The notes under the pieces are model-generated. The model was not told where the DNA came from, ran no database searches, and saw only the letters and a program-made list of their open reading frames with translations. A stretch of 64,000 nt of DNA, from assembly GCF_003851545.1 (NCBI RefSeq), contig NZ_BHVX01000009.1, positions 1 through 64,000 on the forward strand, read 5' to 3'. Below are positions 1-64,000 of the stretch, piece by piece. Position 1 is the stretch's first letter. Each line of letters starts with the position of its first letter. Source of the stretch: Ralstonia sp. SET104 (lineage in GTDB: Bacteria > Pseudomonadota > Gammaproteobacteria > Burkholderiales > Burkholderiaceae). The position numbers and the translations under genes are program-made.

Positions 1-62
1 GTCCTAGTCGGCGTCAGCATACGGAATGTGGCAATTCAGGCCCACGGAATTGTTCGAAGAAC

Positions 63-92
63 CAAAAAAAGCCCGGACAACGAGGTCCGGGC
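63..92 (-). terminator. Rho-independent terminator, minus strand
   Basis: A perfect 8-bp stem (GCCCGGAC at 71-78 with GTCCGGGC at 85-92, 6-nt loop) is followed on the minus strand by seven T (plus-strand A run 64-70). The nearest upstream minus-strand gene is the LysR regulator ending at 320, so its transcript would carry a 3' tail of about 230 nt, or a separate small RNA ends here. I see no convincing coding sequence in 93-319. Confidence 0.8.
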
Positions 93-319
93 GGCGGTGT
101 TTCTCGCAACGTGACGGGATCAGAAACACCCAAAGGTCACATGTGCCAGACGCATCGCAGAGCACCGGGGGGAAGCACTGCAACGCTTTACGGGGGTAAC
201 GCCAAGGAAGACTCAGGCGTACCGGTCTGGTACACGCGGGGCGCATCATGCCGCGTGAAACGTGCAACCGGAGCAATCCTGACAAAATTTGATAAATCCA
301 CGTCCTGCGCCTTGACGCG

Positions 320-1237
320 TCAGGTCGGATCGGCGTTTTCCAGCTCTTGCCGAATCGACTCGGTCAGCATGTCGATCAGCAAGCGAACGCGCTTGGGCAC
401 AAACCGCGCAGACGGCGTGACGAGATGGATCGGCTCTCCGCTGGTGGCGTAGTCGGGCAGCACGCGCACAAGGCGCGGCAACGGCGCATTGGCACGCGCC
501 ACAGCGCTCGCATACAGCGGCAACGGGCCGATGCCGGCGCCGGAAGCAATCAGCGTTTCCAGGTAGATGAGGCTGTCGGCGTTCAGGCGCGCACGCGTAG
601 CAACGGTCTTCAGACCATCGGGGCCGACGAGGCGCCATTGCGTTTCACCACGGCCGGTGCCGCGAAAATCAAGGCAGCAGTGGTCTGCCAGCCCTTGCAC
701 GGTCTCCGGCGCGCCGCGACGCTGCAGATAATCGGGCGAGGCGAACAAGCCGATACGCAACACGCCAAGCGACCGCGCCACGAGCGAACTGTCTGCCAGC
801 CGTCCGACGCGGACAGCGAGGTCGAAACCTTCCTGCACGAGATCGACATTGCGCGGCGTGAGCACCACGTCCAGATCGATCTCCGGGTACTGCTGCATGA
901 AGCGCGCCGCCACCGGTGCGACCAATAGGCGGCCAACGTCTTCGGAGGATGTGATCCGCACTTTGCCGCGCGGCAAGTCCTGCAACTCGCCCGCGCAGGT
1001 CGTGGCGCGCTCGATGTCCTCCAGTGCGTGCGACGCCACCTGGTACAGGCTCTGGCCCGCATCCGTCAGATGTAGCGTGCGCGTGGTGCGTTGTAACAGC
1101 CGTACGTTCAAATCCTGTTCAAGCGCGGCAATGCCCCGGCTGACGGAAGATTTGGGCAAATCCAGCCGCGTCGCCGCTGCTGTGAAGCTCCCCGCCTCAA
1201 CAACGCGCACAAACAGCGCCAGTTGGTTCAGATCCAC
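320..1237 (-). CDS. LysR-family transcriptional regulator
   Basis: A 305-residue LysR-type regulator. Residues 1-60 form the winged HTH (begins VDLNQLALFVRVVEAGSF, with KSSVSRGIAALE as recognition region), followed by a linker helix and the periplasmic-binding-protein-like effector domain. I chose the GTG at 1237 because a strong GGAGGAGG ribosome site lies just upstream on the minus strand; the longer open frame to 1366 runs through the intergenic region and has no such site. It is divergent from a pirin gene, a common pairing in Burkholderiaceae. The domain resembles the CrgA/aromatic-responsive LysR group, but the inducer cannot be read from sequence. Control of the adjacent pirin gene is inference from the divergent layout. 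Confidence 0.92.
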   Translation of the reverse strand: MDLNQLALFVRVVEAGSFTAAATRLDLPKSSVSRGIAALEQDLNVRLLQRTTRTLHLTDAGQSLYQVASHALEDIERATTCAGELQDLPRGKVRITSSEDVGRLLVAPVAARFMQQYPEIDLDVVLTPRNVDLVQEGFDLAVRVGRLADSSLVARSLGVLRIGLFASPDYLQRRGAPETVQGLADHCCLDFRGTGRGETQWRLVGPDGLKTVATRARLNADSLIYLETLIASGAGIGPLPLYASAVARANAPLPRLVRVLPDYATSGEPIHLVTPSARFVPKRVRLLIDMLTESIRQELENADPT

Positions 1238-1327
1238 GTGGTTTCCTCCTCCGATGGGTGTGCTTGCCGGCGCGCGTTCGCCATTGTCTCGCCGGGAGCA
1301 ACATTTTTTCCCACAATAACCGTCTAG

Positions 1328-1364
1328 TGCATAAGGGGCAATCACCCTACATTTGGGGTATGAC
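1328..1364. promoter_or_regulatory. Candidate LysR operator between lysR and pirin genes
   Basis: The divergent intergenic region holds an imperfect array of related half-sites (CATAAGGGG, CACCCTA, TTGGGGTATG), including an interrupted dyad of T-N11-A type (AGGG...CCCT, about 1333-1349). Position between a LysR gene and its divergent neighbour fits a LysR binding site. No footprint or conservation evidence is available here. Confidence 0.35.
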
Positions 1365-1389
1365 AAATCCCGAATTTCAGGAGAACCGC

Positions 1390-2295
1390 ATGGAAACCCT
1401 CGTGCAACCGCAAGTGCAGCAAGTGCAACGTGGCCGCGGCGTGGAGCGCATCGTCACTGGGCGCGCCACCTCGGACGGCGCGGGCGTGAAGCTCACGCGC
1501 GTGCTGACGAACAACCTGCAACGCCGGCTCGATCCGTTCCTGATGCTGGACGCGTTTCGCAGCGATGATCCGAACGACTACCTTGCCGGCTTTCCCGATC
1601 ACCCGCATCGCGGCTTCGAAACGGTGACGTACATGATCGCGGGCCGCATGCGCCACCGCGACAGCGCTGGCCATGAAGGCCTGCTGCAACACGGCGGCGT
1701 GCAGTGGATGACAGCCGGCAGCGGCGTCGTGCACTCCGAAATGCCGGAACAGGAAGATGGCGTCATGGAAGGCTTCCAGCTCTGGCTGAACCTGCCTGCC
1801 AGCGACAAGATGACGACGCCGTGGTACCGCGACATTCCGTCAAATGAGATTCCCGAGTTCACGACAGAAGACGGCGTGACCGTGCGCGTCATCGCCGGTG
1901 AATCGCGCGGCGTGCAGGGTGCAATGACACGCGAGGCGACGCAACCGCTGTATCTCGACATCACGCTGCCGGCAGGTGCGTCGTTTGCGCAGCCGTTGCC
2001 AACCGGGCACAACGCGTTCGTCTACGTGTTCCGCGGTAGCGCGCTGGTGGGCGATGCGCCGGCGCCGGGCAACGCCAGTCTGCAGCGCGTGGAAGACAAG
2101 CAGATGGCCATCCTGGCCAACACGGAAGGCAGCGATGGCGTGATCATTCGCGCGGACGATACTCAGGCCCGCGTCCTGGTGGTGGCGGGCAAGCCGCTGA
2201 ATGAGTCGATTGCGCAGTACGGCCCGTTTGTGATGAACACGCAGGAGGAAATCTTCCAGGCCGTGCGTGACTTTCAGGCTGGCAAGTTTGCCTAA
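1390..2295 (+). CDS. Pirin family protein (cupin, putative quercetin 2,3-dioxygenase-like)
   Basis: A 301-residue bicupin protein. The N-terminal cupin carries the pirin signature around residues 52-105: FPDHPHRGFETVTYMI supplies metal-ligand histidines, and HGGVQWMTAGSGVVHSEMPE supplies a further His and Glu. The C-terminal pirin domain follows (about residues 180-280). The ATG at 1390 is preceded by AGGAG; upstream in-frame Met codons lack a better site. Bacterial pirins bind iron and some act as quercetinases or redox-linked regulators; the substrate here is not predictable. The divergent LysR gene probably controls it. Confidence 0.9.
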   Translation: METLVQPQVQQVQRGRGVERIVTGRATSDGAGVKLTRVLTNNLQRRLDPFLMLDAFRSDDPNDYLAGFPDHPHRGFETVTYMIAGRMRHRDSAGHEGLLQHGGVQWMTAGSGVVHSEMPEQEDGVMEGFQLWLNLPASDKMTTPWYRDIPSNEIPEFTTEDGVTVRVIAGESRGVQGAMTREATQPLYLDITLPAGASFAQPLPTGHNAFVYVFRGSALVGDAPAPGNASLQRVEDKQMAILANTEGSDGVIIRADDTQARVLVVAGKPLNESIAQYGPFVMNTQEEIFQAVRDFQAGKFA

Positions 2296-2313
2296 AGCGT
2301 CAACGCAGTCCTA

Positions 2314-2351
2314 AAGAAAAACCGCCGCTCGGTTTCACCAGAGCGGCGGTT
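2314..2351 (-). terminator. Terminator overlapping the srkA stop codon
   Basis: An 11-bp perfect stem (AACCGCCGCTC at 2320-2330, GAGCGGCGGTT at 2341-2351) with a 10-nt loop is followed on the minus strand by a T-rich stretch. The loop contains the stop codon of the minus-strand kinase gene, so the last sense codons form one arm. The stem may also stop the convergent pirin transcript, although there is no U-run in that direction. Confidence 0.8.
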
Positions 2352-3369
2352 CGTCCAACAGCGCGATCTGCTCGCGCAATTCCAAAACCCGGTCCTGCCA
2401 GTAGCGTTGCGTGTTGAACCACGGAAACGCAGCAGGAAACGCCGGATCATTCCAACGACGCGCCAGCCACGCGCTGTAGTGCAGCAAGCGCAGCGTGCGT
2501 AACGCTTCCACCAGATACAGCTCGCGCGTATCGAATTCGCAGAAATCTTCATAGCCGGCCAGCAGGCTGGCGAGCTGCGTTTGCATCGACGCGCGATCGC
2601 CCGAGAGCAGCATCCACAAGTCCTGCACTGCCGGACCCGTGCGGCTGTCGTCAAAGTCGACGAAGTGTGGGCCCGCGCTGCGCAAGGGGTCGCCTTGCCT
2701 GGCGTCACTCTCTTCGATCCAGAGGACGTTGGAGGCGTGGCAATCGCCATGCAGGCGCAGCAGCGAAACACTGCCCGCGCGCTCGTAGCAGCGGCGCACG
2801 CCGTCGAGCGCGGCATCAGCCACGCTGCGCCAGGCCGGCAGCAAATCAGGCGGGATGAAATCGTGTTCAAGCAGCCAGTCACGCGACTGCACGCCGAAGG
2901 TATCGATGTCGAGTGTGGGCCGAGTCATGAACGGCCGCTGCGCGCCCACGGCATGAATGCGGCCAAGGAAACGGCCCATCCATTCCAGCGTGTCATCACG
3001 ATCAATGGCGGGCACGCGGCCGGCGCAGCGCGGGAAGACCGCGAAGTGCCAGCGCTCGAACGCGTGCAGTGTGTGGCCGTTGATTGCAAGCGGCGCGATC
3101 ACCGGAATCTCGGCAGCCGCAAGTTCTGCCGTAAAGGCGTGTTCCTCGACGATCTGCGCGTCGCTCCAGCGGCCGGGGCGGTAGAACTTGACGACCACCG
3201 GCGCGCTGTCTTCCACGCCAACCTGGTAGACGCGGTTCTCGTAGCTGTTGAGCGCGAACATGCGGCCATCCGGCATCAGCCCGACCTGCGCCAGCGCATC
3301 GAGGATGCTGTCGGGCGTCAGGCCATCGTAGGGCGCTTCAGCTAATGCGGGCCGGCCGTCGTCTTGCAT
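2335..3369 (-). CDS. srkA: Stress response kinase A (SrkA/YihE-type Ser/Thr kinase)
   Basis: A 344-residue kinase of the aminoglycoside-phosphotransferase/choline-kinase fold. It has the family N-terminus with LNSYENRVYQVG near residue 42, the catalytic loop LRLHGDCHASNVLW (about residue 207), and the metal-binding segment FVDFDDSRTGPAVQDLWMLL (about residue 236). E. coli SrkA (RdoA, 328 aa) protects against stress-induced cell death and envelope stress; length and motifs agree. It lies 5 bp downstream of rhlE on the same strand and could share its transcript. Its own terminator overlaps the stop codon. Confidence 0.9.
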   Translation of the reverse strand: MQDDGRPALAEAPYDGLTPDSILDALAQVGLMPDGRMFALNSYENRVYQVGVEDSAPVVVKFYRPGRWSDAQIVEEHAFTAELAAAEIPVIAPLAINGHTLHAFERWHFAVFPRCAGRVPAIDRDDTLEWMGRFLGRIHAVGAQRPFMTRPTLDIDTFGVQSRDWLLEHDFIPPDLLPAWRSVADAALDGVRRCYERAGSVSLLRLHGDCHASNVLWIEESDARQGDPLRSAGPHFVDFDDSRTGPAVQDLWMLLSGDRASMQTQLASLLAGYEDFCEFDTRELYLVEALRTLRLLHYSAWLARRWNDPAFPAAFPWFNTQRYWQDRVLELREQIALLDEPPLW

Positions 3370-3374
3370 GAACG

Positions 3375-5048
3375 TCAGGCTTTACGGCCGCCGAGCAGCG
3401 CAGCGGCCTTGGCGAACAGGCCGTTGAACGGTTGCTTGGCCGATTGTGCCGTCTTCTGGGCGGGCTGCGCGGATTGCGTGTTCGACGAACGACGTTGACC
3501 GCCCTGCCCGTTGCCCTGGGCCTGGCCCTGCCGCTGGCCGCGTCCGCGCGGTTGGGCGCCACCGTTGCCGCTGCCACCGCCGTTGCCCGCACCGTTGCCC
3601 GCACCGTTGCCTGCATTATTTCCATTCCGCGGCTTCGGTGCAGCCTGACCGTCGCGCTGGCCTTGTGCCTGGCGCTGGCGGTTGCCGCCATTGCGACCCT
3701 GGCTCTGGCCTTGCGTTTGACCGTTGCCATTGCCGCTCGACTCACGACGCGGTTCGCGCGGCTCACGTGGCGCACGCGGTTCGCGCGATGCCGCATTGCC
3801 GCTGGCTTGGCGCGGCTGTTGGTTGCGAGCGCCGCCCTGGCGCGGGCCACGCGCGTTGTTGCGTCCGTTCGGAATCGGCTCCGCCGCGATGGTCGGGTCG
3901 GGCTCGAAACCTTCCAGCACGGTGCGCGGCAGTTCGCGCTTGATCAAGCGCTCGATGTCGCGCAGCAGGCCGTGTTCATCCACGCAGACCAGCGAGATCG
4001 CCTCGCCCTGCGCACCTGCGCGGCCCGTGCGGCCGATGCGGTGCACGTAGTCTTCCGGCACGTTCGGCAAGTCGAAGTTGACCACGTGCGGCAGTTGGTC
4101 GATGTCGATACCACGTGCGGCGATGTCGGTGGCAACCAGCACGCGCAGCGTTCCGGCCTTGAATTCCGACAGCGCACGCGTGCGCGCCGATTGGCTCTTG
4201 TTACCGTGGATCGCCAGCGACGAGATACCGTCACGCGTGAGCTGCTCGGCCAGGCGGTTGGCGCCGTGCTTGGTGCGCGTGAACACCAGCACCTGGTGCC
4301 AGTCGTTATCGCGCACGAGCTTGGCGAGCAGTTCGCGCTTGCGCTCGCGGTCTACCGGGTAGATGCGCTGCTCAACCGTCTCGGCCGTGGTGTTGCGGCG
4401 CGCGACTTCAATCAGCGCCGGCTTGTCGAGCAGGCGGTCGGCCAGTTCACGGATGTCGTCCGAGAACGTGGCCGAGAACAGCAGGTTCTGGCGCTTGGCC
4501 GGCAGGATATTGAGGATCTTGCGGATGTCGTGGATGAAACCCATGTCGAGCATGCGATCGGCTTCGTCCAGCACCAGCAGCTCGATATGCGACAGGTCGA
4601 TGGTGCGTTGGCCCACATGGTCCAGCAGGCGGCCCGGCGTGGCCACCACGATATCGACACCGCGCTTGAGCGCATCGATCTGCGGGTTGATGCCAACGCC
4701 GCCGAACATCACCATCGACTTCAGCGGCAGGTATTTGCCATAGGCGCGCACGCTCTCTTCCACCTGCGCAGCGAGTTCACGCGTGGGGGTCAGCACCAGC
4801 GCGCGAATGGGGAAACGCATGCCTTGCGGCGTTTGCACCTTGTTCGGCTGCACGGCAGACAGGCGATGCAGCAGCGGCAGCGTGAAACCGGCGGTCTTGC
4901 CGGTGCCGGTCTGTGCACCGGCGAGCAGGTCACCGCCCTTGAGGATGGCGGGGATGGCCTGGCGTTGAATTGGGGTGGGTTCTGCGTAGCCGAGTTCGGC
5001 CACGGCACGTACCAGCTTGTCTGACAAGCCGAGTTCGGAAAACGACAT
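3375..5048 (-). CDS. rhlE: ATP-dependent RNA helicase RhlE (DEAD-box)
   Basis: A 557-residue DEAD-box helicase. The Q-motif ([10 protein letters not shown]), Walker [19 protein letters not shown] in [12 protein letters not shown], and the C-terminal [10 protein letters not shown] motif lie in order over the first 380 residues. The last 170 residues are a low-complexity basic tail rich in Gly, Asn, Gln and Arg, as in many beta- and gammaproteobacterial RhlE proteins. RhlE acts in ribosome assembly and RNA decay. The start at 5048 opens with [13 protein letters not shown], the usual family N-terminus; a 17-codon upstream extension has no family similarity. Confidence 0.95.
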
Positions 5049-5179
5049 GGAAAAAGAAAAACTGAACCGGCGTGTCCCGCGCATTCGTTCGTGCGCCAAT
5101 CGTGGACAGAGCCTGGGTAGGTGACGGGGCGACTGGACCCCGGGGACTGCAAGAAGGGCGGTAGTTTAACAGGATGCAG

Positions 5180-5470
5180 GTTTACCCCACCGGCGCCCGC
5201 AACGCCGCCAGCAGCGCATTTACCACATCGCCCAATCGCTCGGCCTCGAATACCGCGCCATATATCGCCGGAAATGCGCCAGAAACGCCACTTCGGCGGG
5301 CGCCAAGCGCCCATCCTTGTGCCACATCAGGTAGACAGGTAGATGGCGGACGATGGGGAGAAAAGTGCGCAGCAGGGTCCCAGCCGAGCCGGTCGCGGAT
5401 CAGGGCGGGATCCACCTCCGCACCCTTGCACAAAACGCCGCCGCATTCTTTGGTGGCCTCCAATCCCCCC
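5180..5470 (-). pseudogene. Apparent remnant of a LysR-family regulator C-terminus (frameshifted)
   Basis: The minus strand reads, in one frame, a segment like a LysR effector domain (GGVLCKGAEVDPALIRDRLGW), then in a second frame continues with a typical LysR C-terminal segment (LPVYLMWHKDGRLAPAEVAF, then LAHFRRYMARY) and a stop. No single frame is intact, and no HTH-encoding part is seen upstream before the TetR gene. This suggests a truncated, frameshifted relic, probably lost during rearrangement next to the fatty-acid cluster. Identification is by motif resemblance only. Apart from this relic, 5049-5745 holds no gene that I can support. Confidence 0.45.
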
Positions 5471-5624
5471 TCAGCCAGCCGGCTGACCCCGCCGCCGGGG
5501 CGCTAACCGCCCTTCGGTATTCAAGATGTTTGCGCACACTCACTTCCCAGGCCACGTGTTTCATACGTTGGCTTGACAAGCTTCTCTCGCCTAGAGTGCG
5601 CGCTCGAATTGGGCGCTTGGCGTT

Positions 5625-5675
5625 TTCAAACGTCTGTTCCTAACATGCCCGGGCAACCCCATACACATGTTTGAA
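5625..5675. promoter_or_regulatory. Candidate PsrA-type operator upstream of the TetR gene
   Basis: CAAAC-GTCT-GTTCC at 5627-5640 is one mismatch from the PsrA consensus (G/C)AAAC-N2-4-GTTT(G/C) known in Pseudomonas. It is embedded in a wider dyad, TTCAAAC (5625-5631) and GTTTGAA (5669-5675). Placement 70-120 bp upstream of a PsrA-like regulator fits autorepression. The link to that regulator is inferred. Confidence 0.35.
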
Positions 5676-5745
5676 TCGTACGTTCGAGCGCTGCAGTGCA
5701 GCAAATCGGGCGCGATATCAGACCTAAAAGAACGAGGTAGGAGAC

Positions 5746-6780
5746 ATGGGACGTCCTGGAGCAGGAGACACCAAGGGCCGCATTCTGGAAGCCACCGAAC
5801 TGTTGTTCATCGAGTTCGGGTACGAGGCGATGTCGCTGCGGCAGATTACGGCGCGCGCCAAGGTCAACCTGGCAGCGGTCAACTATCACTTCGGCAGCAA
5901 GGAAGCGTTGATGCAGGCGGTGCTCGGGCGCCGGCTGGATCCGCTCAACACGCGCCGGCTGGCGCTGCTCACCGCATGTGAAGAGCGCTGGACCAAAGAG
6001 CAGCTCACTTGCGACCACGTGCTCGGCGCGCTGTTTGTGCCCGCACTGCAGATGGCACGCAACCCCGACACCGGCGGCCCCGCGTTCCTGCGGCTGATGG
6101 GCCGCGTGTACTCCGACACCTCGCCATTCGTGCAGAACTATCTGCTCGGCCATTACGCACCAGTGTTCGGCCGATTCTTCGAGGCGTTCTCGTGCGCGCT
6201 GCCGCACGTCCCGCGCGCTGAGCTCGGCTGGCGCCTGCACTTCTCGCTCAAGGCGCTCGCAGGCGTACTTGCCGGCGACGACCTCAACAACCTGCTGCCG
6301 ATGTTCACGCAGGGCAAGCCGATGAACGACGCCGCACTGCTGGCGCGCCTGACCGCGCTGGTGGTGGCCACGCTCAACGCACCGCTGCCCGGCGAGGCCG
6401 GTGCGCTCGACCAAGTGGTCGAACTGGCCGAAGCCCAGGTGCCCACGCCCGTGGCCCAGGCCGACGATGCACCCAGCGGCAACGGCAGCGGCAACGGCAG
6501 CTCTGGTCGCCAGGCCGATCACGGCAACGGCCGCAGCCCCGAACGCAGCAGTACGCCCGCCACCGCCTCGCCGTTCTCGGGCGATCTGTTCGGCCGCACC
6601 CCCGTCGCACGCGCCAGTGCGGACGATGCCGTTGACGAGCACGACGATCATCACGACGACGAGGGTGACAACCCCGCGCCCGCCGCGCGCACCCGGGCCC
6701 TGGCCATCCGCCGCAGCAATGCAGCACGCGCGATCTTCCCGGCCAACCCGATGCGCCCCTGGCGCAGCCCCGGCGCCTGA
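5746..6780 (+). CDS. TetR-family regulator, PsrA-like, of the fatty-acid degradation cluster
   Basis: A 344-residue TetR regulator. Residues 8-55 are the HTH, ending in the signature VNLAAVNYHFGSKEALMQAV, very like Pseudomonas PsrA. The ligand domain runs to about residue 220. The last 110 residues are an unusual low-complexity tail (NGSGNGSSGRQ, then an acidic/His DEHDDHHDDEG stretch, then Arg-rich), making it far longer than ordinary TetR proteins (about 200 aa). A good GAGGTAGGAGA ribosome site precedes the ATG. PsrA-type proteins are relieved by long-chain acyl effectors and control beta-oxidation; the gene sits directly upstream of fadE in the same direction, so control of that operon is a strong inference. 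Confidence 0.9.
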   Translation: MGRPGAGDTKGRILEATELLFIEFGYEAMSLRQITARAKVNLAAVNYHFGSKEALMQAVLGRRLDPLNTRRLALLTACEERWTKEQLTCDHVLGALFVPALQMARNPDTGGPAFLRLMGRVYSDTSPFVQNYLLGHYAPVFGRFFEAFSCALPHVPRAELGWRLHFSLKALAGVLAGDDLNNLLPMFTQGKPMNDAALLARLTALVVATLNAPLPGEAGALDQVVELAEAQVPTPVAQADDAPSGNGSGNGSSGRQADHGNGRSPERSSTPATASPFSGDLFGRTPVARASADDAVDEHDDHHDDEGDNPAPAARTRALAIRRSNAARAIFPANPMRPWRSPGA

Positions 6781-6796
6781 CAACCCAGACACGGCG

Positions 6797-6819
6797 CGTG
6801 CCTGCCATGCGCAGGCACG
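6797..6819 (+). other. Hairpin between tetR and fadE
   Basis: A perfect 9-bp inverted repeat (CGTGCCTGC at 6797-6805, GCAGGCACG at 6811-6819, loop CATGC) lies 16 nt after the regulator's stop codon. No U-run follows, so it looks like a transcript-stabilising or processing structure rather than a full terminator. Confidence 0.5.
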
Positions 6820-6894
6820 GGAGTCGCTCGAGTATTCAGCAAGCGCTGGATGCCCGGCACCTCGGGCCCATGAACGCATCGAATGGAGACCTTC

Positions 6895-9414
6895 ATGACG
6901 ACGATCTGGATCGTCCTGCTTTGCATCGGCGCGCTCGGGCTCGCCAGCATCGAAGCCTCGGCATTCGCCTGGCTGGTCGCGACCGCTGTGTGGCTGGCAG
7001 CCGGTACGTGGCTTGGCCTGGTAGGCCCGGTCATGACCACGGTTCTCGCCATCATGTTTGTGCTGCCAGCGCTGGTGCTCGCGCTCAAACCGCTGCGCCG
7101 TGCACTCATCACGCGCCCCGTGCTGGCAGTGTTCCGCAAGATCATGCCGGAGATGTCACAAACGGAGCGCGACGCCATTGAGGCGGGCACCGTATGGTGG
7201 GATGCCGAACTGTTTTCCGGCCGGCCCGACTGGTCACGCTTGCTCGCTTCGCCACAGCCGCGCCTGTCGCCGGAAGAACAGTCGTTTCTCGACGTCGAAA
7301 CCGAAAAACTCTGCGACCTCGCCAATGATTGGGAGAGCACCCAGATCTGGCAAGACCTGTCGCCCGAGGCGTGGGCCTATGCCAAGCACGCTGGCTTCCT
7401 GGGCATGATCATTCCGAAGGAATACGGCGGCAAAGGCTTCTCGGCGTATGCGCATTCGCAGGTCATCATGAAGCTGTCAACGCGCTGCTCCGCCGCAGCC
7501 GTGTCGGTCATGGTGCCGAACTCGCTCGGCCCGGCAGAGCTGCTGCTGCACTACGGCACCGAGGCGCAGAAGAACCACTACCTGCCACGTCTGGCTCGCG
7601 GAGAAGAGATTCCCTGCTTTGCGCTGACCAACGCGTATGCCGGGTCGGACGCCGCCGCCATTCCCGACGTAGGTGTGGTCTGCCACGGCATGCACGAGGG
7701 CCGCGAGACGCTGGGCTTTCGCGTGACCTGGAGCAAGCGCTACATCACGCTTGGCCCCATTGCCACGGTGCTGGGCCTGGCCTTCCGCGCCGTCGATCCG
7801 GATGGCTTGCTTGGTAGCGATAAAGCGCCCGGCATCACCTGCGCACTCATCCCGACCAAGCACCCCGGCGTGAAAATCGGCCGCCGCCATTGGCCGCTGA
7901 ACGCGGTGTTCCAGAATGGGCCGAACTCGGGCAAGGATGTGTTCATCCCTATCGACTGGGTGATCGGCGGGCAGGCGCAAGTGGGTCGTGGCTGGCGCAT
8001 GCTGATGGAATGCCTGGCGGCGGGCCGCGCGATTTCGCTGCCGTCGTCCAACGTGGGGATGGCCAAGCTGGCCGTGCGCAGCACCGGCGCGTATGCCGCT
8101 GTGCGTCGCCAGTTCCGCACACCCATCGGCAAGTTCGAGGGCATTCAGGAGGCGCTGGGCCGCATGGGCGGCAATCTGTACATGATGGATGCGGCGCGGC
8201 GTTTGTCTGCGCTGGCCGTGGACCTGGGCGAGAAGCCTTCGGTCATCTCCGCCATTGCCAAGTACCACGTGACCGAACGCGCGCGCGACGTGGTCAACGA
8301 TGCGATGGACATCGTGGGCGGCAAGGGCATCTGCATGGGGCCCAACAACTTCCTGGCGCGTGCGTATCAGCAGGTGCCGATCGCTATCACGGTGGAAGGC
8401 GCAAATATCATGACGCGCTGCCTGATCATCTTCGGGCAAGGCGTGATCCGGTGCCATCCGTATGTGCTGCGCGAGATGACAGCCGCGCAGGGCACTGATT
8501 CTCCCGAGACGCTGCGCGCGTTCGACACGGCGCTGTTCGGCCACGGCGCCTTCATCGCGGGCAACCTGGTGCGCGCATTCCTGCATGCGCTCTCGGGTGC
8601 GCGCGTGGCGCCGGCACCGCGCAATACCGCCCCCGAAATGCAGCGCTACTACCAGGCTGTCAATCGCTTTTCGACCGCGCTGGCGCTGCTGTCCGACGTA
8701 TCGATGTTCACGCTGGGCGGCACACTCAAGCGCCGCGAGGGCATCACCGGCCGGCTGGGCGACATTCTTTCGCAGCTGTATTTGATTTCTTCCACGCTCA
8801 AGCGCTTTGAAGACGAAGGCCGCCCCGCAGAGGATGCGCCGCTGGTGCATTGGTCCGTACAGGACGCATTGGTCAAGGCGCATGACGCGCTCGACGGCGT
8901 GCTGGCAAATTTCCCGAACGCGGGCATCGCAGGGCTGCTGCGCGCACTGATCTTCCCGTTTGGATCCGCCGGGTCGGGATTCGGCAGACCGTCGGACGCA
9001 CTGGCCGCGCAGGTGGCCGAGCTGATGCAGACGCCCGGCGCCGCGCGTGATCGCCTGCTGGCCGATTCTTACTGCCCGACGCCCGAAGTCGACCCCATTG
9101 CGTACGGCGAAGCAGCCTTGCGTCTGCAACCGGCGGTGGATGCGATCGAACAGCGCTTGAAACCCGCCATCCGCGAAGGCAAGCTGCCACCCGTGCCGCA
9201 GAGCCTGCCCGACTTTGAAGCGTGGACCGCGCAAGCCATCGCACAAAACCTCATCGACGAGACCGAACGCAAACAGCTCTGTGACTACGCGCGCTACGGG
9301 GAACACGCGGTCGCCGTGGACGACTTCCCGCCCGACTTCAATCTGATGGCCGACCTGCAACGCCGCAAGGATGCGCTCGATGCGCTGCAGGCCGCCGAGC
9401 GCCGCGCGGCGTAA
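6895..9414 (+). CDS. fadE: Acyl-CoA dehydrogenase FadE
   Basis: An 839-residue acyl-CoA dehydrogenase of the FadE type (E. coli FadE 814 aa), catalysing the first oxidation step of beta-oxidation. Residues 1-75 contain two to three hydrophobic segments expected to anchor it in the inner membrane. The flavin domains follow, with FALTNAYAGSDAAAIPD (acyl-CoA dehydrogenase middle-domain signature), FKNG-like and AIRQFRTPIGKFEGIQEALG-type segments, and a long FadE-specific C-terminal extension with four-helix content. I chose the ATG at 6895 because GGAGA lies just upstream; the ATG at 6883 overlaps that site. It is the first enzyme gene after the TetR regulator. Confidence 0.94.
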   Translation: MTTIWIVLLCIGALGLASIEASAFAWLVATAVWLAAGTWLGLVGPVMTTVLAIMFVLPALVLALKPLRRALITRPVLAVFRKIMPEMSQTERDAIEAGTVWWDAELFSGRPDWSRLLASPQPRLSPEEQSFLDVETEKLCDLANDWESTQIWQDLSPEAWAYAKHAGFLGMIIPKEYGGKGFSAYAHSQVIMKLSTRCSAAAVSVMVPNSLGPAELLLHYGTEAQKNHYLPRLARGEEIPCFALTNAYAGSDAAAIPDVGVVCHGMHEGRETLGFRVTWSKRYITLGPIATVLGLAFRAVDPDGLLGSDKAPGITCALIPTKHPGVKIGRRHWPLNAVFQNGPNSGKDVFIPIDWVIGGQAQVGRGWRMLMECLAAGRAISLPSSNVGMAKLAVRSTGAYAAVRRQFRTPIGKFEGIQEALGRMGGNLYMMDAARRLSALAVDLGEKPSVISAIAKYHVTERARDVVNDAMDIVGGKGICMGPNNFLARAYQQVPIAITVEGANIMTRCLIIFGQGVIRCHPYVLREMTAAQGTDSPETLRAFDTALFGHGAFIAGNLVRAFLHALSGARVAPAPRNTAPEMQRYYQAVNRFSTALALLSDVSMFTLGGTLKRREGITGRLGDILSQLYLISSTLKRFEDEGRPAEDAPLVHWSVQDALVKAHDALDGVLANFPNAGIAGLLRALIFPFGSAGSGFGRPSDALAAQVAELMQTPGAARDRLLADSYCPTPEVDPIAYGEAALRLQPAVDAIEQRLKPAIREGKLPPVPQSLPDFEAWTAQAIAQNLIDETERKQLCDYARYGEHAVAVDDFPPDFNLMADLQRRKDALDALQAAERRAA

Positions 9415-9432
9415 TCAGCGACAACCACAACG

Positions 9433-10845
9433 ATGCAAGACAAATACCTCGATTTCGTCGGCTCCGGTTTCGGCAAGTGGCTGTCGGCCAACCTTGGCCT
9501 ACCGCAGCCAGTGCCGCTGCGCCGTTACGTGCAAGGGGAGCCCGAATTTGTCGGGCCGTTCCTGGTGGGCTCGGCACCGGGGGGCTCCATGCGCGAAACG
9601 CTCGCCGCGCTGTTTACCGACATCGGTGTGCCGACGCGATTTCATGAAAGCGCTCCGGAGTGGCTCGGCGCCGCCAACCGGCACGGGCAGATCACAGGCC
9701 GCTTTGTCGCGCCCACCGGCACGGACGGCGAGGCGTTTGATCGCATCGGCGGCATCGTCTTCGATGCAACGGGCATTGCATCGGTCGACGGCCTCGATGC
9801 CCTGTACCACGTGTTCCACGACGGCGTGCGCGCCATTGGCCGGTGTGGCCGCGTCGTCGTCATCGGACGCCCGCCCGAAGGCTGCAAGACGCCTGAGGCA
9901 GCCATTGCGCAACGCGCGCTTGAAGGGCTGACGCGCTCACTGGGCAAGGAAGTCCGGCGTGGCTGCACCGCGCAGCTCGTCTATGTGGCCGAAGGTGCGG
10001 AGACTGTGGCCACGTCAACGCTGCGTTTTCTGCTGTCAGCGCGTTCGGCCTATGTGTCGGGGCAAGTGGTGCGTGTGCGTGCCGCAGCAGCGGTCTGCGT
10101 GGATTGGCAGAAGCCCCTGGCCGGGCGCACCGCACTGGTGACGGGCGCCTCGCGCGGTATCGGCGCGGCGATTGCGCATGTGCTGGCACGTGACGGCGCA
10201 CGCGTGCTGTGCCTGGATGTGCCTGCCGCGCAGGAAGGGCTGAATGCCATCGCGCAAGAGATCGGCGGTGAAGCGTTGGCGTATGACATTGCGGCGCCGC
10301 AAACGCCCGCCCTGCTCGCGCAGCAACTCGCAGCGCTGGGCGGCATCGACGTCCTCGTGCACAACGCTGGCATCACGCGCGATAAAACCATCGCCCGCAT
10401 GACCGGGCCCGCGTGGCGTAGCGTGCTCGACATCAACCTCACCGCGCAATTGCGCATCAACGATGCATTGCTCGCGGCCGATGCGCTGCATGCGGGCGGA
10501 GCCATCGTCTGCGTGTCGTCCATCAGCGGCATTGCGGGCAACCTGGGGCAGACCAACTATGCGACGTCCAAGGCGGGCGTGATCGGCCTCGTGCAAGCTG
10601 GCGCAGCGTTGCTGGCGGAGCGCGGCATCACCATCAACGCGGTTGCGCCAGGTTTTATCGAAACGCAGATGACTGCTGCCGTGCCGTTCGCCATTCGCGA
10701 AGCTGGTCGCCGCATGAACGCGATGAGCCAGGGCGGCCAGCCCGTCGACGTGGCCGAGACGATTGGCTGGTTTGCCAACCCCGCATCGAATGGCGTAACG
10801 GGCAACGTCGTGCGCGTATGCGGTCAAAGCCTGCTGGGGGCCTGA
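9433..10845 (+). CDS. High-molecular-weight 3-oxoacyl-ACP/CoA reductase (FabG4-like)
   Basis: A 470-residue two-domain short-chain dehydrogenase. The C-terminal half (from about residue 228) is a complete SDR: TGASRGIG at 237-244, NAG at 311-313, Ser363, Tyr376 and Lys380 in the SNYATSK-type motif. The N-terminal 220 residues are a degenerate Rossmann-like domain without a glycine motif, as in mycobacterial FabG4 (HMwFabG). Such enzymes reduce 3-oxoacyl or oxidise 3-hydroxyacyl CoA thioesters using NAD(H). Position between fadE and a MaoC hydratase suggests the 3-hydroxyacyl-CoA dehydrogenase step of beta-oxidation, but a role in acyl supply for PHA or lipids is possible. Confidence 0.9.
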   Translation: MQDKYLDFVGSGFGKWLSANLGLPQPVPLRRYVQGEPEFVGPFLVGSAPGGSMRETLAALFTDIGVPTRFHESAPEWLGAANRHGQITGRFVAPTGTDGEAFDRIGGIVFDATGIASVDGLDALYHVFHDGVRAIGRCGRVVVIGRPPEGCKTPEAAIAQRALEGLTRSLGKEVRRGCTAQLVYVAEGAETVATSTLRFLLSARSAYVSGQVVRVRAAAAVCVDWQKPLAGRTALVTGASRGIGAAIAHVLARDGARVLCLDVPAAQEGLNAIAQEIGGEALAYDIAAPQTPALLAQQLAALGGIDVLVHNAGITRDKTIARMTGPAWRSVLDINLTAQLRINDALLAADALHAGGAIVCVSSISGIAGNLGQTNYATSKAGVIGLVQAGAALLAERGITINAVAPGFIETQMTAAVPFAIREAGRRMNAMSQGGQPVDVAETIGWFANPASNGVTGNVVRVCGQSLLGA

Positions 10846-10852
10846 CACGACC

Positions 10853-11773
10853 ATGCGCGCACTGGCCCCGCCCGCTCCGATGATTGCGACCCAGACGCTG
10901 GTGACCGAGCCGCCATCGCCGGGAGCACTGGCGTGGCGCGCGCTGCTGTCGCAACGCAAGGGCAAGCGCGGCGGGCCGCTGCCGCGCCACACGCTCGTGC
11001 GCCAGGAAGTGCCACTGGACGCAGAACACATCGCGCATTACGCGGCGGTGTGCGGCTTCTCGCCCGCGCACGGCGTGCCGATAACGTATCCGCATCTGCT
11101 GGGCTTTCCGCTGCAGCTCATGCTGATGACGGAATCGGCGTTTCCGTATCCGGTGATCGGCCTGGTCCACCTGTGCAACACGATCGGCCAGCATCAGCGC
11201 TTGCAGGTGGGTGAGCGCGTGCGTGTGGAGGTGCGGCCGCGCCGGCTGTTCCACCATGCGCGGGGGCAGGCGTTCGGTATCGAAACCGCCATCATCAGGG
11301 CTGGCGCAGTGGTGTGGGAATCGCTGTCGACCTACCTGCGCGTGGGCGTACCGTCGCCGCAGGGTGCGCCGCTGATTACGCTGCCGGGCGCGCAAGACCT
11401 GTCGCCAGATGGCCGTTGGGATGCGCCCGCCGACACCGGCCGCCGCTATGCCCGCGTGTCGGGCGACTGGAACCCGATCCACGTCTCAAGCATCGGCGCG
11501 AAGCTGTTCGGCTTTGCGCACCCCATCGCACACGGCATGTGGACCAAGGCGCGTGCGCTGGCGACGCTGCTGCCGGCCGCACCGCTGACGCAAGGCGAAG
11601 TGGTTGCCGAGTTCAAGACGCCGCTGTCATTGCCGGGCGCGGCCACCCTGTGGCAATCCGAACAGGCAACACCGGGCCGCGCGTTTGAAGTGCGCAACGC
11701 CACCGGCGACAAACCCTATCTGCGCGGCATGCTGACGCTGCCGCGCGCACAACAAGAAAACCCGGGAGACTGA
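10853..11773 (+). CDS. MaoC-family (R)-specific enoyl-CoA hydratase
   Basis: A 306-residue double hot-dog protein. The C-terminal half carries the hydratase-2 motif ARVSGDWNPIH followed by FGFAHPIAHGMWTKA (residues about 200-230), which includes the catalytic Asp/His pair. The N-terminal half is a second, degenerate hot-dog. Proteins of this architecture often accompany HMwFabG and hydrate enoyl-CoA to the (R)-3-hydroxyacyl form. The start 7 nt after the reductase stop codon suggests coupled translation; Met10 is a possible alternative start. Confidence 0.88.
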   Translation: MRALAPPAPMIATQTLVTEPPSPGALAWRALLSQRKGKRGGPLPRHTLVRQEVPLDAEHIAHYAAVCGFSPAHGVPITYPHLLGFPLQLMLMTESAFPYPVIGLVHLCNTIGQHQRLQVGERVRVEVRPRRLFHHARGQAFGIETAIIRAGAVVWESLSTYLRVGVPSPQGAPLITLPGAQDLSPDGRWDAPADTGRRYARVSGDWNPIHVSSIGAKLFGFAHPIAHGMWTKARALATLLPAAPLTQGEVVAEFKTPLSLPGAATLWQSEQATPGRAFEVRNATGDKPYLRGMLTLPRAQQENPGD

Positions 11774-11777
11774 ATTC

Positions 11778-13109
11778 ATGCTCGCTAATGGACACATAAG
11801 CGCGCAGGTGCGCCGCGTCGCCATCCTCGGGGGCAATCGCATTCCGTTCGCCCGTTCGAACACGGCCTACGCCACGGCGTCGAACCAGCAGATGCTGACC
11901 GCCGCGCTGCAGGGTCTGATTGACCGCTTCAACCTGCACGGCCAGCGCCTGGATGAAGTCGTGGCTGGCGCGGTCATCAAGCACGCGCGCGATTTCAACC
12001 TGACGCGCGAGACGGTGCTCTCCACCTCGCTCGCCAAGCAGACGCCCGCATACGACATACAGCAAGCGTGCGGCACGGGGCTGGAAGCCGCCATCCTCGT
12101 CGCCAACAAGATCGCACTGGGGCAGATCGACGTGGGCGTTGCGGGCGGCACGGATACCACGTCCGATGCGCCCGTCGGCCTGAACGAAAAGATGCGCAAG
12201 ATCCTGCTGGAGGCCAACCGTGCAAAATCCACCGGCGCGCGCATCAAGGCGCTGGCCGGGCTGCGGCCGTCGATGTTCGTGCGGCCGCTGCTGCCGCGCA
12301 ACAGCGAGCCGCGCACGGGGCTCTCCATGGGCGAACACTGCGAGCTGATGGCCAAACGCTGGGGCATCCGCCGCGAAGACCAGGACGCCCTCTCCCTGCG
12401 CAGCCACCACAACCTCACGGCCGCCTACGAACGGGGTTTCTTCACCGATCTGATGACCGCCCACCTCGGGCTGGACCGCGACAACAACCTGCGCAGCAAT
12501 CTCACCATCGAGCAACTCGCCAAGCTGCAACCGGTGTTCGACCGCAGCGCCGCCGGCACGCTCACCGCCGGCAACTCCACACCGCTGACCGATGGCGCCT
12601 CGTGTGTGCTGCTCGCCAGCGAAGACTGGGCGCGTGCGCACAACCTGCCCGTGCTCGCCTACATGACCTGCGCGGATACGGCTGCCGTCGATTTCTTCAG
12701 TGGCTCGCCCGAACAGAACGAAGGGCTGCTGATGGCGCCCGCCTATGCCGTCTCGCGCATGCTCCAGCGCGCGGGCCTCACGCTGCAGGACTTTGATTAC
12801 TACGAGATCCACGAAGCGTTTGCCGCCCAGGTGCTGTGCACGCTGGCCGCATGGGAATCGCCCGAGTACTGCCGAGACAAGCTTGGCCGCAGCGCCCCCA
12901 TGGGCAGCATCGACCGCAGCAAGCTCAACGTGAACGGCAGCTCGCTGGGCACCGGCCATCCGTTTGCCGCCACGGGCGGGCGCATCGTCGCCACGCTGGC
13001 CAAGATGCTGGCGCAGCGCGGCAGCGGGCGGGGCTTGGTGTCGATCTGTGCCGCCGGCGGACAAGGCGTGGTGGCCATCCTGGAGCGCCCTGAAGCGATG
13101 TCGCATTAA
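11778..13109 (+). CDS. Acetyl-CoA C-acyltransferase (thiolase, FadI-like)
   Basis: A 443-residue thiolase. The nucleophilic Cys98 sits in YDIQQACGTGLEA. The second and third active-site blocks are YEIHEAFAAQVL and LNVNGSSLGTGHPFAATGGR, and the C-terminal acid/base Cys is in ISICAAGGQGV-type context. Length and the NRIPFARSNT start match the FadI/trifunctional-beta-like thiolases that cleave 3-ketoacyl-CoA. It follows the hydratase by 4 nt with a good GGGAGAC ribosome site, completing beta-oxidation steps within one operon. Confidence 0.92.
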   Translation: MLANGHISAQVRRVAILGGNRIPFARSNTAYATASNQQMLTAALQGLIDRFNLHGQRLDEVVAGAVIKHARDFNLTRETVLSTSLAKQTPAYDIQQACGTGLEAAILVANKIALGQIDVGVAGGTDTTSDAPVGLNEKMRKILLEANRAKSTGARIKALAGLRPSMFVRPLLPRNSEPRTGLSMGEHCELMAKRWGIRREDQDALSLRSHHNLTAAYERGFFTDLMTAHLGLDRDNNLRSNLTIEQLAKLQPVFDRSAAGTLTAGNSTPLTDGASCVLLASEDWARAHNLPVLAYMTCADTAAVDFFSGSPEQNEGLLMAPAYAVSRMLQRAGLTLQDFDYYEIHEAFAAQVLCTLAAWESPEYCRDKLGRSAPMGSIDRSKLNVNGSSLGTGHPFAATGGRIVATLAKMLAQRGSGRGLVSICAAGGQGVVAILERPEAMSH

Positions 13110-13138
13110 CCCGTTCGGGCCACAACGGGAACGGCCCG
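13110..13138 (+). other. Interlocked inverted repeats (alternative hairpins or pseudoknot)
   Basis: Directly after the thiolase stop codon, CCCGTT (13110-13115) pairs with AACGGG (13124-13129), and CGGGCC (13116-13121) pairs with GGCCCG (13133-13138). The two stems cross, so the RNA can form either hairpin or an H-type pseudoknot. No U-run follows. It may tune expression of the downstream acyl-CoA ligase gene. Confidence 0.45.
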
Positions 13139-13210
13139 CATCTGAAGATTCATAAAACCCCGCGCGGCACACAACAAAACCACGCCGCCTCTTTCATGGA
13201 CGGAGACACC

Positions 13211-14950
13211 ATGAACACCGTTGCCGACCGCAGCAATCTGACCGACCGTATCTGGCTGAAGTCGTATCCCGAAGGCGTGCCCGCAGAGATCAACCCCGAG
13301 CGCTATCACTCGCTGGCCGAGGTGTTTCGCGAATCGGTGGAGAAGTACCGCACCCGCGTCGCCTATGTGAGTGTCGGCACCGAGATGACGTACGACGAGT
13401 GCGAGCACAAGGCCAGGCAGTTTGCGGCATGGCTGCAATCGCGCGGCGTGAAGAAGGGTGACCGCGTGGCGATCATGCTGCCCAACAGCCTGCAGTATCC
13501 GGTGTGCCTGTTCGGCACGCTGCTCGCCGGTGCCATCGTCGTCAACGTGAACCCGCTCTACACGGTGCCGGAGCTGGCACACCAGTTGCGCGATTCCGGC
13601 GCGCAGACCATCGTCGTGCTGGAGAATTTTGCGCGCACGCTGGAGCAGGCACTGCCCGGCAGCCAGGTGCGCAACATCGTCATCACCGGTATTGGCGACC
13701 TGATGGGCGGCGCGCTCAACCTCAAGGGCCGCGCGCTGAACTTTGTGATGCGCAACGTGCAGAAGCAGGTGCCACCCTACAAACTGCCCTCGCCGGTCTG
13801 GCTGCGCGATGCACTGGCCGTGGCGCGCTCGCGTGCAGTGCAGCCGGTGCAACTTGCACCAGAAGACATCGCCTTTCTGCAATACACCGGCGGCACCACG
13901 GGCGTAGCCAAGGGTGCGATGCTCACCCATCGCAACATCGTCGCCAACCTGTTGCAGGCCGAAGAGTGGTCCAAGAGCATGCTCAACGGCGGCGTGGAAA
14001 CCAACGTTACGCTGCTGCCGCTGTATCACATCTTCTCGCTCACGGTGAATCTGCTGATGTTCATGACGCTGGGCGGGCGCAACATCCTGATCGCCAATCC
14101 GCGCGATACCAAGCGTGTGCTGTACATCCTGCGCAAGGAGCGTTTCTCGGGTATTGCGGGCGTCAACACGTTGTTCAACGCGCTGCTGGAAGACCCTGAC
14201 TTTGCCAAGCGCGATTTCTCTGCCATGAAGATCACCATTGGCGGCGGCATGGCCGTGCAGCGGGCGATTGCAGAACGTTGGAAGAAGGTCACGGGCCACA
14301 CCATTGTTGAAGGCTACGGGCTGACGGAATGCTCGCCGGTCGTGTCGATGAACCCGCCGCACGTGACCGAGTTCAGCGGCACGATCGGGCTGCCGGCGCC
14401 GTCCACGGAAGTGCGTTTCAAACGCGACGACGGCACCATCGCGCCGCTGGGCGAACCGGGCGAGCTGCAGGTGCGCGGCCCCCAGGTCATGCTCGGCTAC
14501 TGGCAGCGTCCCGACGAAACCGCAAAGTCCATCGACGCCGACGGCTGGTTCTCCACCGGCGACATCGGCGTGATGGACACCAACGGCTTCATCCGCCTGA
14601 TCGATCGCAAGAAAGACATGATCCTGGTCTCAGGCTTCAACGTGTACCCCAATGAGATCGAAGACGTGGTCGCGCTGCACCCCGAAGTGCTGGAGGTGGC
14701 GGCCATTGGCGTGCCAGACCCGGTGGCCGGTGAGCGCGTGAAGATCATCGTGGTGCCGCGTACCGGCGCGCTGACGGAGCCCGCGCTGCTTGAACACTGC
14801 CGGGCCCACCTGACCGGCTACAAGGTGCCGCGCATCGTCGAGTTCCGGCATGAGGAGCTGCCCAAATCGACCGTGGGCAAGATCCTGCGGCGCGAACTGC
14901 GCGACGCCGATCCCGACATCAAGCGCGCCCGCGCGCAGGCGTCCCAATAA
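13211..14950 (+). CDS. fadD: Long-chain fatty-acid-CoA ligase FadD
   Basis: A 579-residue acyl-adenylating enzyme that activates fatty acids to acyl-CoA at the inner membrane. The P-loop-like motif YTGGTTGVAKGAML, the EGYGLTECSPVVS motif, and the FSTGDIGVMDTNGF and DRKKDMILVSGFNVYP segments typical of FadD are present, with the conserved C-terminal lysine in KSTVGKILRREL. I chose the ATG at 13211 because GGAGA precedes it; the ATG at 13196 overlaps that site. It lies 100 bp downstream of the thiolase, the largest gap in the cluster. Confidence 0.94.
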   Translation: MNTVADRSNLTDRIWLKSYPEGVPAEINPERYHSLAEVFRESVEKYRTRVAYVSVGTEMTYDECEHKARQFAAWLQSRGVKKGDRVAIMLPNSLQYPVCLFGTLLAGAIVVNVNPLYTVPELAHQLRDSGAQTIVVLENFARTLEQALPGSQVRNIVITGIGDLMGGALNLKGRALNFVMRNVQKQVPPYKLPSPVWLRDALAVARSRAVQPVQLAPEDIAFLQYTGGTTGVAKGAMLTHRNIVANLLQAEEWSKSMLNGGVETNVTLLPLYHIFSLTVNLLMFMTLGGRNILIANPRDTKRVLYILRKERFSGIAGVNTLFNALLEDPDFAKRDFSAMKITIGGGMAVQRAIAERWKKVTGHTIVEGYGLTECSPVVSMNPPHVTEFSGTIGLPAPSTEVRFKRDDGTIAPLGEPGELQVRGPQVMLGYWQRPDETAKSIDADGWFSTGDIGVMDTNGFIRLIDRKKDMILVSGFNVYPNEIEDVVALHPEVLEVAAIGVPDPVAGERVKIIVVPRTGALTEPALLEHCRAHLTGYKVPRIVEFRHEELPKSTVGKILRRELRDADPDIKRARAQASQ

Positions 14951-14973
14951 CAACAACGACGCAGGAGACCTGT

Positions 14974-15879
14974 ATGCGACTGCGTACCCTCGCCCTGGCC
15001 GCGGCCCTGGCCAGCGCCGCCCCCGCCTGGGCCCAGCCTGCCGCCTCGGATGTTTCCGCACCGGCCGCTTCCGCACCGGCAGCCGCATCGCAATCGGCGG
15101 CAATCGCCAGCTTTGCGGCAATGGATATTGCCAGGCAGACGGCGTGGCTCGGCAGTCAGGTCCACGCCAACGCCTTCTCCGGCTGGTCAGACGAAGACGT
15201 CCTCGCCATGACTCAGGCCATGCGGCCCGAAACGCTGGTGCGCTGGTTAAAGGCCGAAGTCGCCAAGCTGCCTGAGTACGAATACCGCATGCGCCGCCAG
15301 GAGCGCGTGAAAGATCAGTGGCAGAGCCCGCCTGCGCTTATGCTCGTCCGCTACCGCAACGCGCCGCGTCAGGTCTATGCGCGCTGGCTCAAGGGCGGTG
15401 CGCACGCCGGTCAGGAAATCATCTACGACGAAACCGTGCGCCGCGACGAGATGTACGGCCACCTGGGCGGCCTCGTCAGCTTCATGACGATTTGGAGCGC
15501 GCTGGATGGATCGCTGGCCAAATCGCAATCGAACCATACAGCGCGTGAGCTGGGGCTGCAGTTCATCGTTGATACGGTCGAGCGCGACAGACGCGCCCAC
15601 GTGGCCACCGGCGGCAGCGGCAAGTTCAACGAAGCCAAGATGGTGACCGAAGACGGCGAACGCATGCTGCGCCTGACCTGGGATGCGCCCAGCGGCCCGC
15701 CCACGTTCTACGCCAAGCGCGTGCGCCTGTATTTCGACCTCAAGAACCCGTGGGTGCGCGTTGAAGAAGCATGGGACGAGTCGGGCAACCAGCTCGAAAA
15801 AATCGTCATTGAAAGCGTGACCCGCAAAACTTGGAACGACCAGACTTTCAACCCCAAAAATCCGGAGTACAAATTCTAG
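14974..15879 (+). CDS. Secreted DUF1571-family protein
   Basis: A 301-residue exported protein. Residues 1-22 are a signal peptide ending APAWAQ, followed by an Ala/Ser/Pro-rich linker. The rest resembles the DUF1571 family, with YEYRMRRQERVKDQW, APRQVYARWLKGGAHAGQEI and the late YFDLKNPWVRVEEAWD segment. Family function is unknown; the fold is similar to outer-membrane lipoprotein carriers such as LolA. It starts 24 nt after fadD with a GCAGGAGA site, so it is probably the last gene of the fatty-acid operon. Confidence 0.8.
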   Translation: MRLRTLALAAALASAAPAWAQPAASDVSAPAASAPAAASQSAAIASFAAMDIARQTAWLGSQVHANAFSGWSDEDVLAMTQAMRPETLVRWLKAEVAKLPEYEYRMRRQERVKDQWQSPPALMLVRYRNAPRQVYARWLKGGAHAGQEIIYDETVRRDEMYGHLGGLVSFMTIWSALDGSLAKSQSNHTARELGLQFIVDTVERDRRAHVATGGSGKFNEAKMVTEDGERMLRLTWDAPSGPPTFYAKRVRLYFDLKNPWVRVEEAWDESGNQLEKIVIESVTRKTWNDQTFNPKNPEYKF

Positions 15880-15999
15880 ACCGCCGCCCGCAGACCCTTG
15901 TGGGCCAAGGCTCCGCGACCTGCGGACCGTATGAAACGCGACTAAGGGGAAACCCCTTGTTGCGTGCGTACAAGCTAGAGGAAAACTTCGATCATCGCG

Positions 16000-16029
16000 G
16001 CATAACGTAACAAAAGCGCTGCGTTATGC
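16000..16029. promoter_or_regulatory. 8-bp inverted repeat upstream of ompW-like gene
   Basis: GCATAACG (16000-16007) and CGTTATGC (16022-16029) form a perfect inverted repeat with a 14-nt spacer, ending 61 bp before the porin gene. A smaller dyad AAGGGG-AAA-CCCCTT lies at 15944-15958. Either could be an operator or a leader hairpin; I cannot assign a regulator. Confidence 0.35.
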
Positions 16030-16090
16030 TGCGGAAACACAAATCGCCACACCTCGGCGTTATAACAATCCAATCCAGAGAGACAATCAC

Positions 16091-16999
16091 ATGAACCGCT
16101 CCGCCCGCCGCTTTGCCGCAGCACTCGCCTGCGCTGCCGCCAGCACTCTTGCTGCTCCCCTCGCCCAAGCACAATCGACCGCAGAGGCCAACGTCTCCGC
16201 AAGCGCCAGCACTGGCAACAGCGGCGGGTTCAGCGGCTTTATGGACAACTACGTCTGGGGTCGCAACGTCATGGCGCTGGGCTGGTTCTACATCCGCCCG
16301 ATGGATTCGGCCACGCCGCTGACCACCACCACCGGCGCGCTGGGCCTGGGCACTTACCAATCGCCCGGAACTGACGTGCGAGTCAGTAACGCCAATACGC
16401 TGTCGCTCACGTTCACGCACTTCTTTACCGACAACATCGCCGGCACGTTCGTGGGTGGCGTGCCGCCCAAGTTCAACCTGTACGGCAGCGGCAACGTGAT
16501 CGCGCCGGTGCCCGTTGTCGGGCCGCTGACGCTCATCAACCTGGGCCTGCCGCAAAACAACCCGGTCGCCACCGTGCGTGAATGGAGCCCGGCGATCGTC
16601 GCGCAGTACTATTTCGGCACCAAGGAAAGCAAGTTCCGCCCGTTCATCGGCGGCGGCGTCAGCTACAACTTCTTCACCAACCTGCGGCTGAACTCGAACT
16701 TCGTCAACGCGCTGCAAAACCTCGGGCAGGTGCTGCAGCTCGGCATGGGACAGGTGCCGACGGGCCCGGCCAAGGTGACGGCGGAAACGTCCAGCTCGTG
16801 GACGCCGGTCGCCAACGTGGGCGTGTCGTATGAGTTCGCCAAGAACTGGACCGCCATCGGCACGGTGTCTTACCTGCCGCTGAAGACGACCTCCACCATC
16901 ACGATCCGCAGCCAGCAAGGCCAAGTGCTGGCGGTCAACAAGACCGATATCAAGGTCGATCCGATCGTGTTTGGGCTGGCCGTGGGTTACAAGTTCTGA
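16091..16999 (+). CDS. OmpW-family outer membrane protein
   Basis: A 302-residue outer membrane beta-barrel protein. Residues 1-28 are a signal peptide (cleavage near APLAQA-QS). Typical OmpW features are the SLTFTHFFTDNIAGTFVGGVPPKF segment near residue 105, YYFGTKESKFRPFIGGGVSYNFF near residue 180, and the C-terminal aromatic ending VGYKF needed for BAM insertion. OmpW proteins form small 8-stranded barrels implicated in uptake of hydrophobic compounds; the neighbouring fatty-acid operon makes that plausible here. A strong terminator follows, so it is probably monocistronic. Confidence 0.9.
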   Translation: MNRSARRFAAALACAAASTLAAPLAQAQSTAEANVSASASTGNSGGFSGFMDNYVWGRNVMALGWFYIRPMDSATPLTTTTGALGLGTYQSPGTDVRVSNANTLSLTFTHFFTDNIAGTFVGGVPPKFNLYGSGNVIAPVPVVGPLTLINLGLPQNNPVATVREWSPAIVAQYYFGTKESKFRPFIGGGVSYNFFTNLRLNSNFVNALQNLGQVLQLGMGQVPTGPAKVTAETSSSWTPVANVGVSYEFAKNWTAIGTVSYLPLKTTSTITIRSQQGQVLAVNKTDIKVDPIVFGLAVGYKF

Positions 17000-17021
17000 G
17001 CGGCAGCGTTGCCTCATCGCG

Positions 17022-17047
17022 AAACGCCACCTCCGGGTGGCGTTTTT
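17022..17047 (+). terminator. Terminator of the ompW-like gene
   Basis: ACGCCACC (17024-17031) and GGTGGCGT (17036-17043) form a perfect 8-bp stem closed by a TCCG tetraloop and followed by TTTTT. Confidence 0.93.
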
Positions 17048-17127
17048 CATTGGGGCGCGACCCGATATCATGGCGGGGCTTTTCCATCCCGATTCCGGAT
17101 TCTCGCCCTGCACCCCACGTCACATCT

Positions 17128-18126
17128 ATGACCCAGCCTTCCATCGCCATCGTCGGAGCCGGCATTGCCGGTGTTGCCTGTGCCAACGCGCTTGCCGCAG
17201 AAGGCATCACCACCACGGTCTATGAGCGCGCGGGCGGCGTAGGGGGCCGGCTGGCCACCACCGTGCTGCCCGAGGCGGCCCCGGCGTATGCGTTCGATCA
17301 CGGCGCGCAGTCGTTCAACGTGCGCAGCGAGGCCTTCCGCCGCGCGGTGGATGCCGCCGGCCGCCAGGGTTCGGTGCTGCCGTGGCCTGCGCGCTGGGGC
17401 CATCGCACAGCCAATGCCCTGCTAGCCGACTCGCGCGACGAAGCCCGCTACGTGGGCCTGCCCGGCATGGGCGCGCTGGTGCGCAGCCTGGCAGCGCCGC
17501 TGGATGTGCGCTTGGGCTACGCCGTCACGCGTGTGGCCCACGACGGCCGGCGCTGGACGATCGAGCGCAACGGCACTGACACCGCCCACGCTGACATCAT
17601 CGCTCTGGCCTTGCCCGCGCCAGAGTTGCCGGCCCTGTTTCACGGTGCCACGCCGGCTTCGCTGCAGGAGACCATCGCTCCGGTGCGCTACGCCCCCTGC
17701 TGGGCGCTGATGATGGGTTTTGCGCAACCGCTGGATCTGCCGTATGACGGTATCCGCATCGACGACGACATGCTCGCCTGGGCTGCCCGCGACAACACTA
17801 AACCGGGCCGCGTGATGGTCGATGAATCCTGGGTGGTGCATGCGTCGCCGGGCTGGTCTGCCGCACATGCCAAAGACACGCCAGAGCAGGCGTTGCACGC
17901 CATGCGCACCCGCTTTGCCGAGGCCTTCCCGGGCACACCGGAGCCCGACGTAATGGCCGCGCACCTGTGGCCACACGCGCTGGTGGAAACCTCAGCCGGC
18001 CTGCCTTGCCACTGGGATGCCGCCACACGCCTGGGCGCCTGTGGCGACTGGTGCGAAGGCCCGCGCGTGGAAGCCGCGTTCTTGAGCGGTGTGGCGCTGG
18101 CAGCCAAGATTGCCGAAGCGCTATAA
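17128..18126 (+). CDS. NAD(P)/FAD-dependent oxidoreductase (renalase/amine-oxidase-like)
   Basis: A 332-residue flavoprotein. The N-terminal dinucleotide motif GAGIAGVACANALAAEGI (residues 9-26) and the GGVGGRLATT segment mark the amine-oxidase/renalase superfamily. The middle section has the FDHGAQSFNVRSEAFR substrate-domain feature, and the end has a short FAD-contacting segment with GDWCEGPRVEAAFLSG. The substrate is unknown; renalase-like bacterial enzymes act on dihydronicotinamide isomers. The start at 17128 gives the glycine motif its usual position near the N-terminus. Confidence 0.85.
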   Translation: MTQPSIAIVGAGIAGVACANALAAEGITTTVYERAGGVGGRLATTVLPEAAPAYAFDHGAQSFNVRSEAFRRAVDAAGRQGSVLPWPARWGHRTANALLADSRDEARYVGLPGMGALVRSLAAPLDVRLGYAVTRVAHDGRRWTIERNGTDTAHADIIALALPAPELPALFHGATPASLQETIAPVRYAPCWALMMGFAQPLDLPYDGIRIDDDMLAWAARDNTKPGRVMVDESWVVHASPGWSAAHAKDTPEQALHAMRTRFAEAFPGTPEPDVMAAHLWPHALVETSAGLPCHWDAATRLGACGDWCEGPRVEAAFLSGVALAAKIAEAL

Positions 18127-18216
18127 GACTTCGCCCAGGAACGTTACAATGGCGGGTTGTCTCGTGTTTCGTGTGCCGGGTCGCTCACCCGGCGGTGGCT
18201 TTCTCCTGACGACGCC

Positions 18217-18627
18217 ATGTGCACCCGACGCCAAGTCCTCACCCTAGCCTTTGCTGCCGTTGTGGCATCGGCGCCGCTGCTGTCCCATGCGCAAGTGCTG
18301 CGCAATATTCCGGCGACGGCCCCGGTAGCCCAGTTGACCGTCAATTCGGCCAACACCGGCACGCTGAGTACCGGCAGCACCGGCGTCGTTCGTATCCTGC
18401 TGTTGGGCTTTGGGAGCAGCAGCACCGATATCCGCTTTGCCCCGGGCGTGCGGATTCTGTCGCTGGATGGGCGTCTGCTGCCGACCGGTTCGGTGGTTGG
18501 CCAGACGTTCAAGGTGCGCTATCAGCTCGACCTGTATCAGCAGTTGCTGACAGCCTGGGTTGTCAGCGATGACGACTACAAGGCTGCGGTGGCGGCGCAA
18601 AGTCAGGCGCAAACGCAGTCCCAGTAG
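18217..18627 (+). CDS. Small secreted protein of unknown function
   Basis: A 136-residue protein that I do not recognise. Residues 1-24 form a signal peptide (hydrophobic core [15 protein letters not shown], cleavage near SHAQ). The mature part is predicted beta-rich, containing repeated Thr/Gly turns ([14 protein letters not shown]) and ending in a Gln-rich tail. A TACAAT -10-like box at 18145-18150 lies 66 bp upstream. It ends 52 bp before miaB and could be co-transcribed with it. Confidence 0.7.
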
Positions 18628-18679
18628 TCAGAACACCCCACGAAGCACGTGCCCCCAGGTCAACCACTGTGAACGGCAC

Positions 18680-20038
18680 ATGAAAAAAGTCTTCATCAAA
18701 ACCTACGGCTGCCAGATGAACGAGTACGACTCGGACAAGATGTCCGACGTGCTCAACGCGGCTGAAGGTCTCGTTCCCACCGACACGCCCGAAGATGCGG
18801 ACGTGATCCTCTTCAACACGTGCTCCGTGCGCGAGAAGGCGCAGGAGAAGGTGTTCTCCGAACTCGGTCGCGTGAAAGCGCTCAAGGCCCTCAAGCCGGA
18901 CCTCGTGGTTGGCGTTGGCGGCTGCGTGGCGAGCCAGGAAGGCGCGTCCATCGTGGCGCGCGCGCCTTACGTAGACGTCGTCTTCGGCCCGCAGACGCTG
19001 CACCGCCTGCCGGACCTGATCGCAGCGCGCCGCCGCACGGGCCGCTCGCAGGTCGACGTGTCCTTCCCCGAGATCGAAAAGTTCGACCACCTGCCGCCCG
19101 CGCGTGTGGATGGCGCGAGCGCCTTCGTGTCGATCATGGAAGGCTGCTCAAAGTACTGCAGCTACTGCGTCGTGCCCTACACGCGCGGCGAAGAGGTCTC
19201 GCGCCCGTTTGATGACGTGCTGGCCGAAGTGGCTGGTCTGGCCGAACAGGGCGTGCGTGAAGTCACGCTGCTCGGTCAGAACGTGAATGCCTACATTGGC
19301 AAGATGGGCGACACCAGCGAGCGCGCGGACTTCGCGCTGCTGCTGGAGTACGTGGCTGAGATTCCGGGCATCGAGCGCATTCGCTATACGACCAGCCACC
19401 CGAAGGAATTCTCCTCGCGCCTGATCGAGGCGTATGCCACCAACCCGAAGCTGGTCGACCACCTGCACCTGCCCGTGCAGCACGGCTCCGACCGCATCCT
19501 GATGGCGATGAAGCGCGGCTACACGGTGCTCGAATACAAGAGCAGCATCCGAAAGCTGCGTGCGATCCGGCCGAACATCTCGATCGCCACCGACTTCATC
19601 GTCGGCTTTCCAGGCGAGACCGATGCGGACTTCGCCAAGACGATGGACCTGATCCACGAGATCGGCTACGACACCTCGTTCAGCTTCATCTACAGCCCGC
19701 GCCCCGGCACGCCGGCGGCCAACCTGCACGACGATACGCCGCAGGCTGTCAAGCTCGAACGCCTGAAACATTTGCAAGCGACCATCGAAGCGAACGTCGC
19801 GCGCATCAGTCAAGGCATGGTCGGCAGCGTGCAGCGCATCCTGGTCGAAGGCCCGTCGCGCAAAGACCCGACCGAGCTGCACGGCCGCACCGAGAACAAC
19901 CGCGTGGTCAACTTCGCGCTGCCCGACCTGCCACAGGCACGCCGCGATCAATTGATCGGCCAGATGCTGGACGTGCGCATCGTGCATGCCTTCCCGCACT
20001 CGTTGCGCGGTGAAGTTGCGGTCGGCACAACACACTGA
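18680..20038 (+). CDS. miaB: tRNA-2-methylthio-N6-dimethylallyladenosine synthase MiaB
   Basis: A 452-residue radical-SAM methylthiotransferase modifying A37 of tRNAs. The auxiliary cluster cysteines are Cys11, Cys48 and Cys82. The radical-SAM CxxxCxxC motif is Cys156, Cys160 and Cys163 in [19 protein letters not shown]-terminal TRAM domain occupies about residues 375-445. It heads the miaB-ybeZ-ybeY-corC-lnt cluster. The ATG at 18680 gives the standard [14 protein letters not shown] start. Confidence 0.97.
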
Positions 20039-20059
20039 TCATCAACACGACCTGATTTG

Positions 20060-21055
20060 ATGAAACCCACCATCGCAGAATTCACGGCGCCGAAGAACGA
20101 CAACACGCGCCTGCAGAACCTGTGCGGGCCGCTGGACGAAAACCTGCGCCAGATCGAGCAGGCGCTGGACGTGACCATCAACCGGCGCGGCAGCAAGTTC
20201 ACCGTGCGCGGCGCCAACGCGCAAGGCGCAGCCAACGCGCTGGAAACGTTCTATAACAGCGCCGCGCGCGACCCGCTGTCGGTGGACGATATCCAGCTTG
20301 GTCTGGTGGAAACCCGCCAGGTGGCCGCGCACGGCGCTTACCTGCCGGAATCGAGCACCGAGGTGCCGGACGGCAACGATCTGTCCCCCGTGCTGCATAC
20401 GCGGCGCACCGATCTGCATGGCCGCACGCCAATGCAGCGCGAATACCTGCGCAGCATCCTCTCGCACGACCTGTCGTTCGGCATTGGCCCGGCGGGCACG
20501 GGCAAAACGTATCTGGCAGTCGCCTGCGCAGTGGATGCGCTGGAACGCGACGCCATCAAGCGCATCGTGCTGACACGCCCGGCGGTGGAAGCCGGTGAGC
20601 GCCTGGGCTTCCTGCCCGGTGACCTCGCCCAGAAGGTGGACCCTTACCTGCGCCCGCTGTATGACGCGCTGTACGACCTGCTCGGCTTTGACAAGACGCA
20701 GAAGATGTTCGAGCGCCAGATGATCGAGATTGCGCCGCTTGCGTACATGCGCGGGCGCACGCTCAACCACGCCTTCATCATCCTGGACGAAGCACAGAAC
20801 ACCACGCCGGAACAGATGAAGATGTTCCTTACCCGGATCGGCTTCGGCTCCAAGGCGGTGATCACCGGCGACACCACGCAGATCGACCTGCCGCGCGGCC
20901 AGAAGAGCGGCCTGATTGAAGCGCAGCACGTGCTGCGTGACGTGCGCGGCGTAGCGATGACGCGCTTTACCAGCGTCGACGTGGTGCGGCACCCGCTGGT
21001 GGCCCGCATCGTCGAGGCCTATGACGAATTCCATGCCCAGCATAAAGACGCATAA
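20060..21055 (+). CDS. ybeZ: PhoH-like ATPase YbeZ
   Basis: A 331-residue PhoH-family protein. Walker A GPAGTGKT is at residues 143-150 and the Walker B region is HAFIILDEAQNTT. An N-terminal nucleic-acid-binding segment (NRRGSKFTVRGANAQGAANAL) precedes the NTPase. YbeZ associates with the ribonuclease YbeY in rRNA processing. It begins 21 nt after miaB and is followed 12 nt later by ybeY, the conserved order. Confidence 0.95.
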   Translation: MKPTIAEFTAPKNDNTRLQNLCGPLDENLRQIEQALDVTINRRGSKFTVRGANAQGAANALETFYNSAARDPLSVDDIQLGLVETRQVAAHGAYLPESSTEVPDGNDLSPVLHTRRTDLHGRTPMQREYLRSILSHDLSFGIGPAGTGKTYLAVACAVDALERDAIKRIVLTRPAVEAGERLGFLPGDLAQKVDPYLRPLYDALYDLLGFDKTQKMFERQMIEIAPLAYMRGRTLNHAFIILDEAQNTTPEQMKMFLTRIGFGSKAVITGDTTQIDLPRGQKSGLIEAQHVLRDVRGVAMTRFTSVDVVRHPLVARIVEAYDEFHAQHKDA

Positions 21056-21067
21056 GGACGCCTGAAC

Positions 21068-21880
21068 GTGGCTAAAGCAAAGACCGATACCAAAGCAAAA
21101 ACCAAGAAAACCCAACCTGCGGCCGCAGAGTCACTCGGCCCGCGCGTCGACGTGTTCGACGCCCAAGGCAAGCCCAAGACGGTCGACGCCAGCGCGCTGC
21201 GCATCGCTTTTGCCGATGGCCGCAGCCTGATCCTCGGCTTGCCGAACACCGTGGATGGCGTGATCACCCTGGTTGCCGAACACGCCGATGCCGACATGCA
21301 CGCCATGCTCTCGCTGCGCCCCGAGCACCACGACAGCATCACGTTGCGCATCGAAACGCAGGCCGCTGAATTGGCAGACTCCACGGAAGAAGCCTTCGAC
21401 GAAGACACCGCAGGCGCCGAGATGCTCACGCTCGACCTGACGGTGCAGCACGGCGATGAACTCAAGGCCGCCGCCCGCAAGGCGTTGCCGAAAGAACGCG
21501 ACATTGAAGCGTGGATCGCCCCGGCGCTGTTTGCCGATGCACAGCTCAATGTGCGCTTTGTCGGCGAGGAAGAAGGCCGCATGCTCAACCGCACCTACCG
21601 CGGCAAGGACTACGCCACCAACGTGCTGACCTTCTCGTACGCAGAGAGCGCGGAAGACCCGGTCTCAGCCGACATCGTGCTGTGCTGCGCGGTGGTCGAA
21701 AAGGAAGCGAAGGAGCAGAAGAAGCCGCTGCTCGCGCACTACGCGCATCTGATCGTGCACGGCGCGCTGCACGCCCAGGGCTATGACCACGAAAATGCGG
21801 CCGATGCCAAGGAGATGGAAGGCATCGAAACGGAGATCCTTGGCGAGCTCGGTTTTGCCAATCCGTACGCAGATCGTTAA
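21068..21880 (+). CDS. ybeY: Endoribonuclease YbeY with a long N-terminal extension
   Basis: A 270-residue protein beginning with GTG. The C-terminal 150 residues are a canonical Ybe[19 protein letters not shown] near 174-191 and the zinc motif [11 protein letters not shown] with His231, His235 and His241. YbeY matures 16S rRNA ends and acts in ribosome quality control. Typical YbeY proteins are about 155 aa; here residues 1-118 precede the core. They comprise a Lys-rich leader ([12 protein letters not shown]) and a beta-rich segment ending in an acidic stretch. Whether the whole extension is translated depends on the GTG start, which sits 12 nt after ybeZ. Confidence 0.92.
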
Positions 21881-21902
21881 CGCGCAACACGCATGATGTT
21901 CA

Positions 21903-21933
21903 AACGCCGGCTTCGCGCCGGCGTTGTGCTTTT
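21903..21933 (+). terminator. Terminator after ybeY
   Basis: AACGCCGGC (21903-21911) and GCCGGCGTT (21917-21925) form a perfect 9-bp stem, followed by GTGCTTTT. It should end the miaB-ybeZ-ybeY transcript before the low-complexity gene, so corC-lnt must have another promoter or depend on read-through. Confidence 0.82.
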
Positions 21934-21988
21934 ACGTGTTCCATTTTTGTAGCGTGCTGTTTCAACGCTGAATCAACCTGCATTGGCG

Positions 21989-22015
21989 CAAACCAAGTCC
22001 TGACAATGGTTTGCA
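21989..22015. promoter_or_regulatory. Inverted repeat upstream of the Pro/His-rich protein gene
   Basis: GCAAACCA (21989-21996) and TGGTTTGC (22008-22015) form a perfect 8-bp dyad with an 11-nt spacer, flanked by CCTGC...GCAGG. It is 238 bp upstream of the next start codon and could be an operator. The rest of the 372-bp interval 21881-22252 holds the terminator above and nothing else that I can assign. Confidence 0.35.
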
Positions 22016-22252
22016 GGTTTCCTTCCGCCATTCGGCTCATGGCCGCGCCGTTCGAATCGCGCATACACGTCGCACTGGCCGTCGGCCATCCGGCACCCGC
22101 GCCGCTCTCCGTATGGCGCATGGGCTTTGCCGTAGCGATTTCTATCCTCGACGCATAGGCCGCCACTCGCGCGCGCTTAACGAACTCGGCGCAAACGAGC
22201 GCCGTGGGCCAACCCGCGCACAGATGGGTACGGCCTCTGCGGGGAGGGCATC

Positions 22253-23380
<1,128 letters not shown>

Positions 23381-23542
23381 CCGCCCCCACCTTGGCAGGT
23401 CGTCCGCGTTTTACTGCCTGAACCCGGCCTCCAGATGTGAGATTCGAAGCACTTCTGTGGGCCGGGCGGCCACCCCGCGTCATCGGGACGGCGGGCCTTT
23501 TGGTGTATGCTGGCCCGATGTTTAACGACGCGCGACCGCGCC

Positions 23543-24436
23543 ATGAATGATCCGTATCCCAGTCCGAAGCCAGCCGACAAACCCCGCTCGCTGCTGGAAC
23601 GCCTGACCGACCTCATCTCGCCCGAGCCCGAATCGCGGGCCGAGCTGCTCGAAATCCTCCAAGACGCCCATGCGCGCAGCCTCATCGACGCCGACTCCCT
23701 GTCGATGATCGAAGGCGTCTTCCAGGTCTCAGACCTGTGTGCGCGCGACATCATGATCCCGCGCGCGCAGATGGACGCGCTCAACATCGCCGACGCACCG
23801 TCCGAGTTCATCCCCTTCGTGCAGGAAGCCGCGCATTCGCGCTTCCCGGTCTACGAAGGTAGCCGCGACAACATCATCGGCATCCTGCTGGCCAAGGATC
23901 TGCTGCGCTTCTATACCGATGAAGACTTTGACGTGCGCGACATGCTGCGCCCGGCCGTGTTCATCCCCGAATCCAAGCGTCTGAACGTGCTGTTGCGCGA
24001 CTTCCGCGTCAACCGCAATCACATCGCTATCGTCGTCGATGAATACGGCGGCGTGGCTGGCCTTATCACCATCGAAGACGTGCTGGAGCAGATCGTCGGC
24101 GACATCGAAGACGAATACGACTTCGACCAGGAAGAAGACAACATCCTGCCCACCGCCGATGGCCACATGCGCGTGCGCGGCCTGACCGAAATCAGCCAGT
24201 TCAACGAAGCCTTTGGCACGCATTTCTCCGACGAAGACGTCGATACCGTAGGCGGGCTGCTGTCCAACCACCTGGGCCGCGTGCCGCATCGGGGCGAGAA
24301 GATCGTCATGGGCACACTGCAGTTCGACGTACTGCGCGCCGATGCGCGCCAGGTGCAGGTGCTGCTCGTGCGCCGCCTTACCACGCCGGCCGGCGGCAAT
24401 GCTGCGGCCGACACCTCTGGTTCTCACCCCGTCTGA
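23543..24436 (+). CDS. corC: CorC/YbeX family CBS-domain protein
   Basis: A 297-residue cytosolic protein with two CBS domains (RDIMIPRAQMDALN at about residue 71, and FRVNRNHIAIVVDEYGGVAGLITIEDVLEQIVGDI at about 155) and a C-terminal CorC/HlyC domain (VRGLTEISQFNEAF onward). YbeX/CorC is linked to magnesium/cobalt efflux and to ribosome function. It belongs with ybeZ, ybeY and lnt in a conserved cluster but is separated here from ybeY by 1.66 kb. ATG 23543 gives the normal length. Confidence 0.94.
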   Translation: MNDPYPSPKPADKPRSLLERLTDLISPEPESRAELLEILQDAHARSLIDADSLSMIEGVFQVSDLCARDIMIPRAQMDALNIADAPSEFIPFVQEAAHSRFPVYEGSRDNIIGILLAKDLLRFYTDEDFDVRDMLRPAVFIPESKRLNVLLRDFRVNRNHIAIVVDEYGGVAGLITIEDVLEQIVGDIEDEYDFDQEEDNILPTADGHMRVRGLTEISQFNEAFGTHFSDEDVDTVGGLLSNHLGRVPHRGEKIVMGTLQFDVLRADARQVQVLLVRRLTTPAGGNAAADTSGSHPV

Positions 24437-24443
24437 TCCTTCC

Positions 24444-26027
24444 GTGCCCGCTCAGTTCTCTTCCCCTGCCGCATCATCCCGCCGGCAGGACGCTCACGCT
24501 GTGCCGCTCGCAGGGCTGTCTATTGCACGACGTAAGGCAGCGCTGCCGCTGGCGGCGTTGCTGGGCGTCATGCACACGCTGTCGTTCGCGCCGAACCACT
24601 GGTGGTGGCTGCAGATTCTCTCGCTGACAGGGCTGGCCGCGCTCGTGCAGCGCGCGCCACGCTTGCGGGATGCTGCGTGGGTTGGCTATGCCTTCGGGCT
24701 CGGCTGGTTCCTCTCGGGCGTCTGGTGGCTCTATATCAGCATGCACGTCTACGGCGACATGCCGGCGTGGATGGCTGCGCTGGCGGTGCTGCTGTTCGCG
24801 GGCTATCTGGCGCTGCATCCGGCGCTGGCGGTATGGGCGTGGCAGTGGCTGACGAGACGCGGACGGTGGTCTGGTACCGCATCGGCGCTGGTGTTCGGCG
24901 CTGCATGGGCCGTCACGGAATGGCTGCGCGGCACCGTGTGGACGGGCTTTCCCTGGATCAACGGCGGCTACGCGCACACCGATGGCCCACTGGCCGGCTA
25001 CGCGCCGCTGGTGGGCGTGTACGGCATCGTGCTGATTGCCGCCGTGCTGGCGGGCCTGCTGTGCGTGGCTGCGGAACGCCGCTTGCACTGGCTGGCGGGC
25101 ATCGCGGGCGCGATCGTGCTTGTGGCCGGCTGGCCGCTGCACGGCATCGCGTGGACACAGCCAGTGGGCAAGCCGATCTCCGTGCGCCTCCTGCAAGGCA
25201 ACGTGCCGCAGGACGTGAAGTTCCAGCAGACCGGCATCGAGCGCTCGCTGGAGCTGTACACCAAGATGGTGACCGAGAAGCCCGCGCAGTTGGTGATCAC
25301 GCCCGAGACGGCCTTCCCGATCATGATCCAGGAGATGCCGCAGGAAATCGCGCTGGCCATCCGCACGTATGTGGATACCACCGGCTCCAGCGTGCTCTTC
25401 GGCGCGGCCAGTGAGGACTCGCGCGTCGACTACACCAACAGCGTGTTCGGCGTCGGCCCGCAATTTCAGGGCGTGTACCGCTACAACAAGCACCACCTTG
25501 TACCCTTCGGCGAGTTCATCCCGTTCGGCTTCCACTGGTTCGTCAACATGATGAACATGCCGCTGGGCGACTTCCGGCGCGGCCTGCCGGTGCAGCCGCC
25601 CATGTCCGTTGCTGGGCAGTATCTCGCTCCCAACATCTGTTACGAAGATTTGTTTGGCGAAGAGATTGCCGCGTCGCTGCGGCATGCGGACCAGCCGGCC
25701 ACGATGCTCGCCAACGTGACGAACCTGGCGTGGTTTGGCGACACGATTGCGTTGGATCAGCACCTGCAGATCTCGCGCATGCGTGCGCTGGAGACGGGGC
25801 GGCCGATGCTGCGCGCCACCAACACCGGCGCCACCGCCGTGGTGCGCCCGGACGGCAGCGTTCAGGCGCGCCTGCCGGTGTTTACGCTGGGCACACTGCA
25901 GGCGGACGTGCAAGGCACACAGGGCCTGACGCCGTTTGTGCGGGCTGGCAATGCGCCTGCGCTGGGCGTGGGCGCGCTGGTGCTGCTGATCGCATTCGTG
26001 CGTCGCCGCAAGGCAAAGGCGGATTGA
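24444..26027 (+). CDS. lnt: Apolipoprotein N-acyltransferase Lnt
   Basis: A 527-residue integral inner-membrane enzyme adding the third acyl chain to lipoproteins. Several membrane helices fill about residues 25-210. The nitrilase-like periplasmic domain holds the catalytic triad Glu288 (TPETAFPI), Lys349 (YNKHHLVPFGEF) and Cys399 (NICYEDLFGEE), with spacing like E. coli E267/K335/C387. A last helix near the C-terminus precedes RRRKAKAD. I chose the GTG at 24444, 7 nt after corC, because earlier in-frame codons overlap corC deeply; the exact start is uncertain. Confidence 0.93.
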   Translation: MPAQFSSPAASSRRQDAHAVPLAGLSIARRKAALPLAALLGVMHTLSFAPNHWWWLQILSLTGLAALVQRAPRLRDAAWVGYAFGLGWFLSGVWWLYISMHVYGDMPAWMAALAVLLFAGYLALHPALAVWAWQWLTRRGRWSGTASALVFGAAWAVTEWLRGTVWTGFPWINGGYAHTDGPLAGYAPLVGVYGIVLIAAVLAGLLCVAAERRLHWLAGIAGAIVLVAGWPLHGIAWTQPVGKPISVRLLQGNVPQDVKFQQTGIERSLELYTKMVTEKPAQLVITPETAFPIMIQEMPQEIALAIRTYVDTTGSSVLFGAASEDSRVDYTNSVFGVGPQFQGVYRYNKHHLVPFGEFIPFGFHWFVNMMNMPLGDFRRGLPVQPPMSVAGQYLAPNICYEDLFGEEIAASLRHADQPATMLANVTNLAWFGDTIALDQHLQISRMRALETGRPMLRATNTGATAVVRPDGSVQARLPVFTLGTLQADVQGTQGLTPFVRAGNAPALGVGALVLLIAFVRRRKAKAD

Positions 26028-26214
26028 TCGTTCGGCGCCCCGGAGGCTTTCGAGCCACTTTATGGGGCGGCTGACAAAAAACGCTAAAATTCAACGTTTT
26101 ACGGCGCTCATGCACGTAACCGCGTAGCCATGCGCTTGCGTGCCGCCCACTGCATTCCACCGCCGCACGGCGCACAGCATCGCTCCGTGCCACAGCGGAC
26201 CAACGGGTACCACC

Positions 26215-27201
26215 ATGCTCACCTTCCAGCAACTCATCCTCAAGCTGCAGTCGTACTGGGACGCCCAGGGCTGCGCCCTGCTTCAACCGATCGACCTCGA
26301 AGTCGGCGCCGGCACCTCACACGTGCACACCTTCCTGCGCGCGATCGGCCCCGAGCCTTGGCGCGCAGCCTATGTGCAACCGTCGCGCCGCCCCAAGGAC
26401 GGCCGCTATGGCGAGAACCCAAACCGCCTGCAGCACTACTACCAATACCAGGTGGTGCTCAAGCCCGCGCCGGAAAACATCCTCGACCTGTACCTGGGTT
26501 CGCTGGAAGCGCTGGGCTTGGACTTGAAGCAGAACGACGTGCGCTTCGTGGAAGACGACTGGGAAAACCCCACACTCGGCGCTTGGGGCCTGGGCTGGGA
26601 AGTCTGGCTCAACGGCATGGAAGTCACGCAGTTCACGTACTTCCAGCAAGTGGGCGGCCTGGACTGCAAGCCCGTGACCGGCGAGATCACCTACGGCATT
26701 GAACGCCTGGCGATGTACATCCAGAAGGTCGAGAACATCTACGACCTGATCTGGACCGAGTGGGAAGAACCGGGCCCCAACGGCCCCGTGAAACGCCGCC
26801 TGACCTACGGTGACGTTTATCACCAGAACGAAGTCGAGCAGTCGACCTACAACTTCGAACAGGCCGATACGACCGTCCTGTTCCGCCGCTTTGCCGAGCA
26901 CGAAGCCGAGGCCAAACGCCTGATGGGCGTGCGCGCAGAAGGTGATGCCGCCGCCGATGGCGACGCACCGGTCGTGCAACTCGCCTTGCCCGCCTACGAG
27001 CAAGTGCTCAAGGCTGGCCACACCTTCAACCTGCTGGACGCACGTGGCGCCATTTCAGTGACGGAGCGCGCGGCCTACATCGGCCGCATCCGCAACCTGT
27101 CGCGCCTGGTCGCGCAGGCCTATTACGACTCGCGCGAGCGGCTGGGCTTCCCGATGTGCGGCACGACAACAACCCCCGCCACGGCCACGGAGGCTGCATG
27201 A
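26215..27201 (+). CDS. glyQ: Glycyl-tRNA synthetase alpha subunit
   Basis: A 328-residue alpha subunit of the heterotetrameric bacterial GlyRS, carrying the class II catalytic core: [15 protein letters not shown] start, [40 protein letters not shown] and [13 protein letters not shown]. The start at 26215 matches the family N-terminus. A short variable insert near residue 268 ([12 protein letters not shown]) precedes the last helices. The promoter region 26028-26214 contains an AT-rich TAAAAT box near 26086. The partner gene glyS follows after one small interposed gene. Confidence 0.97.
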
Positions 27202-27860
27202 CGGCGATTCGTGCACAGCGTGGCCTGGCGCTGCTGACGGCAGCGTCGATCGCCACGCTGGCGCTGCCGGCAAGCGTTGCTCAAGCGGCGCGGCATCGCG
27301 CGTCCAAACCGGCGGCATCGGCGGAGAAGATTTTTGTCGTGCCCAGCACCCTGACGCAGCTTTGCGTGGCCGACTCCAAGCCGCTGCAGCAAGCGCTGAG
27401 CACGGCGTGGACGCCACCTCCGCCCTCGCTCGAGCAATGGACGAGCCTGGCACGCACGATGGCCTGCGACCTGTCCGGTGCGCGTGACCTCGGCTGGCAC
27501 CGCGTGCCGCTTCGCACGTACGCCACCGCCTTGCGCTTCCCGCTCACCTGGGTTGAGTGGCAAGGCACCGGGGCGAAGGCACAGCGCCGTGCGCGTGTGT
27601 TCCGCTCGGCTGGGCAATTGCCGAGCCGTCTGGAGTTCAACGTGTCCGGCACGCTGCAAGAAGTGCGATACGACGCACGCCGCGGGCTACTGTCAGCCCG
27701 CTTCCTGCGCCGCGATGCGGTTGCGCCCGGCACCACACCTGCGCCGATCGCACCGCCGCCTCCGCCGGGCCAGTGCGCCGGCACGCAGTTGCAGTTCCAG
27801 CAGCAGGGCGGCGTGTGGCTGCTCTCGGGCGTGGAGCCTGTGCCTGGCTCGCCCTGCTGA
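27198..27860 (+). CDS. Small exported protein interposed between glyQ and glyS
   Basis: A 220-residue protein of unknown function. Residues 1-29 are a signal peptide ([15 protein letters not shown], cleavage near AQA-A). The mature part has three or four Cys residues, a basic Arg-rich central region and a proline stretch ([14 protein letters not shown]) near the C-terminus. The ATG overlaps the glyQ stop as ATGA and has GGAGG upstream, so translation is probably coupled to glyQ. Nothing links it to tRNA charging; it may simply exploit the housekeeping promoter. Confidence 0.75.
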
Positions 27861-27947
27861 TCACTGAACCGAACAACACAACGTAACCGCCGCATCTGAC
27901 TTGAACACCCAGCGGCGCAGAACAACGACGTCACCGATTCAAACGCT

Positions 27948-30041
27948 ATGTCCACCCTCCTGATCGAACTGCTGACCGAAGAACTGCCGCCCAAGGCGCT
28001 GTCCCGCTTGGGCGAGGCGTTTGCGCGCGGCCTGTTTGACGGTCTGTCGGCGCAAGGCCTGCTCGAAGAGGGCGCCGCCGTGGAAGGCTTTGCCACACCA
28101 CGCCGCTTGGCTGTATCGATCACCGGCGTGCGCCGCACGGCCCCCGATCGCGAGCTGCGCGAGAAGGTTCTGCCCGTGACCATCGCCTTCGACGCCGAGG
28201 GCAAGCCCGCCGCGCCGCTCGTCAAGAAACTGGCTGCGCTGGCCAAGACGGTAGGCGTGGAAGTCATCGCCCCCGAATCGCTCGAACGCGCGCCCGACGG
28301 CAAGGCCGAAGCGCTGTTCTACCGCTACACCGCACGCGGCGCCGCGCTGGCCGACGGCCTGCAGACCGCGCTGACACAAACCATCGCCAACCTGCCGATC
28401 CCGAAGGTGATGACGTATCAGCGCCCGAACGGTGAAAACGTGCAGTTCGTGCGCCCAGCACACAAGCTGATTGCGCTGCTCGACAGCACGGTCATTCCCG
28501 TCAGCGCGTTTGGCCTGCAAGCAGGCAACATCACGCTGGGCCACCGTTTCCTGTCGTCGGGCGAAATCATCATCCAGGACGCCGCCTCCTACGCGAGCAC
28601 GCTGGAAGCCCAGGGCAAGGTCATCGCCAGTTATGCCAAGCGAAAAGAAGCCATCCGCGCCGAGCTGCTCAAGACCGCCGGCACTGATACGGTCGTCATG
28701 CCCGAAGCGCTGCTGGACGAAGTGAACGCGCTGGTCGAATGGCCCGTGGTCTACCCCTGTCACTTCGAGGAAGCATTCCTCGCCGTGCCGCAGGAGTGCC
28801 TGATCCTGACCATGCAGACCAACCAGAAGTACTTTGCGCTGACGGATGCACAGGGCCATCTGCGCAACCGCTTCCTGATCGTCTCGAACATCGCCACGGG
28901 CACGCCCGAGGCCATCATCCAAGGCAACGAGCGCGTGGTGCGCCCGCGCCTGGCCGACGCCCGCTTCTTCTTCGAGCAGGACAAGAAGAAGCCGCTGGCC
29001 GACCGCGTGCCGCTGCTCTCGCGCGTGGTCTATCACAACAAGATCGGCACGCAGCTGGAGCGCGTGACGCGGCTGCAAGCCATCGCTGGTCAACTGGCCG
29101 AAAAGCTCGGCGCGGATGTTGCGCACGCCTCACGCGGCGCGCTGCTGGCCAAGGCCGACCTGCTGACCGACATGGTGGGCGAGTTCCCAGAGCTGCAAGG
29201 CACGATGGGCACCTACTACGCCCGCCACGACGGTGAACCCGACGACGTCGCGCTGGCCTGCTCCGAGCACTATCAGCCGCGCTTTGCCGGCGACGCACTG
29301 CCCAGCACCGCCACCGGCACCGTGGTGGCGCTGGCCGACAAGCTCGAAACGCTGGTCGGCATCTGGGGAATCGGCCTGCAACCCACGGGCGAGAAAGACC
29401 CGTTCGCGCTACGCCGCCACGCGCTGGGCATCCTGCGCATGCTGATTGAAAAGCCGCTCGCGCTGACGATCGGCGACGCGCTGCAGATTGCCGTCGCCAG
29501 CTTCGACGGCATCGCTGCCGTCAAGCCGGACCTCGCCGCCATCACCGACTTCCTGTACGACCGCCTGCGCGGCTACCTGAAGGACAAGGGCTACAGCACC
29601 AACGAGGTGGAAGCCGTGGTCAGCCAGCGCCCACAGCGCCTGGACGACATCGTCGCGCGCCTGGAAGCCGTGCGCGCCTTTGCCGCCCTGCCGCAGGCCG
29701 AAGCGCTGGCCGCCGCCAACAAGCGCATCACCAACATCCTGAAGAAGACCGACGTCGCCATCGGCGGGGTGCAACCGCAACTGCTCAAAGAAGATGCCGA
29801 GCGCGCGCTGCACCAAGCTGTCGCCTCATCCGAGCCTCAGGTGCACGACGCGTTTGCACGCGGCGATTTCACCACCGCGCTCAAGACGCTGGCCGGCCTG
29901 CGCGAAGCGGTCGATACCTTCTTCGACGGCGTAATGGTGATGGCCGACGACACCGCACTGCGCGACAACCGGCTCGCATTGCTGGGTGAACTGCACAGCC
30001 TGATGAACCGCGTGGCGGACATCTCCAAGCTGGCTGCTTGA
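27948..30041 (+). CDS. glyS: Glycyl-tRNA synthetase beta subunit
   Basis: A 697-residue beta subunit, the usual length, starting [18 protein letters not shown]. It contains the HD-like central region ([22 protein letters not shown]) and the C-terminal anticodon-binding and DALR-type helices ([11 protein letters not shown]). It pairs with GlyQ to charge tRNA-Gly. It lies 87 bp after the interposed gene. Confidence 0.97.
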
Positions 30042-30072
30042 TTGGCCAACTGAGCGAAAGCCGGAGCCCGAC

Positions 30073-30660
30073 ATGCCCCACGTCCCCAAGCTGGTGATCC
30101 TCGACCGCGACGGCGTTATCAACCGCGACAGCGACCAGTTCATCAAATCACCTGACGAGTGGATCGCCCTTGACGGCAGCCTGGAAGCCATTGCCGAGCT
30201 GAACCAGGCCGGCTACCAGGTGGTGGTGGCAACCAACCAGTCGGGTATCGGACGCGGCCTGTTTGAAGCCGCTGCGCTCAACGCCATGCACGAGAAGATG
30301 TACAAGGCGCTCGCCACCTACGGCGGGCGCGTCGATGCTGTCTTCTTCTGCCCGCACACTGCGGCGGACGCCTGCGAATGCCGCAAGCCCAAGGCCGGCA
30401 TGTTTCGCGAGATCGCGCGCCGTTTCGACATCGACCTGACCGGCGTGCCGGTGGTCGGCGATTCGCTGCGCGATCTGCAAGCCGGCGCAGAAGTCGGCGC
30501 CGTCCCGCACCTCGTACTCACCGGCAAGGGCACCAAGACCCGCGACGCCGGCAACCTGCCCTCGGGCACCCAGATTCACCAAGACCTGCGTGCGTTTGCG
30601 CGCGCGCTGCTGTCCCCCGCGCCCCAGGGCATGCCCACGCGAGCCCCTTGCGCCTCTTAA
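30073..30660 (+). CDS. gmhB: D-glycero-beta-D-manno-heptose-1,7-bisphosphate 7-phosphatase
   Basis: A 195-residue HAD-family phosphatase for LPS inner-core ADP-heptose synthesis. The nucleophile motif LDRDGVINRD is at residues 9-18. Motif II (ATNQSGIGRG) and the GmhB zinc-binding loop (CPHTAADACECRKPKAGM) follow, then motif IV VVGDSLRDLQAG. The C-terminal tail is slightly extended. It starts 31 nt after glyS and is followed 13 nt later by plsC. Confidence 0.94.
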   Translation: MPHVPKLVILDRDGVINRDSDQFIKSPDEWIALDGSLEAIAELNQAGYQVVVATNQSGIGRGLFEAAALNAMHEKMYKALATYGGRVDAVFFCPHTAADACECRKPKAGMFREIARRFDIDLTGVPVVGDSLRDLQAGAEVGAVPHLVLTGKGTKTRDAGNLPSGTQIHQDLRAFARALLSPAPQGMPTRAPCAS

Positions 30661-30673
30661 ATGCGCGCCCCCA

Positions 30674-31426
30674 ATGACTCTTATCCGTTCGCTGCTGTAC
30701 CTGATTTTCCTGATTGTCTGGACGCCGATCTATGCGGTGGCCTGCTTTATCGTGTTTCCGTTCATGAACCCCGCCCGCCGGTTCTGGATGGTGTCCGGGT
30801 GGACGAAGTCCGCCATCTGGATGGCGCGCCTGCTGGTGGGCATCCGCTGGCAATACCAGGGCTGGGAGCACATCGAAGAAGCCGTTGCCACCAACAAGCA
30901 GGTGGTGCTGCTCTCCAAGCATCAGTCGGCGTGGGAGACCATGGCCTATGTCGCGACCATGCCACGCCCGCTGTGCTACGTGTTCAAGCGTGAGCTGCTG
31001 TTTGTGCCGTTCTTCGGCTGGGCGCTGGGCATGCTCAAGATGGTGCACATCAACCGCAAGGACGGCGCCAACGCATTTGCTTCAGTAGCGCGTCAGGGCA
31101 AGGAACGGATGGCCGAAGGCGCATGGGTGATCATGTTTCCGGAAGGCACGCGCACGCGCTCGGGTGATCCGAAACCGCGCTACAAGAGCGGCGGTGCGCG
31201 CTTCGCCGTGGATACCGGCGCATGGGTCATCCCTATCGCCCACAACTCCGGTCGCGTGTGGCCGCGCAATTCGTTCCTGAAGCACCCGGGGCTGATCACG
31301 CTGTCGGTGGGTCCGGCCATCTCGACCGCCGGCAAGACCAGCGACGAGCTCAACCGCGAAGTCGAAGCGTGGATCGAAACAGAAATGCGTAGAATCGACG
31401 CCGATAGCTACCGCGAGCACGCATGA
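30674..31426 (+). CDS. plsC: 1-acyl-sn-glycerol-3-phosphate acyltransferase
   Basis: A 250-residue membrane acyltransferase making phosphatidate. An N-terminal hydrophobic segment (LLYLIFLIVWTPIYAVACFIVF) is followed by the catalytic block KHQSAWETM, where the usual HX4D reads HX4E, and the FPEGTRTRSG block that binds glycerol-3-phosphate. The start at 30674 places the membrane helix at the N-terminus. The stop codon overlaps the next start as ATGA. Confidence 0.9.
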   Translation: MTLIRSLLYLIFLIVWTPIYAVACFIVFPFMNPARRFWMVSGWTKSAIWMARLLVGIRWQYQGWEHIEEAVATNKQVVLLSKHQSAWETMAYVATMPRPLCYVFKRELLFVPFFGWALGMLKMVHINRKDGANAFASVARQGKERMAEGAWVIMFPEGTRTRSGDPKPRYKSGGARFAVDTGAWVIPIAHNSGRVWPRNSFLKHPGLITLSVGPAISTAGKTSDELNREVEAWIETEMRRIDADSYREHA

Positions 31427-32301
31427 AACTGCTGCGCCCACCGACTTCGCCCTCCACCGCCGACAGCGTCCAGCTTGAGCTGCCGCTGCTCGCGCCGGAA
31501 GCCACGTCGCCGTCGCAGCAGCCTGACGCGTCCCTCTTCGCCCCGCCCGCACCCGATTTTTTCACCGCACCGCTGGGCCCCAACCAGCGCCGCCTGACGC
31601 TGGGCGAGCGCGCGCTGGTCTACAACCTCAAGCGTTCGTCGCGGCGCACCATCGGTTTTGTCATCGATGACCGCGGCTTGTCGATCACGGCACCGCGCTG
31701 GGTCACGCTGGCCGAGATCGAACACGCCATCGCCGAAAAGCAGAAGTGGATCTTCGCCAAGCTGGCCGAATGGCGCACGAACGCAGCGCGCCGCATGCTG
31801 CCGCCCATGGAGTGGCAGGACGGCGCGACGCTGCCGTTCCTCGGCAAGACGATCATGCTCAAGCTGGAGTCGCCCATCGGTGCGCTGATGTTCGATGCCG
31901 ACACCAGCGTGCTTCACCTGGGTCTGCCGCCCACCACGACTGAACAGCAACTCAAGGACCGCGTGCAGGGTTGGCTGCAGACGCAGGCGCGACGCCTCTT
32001 CGGCGAACGGCTTGAGGTGTACGCAGAACGCCTGGGCGTGCGGCATAGCGCGTATGCGCTGTCGTCCGCCGCCACACGCTGGGGAAGCTGCACTGCCGAC
32101 GGCAAGATCCGCCTGAACTGGCGGCTCGTGCATTTCCCGATGAGCCTGATCGACTACGTGGTCGCACACGAGCTTGCGCACCTCAAGGAGATGAACCACA
32201 GCCCGCGTTTTTGGGACACGGTGGAATCGATCTTTCCTGAGTTTCGTGACGCGCGGGAGCAACTCCGGTCGCATCCGCCGGAGTACTTACCCGCTTTTTG
32301 A
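31423..32301 (+). CDS. YgjP-like metallopeptidase-fold protein (DUF45/M48-related)
   Basis: A 292-residue protein. The zincin motif HELAHLKEMNHSPRFW (about residues 247-262) and the RWGSCTADGKIRLNWRLV block define the YgjP/DUF45 family; E. coli YgjP has been reported as a UTP pyrophosphatase. The N-terminal 60 residues are a Ser/Pro-rich variable region. It overlaps plsC by ATGA, so the two are translationally coupled. Its substrate here is not predictable. Confidence 0.85.
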   Translation: MKLLRPPTSPSTADSVQLELPLLAPEATSPSQQPDASLFAPPAPDFFTAPLGPNQRRLTLGERALVYNLKRSSRRTIGFVIDDRGLSITAPRWVTLAEIEHAIAEKQKWIFAKLAEWRTNAARRMLPPMEWQDGATLPFLGKTIMLKLESPIGALMFDADTSVLHLGLPPTTTEQQLKDRVQGWLQTQARRLFGERLEVYAERLGVRHSAYALSSAATRWGSCTADGKIRLNWRLVHFPMSLIDYVVAHELAHLKEMNHSPRFWDTVESIFPEFRDAREQLRSHPPEYLPAF

Positions 32302-32415
32302 GTTTTTTGCTGGTGGCGCACCAATAAAAAACAGCGCGCCAAGCCACTCCCAGCACATTCCGTCACACCCTCCTACAATATCGCCTTCCCCGCAGTCCCC
32401 CAGGAAGGAAACCCC

Positions 32416-32823
32416 ATGCGAATGCTCCACACCATGCTGCGCGTCGGCGACATGCAGCGCTCAATCGACTTCTACACCAAGGTGCTCGGCATGCAATTGC
32501 TGCGCACCAGCGACAATCCCGAATACAAGTACTCGCTGGCCTTCGTCGGCTACGGCCCGGAAACCGGCAACACCGTTATTGAGCTGACCTACAACTACGG
32601 CGTGAGCGAGTATGAACTCGGCTCCGCCTTCGGCCACCTCGCCATCGAAGTCGACAACGCCGCGCAGGCCTGCGACCAGATCCGCAACGCGGGTGGCAAA
32701 GTCACGCGCGAGGCCGGCCCGGTCAAGGGCGGCAGCACCATCATCGCGTTTGTGGAAGATCCGGACGGCTACAAGATCGAACTGATCCAGGCACGCTCAA
32801 TGCCCGATGGCAACCGTCACTGA
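32416..32823 (+). CDS. gloA: Lactoylglutathione lyase (glyoxalase I)
   Basis: A 135-residue glyoxalase I converting the methylglyoxal-glutathione hemithioacetal to S-lactoylglutathione. The metal-ligand His5 ([11 protein letters not shown]), Glu (VIELTYNYG), His (FGHLAIEV) and Glu (YKIELIQ) are all present. Typical length. GGAAGGAAA precedes the ATG, and TACAAT at 32375-32380 may be the -10 box. The last 17 nt overlap the next gene. Confidence 0.95.
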
Positions 32824-33712
32824 CACCGTCCGCCGTCCGCTGGACGGCACCGCCATCGGCCTGATGGTGGTGCTGTGCATGTGTTGGGGTTTCCAGCAGG
32901 TGGCCATCAAGGTGGCCGCGCACGATGTCGGGCCCGTCATGCAGGCCGGCGTGCGATCGACGATTGCGTCCGGGCTGGTGCTGGCGTTTGCGCTTTGGCG
33001 CGGTACGTGCCTGTCGGTACGCGACGGCACGTTGCCGGGCGGCCTGATAGCCGGCGTACTGTTCGGCATCGAGTTCCTGTGCATCTTCATCGGCCTGGGC
33101 TACACCACGGCCTCGCGCATGGCGGTGTTCCTCTACACGGCGCCGATCTTCACTGCGCTCGGTCTGCACTTTTTCGTGCGGGGCGAACATCTGCGCTCGC
33201 GCCAGTGGATCGGTATCGGCATTGCATTTGCGGGGATCGTGCTGGCGTTTGCCGATGGCATTCTGCACCCGGCGGCCGGCTCGTCGACGTCGTTGGGCGA
33301 TGCACTCGGTGTGGCAGCCGGCGCGCTCTGGGGCGCAACGACCATCGTCGTGCGTGCGAGCAAGCTGTCGGAAGCGCCGGTGGCCAAAACGCTGCTGTAC
33401 CAGTTGGCCGTGTCAGCCGTGCTGCTGATGATGATGGCCGCCGGCACGGGCCAGATCTTCACGGCCAATCTGACACCGACCGCGCTTGCCAGCCTCGCCT
33501 ACCAGTCCGTGCTGATTGCCTTTGCCAGCTACCTGACGTGGTTCTGGCTGCTGCGCCGCTACCTGGCGTCGCGCTTGTCGGTGTTCTCGTTCTTGACGCC
33601 GCTGTTTGGCGTGGCGTTTGGCGTGTTGCTGTTACACGAGCCGGTGGGCCTGCGGTTTGCGCTGGCCGCGGTGCTTGTGCTCTCAGGCATCCTGCTCGTC
33701 AATCTTCGATAA
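32807..33712 (+). CDS. EamA-family (DMT superfamily) membrane transporter
   Basis: A 301-residue inner-membrane protein with about ten transmembrane helices in two EamA repeats (first half [18 protein letters not shown] to about residue 150; second half from [18 protein letters not shown]). Substrate unknown; many relatives export metabolites or amino acids. The start overlaps gloA by 17 nt in another frame, implying translational coupling. The Thr/Arg-rich N-terminus is short, as expected for the family. Confidence 0.88.
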
Positions 33713-33742
33713 GAGACGGCTGCAAGAGAGAAGCGCAATGGC

Positions 33743-33807
33743 TCTGACGGTTCAACGCCGCCGCAGACAGTACTAGCAGTACGGCAAGGCGGCGCTGGGC
33801 TGTCAGA
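33743..33807. repeat. Extragenic palindrome (REP-like) between convergent genes
   Basis: A 65-nt near-perfect imperfect palindrome. The outer arms start TCTGAC (33743) and end GTCAGA (33807); the next block is CGCCGCC / GGCGGCG, and the inner block AGTAC-TAGC-AGTAC flanks the tip. Allowing G-U pairs, the outer stem is about 20 bp. It covers the stop codon of the minus-strand rsmA gene and lies just after the transporter gene, consistent with a repetitive extragenic palindrome acting as a bidirectional transcription or decay barrier. Genome copy number cannot be judged from this window. Confidence 0.7.
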
Positions 33808-34657
33808 ATTCGCCTCCGTCGGTCTCTTCAGGCGTACTGCCGGCGATGCGGTTGGCCGGCAGCGCGTTCGCCACCGCCACAAAGTCTTCCACCGGCACTT
33901 CTTCCGCGCGACGGCTCAGGTCAAAGCCGAGCGCGTCGAAATCGATCACATCGCGAAGCGCGCCCAGCGTATTGCGCAACACCTTGCGCCGCTGCGAAAA
34001 CGCCATCGTCACCACCGTGCCCAGCGCGCGCATGTCCACCGGCGCATACGGCGATTTGTCGGCCGGCCACGGAATCATCCGCACCACGGCCGAATCCACC
34101 TTGGGCGGCGGGTTGAACGAGCCTGGCGGCACATCCAGCACCAGCTCCATGTAATACCGCACCTGCAGCATCACCGACAGCCGGCTGAACGCCTTGCTGC
34201 CCGGCGCCGCCACCATGCGGTCGACCACCTCTTTCTGCAGCATGAAGTGCTGATCGCGTACGCGATCTGCGAACGTGGCCAGATGAAACAGCAGCGGGCT
34301 CGAGATGTTGTATGGCAGGTTGCCGACGATGCGCAGCGGTCGGCCCGTCTCATGCAGCGAACCGAAATCGAATGCCAGCGCATCGCCCGCATGCACGATC
34401 AGCCGATCGCCGAAACGCTTCTGCAGGCGTGCGACGAGGTCGCGGTCCAGCTCGACCACCTGCAGCGTGCGCACGCGCTCCATCAGCGGCACGGTGAGCG
34501 CGCCCAGACCCGGGCCGATCTCGACGAGCACATCGTCGGGCTGCGGATCAATGGCGGCAACGATGGCGTGGATCACGCCGTCATCGACCAGGAAATTCTG
34601 GCCGAAGCGCTTGCGGGCCTGATGCCCCTGGTGAACGCCGGTCGTGGATCGTGCCAT
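33803..34657 (-). CDS. rsmA: 16S rRNA dimethyladenosine transferase RsmA (KsgA)
   Basis: A 284-residue SAM-dependent methyltransferase dimethylating two adjacent adenines near the 16S 3' end. It has [11 protein letters not shown] at the start, SAM motif [11 protein letters not shown], and the catalytic [11 protein letters not shown] (N-L-P-Y). The C-terminal helical domain contains [13 protein letters not shown]. It is last in lptD-surA-pdxA-rsmA. The stop codon lies inside a REP-like palindrome. Confidence 0.96.
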
Positions 34658-34689
34658 TGCGAACTCGAAATCGAAAAGGTCAAAAAAAA

Positions 34690-35706
34690 TCAGGAGCGTG
34701 CTGCGTGGCGAGCCATGGCGATTGCCGTGTCGATCGCCTCGATCATGCTGCCGAACTCCGCGCGGCCTGTACCCGCCAGATCCAGCGCCGTACCGTGGTC
34801 AACCGACGTGCGCACGAATGGCAGGCCCAGCGTGATGTTCACGCCGTGGCCAAAGGTGCCGTACTTGAGCGGCGCCAGGCCCTGATCGTGATACATCGCC
34901 AGCACGCAGTCGGCATCGGCCAGCAGGCGCGGCTGAAACAGCGTGTCGGCCGGATACGGGCCACGCGCATCGATGCCGCGCGCACGCGCACGCGCGATGG
35001 CGGGTTCGATTACCTCGATCTCTTCGCGGCCGAGATGGCCGGACTCCCCTGCATGCGGATTCAACCCTGTCACGAGGATGCGCGGCGCGCCCAGCCCGAA
35101 GCGTGCGCGCAGGTCACGCTGCACGATGTCGAGCGTCTCGTCGAGCACCGCGGGCGTGATGGCGTCCGATACCTCGCGCAACGGCAGATGCGTCGTTGCA
35201 AGCGCTACGCGCAGCATGGCGTTGTCGTGCGCCGGTTGCGGGCCGGCCAGCATCATCACCACGCGCGGCGTGTGGCTGCGCTCGGCCAGGTATTCTGTGT
35301 GACCAGTAAACGGCACGCCGGCATCGTTGATCGTGCTCTTCTGTACCGGCGCCGTGACCATCGCGTCATAGCGCACGCCATCGGCCGTACCTTGCAGGCA
35401 ACCGTCGATGGCCGCGTCGAGCAGATCCAGCACATAGCGCCCATTGGCGGCATCCAGCACCCCAGCGCGCACCGGTGCACCCAGCGGGCGCTCCACAATG
35501 ATCAACGCCGTAGACGCAACGCGCCAGAAATCGCCCTGACCGGCCGCATCAGCCCGCGCCTGCAGCAATGCCGCATCACCAATCACGTGCCACCGCACCC
35601 CGGCGTAGCGCGACGATGCCTGCCGCGCCAGGTGCAGCAGCGCAGCCACGGTGATGTCGGGGCCGATGCCGGCGGGTTCGCCGGTGGTGATGGCAATGTT
35701 CAGCAT
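34690..35706 (-). CDS. pdxA: 4-hydroxythreonine-4-phosphate dehydrogenase PdxA
   Basis: A 338-residue pyridoxal-phosphate biosynthesis enzyme. Typical segments are [18 protein letters not shown] at the start, [37 protein letters not shown] with a metal-ligand His, and [16 protein letters not shown] with a second; the third lies in [12 protein letters not shown]. The ATG at 35706 gives the family N-terminus. It is flanked by surA and rsmA. Confidence 0.96.
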
Positions 35707-35748
35707 GCAGCGCTTTCCTGCGATGATTTCAGGTCGGTCTAGAAACGC

Positions 35749-35772
35749 CACGGCCGCCCGCAGGCGGCCGTG
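35749..35772. other. Strong hairpin between surA and pdxA
   Basis: CACGGCCGCC (35749-35758) and GGCGGCCGTG (35763-35772) form a perfect 10-bp stem with a CGCA loop. On the minus strand it is followed only by GGCGTTTC, a weak U-tract, so it may act as an attenuator or RNase barrier rather than a full terminator. Confidence 0.6.
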
Positions 35773-35793
35773 AGCGATGCGGATATCCGTAGC

Positions 35794-37296
35794 TTACTGC
35801 TGACGGTTCACGCGATATTCCACGTGTGCCGAGTCGCGCAGCTCACGCAGCCAGTCTTCGTAAGCAGCCTGGACTTTCTGTTCGCGAATCACAGAGCGCG
35901 CGTAGTCGCGCTGGCGGTCCCCTGACACCTCAGCCTCACGTCGCCCTTCCACCTGGATCAGGTGCACGCCGAACTGGCTCTGCACCGGCTGCGACACATC
36001 GCCCGGCTTGAGTTGGTTCATCGCCTGCTCGAACTCCGGCACCAGTTGGCCCGGCGACACCCAGCCCAGCTCGCCGCCAGCACCAGCCGAACCATCTTGC
36101 GAATACCGGCGCGCCGCATCGCCAAAGTCATAGCCATGGACAATGCGATCACGCAGGCCCACCAACTGGCGGCGTGCGTCATCCGCCGACATCGTCGGAC
36201 CGGTCTTGATCAGGATGTGGCGCACTTGCGTCTGCTGCACCTTGGCGGCAATGGCCGTGCTCGGCGCACGCTTGTCCAGCAGCTTGATCACGTGAAAGCC
36301 CGCCGGGCTTTCAACCACCTGGCTCGCCACCTGGCCGGCCTTCATGTCGACCACGGCGTTGGCAAACACAGCCGGCAGACGGCCAATCGGACGCAGCCCC
36401 AGTTCGCCACCTTGCGAGGCATCCTGCGCGCCGGAATTGTCACGCGCCAGCTTGGCAAAATCTGCGCCGCCCTGCGCCTGCTTGAGCAGACTTTCAGCCT
36501 TGCTGCGCGCAGCGGCCTTCTCTGTATCCGAGGCACCCTCGGCGACCGGCACGAGAATCTGCGCGACGTTGTATTGCTGCTCGCCAGCCGGGGCCGCACC
36601 ACCGCCCTGCTGCGCCAGATAGTTGTCGATCTCGCCGTCGTAGACCTGCACCTTGGCGTCGACCTCGCGCTCACGCAGGCGCGCCAGCAGAATCTCCTGG
36701 CGCAGGTCATCGCGGTACTTGTCGTAGGTCATGCCGGCGTCCTTCAGCTTGCTCTTGAGCTGCGGCACCGACAGGTTGTTTCGCTGAGCCACGCTTTCCA
36801 CGGCACGATCCACATCGGCGTCGGATACGCGAATGCCGCTTTCCTTGGCGGTCTGCGCCTGCACGCGTTCCAGGATCAGCTGCTCGAGCACTTCGCCGAG
36901 CATATCTGCACGCGCAGGCAACGGGCGGTTCTGTGCGCGGAAGGTGCGCTCGACCAGATCGGCGCGGTTGAGCAGTTCGCGGCGGGTGATGACGTCGGTG
37001 TTGACCACGGCCACCACCTCGTCGACAAGCTGGCTGCGCGGCGCACCCGGAGCGGTCGGCTCAGGCAGCGTGCCCTGCAGCAGCGGCTGGCTCGGCGATG
37101 AATTCGGGTTGGCGAAGATGCCGCGCACCGGCGCACTCTTCTTCGTTGGTTGCGCCTGCTGCGCGTAGGCGGCGGGCGACAGCGTGGCGCCTGCCATCAG
37201 CGCAACCAGCACGCCGGTCGCAACACGCAAGCGGCCCAGAGGTGCCACACGCGTGGCGAAAGCGGTCGATTGGAAAGCCATGATGTCGTTATTCAT
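35794..37296 (-). CDS. surA: Periplasmic chaperone/peptidyl-prolyl isomerase SurA
   Basis: A 500-residue exported protein for outer-membrane protein assembly. A signal peptide ends near AAYAQQ (about residue 46). The SurA N-terminal domain follows (VDEVVAVVNTDVITRRELLNR), then two parvulin domains: the first around YNVAQILVPV...DFAKLARDNSGAQ, the second around VRHILIKTGP...DFGDAARRYSQDGSAGAGGELGWV. The ATG at 37296 overlaps the lptD stop by 8 nt; Met6 (37281) is an alternative. Its stop lies 22 nt before the surA-pdxA hairpin. Confidence 0.95.
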   Translation of the reverse strand: MNNDIMAFQSTAFATRVAPLGRLRVATGVLVALMAGATLSPAAYAQQAQPTKKSAPVRGIFANPNSSPSQPLLQGTLPEPTAPGAPRSQLVDEVVAVVNTDVITRRELLNRADLVERTFRAQNRPLPARADMLGEVLEQLILERVQAQTAKESGIRVSDADVDRAVESVAQRNNLSVPQLKSKLKDAGMTYDKYRDDLRQEILLARLREREVDAKVQVYDGEIDNYLAQQGGGAAPAGEQQYNVAQILVPVAEGASDTEKAAARSKAESLLKQAQGGADFAKLARDNSGAQDASQGGELGLRPIGRLPAVFANAVVDMKAGQVASQVVESPAGFHVIKLLDKRAPSTAIAAKVQQTQVRHILIKTGPTMSADDARRQLVGLRDRIVHGYDFGDAARRYSQDGSAGAGGELGWVSPGQLVPEFEQAMNQLKPGDVSQPVQSQFGVHLIQVEGRREAEVSGDRQRDYARSVIREQKVQAAYEDWLRELRDSAHVEYRVNRQQ

Positions 37297-39718
37297 ATTG
37301 ATCCAGCACGGACGGCGTGATCGGCTGCGCGGTCACCGGCTGGTAGCCGGGCACATTCAGACGAATTACGTCGATCGGATTGTTCCCCACCTTCGACAAA
37401 CCCTTGAACTCGATCTGGGCAAAGATATGCGTCGTATAGCCCGAGACCGCGTTGCTGTAGCGCTGCACCGCCAGTCGACCGACCCAGCAGTCTGCGACAT
37501 ATTCGAGGCCGAGCAGCATGTCAGACGGCTTACGCGCATCGAGGTCGTAACCGATGCGGCCCAGCCCATAGAGACGCCGCGTGATCGGCCACTGCGTTGA
37601 GATATCGGCCTGTTCCAGCGGCAGTTGACCGGTGTTGGTGTCTTGCCGGTAGTAGCGGTAGCCGAGGTTGATCACCTTGTTGGCTTCCGGCTTCCAGCTG
37701 AACGCCACCGTCGAGCGCATGATGCGATCGATATCCTGATTGTACTGAAGGTTCGTATCGAAAAAGATGCCGCGGAACATCTGGATCGTGGTCGCGCCCA
37801 GAAGGTCCGAATAGCGGCGCACCGCCGTCGGCGCCGCGCCCGCCAGCGTCACGCGCTGGCCGTCCAAATCGATGCGCTGCGCGATCGTCGCGCGCAAACG
37901 CTCGATGCCTGATTCCGATTCAATAAAGCGCGTGGTCACGCCCGCCGTCAGCTTGTTGTTGTCGGCAATGCGGTCGTAGCCGGTGTAGGGGTTCTCGGTA
38001 AAGATCTGGCCGAGGTTGTAGTCCGACTGACCGGTATCGAACAGCGGGATCTGCGACTGATCGCGGTACGGCGTGTATACGTAGAACACGCGCGGTTCCA
38101 GTGTCTGGATGTAGCTCACGCCAAACAGCTTGGTGACCAGCGGCGCATCGCGCTCGAAGGTCATGCCGGAATCGAGCGAGAACGTGGGCAGCGTGCGGTT
38201 GATCTGGCTGTCCTGGGTGTCGCCAGCCGGACGATCCAGGCGGTATGCCGTGGTGTTCAGGATGAACTTAGGCGTGACGTACCAGCCCGGACGGATGATC
38301 GGGTAGCTGATCGTCGGCTGCATGTACAGACGCTCGCCCTGGACAGTATTGGCGGTCGGAATCGAGAACCGCGTGTAGTCGGTCAGGAAATTGATGTCAA
38401 AACCGCCAACGTCGTACCGGTTATACGTCAGACTCAAATCCGGCACGCGCTCGTACGGCGCTGCCAGGGGCGTAGTAGCGGTCGACAGCGTCTGGAACTT
38501 CTGCACACGCGCCATCGCGACCCAGTCGCCGATCGAATACGAGACGCCGCCTTCCTGGATGTACTGACGCTGCGTCGCCGTGACGATGCTGCGTCCAAGG
38601 TCGTCCGGATACGTGTTGTCGGAAACCTTGTTGTAGTTGATGTAGCCGGTCAGGCCAGGGGCCAGGCGCTGCGTGTGTACCGCTGAAATCGACCAGCGGT
38701 TGCGACCGGCTTCACGGTCATCGGGCAGGAATTCGCCGCGCAGGGCGCCGCTGTACGAGGTGTTGAGATAGCGGTATTCGGCGCCAAGCTGCAGGCCGCG
38801 CGTGGTCAGCAAGCGCGGATACAGCGTCAAATCACGATTCGGCGCGATGTTGAAGTAGTACGGCAGCGTGACGTCGGCCCCGCTGCGGCTGTTATAGCCG
38901 AAGACCGGGGCGAGAAACCCGCTGCGCCGGTCGTCATTGAGCGGAAAATCCATCACCGGCGCCGCAAACACAGGCACGCCAAAGAAGTGCAGCACGCCGT
39001 TGCGGCCGGTGCCGACCTGGCGGTCGCTGTCGATATCGATGCGGCTTGCGCTGAAGTACCAGTCGACGTTGTCGGGCGAACACGTGGTGTACGTGCCGCG
39101 CGTGATGCGGCTGTTGTCCTTGTCGATGAAATCGATGCGGTCTGCGGTGCCGTGGCCGCCGGTTGTGTGGAACTCATAGGCCGGCGTGGTCATGGTGCCT
39201 TCGTTGGCGGTGACCTTGAGCTTGGCATCCGGGCCTGTGACCAGCGTGCCGCCCTTGAACAGCCGCACGTTGCCGGTGGCGGTGGCGACGTCGGTGTCCT
39301 GGTTGTAATCGAGCGTGTCGCCCTTGAGCACCGAACCGTTGCGGCGCAGCTCGCCGCTGCCGCGCAGATGCGCGTCTTCATTGGTACGGCCGTCCATCTT
39401 GTCGGCCGCGGTAAACGTGGGGACGGTGTTGTCCGGACGTTGGACGGGCTCGGCCATCTTGGGCACGAGCGGGCTGCCGCCGGGCGTGGTCGGGCCGGAT
39501 GTGGCCAGCGCCGTCACCGAAGACGCCGGCGTGGCAGCGGATGCCGTCGCCTGCGTCGTATCCGGGCTCTGCGCCGCAGACGTCGCGGTCCACACACCGG
39601 CCACCGCGAACACCAGCGGGCGCAATGCCAGCGTGCCACGCCGGTTGGCGGGCCGCTGATCGGGCGCGGCAACAGCAGCGCGCTGCCGGTTTTTCCTGGC
39701 TCGGTTCGGTTCGGTCAT
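37289..39718 (-). CDS. lptD: LPS-assembly protein LptD
   Basis: An 809-residue outer-membrane beta-barrel that inserts LPS with LptE. An N-terminal Arg-rich stretch and signal sequence (LRPLVFAVAGVWTATSAAQ) precede an Ala/Thr linker, the OstA/LptA-like beta-jellyroll (DTLDYNQDTDVATATGNV, then VRLFKGGTLVTGP), and the barrel with many aromatic-flanked strands (for example DLTLYPRLLTTRGLQLGAEY). The ATG at 39718 starts MTEPNRARKNRQR; an in-frame extension to 39787 is possible. The gene is divergent from amgK across a 176-bp intergenic region. Confidence 0.95.
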   Translation of the reverse strand: MTEPNRARKNRQRAAVAAPDQRPANRRGTLALRPLVFAVAGVWTATSAAQSPDTTQATASAATPASSVTALATSGPTTPGGSPLVPKMAEPVQRPDNTVPTFTAADKMDGRTNEDAHLRGSGELRRNGSVLKGDTLDYNQDTDVATATGNVRLFKGGTLVTGPDAKLKVTANEGTMTTPAYEFHTTGGHGTADRIDFIDKDNSRITRGTYTTCSPDNVDWYFSASRIDIDSDRQVGTGRNGVLHFFGVPVFAAPVMDFPLNDDRRSGFLAPVFGYNSRSGADVTLPYYFNIAPNRDLTLYPRLLTTRGLQLGAEYRYLNTSYSGALRGEFLPDDREAGRNRWSISAVHTQRLAPGLTGYINYNKVSDNTYPDDLGRSIVTATQRQYIQEGGVSYSIGDWVAMARVQKFQTLSTATTPLAAPYERVPDLSLTYNRYDVGGFDINFLTDYTRFSIPTANTVQGERLYMQPTISYPIIRPGWYVTPKFILNTTAYRLDRPAGDTQDSQINRTLPTFSLDSGMTFERDAPLVTKLFGVSYIQTLEPRVFYVYTPYRDQSQIPLFDTGQSDYNLGQIFTENPYTGYDRIADNNKLTAGVTTRFIESESGIERLRATIAQRIDLDGQRVTLAGAAPTAVRRYSDLLGATTIQMFRGIFFDTNLQYNQDIDRIMRSTVAFSWKPEANKVINLGYRYYRQDTNTGQLPLEQADISTQWPITRRLYGLGRIGYDLDARKPSDMLLGLEYVADCWVGRLAVQRYSNAVSGYTTHIFAQIEFKGLSKVGNNPIDVIRLNVPGYQPVTAQPITPSVLDQYE

Positions 39719-39848
39719 GCAGATCGGGAACAGGGCCGCGCGCGCAACGGCACGCACAGGCACAAAATCAGTCAGTACTGCGGTCAATCCCGCCGTCGGA
39801 CGCGGCCTGGACAGGGCCGGCGCTCGCTCGCGGCGAAACTCGGTCGGG

Positions 39849-39854
39849 TATTAT
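39849..39854 (+). promoter_or_regulatory. amgK: Possible -10 box of the amgK promoter
   Basis: TATTAT (within GGTATTATACGG) lies 41 bp before the amgK ATG in the lptD-amgK divergent region. No strong -35 match is evident upstream, so the call rests on the -10 alone. Confidence 0.3.
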
Positions 39855-39894
39855 ACGGGGCTTCCTTCCTGCTCCATTCCAGCGCTTCCTCAGC

Positions 39895-40968
39895 ATGGCT
39901 TTAACCCCTGGCGCCGCCACCGGCGCAACCGACGCACGCCTCGATCAACTGCGCGACTGGCTCAGCACTTTGCCTGCCGCCCACGGCCTGCGTACTGACA
40001 CGCTGCAGCCCGCTTCGGCCGATGCCAGCTTCCGCCGTTATTTCCGCCTGGACGGCGCTGTTACTGGTCAACCCGGCACGCTGGTCGTCATGGATGCGCC
40101 GCCGCCACAGGAAGACTGCCGCCCGTTCGTCCATGTGGCTGGCCTGCTCAATGGCGCCGGCGTGCATGCACCGCAGGTGCTGGAGCAGGATCTCGCGCAG
40201 GGCTTCCTGCTGCTGACCGACCTGGGCCCGCAGACTTATCTGCAATCGCTGCGCGAGCGCGATTTCGACCTCGCTTACGCCAACACGCTGTTCCGCCCGG
40301 CCATCCACACGCTGGTGCGCTGGCAATTGGCCTCGCGCGAAGGCGAGCTGCCGCCATACGACGAGGCGCTGCTGCGCCGCGAGCTGTCGCTGTTTCCCGA
40401 CTGGTATGTCGACCGCCACCTGCAGCGCACGCTCGACACCACCCAGCGCGAATCGCTCGACAAGGTGTTCAAACTACTGGTCGACAGCGCCCTGGCCCAG
40501 CCGCGCGTGTACGTGCATCGCGACTACATGCCGCGCAACCTGATGGTCAACGCGGCCGATCCGTCGCAGCCGGGCGTGCTGGACTTCCAGGACGCCGTCT
40601 ACGGCCCGATCACTTACGACGCCGCTTCGCTGCTGCGCGACGCCTTCCTGTCGTGGGATGAAGAGCAGGAACTCGACTGGGCCGTGCGCTACTGGGAAGC
40701 CGCCCGTGCCGCCAAGCTGCCGGTGGACGAAGATTTCGGCGAGTTCTATCGCGCGCTCGAATGGATGGGTGCGCAGCGCCACCTGAAGGTGGCCGGTATC
40801 TTCGCGCGCCTGCGTTACCGCGACGGCAAGACCGGCTACGTGGAAGACACCCCGCGCTTCATTGCCTATCTGCGCCGCGTATGCAGCCGCTACAACGCGC
40901 TGGCGCCGCTGGCTCGGCTGCTCGATCAGCTCGAAGATCGCGCCCAGCAGATCGGCTACACGTTCTGA
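39895..40968 (+). CDS. amgK: N-acetylmuramate/N-acetylglucosamine anomeric kinase AmgK
   Basis: A 357-residue phosphotransferase of the aminoglycoside-kinase fold. The catalytic loop VYVHRDYMPRNLMV and the metal motif VLDFQDAVYGPITYDAASLLRDAF match AmgK. AmgK phosphorylates MurNAc at C1 in the recycling bypass that avoids MurNAc-6-P. Its partner murU lies 1.06 kb downstream, separated by azlCD. The early part has SADASFRRYFRL typical of the family. Divergent from lptD. Confidence 0.92.
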   Translation: MALTPGAATGATDARLDQLRDWLSTLPAAHGLRTDTLQPASADASFRRYFRLDGAVTGQPGTLVVMDAPPPQEDCRPFVHVAGLLNGAGVHAPQVLEQDLAQGFLLLTDLGPQTYLQSLRERDFDLAYANTLFRPAIHTLVRWQLASREGELPPYDEALLRRELSLFPDWYVDRHLQRTLDTTQRESLDKVFKLLVDSALAQPRVYVHRDYMPRNLMVNAADPSQPGVLDFQDAVYGPITYDAASLLRDAFLSWDEEQELDWAVRYWEAARAAKLPVDEDFGEFYRALEWMGAQRHLKVAGIFARLRYRDGKTGYVEDTPRFIAYLRRVCSRYNALAPLARLLDQLEDRAQQIGYTF

Positions 40969-40973
40969 TTCCA

Positions 40974-41702
40974 ATGGCTTCCCAACGCACTGCGGAATTC
41001 CGTGCCGGCGTCCTGGCGCTTGCGCCCATGCTGCTGGGCGTCGTGCCCTTCGGCCTGATCTATGGCGTGCTGGCCACGTCCGCCGGCATGCCCGCGTGGC
41101 TGGCCGTGGCGATGAGCGCCATCGTATTCGGTGGCGCCTCACAGATGATCCTGGTGCAGTTGTGGGCCGGTGGCGCGCCCGCGCTGGTGATTGCGGCAAC
41201 GGTGTCGATGGTAAACCTGCGGCACGCGCTGTATTCGGCCAGCATCGCCCCGACGCTGGCGCATCTGCCGCGCCGCTGGAAATGGCTGATCGCTTATCTG
41301 CTGACGGACGAGGCGTTCGCCGCCATGAACCGGCGCGTGGTCAATGCGCGTCCAGGCACCGAAGAGACGACCTACCGTCACTGGTACTTCCTCGGCGCCG
41401 GCGTGGCACTCTGGACGAGCTGGCAGGCTTCGACCATCGTCGGCGTGGTGCTGGGCGCGCAAGTGCCGACCACCTGGCCGCTCGATTTCTTCCTGCCGCT
41501 CACGTTCATCGCTATCGTGGTGCCAGCGCTGCGCACGCGTGCGCAACTGGCGGCGGCGCTTACCGGCGCGGCGTTGGCCGTGGCGTGGACAGGCTGGCCG
41601 CACAAGCTGGGGTTGATGAGCGCGGCATGCGTGGGCATCGCCATCGGCGCGCTCGTCGAGCGGTTGCTGGCCCGGCCTTCCGACAAGGGAGCGACCGCAT
41701 GA
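40974..41702 (+). CDS. azlC: Branched-chain amino acid exporter subunit AzlC
   Basis: A 242-residue membrane protein with about six to eight helices, showing the AzlC pattern VVPFGLIYGVLATSAGMP, then FGGASQMILVQLWAGGAP, then VNLRHALYSASIAP. AzlC pairs with the small AzlD protein to export branched-chain amino acids. It starts 5 nt after the amgK stop and overlaps azlD as ATGA. Confidence 0.92.
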   Translation: MASQRTAEFRAGVLALAPMLLGVVPFGLIYGVLATSAGMPAWLAVAMSAIVFGGASQMILVQLWAGGAPALVIAATVSMVNLRHALYSASIAPTLAHLPRRWKWLIAYLLTDEAFAAMNRRVVNARPGTEETTYRHWYFLGAGVALWTSWQASTIVGVVLGAQVPTTWPLDFFLPLTFIAIVVPALRTRAQLAAALTGAALAVAWTGWPHKLGLMSAACVGIAIGALVERLLARPSDKGATA

Positions 41703-42025
41703 AAGCCCTGATCCTCTTCAGTGTGCTGCTGATTTCTGGCGCGGCCACTTACCTGATCCGCCTGTCTTTCATTGCGCTCGAAGGGCGCATGAACCTGCCA
41801 CTGTGGTTCCGCAGCGCCCTGCCCTACGTGCCGGCCGCCATGCTGACCGCGCTGATCGCGCCCGATCTGCTGATGCGCGACGGCACGCTGGCCGTATCAG
41901 TGGACAACCCGCGCCTGCTGGCCGGCATCGTTGCCATCGTCATCGCACGGGCGACAAAGAGCGCGATGTGGACCATCGTCGGCGGCATGGCGGTGCTGCT
42001 GATTCTCATGAACGTGATGGCCTGA
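41699..42025 (+). CDS. azlD: Branched-chain amino acid exporter subunit AzlD
   Basis: A 108-residue membrane protein with four helices (ALILFSVLLISGAATYLIR, LPYVPAAMLTALIAPDLL, LLAGIVAIVIARATKSA, VGGMAVLLILMN). Size and position after azlC identify AzlD. Start overlaps azlC; murU follows 7 nt after the stop, so amgK-azlC-azlD-murU looks like one transcription unit. Confidence 0.92.
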   Translation: MKALILFSVLLISGAATYLIRLSFIALEGRMNLPLWFRSALPYVPAAMLTALIAPDLLMRDGTLAVSVDNPRLLAGIVAIVIARATKSAMWTIVGGMAVLLILMNVMA

Positions 42026-42032
42026 CGCCACA

Positions 42033-42731
42033 ATGAAAGCCATGATTTTTGCCGCGGGCCGCGGCGACCGCATGCGCCCACTGACCGACCACACGCCCAA
42101 GCCCCTGCTCAACGTTGGCGGCAAACCGCTGATCGTCTGGCAAATCGAGCGCCTGGCCTCGGCTGGTGTGCGCGACATCGTCATCAATCACGCATGGCTC
42201 GGTACTCAGATTGAAGCCGCGCTTGGCGACGGCAGCGCCTGGGGTGTGCGCCTTGCGTATTCGCCGGAAGGGCAAGCACTGGAAACGGCAGGCGGCGTCG
42301 CCCAGGCCATGCCACTGCTGCATGCCGGCGCCGGCCACAGCGTGTTCATTGCCGTCAGCGGCGATGTGTTCTGCGATTACGACTACACCACGCTGTGTGA
42401 CCACGCCCCGGCGATGGTCGCACGGGCCACGCCGGGCATGCACCTGGTGATGGTGCCCAACCCGCCCTACCACTTGCGCGGCGACTTTGCCCTGGATAAC
42501 GAAGGCACGCTCCACGTCGACGGCGCCGAACGCCTCACGTTTGGCAACATCGGCCTGTACGACACGCGCCTGTTTGCCGGCATCGCGCCCGGCACGCGGC
42601 TGGCGATGACGCCGCTGTATCACCAGGCCATTGCCGAAGGCCGCGCTACAGGCGAGCGCTTTGACGGCCGCTGGGAAAACGTCGGCACGCCCGGCCAGTT
42701 GGCAGCACTGGATGCCGAAGTGAGCGCCTAG
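42033..42731 (+). CDS. murU: N-acetylmuramate alpha-1-phosphate uridylyltransferase MurU
   Basis: A 232-residue nucleotidyltransferase. The signature AAGRGDRMRPLTDHTPKPLL (residues 7-26) binds UTP; later D and H residues (VAVSGDVFCDYDY, WENVGTPGQLAAL) match MurU. It converts MurNAc-1-P to UDP-MurNAc, after AmgK, in cell-wall recycling that makes cells less sensitive to fosfomycin in organisms tested. The AzlCD pair separates it from its usual direct neighbour. Confidence 0.93.
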   Translation: MKAMIFAAGRGDRMRPLTDHTPKPLLNVGGKPLIVWQIERLASAGVRDIVINHAWLGTQIEAALGDGSAWGVRLAYSPEGQALETAGGVAQAMPLLHAGAGHSVFIAVSGDVFCDYDYTTLCDHAPAMVARATPGMHLVMVPNPPYHLRGDFALDNEGTLHVDGAERLTFGNIGLYDTRLFAGIAPGTRLAMTPLYHQAIAEGRATGERFDGRWENVGTPGQLAALDAEVSA

Positions 42732-42832
42732 TCAGCCTGGGCGGGCTCGAGCGCACACAAGGCCGCACACAAGGCAACTGGAAGGCACGGCGTTACAATC
42801 GACGCATCCTTTCTGCCGCTGGAAAACACGCC

Positions 42833-44221
42833 ATGTCCGCCACCGAACTCGCTTTTCTCCAGACCTGTCGCCAACGCCGCGAGCGCGTCGTGCAGTGGCT
42901 GCGCGCCGCAGTCGGGAACGGTGGCGGAGTCGCCATCGTGCCGACCGCGCCCGAGGCGATGCGCAACCGCGACAGCGACTACCCCTATCGGCACGACAGC
43001 TACTTTTACTACCTGACTGGCTTCACCGAGCCTGAAGCGGTGCTCGCCATCGTGGTGCCGGCCGGCAACGCACCCGCGCGCAGCGTGCTGTTCTGCCGCC
43101 CCAAACATGAAGAGCGCGAAATCTGGGACGGCTTCCGCTTCGGCCCTGAAGCGGCCAAGGAAGCCTTCGGCCTGGATGAAGCACACTCGGTGGAAGAGAT
43201 CGATGCGACGCTGCCCAAGCTGCTAGCCAACGCGGCCGCCGTGGCGTATCCGCTGGCCGAGAGCGGCACGTTCGACCGCCGCATGCGCCGCTGGCTCGAC
43301 ACGGTGCGCATGCAGGGCCGCGCGGGCGTGTCGCCACCGCATCAGGCGCTGGACGTGCGCGCCATCCTCGACGAGCTGCGCCTGTTCAAAGACCCGAGCG
43401 AACTCGACATCATGCGCCGCGCCGCGCGCATCTCCGCCGGCGCACACGTACGCGCCATGCAAGCCTCGCGTGCCGGTCTGCGCGAATATCACCTCGAGGC
43501 CGAACTGCTGTACGAATTCCGCCGCCACGGTGCGCAAAGCGTCGCCTACAACTCCATCGTTGCCACCGGCCCGAACGCGTGCGTGCTGCACTATCGCGCC
43601 GGCAACGCTGAATTGCGCGACGGTGACCTGTGCCTGATCGACGCTGGCTGCGAGCTTGACGGCTACGCGTCGGACATCACGCGCACGTTCCCCGTCAATG
43701 GCCGCTTCACCGGCCCGCAGCGCGAGCTGTACGAACTCGTCGTCGCCGCGCAGGAAGCCGCCATTGCCGAGACGCGCCCCGGCGTGCCGTACAACGTGCC
43801 ACACGACGCTGCCACGCGCGTGCTGGCGCAAGGCATGCTCGACACCGGCCTGCTCGACGCCAACCAGGTCGGCACGACCGATGACGTGATTGCCGGCGGG
43901 CAGTATCGCCAGTTCTACATGCACCGCACCGGCCACTGGCTCGGCATGGACGTGCACGACGTTGGGGAATACCGCACGCCGGGCACGGCCGCTCCCACTG
44001 AAGGCGAACGCCCGTGGCGCCCCCTGGAAGCCGGCATGGTGCTGACCGTCGAACCCGGCATCTACGTACGCCCGGCGCCGGGCGTGCCGGAACAGTATTG
44101 GCACATCGGCATCCGCATTGAAGACGACGCCATCGTCACGCCCGAAGGCTGCGAGATCATCACGCGCGACGTGCCCGTGGCCCCGGACGAAATCGAACTG
44201 GTGATGCGGAGCCAGGCATGA
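42833..44221 (+). CDS. pepP: Xaa-Pro aminopeptidase PepP
   Basis: A 462-residue M24B metallopeptidase releasing N-terminal residues before proline. Metal ligands are seen as two Asp (CLIDAGCELDGYASDITRTF), His (HRTGHWLGMDVHDVGEY) and two Glu (VLTVEPGIYV; HIGIRIEDDAIV). An N-terminal AMP_N domain precedes it (RNRDSDYPYRHDSYFYYLTGF). A TACAAT box at 42795-42800 lies 33 bp before the ATG. Its stop overlaps the next start as ATGA. Confidence 0.95.
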   Translation: MSATELAFLQTCRQRRERVVQWLRAAVGNGGGVAIVPTAPEAMRNRDSDYPYRHDSYFYYLTGFTEPEAVLAIVVPAGNAPARSVLFCRPKHEEREIWDGFRFGPEAAKEAFGLDEAHSVEEIDATLPKLLANAAAVAYPLAESGTFDRRMRRWLDTVRMQGRAGVSPPHQALDVRAILDELRLFKDPSELDIMRRAARISAGAHVRAMQASRAGLREYHLEAELLYEFRRHGAQSVAYNSIVATGPNACVLHYRAGNAELRDGDLCLIDAGCELDGYASDITRTFPVNGRFTGPQRELYELVVAAQEAAIAETRPGVPYNVPHDAATRVLAQGMLDTGLLDANQVGTTDDVIAGGQYRQFYMHRTGHWLGMDVHDVGEYRTPGTAAPTEGERPWRPLEAGMVLTVEPGIYVRPAPGVPEQYWHIGIRIEDDAIVTPEGCEIITRDVPVAPDEIELVMRSQA

Positions 44222-45465
44222 CAGACAGCATCGCACCGAGCACCGCCACAACGGATTTCGACGTCGCCATCGTCGGCGCCGGGCCGGTTGGGCTCGCACT
44301 GGCCAACTGGCTGCTGCGCGACACCGACTGGCGCATCGCCCTGTTCGATGCGCGCGACGCAGAAGCCGCGGCACAAGACCCGCGTGCGCTCGCACTGTCG
44401 CACGGCTCGCGCGTGCTGCTGCAAGAGATTGGCGGCTGGCCCGCGCGCGCCACGCCCATCACGCATATCCATGTCTCGCAGCGCGGCCACTTCGGCCAGG
44501 CGCATATCCGCCGCGAAGACTATGACGTGCCCGCGCTCGGCCACGTCGTGCAATACGGCGACCTGAGTGCCGCGCTCAACGCTGCGCTCGCCACGCAGAT
44601 GCAGCGTCATCCGGCCCGCATCACCCGCTACGATCACACGCCGGTCGAGCGCGTCGAGCAACTGCCGCGCGCCGACGGCACCGTTGCCCCGGCACGCGTG
44701 CGGGCACTACATGGTGAAAGACATGCGGGGCAGCATCCGCTGGCGATCGAAACCGAAGTCGTCATCCAGGCCGAAGGCGGCTTGTTCGACGATGCACGCA
44801 AGCAGGCCGGCAGCCTTGCCCACGCGCGCCGCCGCGATTACGGCCAGACCGCCATCGTTGCGCACGTGCGCTGCAGCGCGCCGCTTGATGGCTGGGCCTG
44901 GGAGCGCTTCACGCCCGAAGGCCCGCTCGCATTGCTGCCGCAAGATACCGCGCAAGGCCCAGGCTATGCGCTCGTGTGGTGCTGCGCGCCTGACGAAGCC
45001 CGCCGCCGCGCGGGGCTGCCCGACGATACCTTCCTCGCCGAATTGAACGCTGCCTTTGGCGAACGCATGGGCCGCTTCACGCACGCCAGCCCGCGTCACA
45101 CATTCGCGCTTGGGCTGCATGCGCAGCGCATTCCGGTCGACCGCCGCGTGGCGGCCATCGGCAATGCCGCGCAGACGATCCACCCGGTGGCAGGCCAAGG
45201 CTTCAACCTCGGCCTGCGCGACGCGTTCGAGATGGCCCGCGCGCTTCGAGATGCGGCAACGCCTGCCACCCTCGCACGCTTTGCCCGCGAACGCGCGTTC
45301 GACCGCGCCGTCACCATCGGCCTGACCGATCTGCTGCCGCGCGCGTTTGCCGTGCCGGGGCGGCCGTTTGGCCACCTGCGCGGCGCGGCGCTTACGCTGC
45401 TCGAATGCCTGCCGCCGCTCAAGCACGGGCTGGCGCGGCAGATGATGTTCGGGCAGCGAGGCTAG
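44218..45465 (+). CDS. FAD-dependent ubiquinone-biosynthesis hydroxylase (UbiH/UbiF family)
   Basis: A 415-residue flavoprotein hydroxylase. FAD motif VAIVGAGPVGLALANWLL at residues 15-32 and the second FAD motif GNAAQTIHPVAGQGFNLGLRDAFEMA near 320 are diagnostic of UbiH/UbiF/UbiI. Such enzymes hydroxylate the ubiquinone ring precursor. pepP-ubiH adjacency and the ATGA overlap with pepP are conserved in proteobacteria, which favours the UbiH assignment; I cannot separate UbiH from UbiF by eye. The central region contains a variable insert (about residues 150-165). Confidence 0.88.
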   Translation: MTDSIAPSTATTDFDVAIVGAGPVGLALANWLLRDTDWRIALFDARDAEAAAQDPRALALSHGSRVLLQEIGGWPARATPITHIHVSQRGHFGQAHIRREDYDVPALGHVVQYGDLSAALNAALATQMQRHPARITRYDHTPVERVEQLPRADGTVAPARVRALHGERHAGQHPLAIETEVVIQAEGGLFDDARKQAGSLAHARRRDYGQTAIVAHVRCSAPLDGWAWERFTPEGPLALLPQDTAQGPGYALVWCCAPDEARRRAGLPDDTFLAELNAAFGERMGRFTHASPRHTFALGLHAQRIPVDRRVAAIGNAAQTIHPVAGQGFNLGLRDAFEMARALRDAATPATLARFARERAFDRAVTIGLTDLLPRAFAVPGRPFGHLRGAALTLLECLPPLKHGLARQMMFGQRG

Positions 45466-45560
45466 CCGGCCTGGCCCCCGACGGGCGTGACAACACGCCG
45501 CCACGACCGCACCGCCGCATAGTTTGTGCACAACATTTAGGCAATCCGGCGGTTTGGCGG

Positions 45561-45566
45561 TAAAAT
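45561..45566 (+). promoter_or_regulatory. dusB: Possible -10 box of the dusB-fis promoter
   Basis: TAAAAT in GCGGTAAAATCC lies about 95 nt before the dusB TTG start codon, within the 196-bp gap after the hydroxylase gene. No good -35 match is visible. Confidence 0.35.
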
Positions 45567-45661
45567 CCCGTCCTCGCATTTTTCACTCCCGTCGCTCCGC
45601 CTGCACGTCTGCCGACTCTGGGCGGAAGGGGTGTTTTTTCGTTTCTTCCCAATACACTGCC

Positions 45662-46747
45662 TTGCAGATCGGACCGCATACCCTTCGCAACAACCTGTTC
45701 GTCGCCCCCATGGCGGGCGTGACGGACCGCCCGTTCCGCCAGCTTTGCAAGCGGCTGGGCGCGGGCTATGCGGTGTCGGAGATGGTCGCGTCCAACGCGC
45801 AGCTCTGGAAGAGCGAGAAGACCATGCGGCGCGCCAACCACACAGGCGAAGTCGAGCCGATCGCCGTGCAGATTGCCGGCGCCGAGCCGATGATGATGGC
45901 CGAGGCCGCTCGCTACAACGTCGACCGCGGCGCGCAGATCATCGACATCAATATGGGCTGCCCGGCCAAGAAGGTGTGCAACGTGGCCGCCGGTTCCGCC
46001 CTGCTGCAGAACGAGCCGCTGGTCACGCGCATCGTCGAGGCAGTGGTGGGTGCTGTGGGCGACCGCGTGCCGGTCACGCTCAAGATCCGCACCGGCTGGG
46101 ACCGCGAACACCGCAACGCGCTTACCGTGGCACGCATCGCGCAGGACGCGGGCATCAGCATGCTGACCGTGCACGGCCGCACGCGTGCCGACCTGTACCA
46201 CGGTGAAGCCGAGTACGACACCATCGCCGCGGTCAAGGCGTCGGTGCGCATTCCGGTGGTCGCCAACGGCGATATCACCACGCCGGCCAAGGCCCGCCAT
46301 GTGCTGGCCGTAACCGGCGCCGATGCCATCATGATCGGCCGCGCTGCGCAGGGGCGCCCGTGGCTGTTCCGCGAGATCGAGCACTTCCTGCAGACCGGCG
46401 CGCTGCTGCCGGCGCCGGAAGTGGAAGAGATTCGCGGCATCATGAACGCTCACCTGGAAGAGCACTACGCGTTCTACGGCGAGTACACCGGGGTGCGTAC
46501 CGCACGCAAGCACATCGCTTGGTACACGCGCGGGTTGGCCGGGGCCAACCTATTCCGCCACCGCATGAACACCATCGAAGACACTGCGGCGCAATTGGCC
46601 GCAGTCAACGCGTTCTTCGACGAGCAGCGTGCGCTGTCCGACCGTCTGGTCTACGAAGACCAACGCGTGGACGAGAACGACAACAGCGGCGACCGCCCCA
46701 CGACGGGCAACAACAACGACAACAACAAGGAGCTGCTTGCCGCATGA
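45662..46747 (+). CDS. dusB: tRNA-dihydrouridine synthase DusB
   Basis: A 361-residue flavoenzyme reducing uridines in the tRNA D-loop. The family blocks are FVAPMAGVTDRPFRQL, the catalytic-Cys region INMGCPAKKVCN, LTVHGRTRADLY and GADAIMIGRAAQGRPW. The C-terminal 40 residues are an unusual acidic/Asn-rich tail (ENDNSGDRPTTGNNNDNNK). The start is probably TTG at 45662 (LQIGPHTLRNN, the normal N-terminus); an upstream ATG at 45524 would add 46 residues without similarity to the family. It overlaps fis by ATGA, the classical dusB-fis operon. Confidence 0.93.
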   Translation: MQIGPHTLRNNLFVAPMAGVTDRPFRQLCKRLGAGYAVSEMVASNAQLWKSEKTMRRANHTGEVEPIAVQIAGAEPMMMAEAARYNVDRGAQIIDINMGCPAKKVCNVAAGSALLQNEPLVTRIVEAVVGAVGDRVPVTLKIRTGWDREHRNALTVARIAQDAGISMLTVHGRTRADLYHGEAEYDTIAAVKASVRIPVVANGDITTPAKARHVLAVTGADAIMIGRAAQGRPWLFREIEHFLQTGALLPAPEVEEIRGIMNAHLEEHYAFYGEYTGVRTARKHIAWYTRGLAGANLFRHRMNTIEDTAAQLAAVNAFFDEQRALSDRLVYEDQRVDENDNSGDRPTTGNNNDNNKELLAA

Positions 46748-46977
46748 GCCGCAACCCGATCGAACGCTGCATCCGGGACAGCCTGGATACGTACTACCGC
46801 GACCTGGACGGCGAGAACCCGTCCAACGTCTACGACATGGTGCTGCAGGCCATTGAACGGCCGCTGTTGGAAACCGTGATGGCATGGGCTTCCAACAACC
46901 AGTCGCAGGCGGCCGACTACCTCGGCATCAACCGCAACACGCTGCGCAAGAAGTTGCAGCAGCACGGCCTCATCTGA
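46744..46977 (+). CDS. fis: Fis-family DNA-binding protein
   Basis: A 77-residue Fis-type protein with the C-terminal helix-turn-helix NQSQAADYLGINRNTLRKKLQQHGLI. Shorter than E. coli Fis (98 aa), as in other betaproteobacteria, because the N-terminal beta-hairpin arm that contacts invertases is missing. It is translationally coupled to dusB (ATGA) and would act in nucleoid organisation and promoter activation. Confidence 0.95.
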   Translation: MSRNPIERCIRDSLDTYYRDLDGENPSNVYDMVLQAIERPLLETVMAWASNNQSQAADYLGINRNTLRKKLQQHGLI

Positions 46978-47064
46978 GGCTGCGGGCCGGCCTTTGAATC
47001 GATTTCCTTTCTGACGGCGCCTAAGACCAACCTGGTGCCCTACCCGCCCACCGGCGTTTCCACC

Positions 47065-48639
47065 ATGATCCAGCAAGCCCTGCTTTCCGTTTCCGACAAG
47101 ACCGGCATCGTCGACTTTGCCCGTGCCCTGCACGGCGCAGGCGTCAAGCTCCTCTCCACCGGCGGCACCGCCAAGCTGCTCGCCGAATCGGGCCTGCCCG
47201 TGACGGAAGTGGCCGACTACACAGGCTTTCCGGAAATGCTCGACGGCCGCGTCAAGACGCTGCACCCGAAAGTGCACGGTGGCATCCTGGCCCGCCGCGA
47301 CCTGCCCGAGCACATGGCTGCGCTGGCTGAACACAGCATCCCGACCATCGACCTGCTGGTGGTGAACCTGTACCCGTTCCAGCAGACCGTCGCCAAGGAC
47401 GAATGCTCGCTGGCCGACGCCATCGAGAACATCGACATCGGCGGCCCGACCATGCTGCGCTCGGCAGCCAAGAACCACCGCGACGTGACGGTCATCGTTG
47501 ATCCGGCCGACTACGCCACCGTGCTGGCCGAAATGCAAGCCAACAACAACACGGTTGGCTTTGAGACCAACTTCATGCTCGCCAAGAAGGTGTTCGCGCA
47601 CACCGCGCAGTACGACGGCGCCATCACCAACTACCTGACGAGCCTGGGCGCCGACAAGTCGCACAGCACGCGCAGCGCCTATCCGCAGACGCTGAACCTG
47701 GCCTTCGACAAGGTGCAGGAAATGCGCTACGGCGAAAACCCGCATCAGTCCGCCGCCTTCTACCGCGACCTGAAGGCCGTGAACGGCGCGCTCGCCAACT
47801 ACAAGCAACTGCAGGGCAAGGAGCTGTCGTACAACAACATCGCCGACGCCGATGCCGCGTGGGAATGCGTGAAGTCGTTCGATGCGGCCAAGGGCGCCGC
47901 GTGCGTGATCATCAAGCACGCCAACCCGTGCGGCGTGGCCATCGGCGGCACCGCGCAGGAAGCGTACGAAAAGGCGTTCAAGACGGATTCGACCTCGGCC
48001 TTCGGCGGCATCATCGCCTTCAACGTGCCGCTGGATGAGGCTGCCGCACAGGTGGTGGCCAAGCAGTTCGTGGAAGTGCTGATCGCCCCGGGCTTCACGG
48101 AAGGCGCACGTGCGGTGTTCGCGGCCAAGCAGAACGTGCGCGTGCTGGAAATCCCGCTCGGCAACGGCATCAACGCCTACGACTTCAAGCGCGTGGGCGG
48201 CGGCCTGCTGGTGCAGAGCCCGGACGCCAAGAACGTGCAGCCGAGCGAGTTGCGCGTGGTCACCAAGCGCCACCCGACGCCGAAGGAAATGGACGACCTG
48301 ATGTTCGCCTGGCGCGTCGCCAAGTTCGTCAAGTCGAACGCCATTGTGTTCTGCGGCGGTGGCATGACGCTGGGCGTGGGCGCCGGCCAGATGAGCCGCG
48401 TCGATTCGGCACGCATTGCCAGCATCAAGGCGCAGAACGCGGGCCTGACGCTCGCCGGTTCGGCCGTGGCGTCGGACGCGTTCTTCCCATTCCGCGACGG
48501 CCTGGACGTGGTGGTCGATGCCGGCGCCTCGTGCGTGATCCAGCCGGGCGGCTCGGTGCGCGACGACGAAGTGATCGCCGCCGCCGATGAGCGCAACGTG
48601 GCCATGATCTTCACCGGCACGCGCCACTTCCGCCACTAA
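47065..48639 (+). CDS. purH: Bifunctional AICAR formyltransferase/IMP cyclohydrolase PurH
   Basis: A 524-residue enzyme for the last two steps of IMP synthesis. The N-terminal MGS-like cyclohydrolase ([44 protein letters not shown]) is followed by the transformylase with [10 protein letters not shown] chose the ATG at 47065 ([14 protein letters not shown]) over a GTG at 47035. A strong terminator lies 35 bp after the stop. Confidence 0.97.
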
Positions 48640-48673
48640 ACGGTCACGAAACAGCACGGCCGCTCGACCGATC

Positions 48674-48716
48674 AAACGGGGCAAGGCGTAAACTGGCGCC
48701 TTGCCCCGTTTTTATT
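48674..48716 (+). terminator. purH: Terminator of purH
   Basis: AAACGGGGCAAGGC (48674-48687) pairs perfectly over 14 bp with GCCTTGCCCCGTTT (48698-48711), followed by TTATTT. It separates purH from ruvC. Confidence 0.95.
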
Positions 48717-48732
48717 TCTGCTCACTTCCTTC

Positions 48733-49278
48733 ATGCGCATCCTCGGCATCGACCCCGGCCTTCGCACCACGGGTTTCGGCGTGCTTGAACGGCACGGCCA
48801 CAAGCTCGTCTACGTGGCCTCGGGCACGATCAAGAGCAACGGCAATGCCGACTTGTCCAGCCGTCTGAAGACGCTGTACGACGGCGTCTCCGAGTTGGTG
48901 AGCGTCTACCGGCCGAACTGCGCCGCCATCGAAAAAGTCTTCGTCAACGTCAACCCGCAATCGACGCTGCTGCTGGGCCAGGCGCGCGGCGCGGTGATCT
49001 GCGGACTGATGAGCGGCAACCTGCCGGTGTTCGAATACACCGCGCTGCAGCTCAAACAGGCCGTGGTCGGTTACGGCCGCGCCAACAAGGATCAGGTGCA
49101 GGAGATGGTCGTGCGCCTGCTCAACCTTGAAGGCAAACCCGGCTCGGATGCCTCCGACGCACTGGGCGTGGCGATCTGCCATGCGCATGGCGGTGAAACG
49201 CTCGCCGCCATGGCGGGCCTGGCGCCGCAGCTTGCGCAGAAGGGGCTGCGTGTGCGGCGCGGGCGGTTGGTCGGCTGA
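48733..49278 (+). CDS. ruvC: Holliday junction resolvase RuvC
   Basis: A 181-residue nuclease that resolves Holliday junctions moved by RuvAB. Catalytic acidic residues are in [16 protein letters not shown] (Asp7), AAIEKVFVN (Glu) and [16 protein letters not shown] (two Asp). Typical length. ruvC-ruvA-ruvB are in the usual order here, with 92 bp before ruvA. Confidence 0.97.
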
Positions 49279-49370
49279 TTCAATCAACACCCTCAGCGCC
49301 CCTCACCTTCAAGCACTGAGGTGCGCGCCGCATCGGCTACACTGCGCTCCGTTTTGGAGGAACTTCACCC

Positions 49371-49952
49371 ATGATCGGACGCATCGCCGGGACGCTGATC
49401 GAAAAGAACCCGCCGCACCTGCTGGTCGACTGCCACGGCGTCGGCTACGAGATCGACGTGCCGATGAGCACGTTCTACAACCTGCCCGCCACCGGCGAGA
49501 AGGTCGTGCTGTTGACCCAGCAGATCGTGCGCGAGGATGCGCACCTGCTCTACGGCTTCGGCACCGCCGCCGAGCGCGAAACCTTCCGCCAGCTCATCAA
49601 GATTTCGGGCATCGGCGCGCGCATTGCGCTGGCGGTGCTGTCGGGCATGTCGGTGGCCGAACTCGCACAGGCTGTCACGCTGCAGGAAGCTGGGCGGCTC
49701 ACACGCATTCCGGGCATCGGCAAAAAAACGGCTGAACGCCTGCTGCTCGAACTCAAGGGCAAGCTGGGCGCCGATCTGGGTGCGGTACCGGGCGGGCCTG
49801 CCGTGTCGGATGACGCCGTGGACGTGCTCAACGCCCTGCTGGCGTTGGGGTATTCCGACAAGGAAGCGGCACTCGCCATCAAACAGGTGCCGGCCGGCAC
49901 GGGCGTGTCGGAGGGCATCAAGCTGGCGCTCAAGGCGCTCTCAAAGGGCTGA
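49371..49952 (+). CDS. ruvA: Holliday junction branch migration protein RuvA
   Basis: A 193-residue junction-binding protein. An N-terminal OB fold ([23 protein letters not shown] region) is followed by two helix-hairpin-helix motifs ([18 protein letters not shown] and [19 protein letters not shown]) and a C-terminal RuvB-binding domain. TTTTGGAGGA precedes the ATG. ruvB follows 73 bp later. Confidence 0.97.
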
Positions 49953-50025
49953 CGCCCGGGCAGCGGCGAGGCGGTAAAATGGTCCGTTCGCGCGCGGCAC
50001 CCTCTGCCCGCGCCGCCTTCCCGTC

Positions 50026-51102
50026 ATGATCGAAACCGACAAGCTCGCCGCCAAGGCCGTCTCTGCTGAACGCCTGATTTCAGCCTCCCCCGCCTCCCCC
50101 AACGAGGAGGCGTTCGAGCGCGCACTGCGCCCCAAGCTGCTTGACGAATATGTCGGCCAGGAAAAGGTGCGCGGCCAGCTCGACATCTTCATGACGGCGG
50201 CCAAGAACCGCAGCGAAGCGCTGGACCACGTACTGCTGTTCGGCCCGCCGGGCCTGGGCAAGACAACGCTGGCGCACATCATTGCGCGCGAGATGGGCGT
50301 CAACCTGCGCCAGACCTCCGGCCCCGTGCTGGAGCGCCCCGGCGATCTGGCGGCGCTGCTCACCAACCTTGAAGCCAACGACGTTCTCTTCATCGACGAG
50401 ATCCACCGGCTCTCGCCCGTGGTGGAGGAAATCCTGTACCCGGCGCTGGAGGACTACCAGATCGACATCATGATCGGCGAGGGCCCGGCGGCGCGCTCGG
50501 TCAAGCTCGATCTGCAGCCGTTCACGCTGGTAGGGGCCACCACGCGCGCCGGCATGCTGACCAACCCGCTGCGCGACCGCTTCGGCATCGTCGCGCGGCT
50601 GGAGTTCTACACGCCGGCTGAGCTGGCGAAGATCGTCAAGCGTTCGGCCGGTCTGCTCAATGCACACATTGTGGACGCGGGCGCGCTGGAAATCGCCAAG
50701 CGCTCGCGCGGCACACCCCGTATCGCCAACCGCCTGCTGCGCCGCGTGCGTGACTTTGCCGAAGTGAAAGCCGATGGCGTCATCACCCGCGAGGTGGCCG
50801 ACGCCGCGCTGGCCATGCTCGACGTGGATGCCGTCGGCTTCGACCTGATGGATCGCAAGCTGCTCGAAGCGATCCTGCACAAGTTCAACGGCGGGCCGGT
50901 CGGCGTTGACAACCTGGCCGCCGCCATTGGCGAAGAGCGCGACACGATTGAAGACGTGCTCGAGCCGTACCTGATCCAGCAGGGCTACCTGCAACGCACG
51001 CCGCGCGGGCGCGTGGCCACGGCCTCGGCGTACCAGCACTTCGGGCTGGGCGCCCCCAAGAGCGGGCCTGTGCGTGAGCTCTGGGACGACAACAACAACT
51101 AA
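50026..51102 (+). CDS. ruvB: Holliday junction helicase motor RuvB
   Basis: A 358-residue AAA+ ATPase. Walker A GPPGLGKT is at residues 73-80 and the Walker B block is [14 protein letters not shown]. Sensor and arginine-finger regions ([18 protein letters not shown]) and the C-terminal winged helix ([20 protein letters not shown]) follow. TAAAAT in GCGGTAAAATGG (49974-49979) is a possible -10 box, 47 bp before the start. Confidence 0.97.
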
Positions 51103-51124
51103 CACCCCACCCACCTCACCCGCC

Positions 51125-51835
51125 ATGACTGCCCCCAGTCCTCAGCGCAACTTCCGCTACTACGACTTCGTCATGGCCGCCTTCGTCACGGTGCTGCTGT
51201 GCTCGAACCTGATCGGCGCAGCCAAGGCGGCGCAGATCACGCTGCCGATTCTCGGGCCGGTCACGTTTGGCGCGGGCGTGCTGTTCTTCCCCATCTCGTA
51301 CATCTTTGGCGACATCCTCACCGAGGTGTACGGCTACGGGCGCGACCGCCGCGTGGTGTGGGCCGGCTTTGCCGCGCTGATCTTCGCGTCGTTCATGTCG
51401 CTGGTGGTGTTGGCGCTGCCGGTGGCGCCGTTCATGGCCGACTATCAGAAGAGCCTGAACGACGTGTTCGGCAACACGCCGCGCATCGTCGCCGGGTCGC
51501 TCATCGCGTTCTGGTGCGGCAGCTTCGCCAACAGCTACACGCTGGCGAAGATGAAGATCTACACGGAAGGGAAATGGCTGTGGACGCGCATTGTCGGCTC
51601 CACGGTGGTGGGCGAGGCGGTGGATTCGTCGCTGTTCTACGTGATCGCCTTCTACGGCATCTGGCCGCACGAACAGGTGCTGCGCGTGGCCATCGCGCAA
51701 TACATCCTCAAGACCGGCTGGGAGATCCTGGCAACGCCGCTCACCTACCGCGTCGTCGCCTTCCTCAAGCGCGCCGAAAACGAAGACTACTACGACCGCG
51801 ACACCGACTTCACGCCGTTCCGGCTGAAGGTGTAG
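51125..51835 (+). CDS. yhhQ: Queuosine precursor transporter (YhhQ family)
   Basis: A 236-residue membrane protein with about six helices (FVMAAFVTVLLCSNLIGAAK, VLFFPISYIFGDILTEVYGYG, ALIFASFMSLVVLAL, LFYVIAFYGIW and others). The VxxSNLI start and PxxYxxGDxLTEVYGY block are the YhhQ/QueT signature; E. coli YhhQ imports preQ0/preQ1. The start at 51125 lies 22 nt after ruvB, leaving no room for a preQ1 riboswitch. The downstream region is the phased repeat array. Confidence 0.9.
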   Translation: MTAPSPQRNFRYYDFVMAAFVTVLLCSNLIGAAKAAQITLPILGPVTFGAGVLFFPISYIFGDILTEVYGYGRDRRVVWAGFAALIFASFMSLVVLALPVAPFMADYQKSLNDVFGNTPRIVAGSLIAFWCGSFANSYTLAKMKIYTEGKWLWTRIVGSTVVGEAVDSSLFYVIAFYGIWPHEQVLRVAIAQYILKTGWEILATPLTYRVVAFLKRAENEDYYDRDTDFTPFRLKV

Positions 51836-51843
51836 CGCGTGGC

Positions 51844-52119
51844 GTTCCAGACTTCACGTTTGAGGTTCTGAACTCGGCGTGGTCGCGTTCCGGACCCCAC
51901 TGTTGAGGTTCGCAACCCCACATTCGGTGTTTCCGAACGCCATGCTCAAGGTTCAGAACGCGATGTTTGAAGTGCTGAACTCGGAGGTGTTGCGTTCAGA
52001 ACAACATGTTCCGAGTTCCGGACGCGGCGTTCGGGGTTCTGCACGCCGCAGTTGAGGTTCCGAACCCGACGCTTGCGGTTCCACACCCCGCGTACCGGGT
52101 TCCAAACCCAGCCAGCGGC
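51844..52119. repeat. 13-unit phased array of GTTCNGAAC-type palindromes, 21-22 bp period
   Basis: A 9-bp core of type GTTCNGAAC recurs with starts at 51844, 51865, 51887, 51908, 51930, 51951, 51972, 51994, 52015, 52036, 52057, 52078 and 52099. Steps are 21 bp nine times and 22 bp three times, mean 21.25 bp, i.e. two turns of B-DNA. Units 2, 6, 8 and 11 match the palindrome exactly; others differ by one to three bases. Spacers loosely share a GTTGAG or TTTGAG ending. The array fills the 290-bp gap between convergent yhhQ and the phosphatase gene. Short open frames through it give seven-residue repeats, but the 22-bp steps break the frame. Confidence 0.9.
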
Positions 52120-52125
52120 CCAGCG

Positions 52126-52806
52126 CTAGGGCACGCGGCGGTCCACCTCGTCGAGCACCAGCAAATCGAGGTGCGCGACATCGCCCCACTGCACCACGGT
52201 CAGTTGATGACCATCCGACGAAAGCCGATTGATGCTGGCGTTGCGCAATTCATGCTGACGCGGCTCGGCAAGCGTCATGGCGTTGGCGTGGCGATACAGG
52301 CAATCGAGCACGCCGCCGTGGCTCACCAGCGCGATGCGCTCGCCGGGGTGGCGGCGGATCAGGCGCAGGGCGGTTTGCACCGCGCGCGCATGGAATTCAG
52401 TGAGCGTTTCGCCGCCGGGTGGAGCGAACTCGGGCACACGGTTCTGCCACGCATCGAAGTCGGCCGGATGCTGCGCGGCGACTTCGGCGTAGGTCAGGCC
52501 TTCGAACTGGCCGTAGCAGCGCTCGCGCAGGCCGGCGTCATCGCGCACCGTGGCGCCAACTTCGTCCGCCAGCGCCTGCGCGGTCTGCTTCGCACGCGAC
52601 AGGTCGCTCGCATAGACGGCGTCAAACCGTTCGCGTGCAAGCGCGCGGCCCAGTTGCGTGGCTTGTTCCAGCCCCTGCGTATTCAGCGGCACGTCGAGCT
52701 GACCTTGCAGGCGGCGTTCGCGGTTCCAATCGGTCTCGCCGTGGCGCACGAGCACGATGTGGGTGATCTGCGGCATCGGCATGGGAATGGCGGCGGCGCG
52801 TGGCAT
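52126..52806 (-). CDS. Histidine phosphatase family protein (phosphoglycerate-mutase-like)
   Basis: A 226-residue branch 1 histidine phosphatase. The nucleophile motif LVRHGETDWNRERRLQGQ (His near residue 20) and second His in LVSHGGVLDCLYRHA are intact, with the conserved Glu/Arg region GLRERCYGQFEGLTY. Could be a cofactor-independent sugar or nucleotide phosphatase such as GpmB or CobC; the substrate is not predictable. The start at 52806 lies 20 nt after the dtd stop, so it is the last gene of a tyrS-dtd-phosphatase unit; Met9 and Met11 are alternatives. Confidence 0.9.
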   Translation of the reverse strand: MPRAAAIPMPMPQITHIVLVRHGETDWNRERRLQGQLDVPLNTQGLEQATQLGRALARERFDAVYASDLSRAKQTAQALADEVGATVRDDAGLRERCYGQFEGLTYAEVAAQHPADFDAWQNRVPEFAPPGGETLTEFHARAVQTALRLIRRHPGERIALVSHGGVLDCLYRHANAMTLAEPRQHELRNASINRLSSDGHQLTVVQWGDVAHLDLLVLDEVDRRVP

Positions 52807-52825
52807 CACAGGGCTCTCAAACGTG

Positions 52826-53326
52826 TCAGACAGATTTGGCTGTTTCCGAAGCGGTGGCACGCGCAACTTGCGGCGCCACCTGCAACCAGAACGTGACCGG
52901 GCCATCGTTGACGAGCGACACTTTCATATCCGCGCCGAACTCGCCTGTGGCGACGATGGGGTGCTGCGCGCGAGCCCGCGCCACGAAATGCTCATACAGG
53001 CGGCGGCCGTCTTCCGGGGCAGCCGCAGGCGTGAAGCTCGGGCGCGTGCCGGATTTGGTATCCGCCGCCAGCGTGAACTGCGACACGACCAGCAAGCCAC
53101 CGGCCTGCCCGTTGCCGTCGATGTTGCGCACCGGCAGGTTCATCTTGCCCTGCGCGTCGGAGAACACCCGGTAGTTCAGCAGCTTTTCCAGCAAGCGATC
53201 GGCCTCGGCAGCACTGTCACCGCGTTCGGCGCACACGAGCGCGAGCAGACCCGGGCCGATCTCGCCGACCACACGGCCGTCGACACGCACAGCCGCCTGC
53301 GAGACGCGCTGGATCAGTCCAATCAC
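52826..53326 (-). CDS. dtd: D-aminoacyl-tRNA deacylase
   Basis: A 166-residue Dtd, freeing tRNAs charged with D-amino acids or glycine. Active-site motifs [17 protein letters not shown] and [12 protein letters not shown] are present. The C-terminus extends about 15 residues beyond E. coli Dtd. It overlaps the tyrS stop as ATGA, so it is coupled to the tyrosyl-tRNA synthetase, whose mischarging with D-Tyr it can correct. Confidence 0.95.
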
Positions 53327-54597
53327 TTCAGCACCACGCGGGCAAAGCGACGCTTGCCGACTTGCATCACGAACGTGCCGGCCTCAACCTTCAGCGCCTT
53401 GTCGCTGATGACGGTGCCGTCGATCTTCACGCCGCCCTGCTCGATGTTGCGGTTGGCGTCCGACGTGGACGGGCACAGGCCGGCTTGCTTGAGCAGTTGC
53501 GCAATGCCCAGCGGCGCGCCCGACAGCTCGATCTGCGCAATGTCGTCCGGCACACCGCCGCGTGCGCGGTGGTTGAAGTCTTCCAGCGCGCGCTCGGCAT
53601 CGGCCTGGCTGTGGAAGCGCGCGACGATCTCCTGCGCCAGCATCACCTTGCAATCGCGCGGGTTGCGGCCCAGTACGATCTCCTGCTTCATCAGGTCGAT
53701 CTCGGCCAGCGGGCGGAACGACAGCAGCGTGTAGTACGTCCACATCAGGTCGTCGGAGATGCTCATCAGCTTGCCGAACATCTCGTTCGGCGCCTCGCTG
53801 ATGCCGACGTAGTTACCCTTGGACTTGGACATTTTCTCCACACCGTCCAGGCCCACCAGCAACGGCATGGTCAGGATGCACTGCGGTTCCTGGCCGTATT
53901 CCTTCTGCAGCTCGCGGCCGACCAGCAGGTTGAATTTCTGGTCGGTGCCGCCCAGCTCCAGATCGGACTTGAGCGCGACCGAGTCGTAGCCCTGCATCAG
54001 TGGGTAGAGGAATTCGTGCACCGAGATCGGCACGCCGGCCTTGTAGCGCTTGGTAAAGTCGTCGCGCTCCATCATGCGGGCCACGGTGTACTTGGCGGCC
54101 AGTTGGATGATGCCGCGCGCGCCCAGTGGGTCGCACCATTCGCTGTTGTAGCGGATCTCGGTCTTGCTCGGGTCCAGCACCATGCTGGCCTGGCGGTAGT
54201 AGGTCTGCGCGTTGGTCTCGATCTGCTCACGTGTGAGCGGCGGGCGCGTGGCGTTGCGGCCGGACGGGTCGCCAATGGTCGAGGTGAAATCGCCGATCAG
54301 GAAGATCACCTGGTGGCCAAGGTCCTGCAACTGGCGCATCTTGTTGAGCACCACGGTGTGGCCGATATGGATGTCGGGCGCGGTCGGGTCCAGGCCCAGC
54401 TTGATGCGCAGCGGCACGCCGGTGGCGGCGCTCTTGGCCAGCTTCTGCTCCCACTCGGCGGCGATCAGCAGTTCGTCGCAGCCGCGCAGCGAGACTTCCA
54501 TCGCGTGCGCCACCTCCGGCGTGACCGGATACTTGGGTTTGCCCGGCGTGGCGCTATCAGAAGCGGGGGAAGCGGCGGAAGTGGCAGATGCAGTCAT
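53323..54597 (-). CDS. tyrS: Tyrosyl-tRNA synthetase
   Basis: A 424-residue class I synthetase. The HIGH motif is [14 protein letters not shown], the KMSKS motif is [12 protein letters not shown], and the C-terminal S4 RNA-binding domain is at the end ([26 protein letters not shown]). The pattern is of the TyrS group with an N-terminal linker of about 35 variable residues (Ser/Ala-rich). I chose the ATG at 54597; an upstream Met at 54627 has no family similarity. Divergent from anmK. Confidence 0.96.
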
Positions 54598-54772
54598 GGC
54601 AAAAGGAAAAGTCACCGCGCCGCACATGAAAAACGGCGCGAACGGATCAACAATCAGGGAAACGGTGCGTGCACGATGGCCGACATCGATTCAAACGTGC
54701 CGGCCGCGCGATCCCGGGATTTTACCGTGATGTGCCCATTTGACCTGCCATTGCGCTGGTAAGCTGTCGCGC

Positions 54773-55927
54773 ATGAAGCATCCCAACGACACCCCTGCCC
54801 ACAGCGATCGCTACATCGGCCTGATGTCCGGCACCAGCCTGGACGGCGTCGATGGCGTGCTGGCGGACTTTTCCGGCGAACACCCGGCTGTGCTGGCCGA
54901 TGCGTACGTACCGTTCTCGCACGAGCTGCGCCAGCGCTTTCTGGACCTTCAGCACGCTGGCCACGACGAGATTCATCGCGAAGCGCTGGCCGCCAACGCG
55001 CTGGCCGCGGTCTACGCCGAATGCGTTGCCAAGCTGCTCGCCGCTACCGGCCTGACCGCCCACGACGTGCAGGCCATCGGCGCGCATGGGCAGACGATTC
55101 GCCATCAGCCTGGCGCGCACGATGGCATCGGTTACACGCGCCAGACCCAGCACCCCGCCGTGTTGGCCGAACGCACCGGCATCAACGTGATTGCGGACTT
55201 CCGCAGCCGCGACATCGCTGCTGGCGGCCAAGGCGCGCCGCTGGTGCCCGCGCTGCACCGCGCGCTGTTCGGCCTGCCCGATGCGTGGCGCGTGGTCTGC
55301 AACATCGGCGGCATCGCCAACCTGACCGTGCTGCCGCCGCAAGCGTGCGACGCGCGTGATGCCGTACTCGGCTTCGACTGCGGGCCCGGCAACGCGCTGA
55401 TGGACTACTGGGTCCACACGCACCAAGGCAGCCGCTATGACGCCGACGGCGCATGGGCCCGCACCGGCTGCATCGACGAAGTCCTGCTCGCGCGCCTGAA
55501 AGCCGAGCCGTTCTTCGCCGCGCCGCCGCCCAAGAGCACCGGCCGCGACCTGTTCAATCCGGCGTGGCTTCAACAGACGCTTGGCGATGCCCTCTGCGCC
55601 GCGCGCGCCGAAGATATCCAAGCGACGCTGCTGGCCCTCACCGCAGACGCCATCGCCGATGCCGTGCGTGCGCATGCGCCGCAGGCGACGTCACTGCTGA
55701 TCTGCGGTGGCGGCGCACGCAACGGCGCGCTGATGGCACGCATCGCGCAGCCATTGCCTGGCGTGCAAGTTGCCCCGACGGATGACTTCGGTGTGCCTGC
55801 GCATCAGGTGGAAGCACTGGCGTTTGCGTGGCTCGCTCGCCAATGTGTGCGCCGTGCCCACGGCAACCTGCGCAGTGCGACCGGCGCGTCGGGTGGCCGC
55901 ATTCTCGGCGCGATCTATCCGGCTTAA
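54773..55927 (+). CDS. anmK: Anhydro-N-acetylmuramic acid kinase AnmK
   Basis: A 384-residue kinase that opens and phosphorylates 1,6-anhydroMurNAc from recycled peptidoglycan. Signature GLMSGTSLDGVDGVL is at residues 16-30; later blocks are GAHGQTIRHQPG, GQGAPLVPALHRALF, VVCNIGGIANLTVL and GFDCGPGNALMDYWV. It complements AmgK and MurU elsewhere in the window. A bidirectional terminator follows. Confidence 0.95.
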   Translation: MKHPNDTPAHSDRYIGLMSGTSLDGVDGVLADFSGEHPAVLADAYVPFSHELRQRFLDLQHAGHDEIHREALAANALAAVYAECVAKLLAATGLTAHDVQAIGAHGQTIRHQPGAHDGIGYTRQTQHPAVLAERTGINVIADFRSRDIAAGGQGAPLVPALHRALFGLPDAWRVVCNIGGIANLTVLPPQACDARDAVLGFDCGPGNALMDYWVHTHQGSRYDADGAWARTGCIDEVLLARLKAEPFFAAPPPKSTGRDLFNPAWLQQTLGDALCAARAEDIQATLLALTADAIADAVRAHAPQATSLLICGGGARNGALMARIAQPLPGVQVAPTDDFGVPAHQVEALAFAWLARQCVRRAHGNLRSATGASGGRILGAIYPA

Positions 55928-55944
55928 GCACACAATCCGCAGGC

Positions 55945-55975
55945 AAAAAAAAAGCGCACCGAAGTGCGCTTTTTC
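55945..55975. terminator. Bidirectional terminator between anmK and erpA
   Basis: AAAAAGCGCAC (55949-55959) and GTGCGCTTTTT (55964-55974) form an 11-bp stem with a CGAA tetraloop. A-rich on the left and T-rich on the right gives U-tracts in both directions, fitting convergent anmK and erpA. Confidence 0.92.
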
Positions 55976-55993
55976 CTTTACAGCGATGCTGCG

Positions 55994-56368
55994 TCAGACC
56001 GAGAACGACGAGCCGCAACCACACGTGGTCGAAGCATTCGGGTTCTTGATGACGAACTGCGCGCCGTTGATGTCTTCCTTGTAGTCGATCTCGGCGCCCA
56101 CCAGATACTGATAGCTCATCGAGTCGATCAGGAGCGACACGCCATTCTTGGTCATGGTCGTATCGTCTTCGTTGGTCTCTTCGTCAAAGGTGAAGCCGTA
56201 CTGGAAGCCCGAGCACCCGCCGCCTTGCACGAACACGCGCAGCTTCAACTCCGGGTTACCTTCCTCTTCAATCAGTTGCTTGACCTTGTCCGCAGCGCTG
56301 TCGGTAAAGACCAGCGGAGCCGGAACCTCGTTCACATCGGGCGTGGCTGCCTGCGCGACTGCGTTCAT
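55994..56368 (-). CDS. erpA: Iron-sulfur cluster insertion protein ErpA
   Basis: A 124-residue A-type Fe-S carrier. The three ligand cysteines are in [13 protein letters not shown] and the C-terminal CGCGSSFSV. Length and the [20 protein letters not shown]-like region identify ErpA over IscA. It delivers [4Fe-4S] clusters to respiratory and isoprenoid enzymes. Apparently monocistronic, ending at the bidirectional terminator. Confidence 0.95.
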
Positions 56369-56495
56369 GAAAATCTCCTGTGGGAACGTCTGAAACTTGC
56401 CTGTATTTTAAGCGCAAGCTGCAAATCGTGCCGAAGCCCCGCGTTTCAAGTGGGCATTGTGCGGTGCGCCAGCAACGGCCCGGCGTACGATCTGG

Positions 56496-56900
56496 TCAAT
56501 CCTGGTTGGACGCCAGCTTGAGATTGGGCAGCAATTTCACATCGCCGGGCGCGGCGTGCGTCAGCGTGCCCATGACGACGGCGCCTTGGTGCATTTCCAG
56601 TGCAGCATATTGCACGTTGCCCTCAATGCGCGCTTTGGGCTGCAGCTCGAGCAATTCCGCCACGTGCACGGGGCCGACCACCGTACCGTTCAGGATCAGG
56701 TGCCCGACATGCACTTCGCCCTCCACACGTGCGCTGTCGGTAATGACCAGCATGCTGGGCTTCTCCGGATCACCATAGATGTTGCCCTTGATCTCGCCGT
56801 CGATCCGCAGGCCCCCCGAGAAGCGCAGATCCCCCTCCAGCTTGGTGCGGGCCCCCAGCAGCGTTTCGATCGCCAGCCCTTTCTTTTTGCCAAACAGCAT
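56496..56900 (-). CDS. Bactofilin (polymer-forming cytoskeletal protein)
   Basis: A 134-residue bactofilin (DUF583). A right-handed beta-helix is suggested by regular repeats such as LEGDLRFSGGLRIDGEIKGNI, VEGEVHVGHLILNGTVVGPV and IEGNVQYAALEMHQGAVVMG. Bactofilins form nucleotide-free filaments that help shape the wall or position enzymes. It follows the DUF6776 gene by 40 nt on the same strand. No M23 peptidase gene is adjacent, unlike many bactofilin loci. Confidence 0.92.
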   Translation of the reverse strand: MLFGKKKGLAIETLLGARTKLEGDLRFSGGLRIDGEIKGNIYGDPEKPSMLVITDSARVEGEVHVGHLILNGTVVGPVHVAELLELQPKARIEGNVQYAALEMHQGAVVMGTLTHAAPGDVKLLPNLKLASNQD

Positions 56901-56940
56901 CGTCGACTCCTCTGTGTACGGATCCGATCGGGTATGCCCG

Positions 56941-57696
56941 TCAGATGGAAAAACTCTGGCTTGCCTTGATCTTGCCGTTCTGCAGCACCTTCACCATCAC
57001 AGACTGGACCGTGGTGCCAGGAGGCACGTCCACCCAGCCCTCAAGGCGCTGGTAGTGCGTGAGCTTGACGCGGGCGCTGGTTGCGGCCGATCCGCTGGCC
57101 GCCGCCCCCGGGAAATCGATCGTAGCAGGTTTGCCCCCCTGTACCACGTTCAGCCTGAGCGCCAACTGCCCCTCGAATTCGGAGACAGGCGCGAAGGCTT
57201 TGCCGCCGCCCTGCATCAGCAGAACACGGAAGCGCATCCGCGTCGGCTGCGCTTCGTCTGGCGCGATGCGGAAACTGCGCACGTAAATCCCGGCTGAATT
57301 CGTAGGCGCGGGCAGTAAGCTGTCAAAGAAGGCCAGATCCTCCTTCAACTGCGCGTTTTCGGTTTCCAGCGCCTTGAGTTGCTCGGTCATCTGCGCCTGC
57401 GCGCCCTCGGCGATGCCCAGGCGCGCATCCACGGTGCCGGCGGACGCGGAGAGCTTGTCGCGCTCGGCCTGCACGGCGGCCAGCTTGGCGGTCAGCTCGC
57501 GGTTCATCGCGCGCAAATCAGCATCGTGCGGACCTGTCAGGCGACGCCCTTCTTCGAACGCCCATAGCGCCGCTGCCGCCGCAAGTCCAAGTACGACCGC
57601 AATCAACAGAACAGTCACCGGCCATGGCAAGCGCGAACGCACGGTGACGTTCGGGGCAAGCACAGAAGCGCGACGCAACAAGCGACGCGCCTTCAT
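56941..57696 (-). CDS. DUF6776-family membrane-anchored coiled-coil protein
   Basis: A 251-residue protein with a short basic cytoplasmic start, one membrane helix (VTVLLIAVVLGLAAAAALWAF, residues 27-47), a coiled coil (residues 60-125, EKDKLS-like heptads through LKALETENAQLKEDL) and a C-terminal beta-rich domain. The layout matches DUF6776 proteins found beside bactofilins in betaproteobacteria; function unknown. Adjacent transcription with the bactofilin suggests a shared cell-envelope role. Confidence 0.82.
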   Translation of the reverse strand: MKARRLLRRASVLAPNVTVRSRLPWPVTVLLIAVVLGLAAAAALWAFEEGRRLTGPHDADLRAMNRELTAKLAAVQAERDKLSASAGTVDARLGIAEGAQAQMTEQLKALETENAQLKEDLAFFDSLLPAPTNSAGIYVRSFRIAPDEAQPTRMRFRVLLMQGGGKAFAPVSEFEGQLALRLNVVQGGKPATIDFPGAAASGSAATSARVKLTHYQRLEGWVDVPPGTTVQSVMVKVLQNGKIKASQSFSI

Positions 57697-57875
57697 GCGG
57701 TCGGCTCCTGACTCGCATTGCGAATCAGAATGGGATTAGGCGGAACAGCGGATTGCATCATACGGATCGAACGCTAGCAGAGTGTGAATTGTAGTCTTGC
57801 CGACATGTCGGAGCTGTTGCAAAGGGTAAGCGAGGCGTCGGAAAGATCACACTGTTTGATGGCTGCGCTCAAAAA

Positions 57876-57906
57876 CAAAAAACCACACCCGAGGGTGTGG
57901 TTTTTG
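57876..57906 (-). terminator. Terminator of rplM-rpsI
   Basis: AACCACACC (57881-57889) and GGTGTGGTT (57894-57902) form a 9-bp stem with a CGAG tetraloop. T-rich on the minus strand (plus A-run 57871-57882) and TTTTT on the plus side, so it could act both ways; it ends the rpsI transcript. The rest of 57697-57875 contains nothing I can assign. Confidence 0.9.
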
Positions 57907-57925
57907 CTGAAGCAGGAGAAGCGGA

Positions 57926-58318
57926 TTAACGCTTCGAGAACTGCTTTGCGCGGCGGGCCTTGCGCAGACCGACCTTCTTACGCTCGACTTCACGTGCATC
58001 GCGCGTCACCAGACCTGCCTTCGACAAGGTGGGCTTGAGCGTTGCATCGTAGTCGATCAGGGCGCGGGTGATACCGTGACGCACGGCACCGGCCTGGCCG
58101 GTTTCACCGCCACCGACCACGTTGACCTTGATGTCAAACGTAGCTGCGTGGTTGGTCAGTTCCAGCGGCTGACGCACGATCATCAGCGAGGTTTCACGAG
58201 CGAAATACTCGTTGATGGCCTTGCCGTTGACGATGATGTCGCCCTTGCCGGACTTGATGAAGACACGTGCCACAGCGCTCTTGCGGCGGCCGGTACCATA
58301 GTTCCAATTTCCGATCAT
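57926..58318 (-). CDS. rpsI: 30S ribosomal protein S9
   Basis: A 130-residue S9 protein, starting [20 protein letters not shown] and ending in the basic tail [16 protein letters not shown] that reaches toward the P-site tRNA. Preceded by rplM with a 12-nt gap, the universal L13-S9 operon. Confidence 0.98.
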
Positions 58319-58330
58319 GGATTAGGCCCC

Positions 58331-58759
58331 TTAGATTTCCAGCGCTTTCGGCTGCTGAGCTTCGTGCGGATGCGAGCCTTCGGCGTAAACCTTCAGCTTC
58401 TTGATCATCGCGTAGCCCAGCGGACCCTTCGGCAGCATGCCCTTCACAGCCTTTTCCAGGGCACGGCCCGGGAAACGCTGCTGCATCTTGCCAAACGTCG
58501 TTTCGTAAATACCGCCCGGGTAACCCGAGTGGCGATAGTACTTCTTGTCGGTCGTCTTGGCGCCCGTCACACGCAGCTTGGCTGCGTTAATGACGATGAT
58601 GAAATCGCCGGTATCGACGTGCGGAGTGAATTCGGGCTTGTGCTTGCCGCGCAGTCGGTGTGCCACTTCGCTGGCGACACGCCCGAGGACCTTGTCCGTC
58701 GCGTCAATCACGTACCAATCGCGCTTCACCTCATGGGGCTTTGCGGAAAAGGTCTTCAT
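58331..58759 (-). CDS. rplM: 50S ribosomal protein L13
   Basis: A 142-residue L13, with [36 protein letters not shown] and the [18 protein letters not shown] signature. The ATG at 58759 gives [15 protein letters not shown], the normal start; the frame is open upstream through the leader but that region is not protein-like. In E. coli, L13 represses its own operon by binding the leader; a structured leader is also present here. Confidence 0.98.
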
Positions 58760-58935
58760 GATTTTTCCAAATATTGAGTCAGTGCCCGAGTGGACCCGTA
58801 TCGTGCGTAACAGCTCATGAACGGATCGTCTTGCGGACGCCTGCGCAACCTCATGCAAGGTCATCGCCGGCCCGCCTTCCCGCTTGTTGGTGCGGGCTCT
58901 CTGGATTTCTCTTTTCCGCGGGCAATCCGGAAAAG
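58760..58935 (-). promoter_or_regulatory. rplM: Structured leader of the rplM-rpsI transcript
   Basis: About 175 nt between the predicted start site (near 58935) and the rplM start codon. The extreme 5' end can fold as an 8-bp perfect hairpin (CTTTTCCG/CGGAAAAG, 58911-58918 and 58928-58935), followed by CCCGC/GCGGG (58879-58883 and 58892-58896). A long leader fits autogenous control by L13, as in E. coli; the actual binding site is inferred. Confidence 0.5.
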
Positions 58936-58941
58936 ATTTCG

Positions 58942-58971
58942 ATTGTACCCCGCAGAGACCCCTTGACACAA
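58942..58971 (-). promoter_or_regulatory. rplM: Sigma-70 promoter of rplM-rpsI
   Basis: On the minus strand TTGTGT (58966-58971) and TACAAT (58942-58947) are 18 bp apart, followed by a start site about 7 nt downstream near 58935. Position upstream of rplM and fair consensus support it. Confidence 0.6.
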
Positions 58972-59001
58972 GAAAAAAGGTGCGCCCAAGTCCTGCAGAC
59001 G

Positions 59002-59032
59002 AAAAAAAACCCAAGCCATTGAGCTTGGGTTT
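59002..59032 (-). terminator. Terminator of the candidate small RNA
   Basis: AAACCCAAGC (59007-59016) and GCTTGGGTTT (59023-59032) form a perfect 10-bp stem with a 6-nt loop, followed on the minus strand by eight T (59002-59009, partly in the stem). Confidence 0.9.
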
Positions 59033-59113
59033 GAATCCACCAAAGGAGGAGGGTGGAGGAGACACCTGCTGATCGTTGATTTGGCGGGTTGCACCGCATC
59101 AGCCGATCCAATG
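59002..59113 (-). ncRNA. Candidate small RNA with anti-Shine-Dalgarno CCUCC motifs
   Basis: A minus-strand unit bounded by a good sigma-70 promoter and a strong terminator, about 112 nt long, without a protein-like reading frame. The central unpaired region reads CUCCUCCACCCUCCUCCUUU, closely complementary to ribosome binding sites (three CCUCC blocks). CCUCC-rich loop motifs occur in known sRNA families such as the cuckoo (CcsR-type) RNAs of alphaproteobacteria. Identity with any named family is not claimed. It lies between the rplM promoter and the OsmC gene. Confidence 0.65.
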
Positions 59114-59119
59114 GGGCAA

Positions 59120-59147
59120 ATTATACCCATTTCTGGGGCATGCGCAA
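59120..59147 (-). promoter_or_regulatory. Sigma-70 promoter of the candidate small RNA
   Basis: On the minus strand TTGCGC (59142-59147), a 16-bp spacer and a perfect TATAAT (59120-59125). Transcription would begin near 59113. A perfect -10 box is rare in this GC-rich sequence. Confidence 0.7.
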
Positions 59148-59156
59148 GGGAATTTG

Positions 59157-59181
59157 CACTACGAAATCGCATTTCGTAATG
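59157..59181. promoter_or_regulatory. Orphan palindromic operator TACGAAATCGCATTTCGTA
   Basis: A perfect 8-bp dyad with a 3-bp spacer (59160-59178), extended by matching CA/TG bases at 59157-59158 and 59180-59181. It looks like a binding site for a homodimeric regulator. It lies 10 bp upstream of the -35 of the small-RNA promoter and about 270 bp before the OsmC gene. The surrounding 59150-59260 is distinctly AT-rich compared with the rest of the window and has no protein-like frame. No regulator gene is adjacent. Confidence 0.6.
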
Positions 59182-59447
59182 TGGAAAACAAAAAAGGCAG
59201 CACAAAAAAGGCGAATATCTTTACAAATCAATTACTTGACGACAAATCACATCAAACAAGCTGCCGCACACTAGAGACCTTCTTCCAATTTCGGCGCGAT
59301 TTCGGTGCAGAAAGCACGGGTTGCACCTTTTCACACGGGTGTCACTGTCAAGCCGCGTTCACCCTAGCGTGCCAACGCGTGCGAGGGTCGATGGCTACAA
59401 TGTGGCTTTTCGTCGGCGCTGGCCGACCCTCTGCACAAGGATTGGAC

Positions 59448-59873
59448 ATGGATTGCACAGTGAGCTGGACCGGCCCGGACGGCATGGCCTTTTTGGCGGA
59501 AACCGGCAGCGGCCACCTCGTCACCATGGATGGCGCACCCGACGGCGGCGGCCGCAACCTGGCGCCACGCCCGATGGAAATGGTTCTGCTTGGCACAGGT
59601 GGCTGCACCGCCTATGACGTGGTGCTAATTCTCAAGCGGGGTCGCCAGGACGTGCAGGGCTGCAGCGTCAAACTGCACGCCGACCGTGCCGAGATCGACC
59701 CGAAGGTCTTCACGCGCATCCACTTCACCTTTACGGTGACGGGGCGCAATCTTAAGCGGGAAACGGTGGAACGTGCGGTGCAGCTGTCGCACGAAAAGTA
59801 CTGCTCGGCGTCGATCATGCTGGCCAAAACGGCCGAGATCACGCACTCGCTGGAACTGGTTGAACTGGCCTGA
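59448..59873 (+). CDS. OsmC-family protein
   Basis: A 141-residue OsmC-like protein, starting MDCTVSWTGPDGMAFL. The two conserved Cys of the peroxidatic pair are in GTGGCTAYDVVLIL and YCSASIMLAKTAEI; the PMEMVL motif precedes the first. The family reduces organic hydroperoxides or acts in osmotic/oxidative stress. The start follows AAGGATTGGAC; upstream in-frame sequence is not protein-like. Confidence 0.9.
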   Translation: MDCTVSWTGPDGMAFLAETGSGHLVTMDGAPDGGGRNLAPRPMEMVLLGTGGCTAYDVVLILKRGRQDVQGCSVKLHADRAEIDPKVFTRIHFTFTVTGRNLKRETVERAVQLSHEKYCSASIMLAKTAEITHSLELVELA

Positions 59874-59902
59874 TTGACGATCAATCCGGCTGAAAGGAAA
59901 AA

Positions 59903-60245
59903 GCGAAGCGAACCGATAAGCCGGATTCTGTGCGCCGCCGGGCTTGCACCCTGCGGCGTGACAACCATTCCTCTAGACCGGCTGTTGCCAGCCGGCTCAA
60001 GCTCCCTACCCGCAGACTCAGCGAGCCGCTTCATCGCCTGCTTACTTGGGATTGCTCCGGGTGGAGGTTACCGCGTTTCACCCTTCGCCCTGACCGAAGC
60101 CGGGGCGAAGACTCGTCTCTGTGGCCCTATTCCGCACGTCACCGTGGATGGTCATTAGCCATCACCCTGCTCTATGGAGTCCGGACTTTCCTCCCCTTGC
60201 GCTCGCACGAGGCGGCGCAAGCAGCGGTTGTCTGGTCCGCTTCGC
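59903..60245 (-). ncRNA. rnpB: RNase P RNA (class A)
   Basis: The minus strand encodes bacterial RNase P RNA. Visible conserved blocks are GCGGACCAGACAACCGC at the 5' side, GGAGGAAAGUCCGGACUCC in CR I, UAAUGACC, GAGACGAGUC, GGGUGAAACGCGGUAACCUC, the CR IV/V core (AAGUAAGCAGGCGAUGAAGC) and the 3' AAUCCGGCUUAUCGGUUCGC. The 5' GCGAAGCGGACC and 3' GGUUCGCUUCGC pair to form P1, which sets the ends at about 60245 and 59903. Length about 343 nt, normal for class A. Confidence 0.97.
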
Positions 60246-60256
60246 GAGGCGCGAGT

Positions 60257-61060
60257 CTAGCACTGTTCGGGCACAACCCGCCGGCGGCCGGGGCGAAAGA
60301 CCGTCGTATCCAGGTAGAAGCCGGGGCGGTCATTGGCATCGCACCAGCCGGGGATGCCCATGACAGGCAGCGGGCGAAAGTCGCGCGGGGTCAGTTCGGC
60401 GCTGAGCAGCGTGCCCGCCAGCGCGGCATCGAGCCATGCCCGATCAACAGGCAATGTCGCCACGCGAACCGGCCAAGCATGTGCAGTGATCGCCTTGTAA
60501 GGCGTGGCGAGCTTTTCCAGCAGGGCGTGCCCGAACGGCAGAACGGCGCAACTTGCGCCCCAGGTCGCCCGCCCCTCCACGAACAAGCCATGCCAGTCGA
60601 ACCCCGTGAGGCTACGCTCGGACGCATCGTCGGAGTGCAGGAAGATGAGGGCGTTTTCATCAAACAGCGTGGCGGCATCGCGTACCGTACCGCGAGCCGC
60701 GCCAATCCCGTCCTGCGTGATAGCCCTCGACTGGCGGGCGTTGAGAGCAGCCTTGGCACGTGGCCAATGCAGCCAGATCAGCGCGTTGAAGAAATCGTGG
60801 AGGTTGTCTCGCGTCGGCACTTCGCCTGTTGTGGCGATGTGCGCTTCGTAGGCCACGCCGGTCGGCAGCGCATCTTGCGGGACAAAGCACAGCGGGTGGC
60901 CGCCCGATGTGCAAATCGATGATGCGGCCGGGTGCGCATTCAATGCGTCGCACAGATCAGCGCCCCGCTGAACCGCATTGGCGACCGGGGCACCGGATCG
61001 CGCAAGCGGTGCGAACGCTGGATGACTCCAGTCGATCGCACCCAGATCGTCGACCAGCAA
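60257..61060 (-). CDS. DUF3025 domain-containing protein
   Basis: A 267-residue protein of the DUF3025 family, recognised from HDFFNALIWLHWPRAKAALNARQ and the DWHGLFVEGR block; function unknown. No good ATG exists: I suggest the TTG at 61060, immediately after the pyrC stop codon, with GGAAG upstream; a GTG at 61096 inside pyrC is the alternative. Its stop lies only 11 nt before the 5' end of rnpB on the same strand. Likely co-transcribed with pyrC. Confidence 0.8.
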   Translation of the reverse strand: MLVDDLGAIDWSHPAFAPLARSGAPVANAVQRGADLCDALNAHPAASSICTSGGHPLCFVPQDALPTGVAYEAHIATTGEVPTRDNLHDFFNALIWLHWPRAKAALNARQSRAITQDGIGAARGTVRDAATLFDENALIFLHSDDASERSLTGFDWHGLFVEGRATWGASCAVLPFGHALLEKLATPYKAITAHAWPVRVATLPVDRAWLDAALAGTLLSAELTPRDFRPLPVMGIPGWCDANDRPGFYLDTTVFRPGRRRVVPEQC

Positions 61061-61061
61061 C

Positions 61062-62096
61062 TCAGACCGACTTCCAGCGCAGCATCTCGCCGCCACGCAG
61101 CGGCACCAGCGTCTGCTCGCCGAACGGGACTTCAGCGGGAAGCTGCCATTGCGAGCGCGTGAGCGTGAGCGTGCCGGCGTTGCGCGGCAGGCCGTAGAAA
61201 TCGGGGCCGTGCAGGCTTGCAAAGCCTTCGAGCTTGTCGAGCGCGTTGGCATCTTCAAATGCTTCTGCGTACAGCTCCATGGCGTGCAACGCGGTATAGC
61301 AGCCGGCGCAACCGCAGGCGTGTTCCTTCACACCCTTGGCGTGCGGCGCGCTGTCGGTGCCGAGGAAGAAGCGCGGGTGGCCCGAAGTGGCTGCAGCCAC
61401 CAGCGCCAGACGGTGCGTTTCGCGCTTTAGCACCGGCAGGCAGTAGTAATGCGGACGGATGCCCCCCACGAACAACGCATTGCGGTTGTACAACAGGTGA
61501 TGCGCGGTAATGGTCGCGCCGACCGGGCCTTCGGCGTCGCGCACGTACTCGGCGGCCTGCTTGGTCGTGATGTGCTCGAACACGACCTTCAGCGCGGGGA
61601 AATCGCGACGCAGCGGCAGCATCACCTTGTCGATGAAGACGGCTTCGCGGTCGAAGATATCGACGGTCGGGTCAGTCACTTCGCCGTGCACGAGCAGCGG
61701 CATGCCGACTTCCTGCATCGCTTCGAGCGTCTTGGCGCAGCGGCGCAGGTCGGTCACGCCAGCATCGCTGTTGGTGGTGGCGCCGGCGGGATACAGCTTC
61801 ACGCCATGCACGAAGCCACTGGCGCGGGCCTCGCGGATCTCCTCGGGCGAGGTGTTGTCAGTCAGGTACAGCGTCATCAGCGGCTCGAACTGCGTGCCTG
61901 CCGGCAGCGCAGCCAGAATGCGGCCGCGGTAGGCGCGCGCCTGCGCGGTGTTGGTCACCGGCGGCTTGAGGTTGGGCATGATGATCGCCCGGCCGAACTG
62001 GCGCGCGGTGTCGCCCACCACGTCGGCGAGCGTTTCGCCGTCGCGCAGGTGCAGGTGCCAGTCATCGGGGCGGACGATAGTGAGAGTGTCGATCAT
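61062..62096 (-). CDS. pyrC: Dihydroorotase PyrC
   Basis: A 344-residue class II dihydroorotase in pyrimidine synthesis. Zinc-binding residues are in [11 protein letters not shown], the carbamylated-Lys region [34 protein letters not shown] and [21 protein letters not shown]. Normal length. Co-oriented with the DUF3025 gene, which starts at its stop codon. Confidence 0.97.
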
Positions 62097-62133
62097 GATG
62101 CGTGCGAAAACAGTCGGTCAGCAAAAACGTGAA

Positions 62134-63432
62134 TCAGAGAATGAGGATGACGCGATAGTCATTGACGTTGGTGCGCGTTGGGCCGGTGACGATCAGGTCA
62201 CCAGCGGCGGCGAAGAAACCGTAGGCGTCGTGTGCGTCAAGCGCGACGCGGGCGACGACGCCCTTGTCGGCCGCACGAGCAATGGAGGCAGGGTCGAGCA
62301 GCGCCCCCGCATTGTCCTCCGATCCGTCGATGCCGTCTGTATCGGCGGCGAGCGCATAGACATCGTCCATGTCTTCGAGCGTAACGCCGAGAGATAGCAG
62401 GAACTCCGCGCAGCGCCCGCCTCGGCCGCCGGTCAGGCCCGGTGGAATCGTCACCGTGCATTCGCCACCGGAAATGAGTGCCACGGGCACCACAAACGGC
62501 GCGCCGTGCTGGCGCACCTGCCGCGCCAGCGCGCCATACACCTGGGCGACCTCGCGTGCCTCGCCAGTCACCGTGTCGCCGAGGATGGCTGTGTGGACGC
62601 CGTGCGCTGCAAACACCTGCGCCCCAGCTTGCAAGCTCTGCTGGGCGGTGGCGATAACGTGGTTGGTGACGCGCGCGAAACAGGCATCGCCGGGCTTGGG
62701 CGTCTCGGAAATCTCGCCGCGGGCGCCGCGGTCCAGATGCATGCGCACCGTATCGGGCATCTGGGCGCCCCAGCGCTTGATGATAGCCAACGCATCAGCA
62801 AAAGTGCTGGCGTCGGGCACGGTCGGGCCGCTGGCGATGGCGCTCGGGTCGTCGCCAGCCACATCGGAGACGATCAACGTCGTCACCGGTGCGCGCGATG
62901 CAGCCGCCAGCCGCCCGCCCTGAATACGCGACATGTGCTTGCGCACGATGTTCATGTCGGTGATCGGTGCGCCGCAGCGCAAGAGTTCGCGCGTCACGGC
63001 CTTCAGATCGGACATCGGAATGCCCTCGGCGGGCAGCGACAACAGGCTCGAGCCGCCGCCCGAGACGAGCACGATCAGGCGATCGTTTTCGGTGAGTGCG
63101 GAAACGCGATCCAGGATTTCCTGTGCGGCTTGCTCGCCCGCCTCATCCGGCACAGGGTGACCGGCTTCGATCACACGGATGTGCTCGGTCGGCAGACCAT
63201 GTGCATAACGCGTGACCACCAGCCCTTCGATCTGCGTGCGGCCGGCGTAGGCCTGCTCGACGGCCAGCGCCATCGATGCAGCGGCCTTGCCGGCGCCGAC
63301 CACCAGCGTTTTGCCACCCGCATGCGGCGGCGGCAGAAAGTCGGCCACGATCTTCAACGGGTCGGCCGCACCCACGGCGGCGGCGTAGCTCTCCAGCAAA
63401 AGGGCGCGGGCGGCGGTGCGGTCGAGCTTCAT
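62134..63432 (-). CDS. Glycerate 2-kinase (MOFRL family)
   Basis: A 432-residue class II glycerate kinase/hydroxypyruvate-reductase-related protein of the TtuD/GckA type. Family blocks are VVGAGKAAASMALAVE, VVTRYAHGLPTEHIRVIEAGHPVPD, VLVSGGGSSLLSLPAEG, NIVRKHMSRIQGGRLA and the C-terminal MOFRL domain (GGRGGRCAEFLLSL, AADTDGIDGSEDNAGA). It phosphorylates D-glycerate to 2-phosphoglycerate in glyoxylate/tartrate metabolism. The ATG at 63432 gives the family start MKLDRTAARALLLE. Confidence 0.92.
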   Translation of the reverse strand: MKLDRTAARALLLESYAAAVGAADPLKIVADFLPPPHAGGKTLVVGAGKAAASMALAVEQAYAGRTQIEGLVVTRYAHGLPTEHIRVIEAGHPVPDEAGEQAAQEILDRVSALTENDRLIVLVSGGGSSLLSLPAEGIPMSDLKAVTRELLRCGAPITDMNIVRKHMSRIQGGRLAAASRAPVTTLIVSDVAGDDPSAIASGPTVPDASTFADALAIIKRWGAQMPDTVRMHLDRGARGEISETPKPGDACFARVTNHVIATAQQSLQAGAQVFAAHGVHTAILGDTVTGEAREVAQVYGALARQVRQHGAPFVVPVALISGGECTVTIPPGLTGGRGGRCAEFLLSLGVTLEDMDDVYALAADTDGIDGSEDNAGALLDPASIARAADKGVVARVALDAHDAYGFFAAAGDLIVTGPTRTNVNDYRVILIL

Positions 63433-63590
63433 CAGCGTGGTTTCCGGTTGAGGCGATCGGGGTGTGAGTGGCATGCAGCGTGTGCGCAACGGCCGGCGGC
63501 CAAGCGCGCGCCGTGAAGACGAAGGCGCTTGGCACCCCCGGCAGCCAGCAGGATAATGTTTATTTTATTGCATCCGACTTTCCCCCCACC

Positions 63591-64000
63591 ATGTGCCAGC
63601 TGCTGGGCATGAACTGCGCCGAACCGACTGATGTGACGTTCTCGTTCACCGGGTTCGCCGCGCGCGGTGGCGTGACTGATCACCATGCCGACGGCTTCGG
63701 CGTCGCGTTCTTCGAAGACAAGGCCTGCCGCCTCTTCATCGACAACCAGTCGGCCGGCACGTCGCCGGTCGCCGACCTGGTCAAGCGCTATCCGATCAAG
63801 TCGAAAAACGTCATCTCGCACATTCGCAAGGCAACGCAAGGCACGGTGCGGCTGGAAAACTGCCACCCGTTCATGCGCGAGCTGTGGGGCCGGCACTGGA
63901 TCTTCGCCCACAACGGCGATCTGAAAAATTTCTCCCCGTTCCTCTCCGGCGTCTACCAGCCGGTGGGCGACACCGACAGCGAACTCGCCTTCTGCTTCAT
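63591..64000 (+). CDS. Class II glutamine amidotransferase (YafJ-like), cut by window end
   Basis: The first 136 residues of a class II glutamine amidotransferase. Cys2 after the initiator Met would be the nucleophile (MCQLLGMNCAEPTDV). The RGGVTDHHADGFGVAFFED, ISHIRKATQG and FAHNGDL blocks match YafJ/EgtC-type N-terminal nucleophile amidotransferases. The acceptor partner is unknown. The reading frame runs off the end of the window; typical full length is about 255-280 aa. Confidence 0.9.
   Translation, partial: MCQLLGMNCAEPTDVTFSFTGFAARGGVTDHHADGFGVAFFEDKACRLFIDNQSAGTSPVADLVKRYPIKSKNVISHIRKATQGTVRLENCHPFMRELWGRHWIFAHNGDLKNFSPFLSGVYQPVGDTDSELAFCF

Follow-up and report, generated by a model that had tools for sequence, protein, structure and literature searches.

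Thirteen palindromes between two convergent genes

What is a row of thirteen short palindromes doing in the gap between two convergent genes of Ralstonia, and is it a structure kept by selection or the remains of a decaying repeat? The row lies in a stretch of 64,000 nucleotides, here called the window, and an earlier note made from its letters described 13 cores recurring every 21 or 22 bp, with a mean of 21.25 bp. A scan for cores within 2 mismatches of GTTCNGAAC, together with shuffles, bears this description out: 13 such cores span positions 51844-52107, 4 of them exact, 7 with one mismatch and 2 with two, in nine steps of 21 bp and three of 22 bp. The features of the locus are as follows.

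51125..51835, + strand: flanking gene of the Vut_1 family (yhhQ-type transporter; PF02592, E 4.2e-51), 3' end towards the array
51844..52107, no strand: array of 13 GTTCNGAAC cores, steps 21,22,21,22,21,21,22,21,21,21,21,21
51844..51852, no strand: core 1, GTTCCAGAC, 2 mismatches
51865..51873, no strand: core 2, GTTCTGAAC, exact
51887..51895, no strand: core 3, GTTCCGGAC
51908..51916, no strand: core 4, GTTCGCAAC
51930..51938, no strand: core 5, TTTCCGAAC
51951..51959, no strand: core 6, GTTCAGAAC, exact
51972..51980, no strand: core 7, GTGCTGAAC
51994..52002, no strand: core 8, GTTCAGAAC, exact; unmatched in the orthologous array of genome G004 by our unit matching
52015..52023, no strand: core 9, GTTCCGGAC
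52036..52044, no strand: core 10, GTTCTGCAC
52057..52065, no strand: core 11, GTTCCGAAC, exact
52078..52086, no strand: core 12, GTTCCACAC, 2 mismatches
52099..52107, no strand: core 13, GTTCCAAAC
52126..52905, - strand: flanking histidine phosphatase gene (His_Phos_1; PF00300, E 1.5e-67), 3' end towards the array

The array starts 8 bp past the Vut_1 stop and ends 18 bp short of the stop of the convergent histidine phosphatase gene, and a search for terminators at 51000-53000 gives none above chance (2 found, for a mean of 2.1 in shuffles): the array does fill its gap with no other terminator, as had been claimed. When the 293-bp gap is shuffled 3000 times with its dinucleotides preserved, no chain is longer than 3 units, compared with the 13 of the real sequence. 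When all 256 possible 4-bp arms are scanned in the window, GTTC alone yields a chain of 13 units, the next longest being 7 (arm GTGC), and the rest of the 64 kb contains no core chain of more than 2 units. Tandem Repeats Finder, at its default score, leaves the array out of its output because the units are too diverged to reach the threshold. As for the statement that all centres face the same side of the helix, it holds exactly at 10.6 bp per turn; at 10.5 bp, the centres drift by 3 bp over the 12 steps.

Two candidates can be set aside at once. A coding repeat is ruled out by the 22-bp steps, which shift the reading frame, as had already been argued against a peptide repeat, and by the location of the array outside both genes. 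CRISPR repeats are identical and about 23-47 bp long; here the unit is a 9-bp core followed by a spacer of 12-13 bp, and no cas family is found among the 30 proteins scanned. Elsewhere in the window, positions 22865-23200 hold clustered tandem repeats of 6 and 18 bp (CCGAGC, CCGACT and GTGCACCCGCCACACCCG types), probably coding low-complexity sequence.

A family of arrays in the genus

A profile scan for further arrays, suggested in the earlier note, finds about seven more clear ones in the genome of the window (4.80 Mb, 58 contigs). With the sequence model, arrays lie near C2:351.0k, C3:19.4k, C5:62.2k, C5:129.3k, C5:155.0k, C8:146.5k, C9:52.0k (the window array) and C23:24.3k, and weak short ones at C1:518.7k and C16:61.5k. 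The strict two-unit pattern matches eight times in this genome, its reversed version never. A different short repeat, of GCAGAATCTGGTTCG/GCAGAAGCGGGTACG type with a spacing of about 22 bp and distinct from the GTTCNGAAC arrays, is seen at G000:C1:163314-163540 (in L197).

The model, R1, has matches in all 16 Ralstonia genomes, and the three-unit core pattern is present in 15 of them, with 0 for the reversed control. Among other genomes sampled from the family, 0 of 283 contain that pattern. In G006, where the model gives one weak match only, the array family is nearly lost, a two-unit remnant persisting at the rhodanese locus (L335); its closest relative, G001, keeps arrays, with 35 model matches. 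The prmB-type locus was also compared in 25 genomes from 11 other genera: the best lag-21 score is 0.50, versus 0.52-0.67 for the Ralstonia arrays, a comparison that covers this one locus and that weak arrays could escape.

A blind scan for periods finds nothing at lag 20-21 in contig C1 of the window's genome (400 kb covered); over the same length of G010, it recovers the array of the yhhQ gap, one array near 618k, one coding repeat and one weaker peak. Viral sequences with the pattern amount to 3 stretches of 3-4 units only. The window array has no match among plasmids, and the rhodanese-locus query has plasmid matches along roughly one third of it, at its gene end among the matches listed. 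A scan of named genomes gives at least 118 stretches, with 80 loci listed, also in Nostocaceae, Bacteroidales, Treponema, Planctomycetes, Saccharothrix and others. Most of the inspected ones are near-homogeneous repeats of 21 or 22 bp; L056, L058, L067, L117 and L133 in Nostocaceae and L060, L083, L107 and L112 in Treponema, Bacteroidales and Planctomycetes are mostly of 21 bp and contain GTTCNGAAC. We tentatively treat the repeats of other phyla as separate or convergent. In the open-access papers searched (subscription journals being outside this scope), the exact core string is absent, and none of the papers listed has a title and abstract that describe these arrays.

Units, spacers and steps

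The consensus of the unit is GTTCNGAACNYCANNNNTGRN. Among 242 units of chosen arrays, 204 are 21 bp long and 35 are 22 bp long, and in a set of 16 arrays the pitch ranges from 21.07 to 21.33 bp. The genus-wide spacer, YYCANNNNTGRR, is a weaker dyad of its own, which makes about one dyad per 10.5 bp. A length of exactly 13 units is found in 20 of 39 distinct arrays, when each ortholog counts as an array of its own and a core may have as many as 4 mismatches; the others have from 4 to 19. Six loci have arrays of this length: yhhQ, prmB-type, B/E, rhodanese, urease and SDR.

No spacer sequence is common to different loci, in nine arrays compared in any register or orientation. As a positive control, an ortholog pair at the rhodanese locus is recognised by the register comparison, with 9.67 of 12 positions versus about 5. 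Even at the same locus, arrays of distant species (the window's genome and G005 at the prmB-type locus; B and E) have no spacer similarity, so either their spacers are saturated or the arrays have been replaced.

The 22-bp steps are placed more evenly than by chance. With one array at each of 10 loci, the summed RMS is 3.10, versus 3.65 ± 0.24 in permutations (p 0.0055). Orthologs within a locus are not independent; averaged per locus over all listed arrays, the value is 3.15 versus 3.69 ± 0.18, and 0 of 4000 permutations are as low. For the window locus alone the evenness is not significant (0.31). Both for this test and for the count of gene contexts below, loci were merged by comparison of their flanks (MCP four times; urease, lctP and B/E). 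Before this merging, the polarity of the units agrees with the adjacent gene at the loci of 8 arrays and disagrees at 5.

Constraint on the cores

The earlier note held that the cores are better kept than the spacers, and alignments anchored on the adjacent gene confirm it at two loci. At the prmB-type locus (6 genomes), divergence is 6.7% in the gene, 5.4% in the core arms, 16.4% in the spacers and 30.1% downstream, with no alignment gaps in the array and 11.5% downstream. At the rhodanese locus (8 genomes, including G007, G001 and G014), the corresponding values are 8.1%, 6.2%, 14.0% and 9.7%, with gaps of 3.8% in the array and 4.4% downstream. These alignments took the alignable arrays, from 6 and 8 of the 16 genomes; the 10 and 8 genomes omitted have an array that is missing, of another core, unreadable or too diverged.

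This analysis repeats on arrays fetched by the adjacent gene an earlier one whose set had been fetched by core, and which consequently did not include arrays with other step patterns. That first set comprised 13 ortholog arrays from three loci. Its divergence is 5.1% over 2288 arm sites, compared with 14-17% in the spacers; positions G1 and C9 of the core have 0 differences in 21-bp units, and all 22 pairs agree in their steps. Conservation of the spacing, a check that had been proposed, is thus seen in all chosen pairs; G007, G001 and G014 differ, and so do the window array and its ortholog in G004. Between these last two, 8 of 88 arm sites and 35 of 120 spacer sites differ over 11 matched units; each array has 13 units, some of which, according to the unit matching, are missing from the other. 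As judged from these comparisons, the core arms are under constraint and the pitch is kept.

Gene ends and a second repeat

Twelve loci could be classified by their gene context, using a crude codon-usage gene caller and Pfam, with homologous-flank arrays merged: 6 are convergent (yhhQ, prmB-type, SDR, MCP, TadE, DHDPS), 6 are co-directional (rhodanese, urease, glg, ANTAR, lactate-permease, C8:146k) and none is divergent. Here prmB-type and glgX-type are our own labels, the families coming from Pfam; several further loci, including the B/E, G009 and G013 arrays, stand outside these twelve. The convergent setting described for the window is therefore correct there and is not a general rule. As background, a 400-kb portion of the window's genome has 13 convergent, 59 co-directional and 21 divergent gaps of 150-1500 bp. 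Avoidance of divergent gaps, at 0 of 12, is suggestive rather than strong; the excess of convergent ones, half compared with 14% in the background, is stronger. One array of the window's genome lies between ureC and ureE, inside the urease operon; this speaks against a strong terminator.

Near many arrays, at distances of about 15-500 bp, there is another dispersed repeat, about 230 bp long, which one species or more has at each of the prmB-type, urease, SDR, glg, DHDPS and MCP loci; at the glg locus, inverted copies stand on both sides of the array in G005, G015 and G010. Copies are at L300:4605-4834 (G005) and in L303, L304, L305, L295, L042, L285, L047, L110, L279, L203 and L209. In the window's genome it has 4 matches, two of them fragments, in ten array contexts of about 8 kb, versus 4 in 400 kb of C1. 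The repeat is highly self-complementary (z -7.1), and no Rfam family matches it above threshold. It is missing from the window, rhodanese and lctP loci. The 230-bp repeat is thus dispensable for an array, although the two kinds of palindromic repeat cluster in the same gaps.

Gain, loss and exchange of arrays

The gap between the yhhQ-type and phosphatase genes, which the earlier note proposed to align across related genomes, gives a divided answer: 13 of the 16 Ralstonia genomes have no array there, the window array has an ortholog in G004, and in G010 the gap holds a 21-bp array of a different core, CTCTNTGAG. The array is therefore dispensable at this locus, and the outcome goes part of the way towards the refutation set out in the earlier note. 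In G003 and G005, both array-free, a small palindrome GCGTTCAGGGAACGC is found at the junction.

The prmB-type locus has an array in 9 of 16 genomes, a 21-bp array of another core in G013, and none in 6. The G013 array (L322, about 2158-2570) has a core of CGCAAAGC/AGCTCC type and takes the place, downstream of the prmB-type gene, that GTTCNGAAC arrays have in other species. In the glgB/glgX-type gap, G010 has an array of CTCTNTGAG type and G005 and G015 have GTTCNGAAC arrays, the flanks proving that the locus is the same. Gaps holding a 21-bp array of another core are thus three, two loci in G010 and one in G013.

The rhodanese locus has an array of 8-13 units in 13 of 15 readable genomes, with the first core 12-13 nt past the stop. 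The exceptions are G006, with two units, and G002, with none by core search; in G013 the contig is cut and the locus unreadable. The steps change in G007, which has another pattern, and in G001 and G014, which have 12 units; G005, G003, G008 and G009 have 13 units at two loci, and the range is 8-13 across the genus. On a three-gene tree, the rhodanese array occurs in both deep branches and the window array in one only, and G006 is sister to G001. In the window's genome, a Tn3-family transposase gene (Pfam DDE_Tnp_Tn3; L297, G000:C23:20200-28500, at 730-3663) lies 338 bp from the rhodanese-locus array.

A further array, in L209 (G010:C1:600001-620000) at about 18340-18900, alternates GAGCTC-type cores with GAGCTTTTTTCTC units in doublets of 42 bp. 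It has a possible hairpin and T-run, resembling tandem intrinsic terminators. From our reading of the adjacent sequence, it may be at the ANTAR-gene locus, where the array of G005 (L307:4013-4294) alternates too.

What the arrays may do

On balance, we lean towards reading the window array as one copy of a dispersed, genus-wide family of helically phased operator arrays, a platform for a putative dimeric protein at gene ends. A homodimeric DNA-binding protein would recognise each GTTCNGAAC core. With cores that recur every two turns of about 10.6 bp each, the bound dimers would be aligned on one face of the helix; over some 25 turns, or about 263 bp with often 12-14 sites, they could polymerise or act co-operatively. 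A second, weaker contact may be made at the spacer dyad, which lies one turn from the core. Half-sites only 5 bp apart would suit a compact dimer, for example of the ribbon-helix-helix kind, better than a wide helix-turn-helix dimer. Because the strip is located at gene ends, just downstream of stops and between convergent genes or co-directional cistrons, it would most likely act as a local barrier or anchor there: a stop to read-through, a block on the spread of supercoils and a nucleoid tether are the candidate actions.

The arrays have the two traits of a phased operator array, constrained palindromic sites and a constant helical pitch, and such compact palindromes would fit a co-operative homodimeric protein. 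The earlier note had listed a platform for a cooperatively binding protein among its ideas: the constrained cores, the largely kept geometry and the even 22-bp steps speak for it, but no protein has been found. Other observations go against it. A single sequence-specific protein does not explain the arrays of other cores in the same gap; a fixed architecture is at odds with unit numbers of 4-19 and with step patterns that change between species; the near-loss in G006, the lack of an array at the window's locus in 13 of 16 genomes, a unit polarity that does not track the adjacent gene and an excess of kept pairing in one spacer register, described below, also weigh against a platform, and the constraint was measured on alignable arrays only.

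A dispersed, selected and phased family in a whole genus would imply a DNA-binding system that annotation has missed, since repeat finders miss arrays of such divergence and the protein would be one without a known site. With these arrays, one could also test whether protein filaments mark the ends of bacterial genes; the near-loss in G006 gives a genetic route to the putative protein, and the different cores at one locus would make it possible to tell selection on geometry apart from selection on sequence.

A possible, if doubtful, alternative puts architecture first: about 13 phased dyads whose geometry is kept and whose core can be swapped per locus (GTTCNGAAC, CTCTNTGAG or CAAAGC type) would be read by paralogous dimeric proteins of different specificity, building nucleoprotein rods of about 25 turns that act as gene-end insulators.

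The arrays could instead act as RNA, as 3' elements like REP and BIME whose tandem transcript hairpins terminate, stabilise or process mRNA, which we regard as unlikely. Sites at gene ends and between cistrons, including the ureC-ureE and glgB-glgX-type gaps, would suit such a role, although a strong terminator within the urease operon would do harm, and an even placement of helical steps would be meaningless for RNA. On either strand, the fold of the array is better than those of dinucleotide shuffles (z -3.0 and -3.1), and shuffling letters within spacers worsens it (z -0.7 to -5.9), but intact spacers put in another order fold similarly (z -2.4 to 1.8). T-runs follow possible hairpins in units of one G010 array; the array itself has no Rfam match.

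In a shifted register (pairs 10-20, 11-19, 12-18, 13-17), 10 of 20 double changes pair, in 5 distinct events, versus 2.7 ± 2.0 in permutations; however, this register was chosen post hoc from seven and has no excess across units (it is not in the ten best pairs, whose best z is 1.9), and we consider the excess weak, though sufficient to keep RNA pairing in play. In the symmetric spacer register, orthologs have 2 of 14 double changes that pair (3.3 in permutations) and 2 compensatory of 233 changed, and 200 distinct 21-bp units have no covariation (z -2.9 to 2.3). Between GAAC and the next GTTC, orthologs have 66 one-sided changes and 0 compensatory ones. As these outcomes are for the most part negative, we set the RNA reading aside, but as a first choice only.

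Sites of chromosome organisation or segregation, comparable to parS, matS or a plasmid centromere and bound by a replicon-wide factor, seem improbable. Iterated, phased sites are typical of partition complexes, the window's genome has about eight clear arrays on several contigs, and arrays are on both large contigs of the two- or three-contig genomes G008, G009 and G015. However, a lean to gene ends is not expected of such sites, and the near-complete loss in G006 and the swaps of core type at single loci also count against them.

Still less probable is the neutral minisatellite that the earlier note had also considered, in which 21-bp duplications of palindromic seeds would diverge without selection. 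Patchy presence at the window locus, units gained and lost (between the window and G004, and at the rhodanese locus) and the palindrome at the junction of array-free G003 and G005 all speak for it. However, the family is genus-wide, spacers vary from unit to unit where a minisatellite or VNTR would have homogeneous units, core arms change more slowly than the neighbouring coding sequence, the 22-bp steps are even, and one core and one pitch recur at independent loci without common spacers.

A small mobile element, alone or in a composite, spreading the array as a unit could produce the recurrent size of 13 units, the occupied and empty gaps, and the 230-bp repeat near arrays at several loci, with its inverted copies around the glg array of three species, but it is just as improbable: arrays of different loci have no sequence in common in any register or orientation, as copies of such an element, with its terminal inverted repeats, would; the 230-bp repeat is missing at three loci, no target duplication is seen by eye at the yhhQ gap, and both deep branches of the genus have the rhodanese array.

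Comparison with known systems

Seen by analogy, the systems that appear nearest are REP elements and BIMEs for distribution and, for mechanism, iteron and centromere arrays and the operators of KfrA and BldC. REP elements are located at the 3' ends of genes. The arrays share this extragenic 3'-end location, with 0 of 12 divergent loci by crude gene calls. REP elements (PU) and BIMEs are described as dispersed extragenic palindromes, some regularly spaced, to which proteins bind and for which roles in supercoiling, termination and mRNA stability are suspected. However, REP units are 20-40 bp long, mostly tagged by GTAG or CGTC, alternating in orientation in BIMEs and usually present in more than 100 copies, whereas the Ralstonia arrays have an untagged odd palindrome of 9 bp within GTTCNGAACNYCANNNNTGRN, a pitch of two turns, and about eight clear arrays.

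Iterons and centromere arrays of the parC/parS type are protein-binding repeats about two turns apart that form co-operative complexes. They occupy a single locus per plasmid, with near-identical repeats and a rep or par gene next door; in contrast, the Ralstonia arrays have many loci per genome and diverged units, and no rep or par gene is among the flanking proteins scanned.

Tandem repeats are known in the same genus as the minisatellites of MLVA/VNTR typing: in the portion of the source consulted, their units are 6-15 bp long and selected for variable copy number, and none of those given is the array unit (PMC12366337). Short repeats bound by multimerising proteins, as the putative protein may be, are described in the available parts of the reports on KfrA (PMC7783346) and on the direct repeats of BldC (PMC5859096). 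KfrA of RA3 is reported there to form long filaments with DNA carrying its sites (PMC7783346). Its operator, in the same excerpt, consists of five 9-nt direct repeats at its own promoter (PMC7783346), whereas the Ralstonia arrays are palindromic, phased at 21 bp and placed at gene ends.
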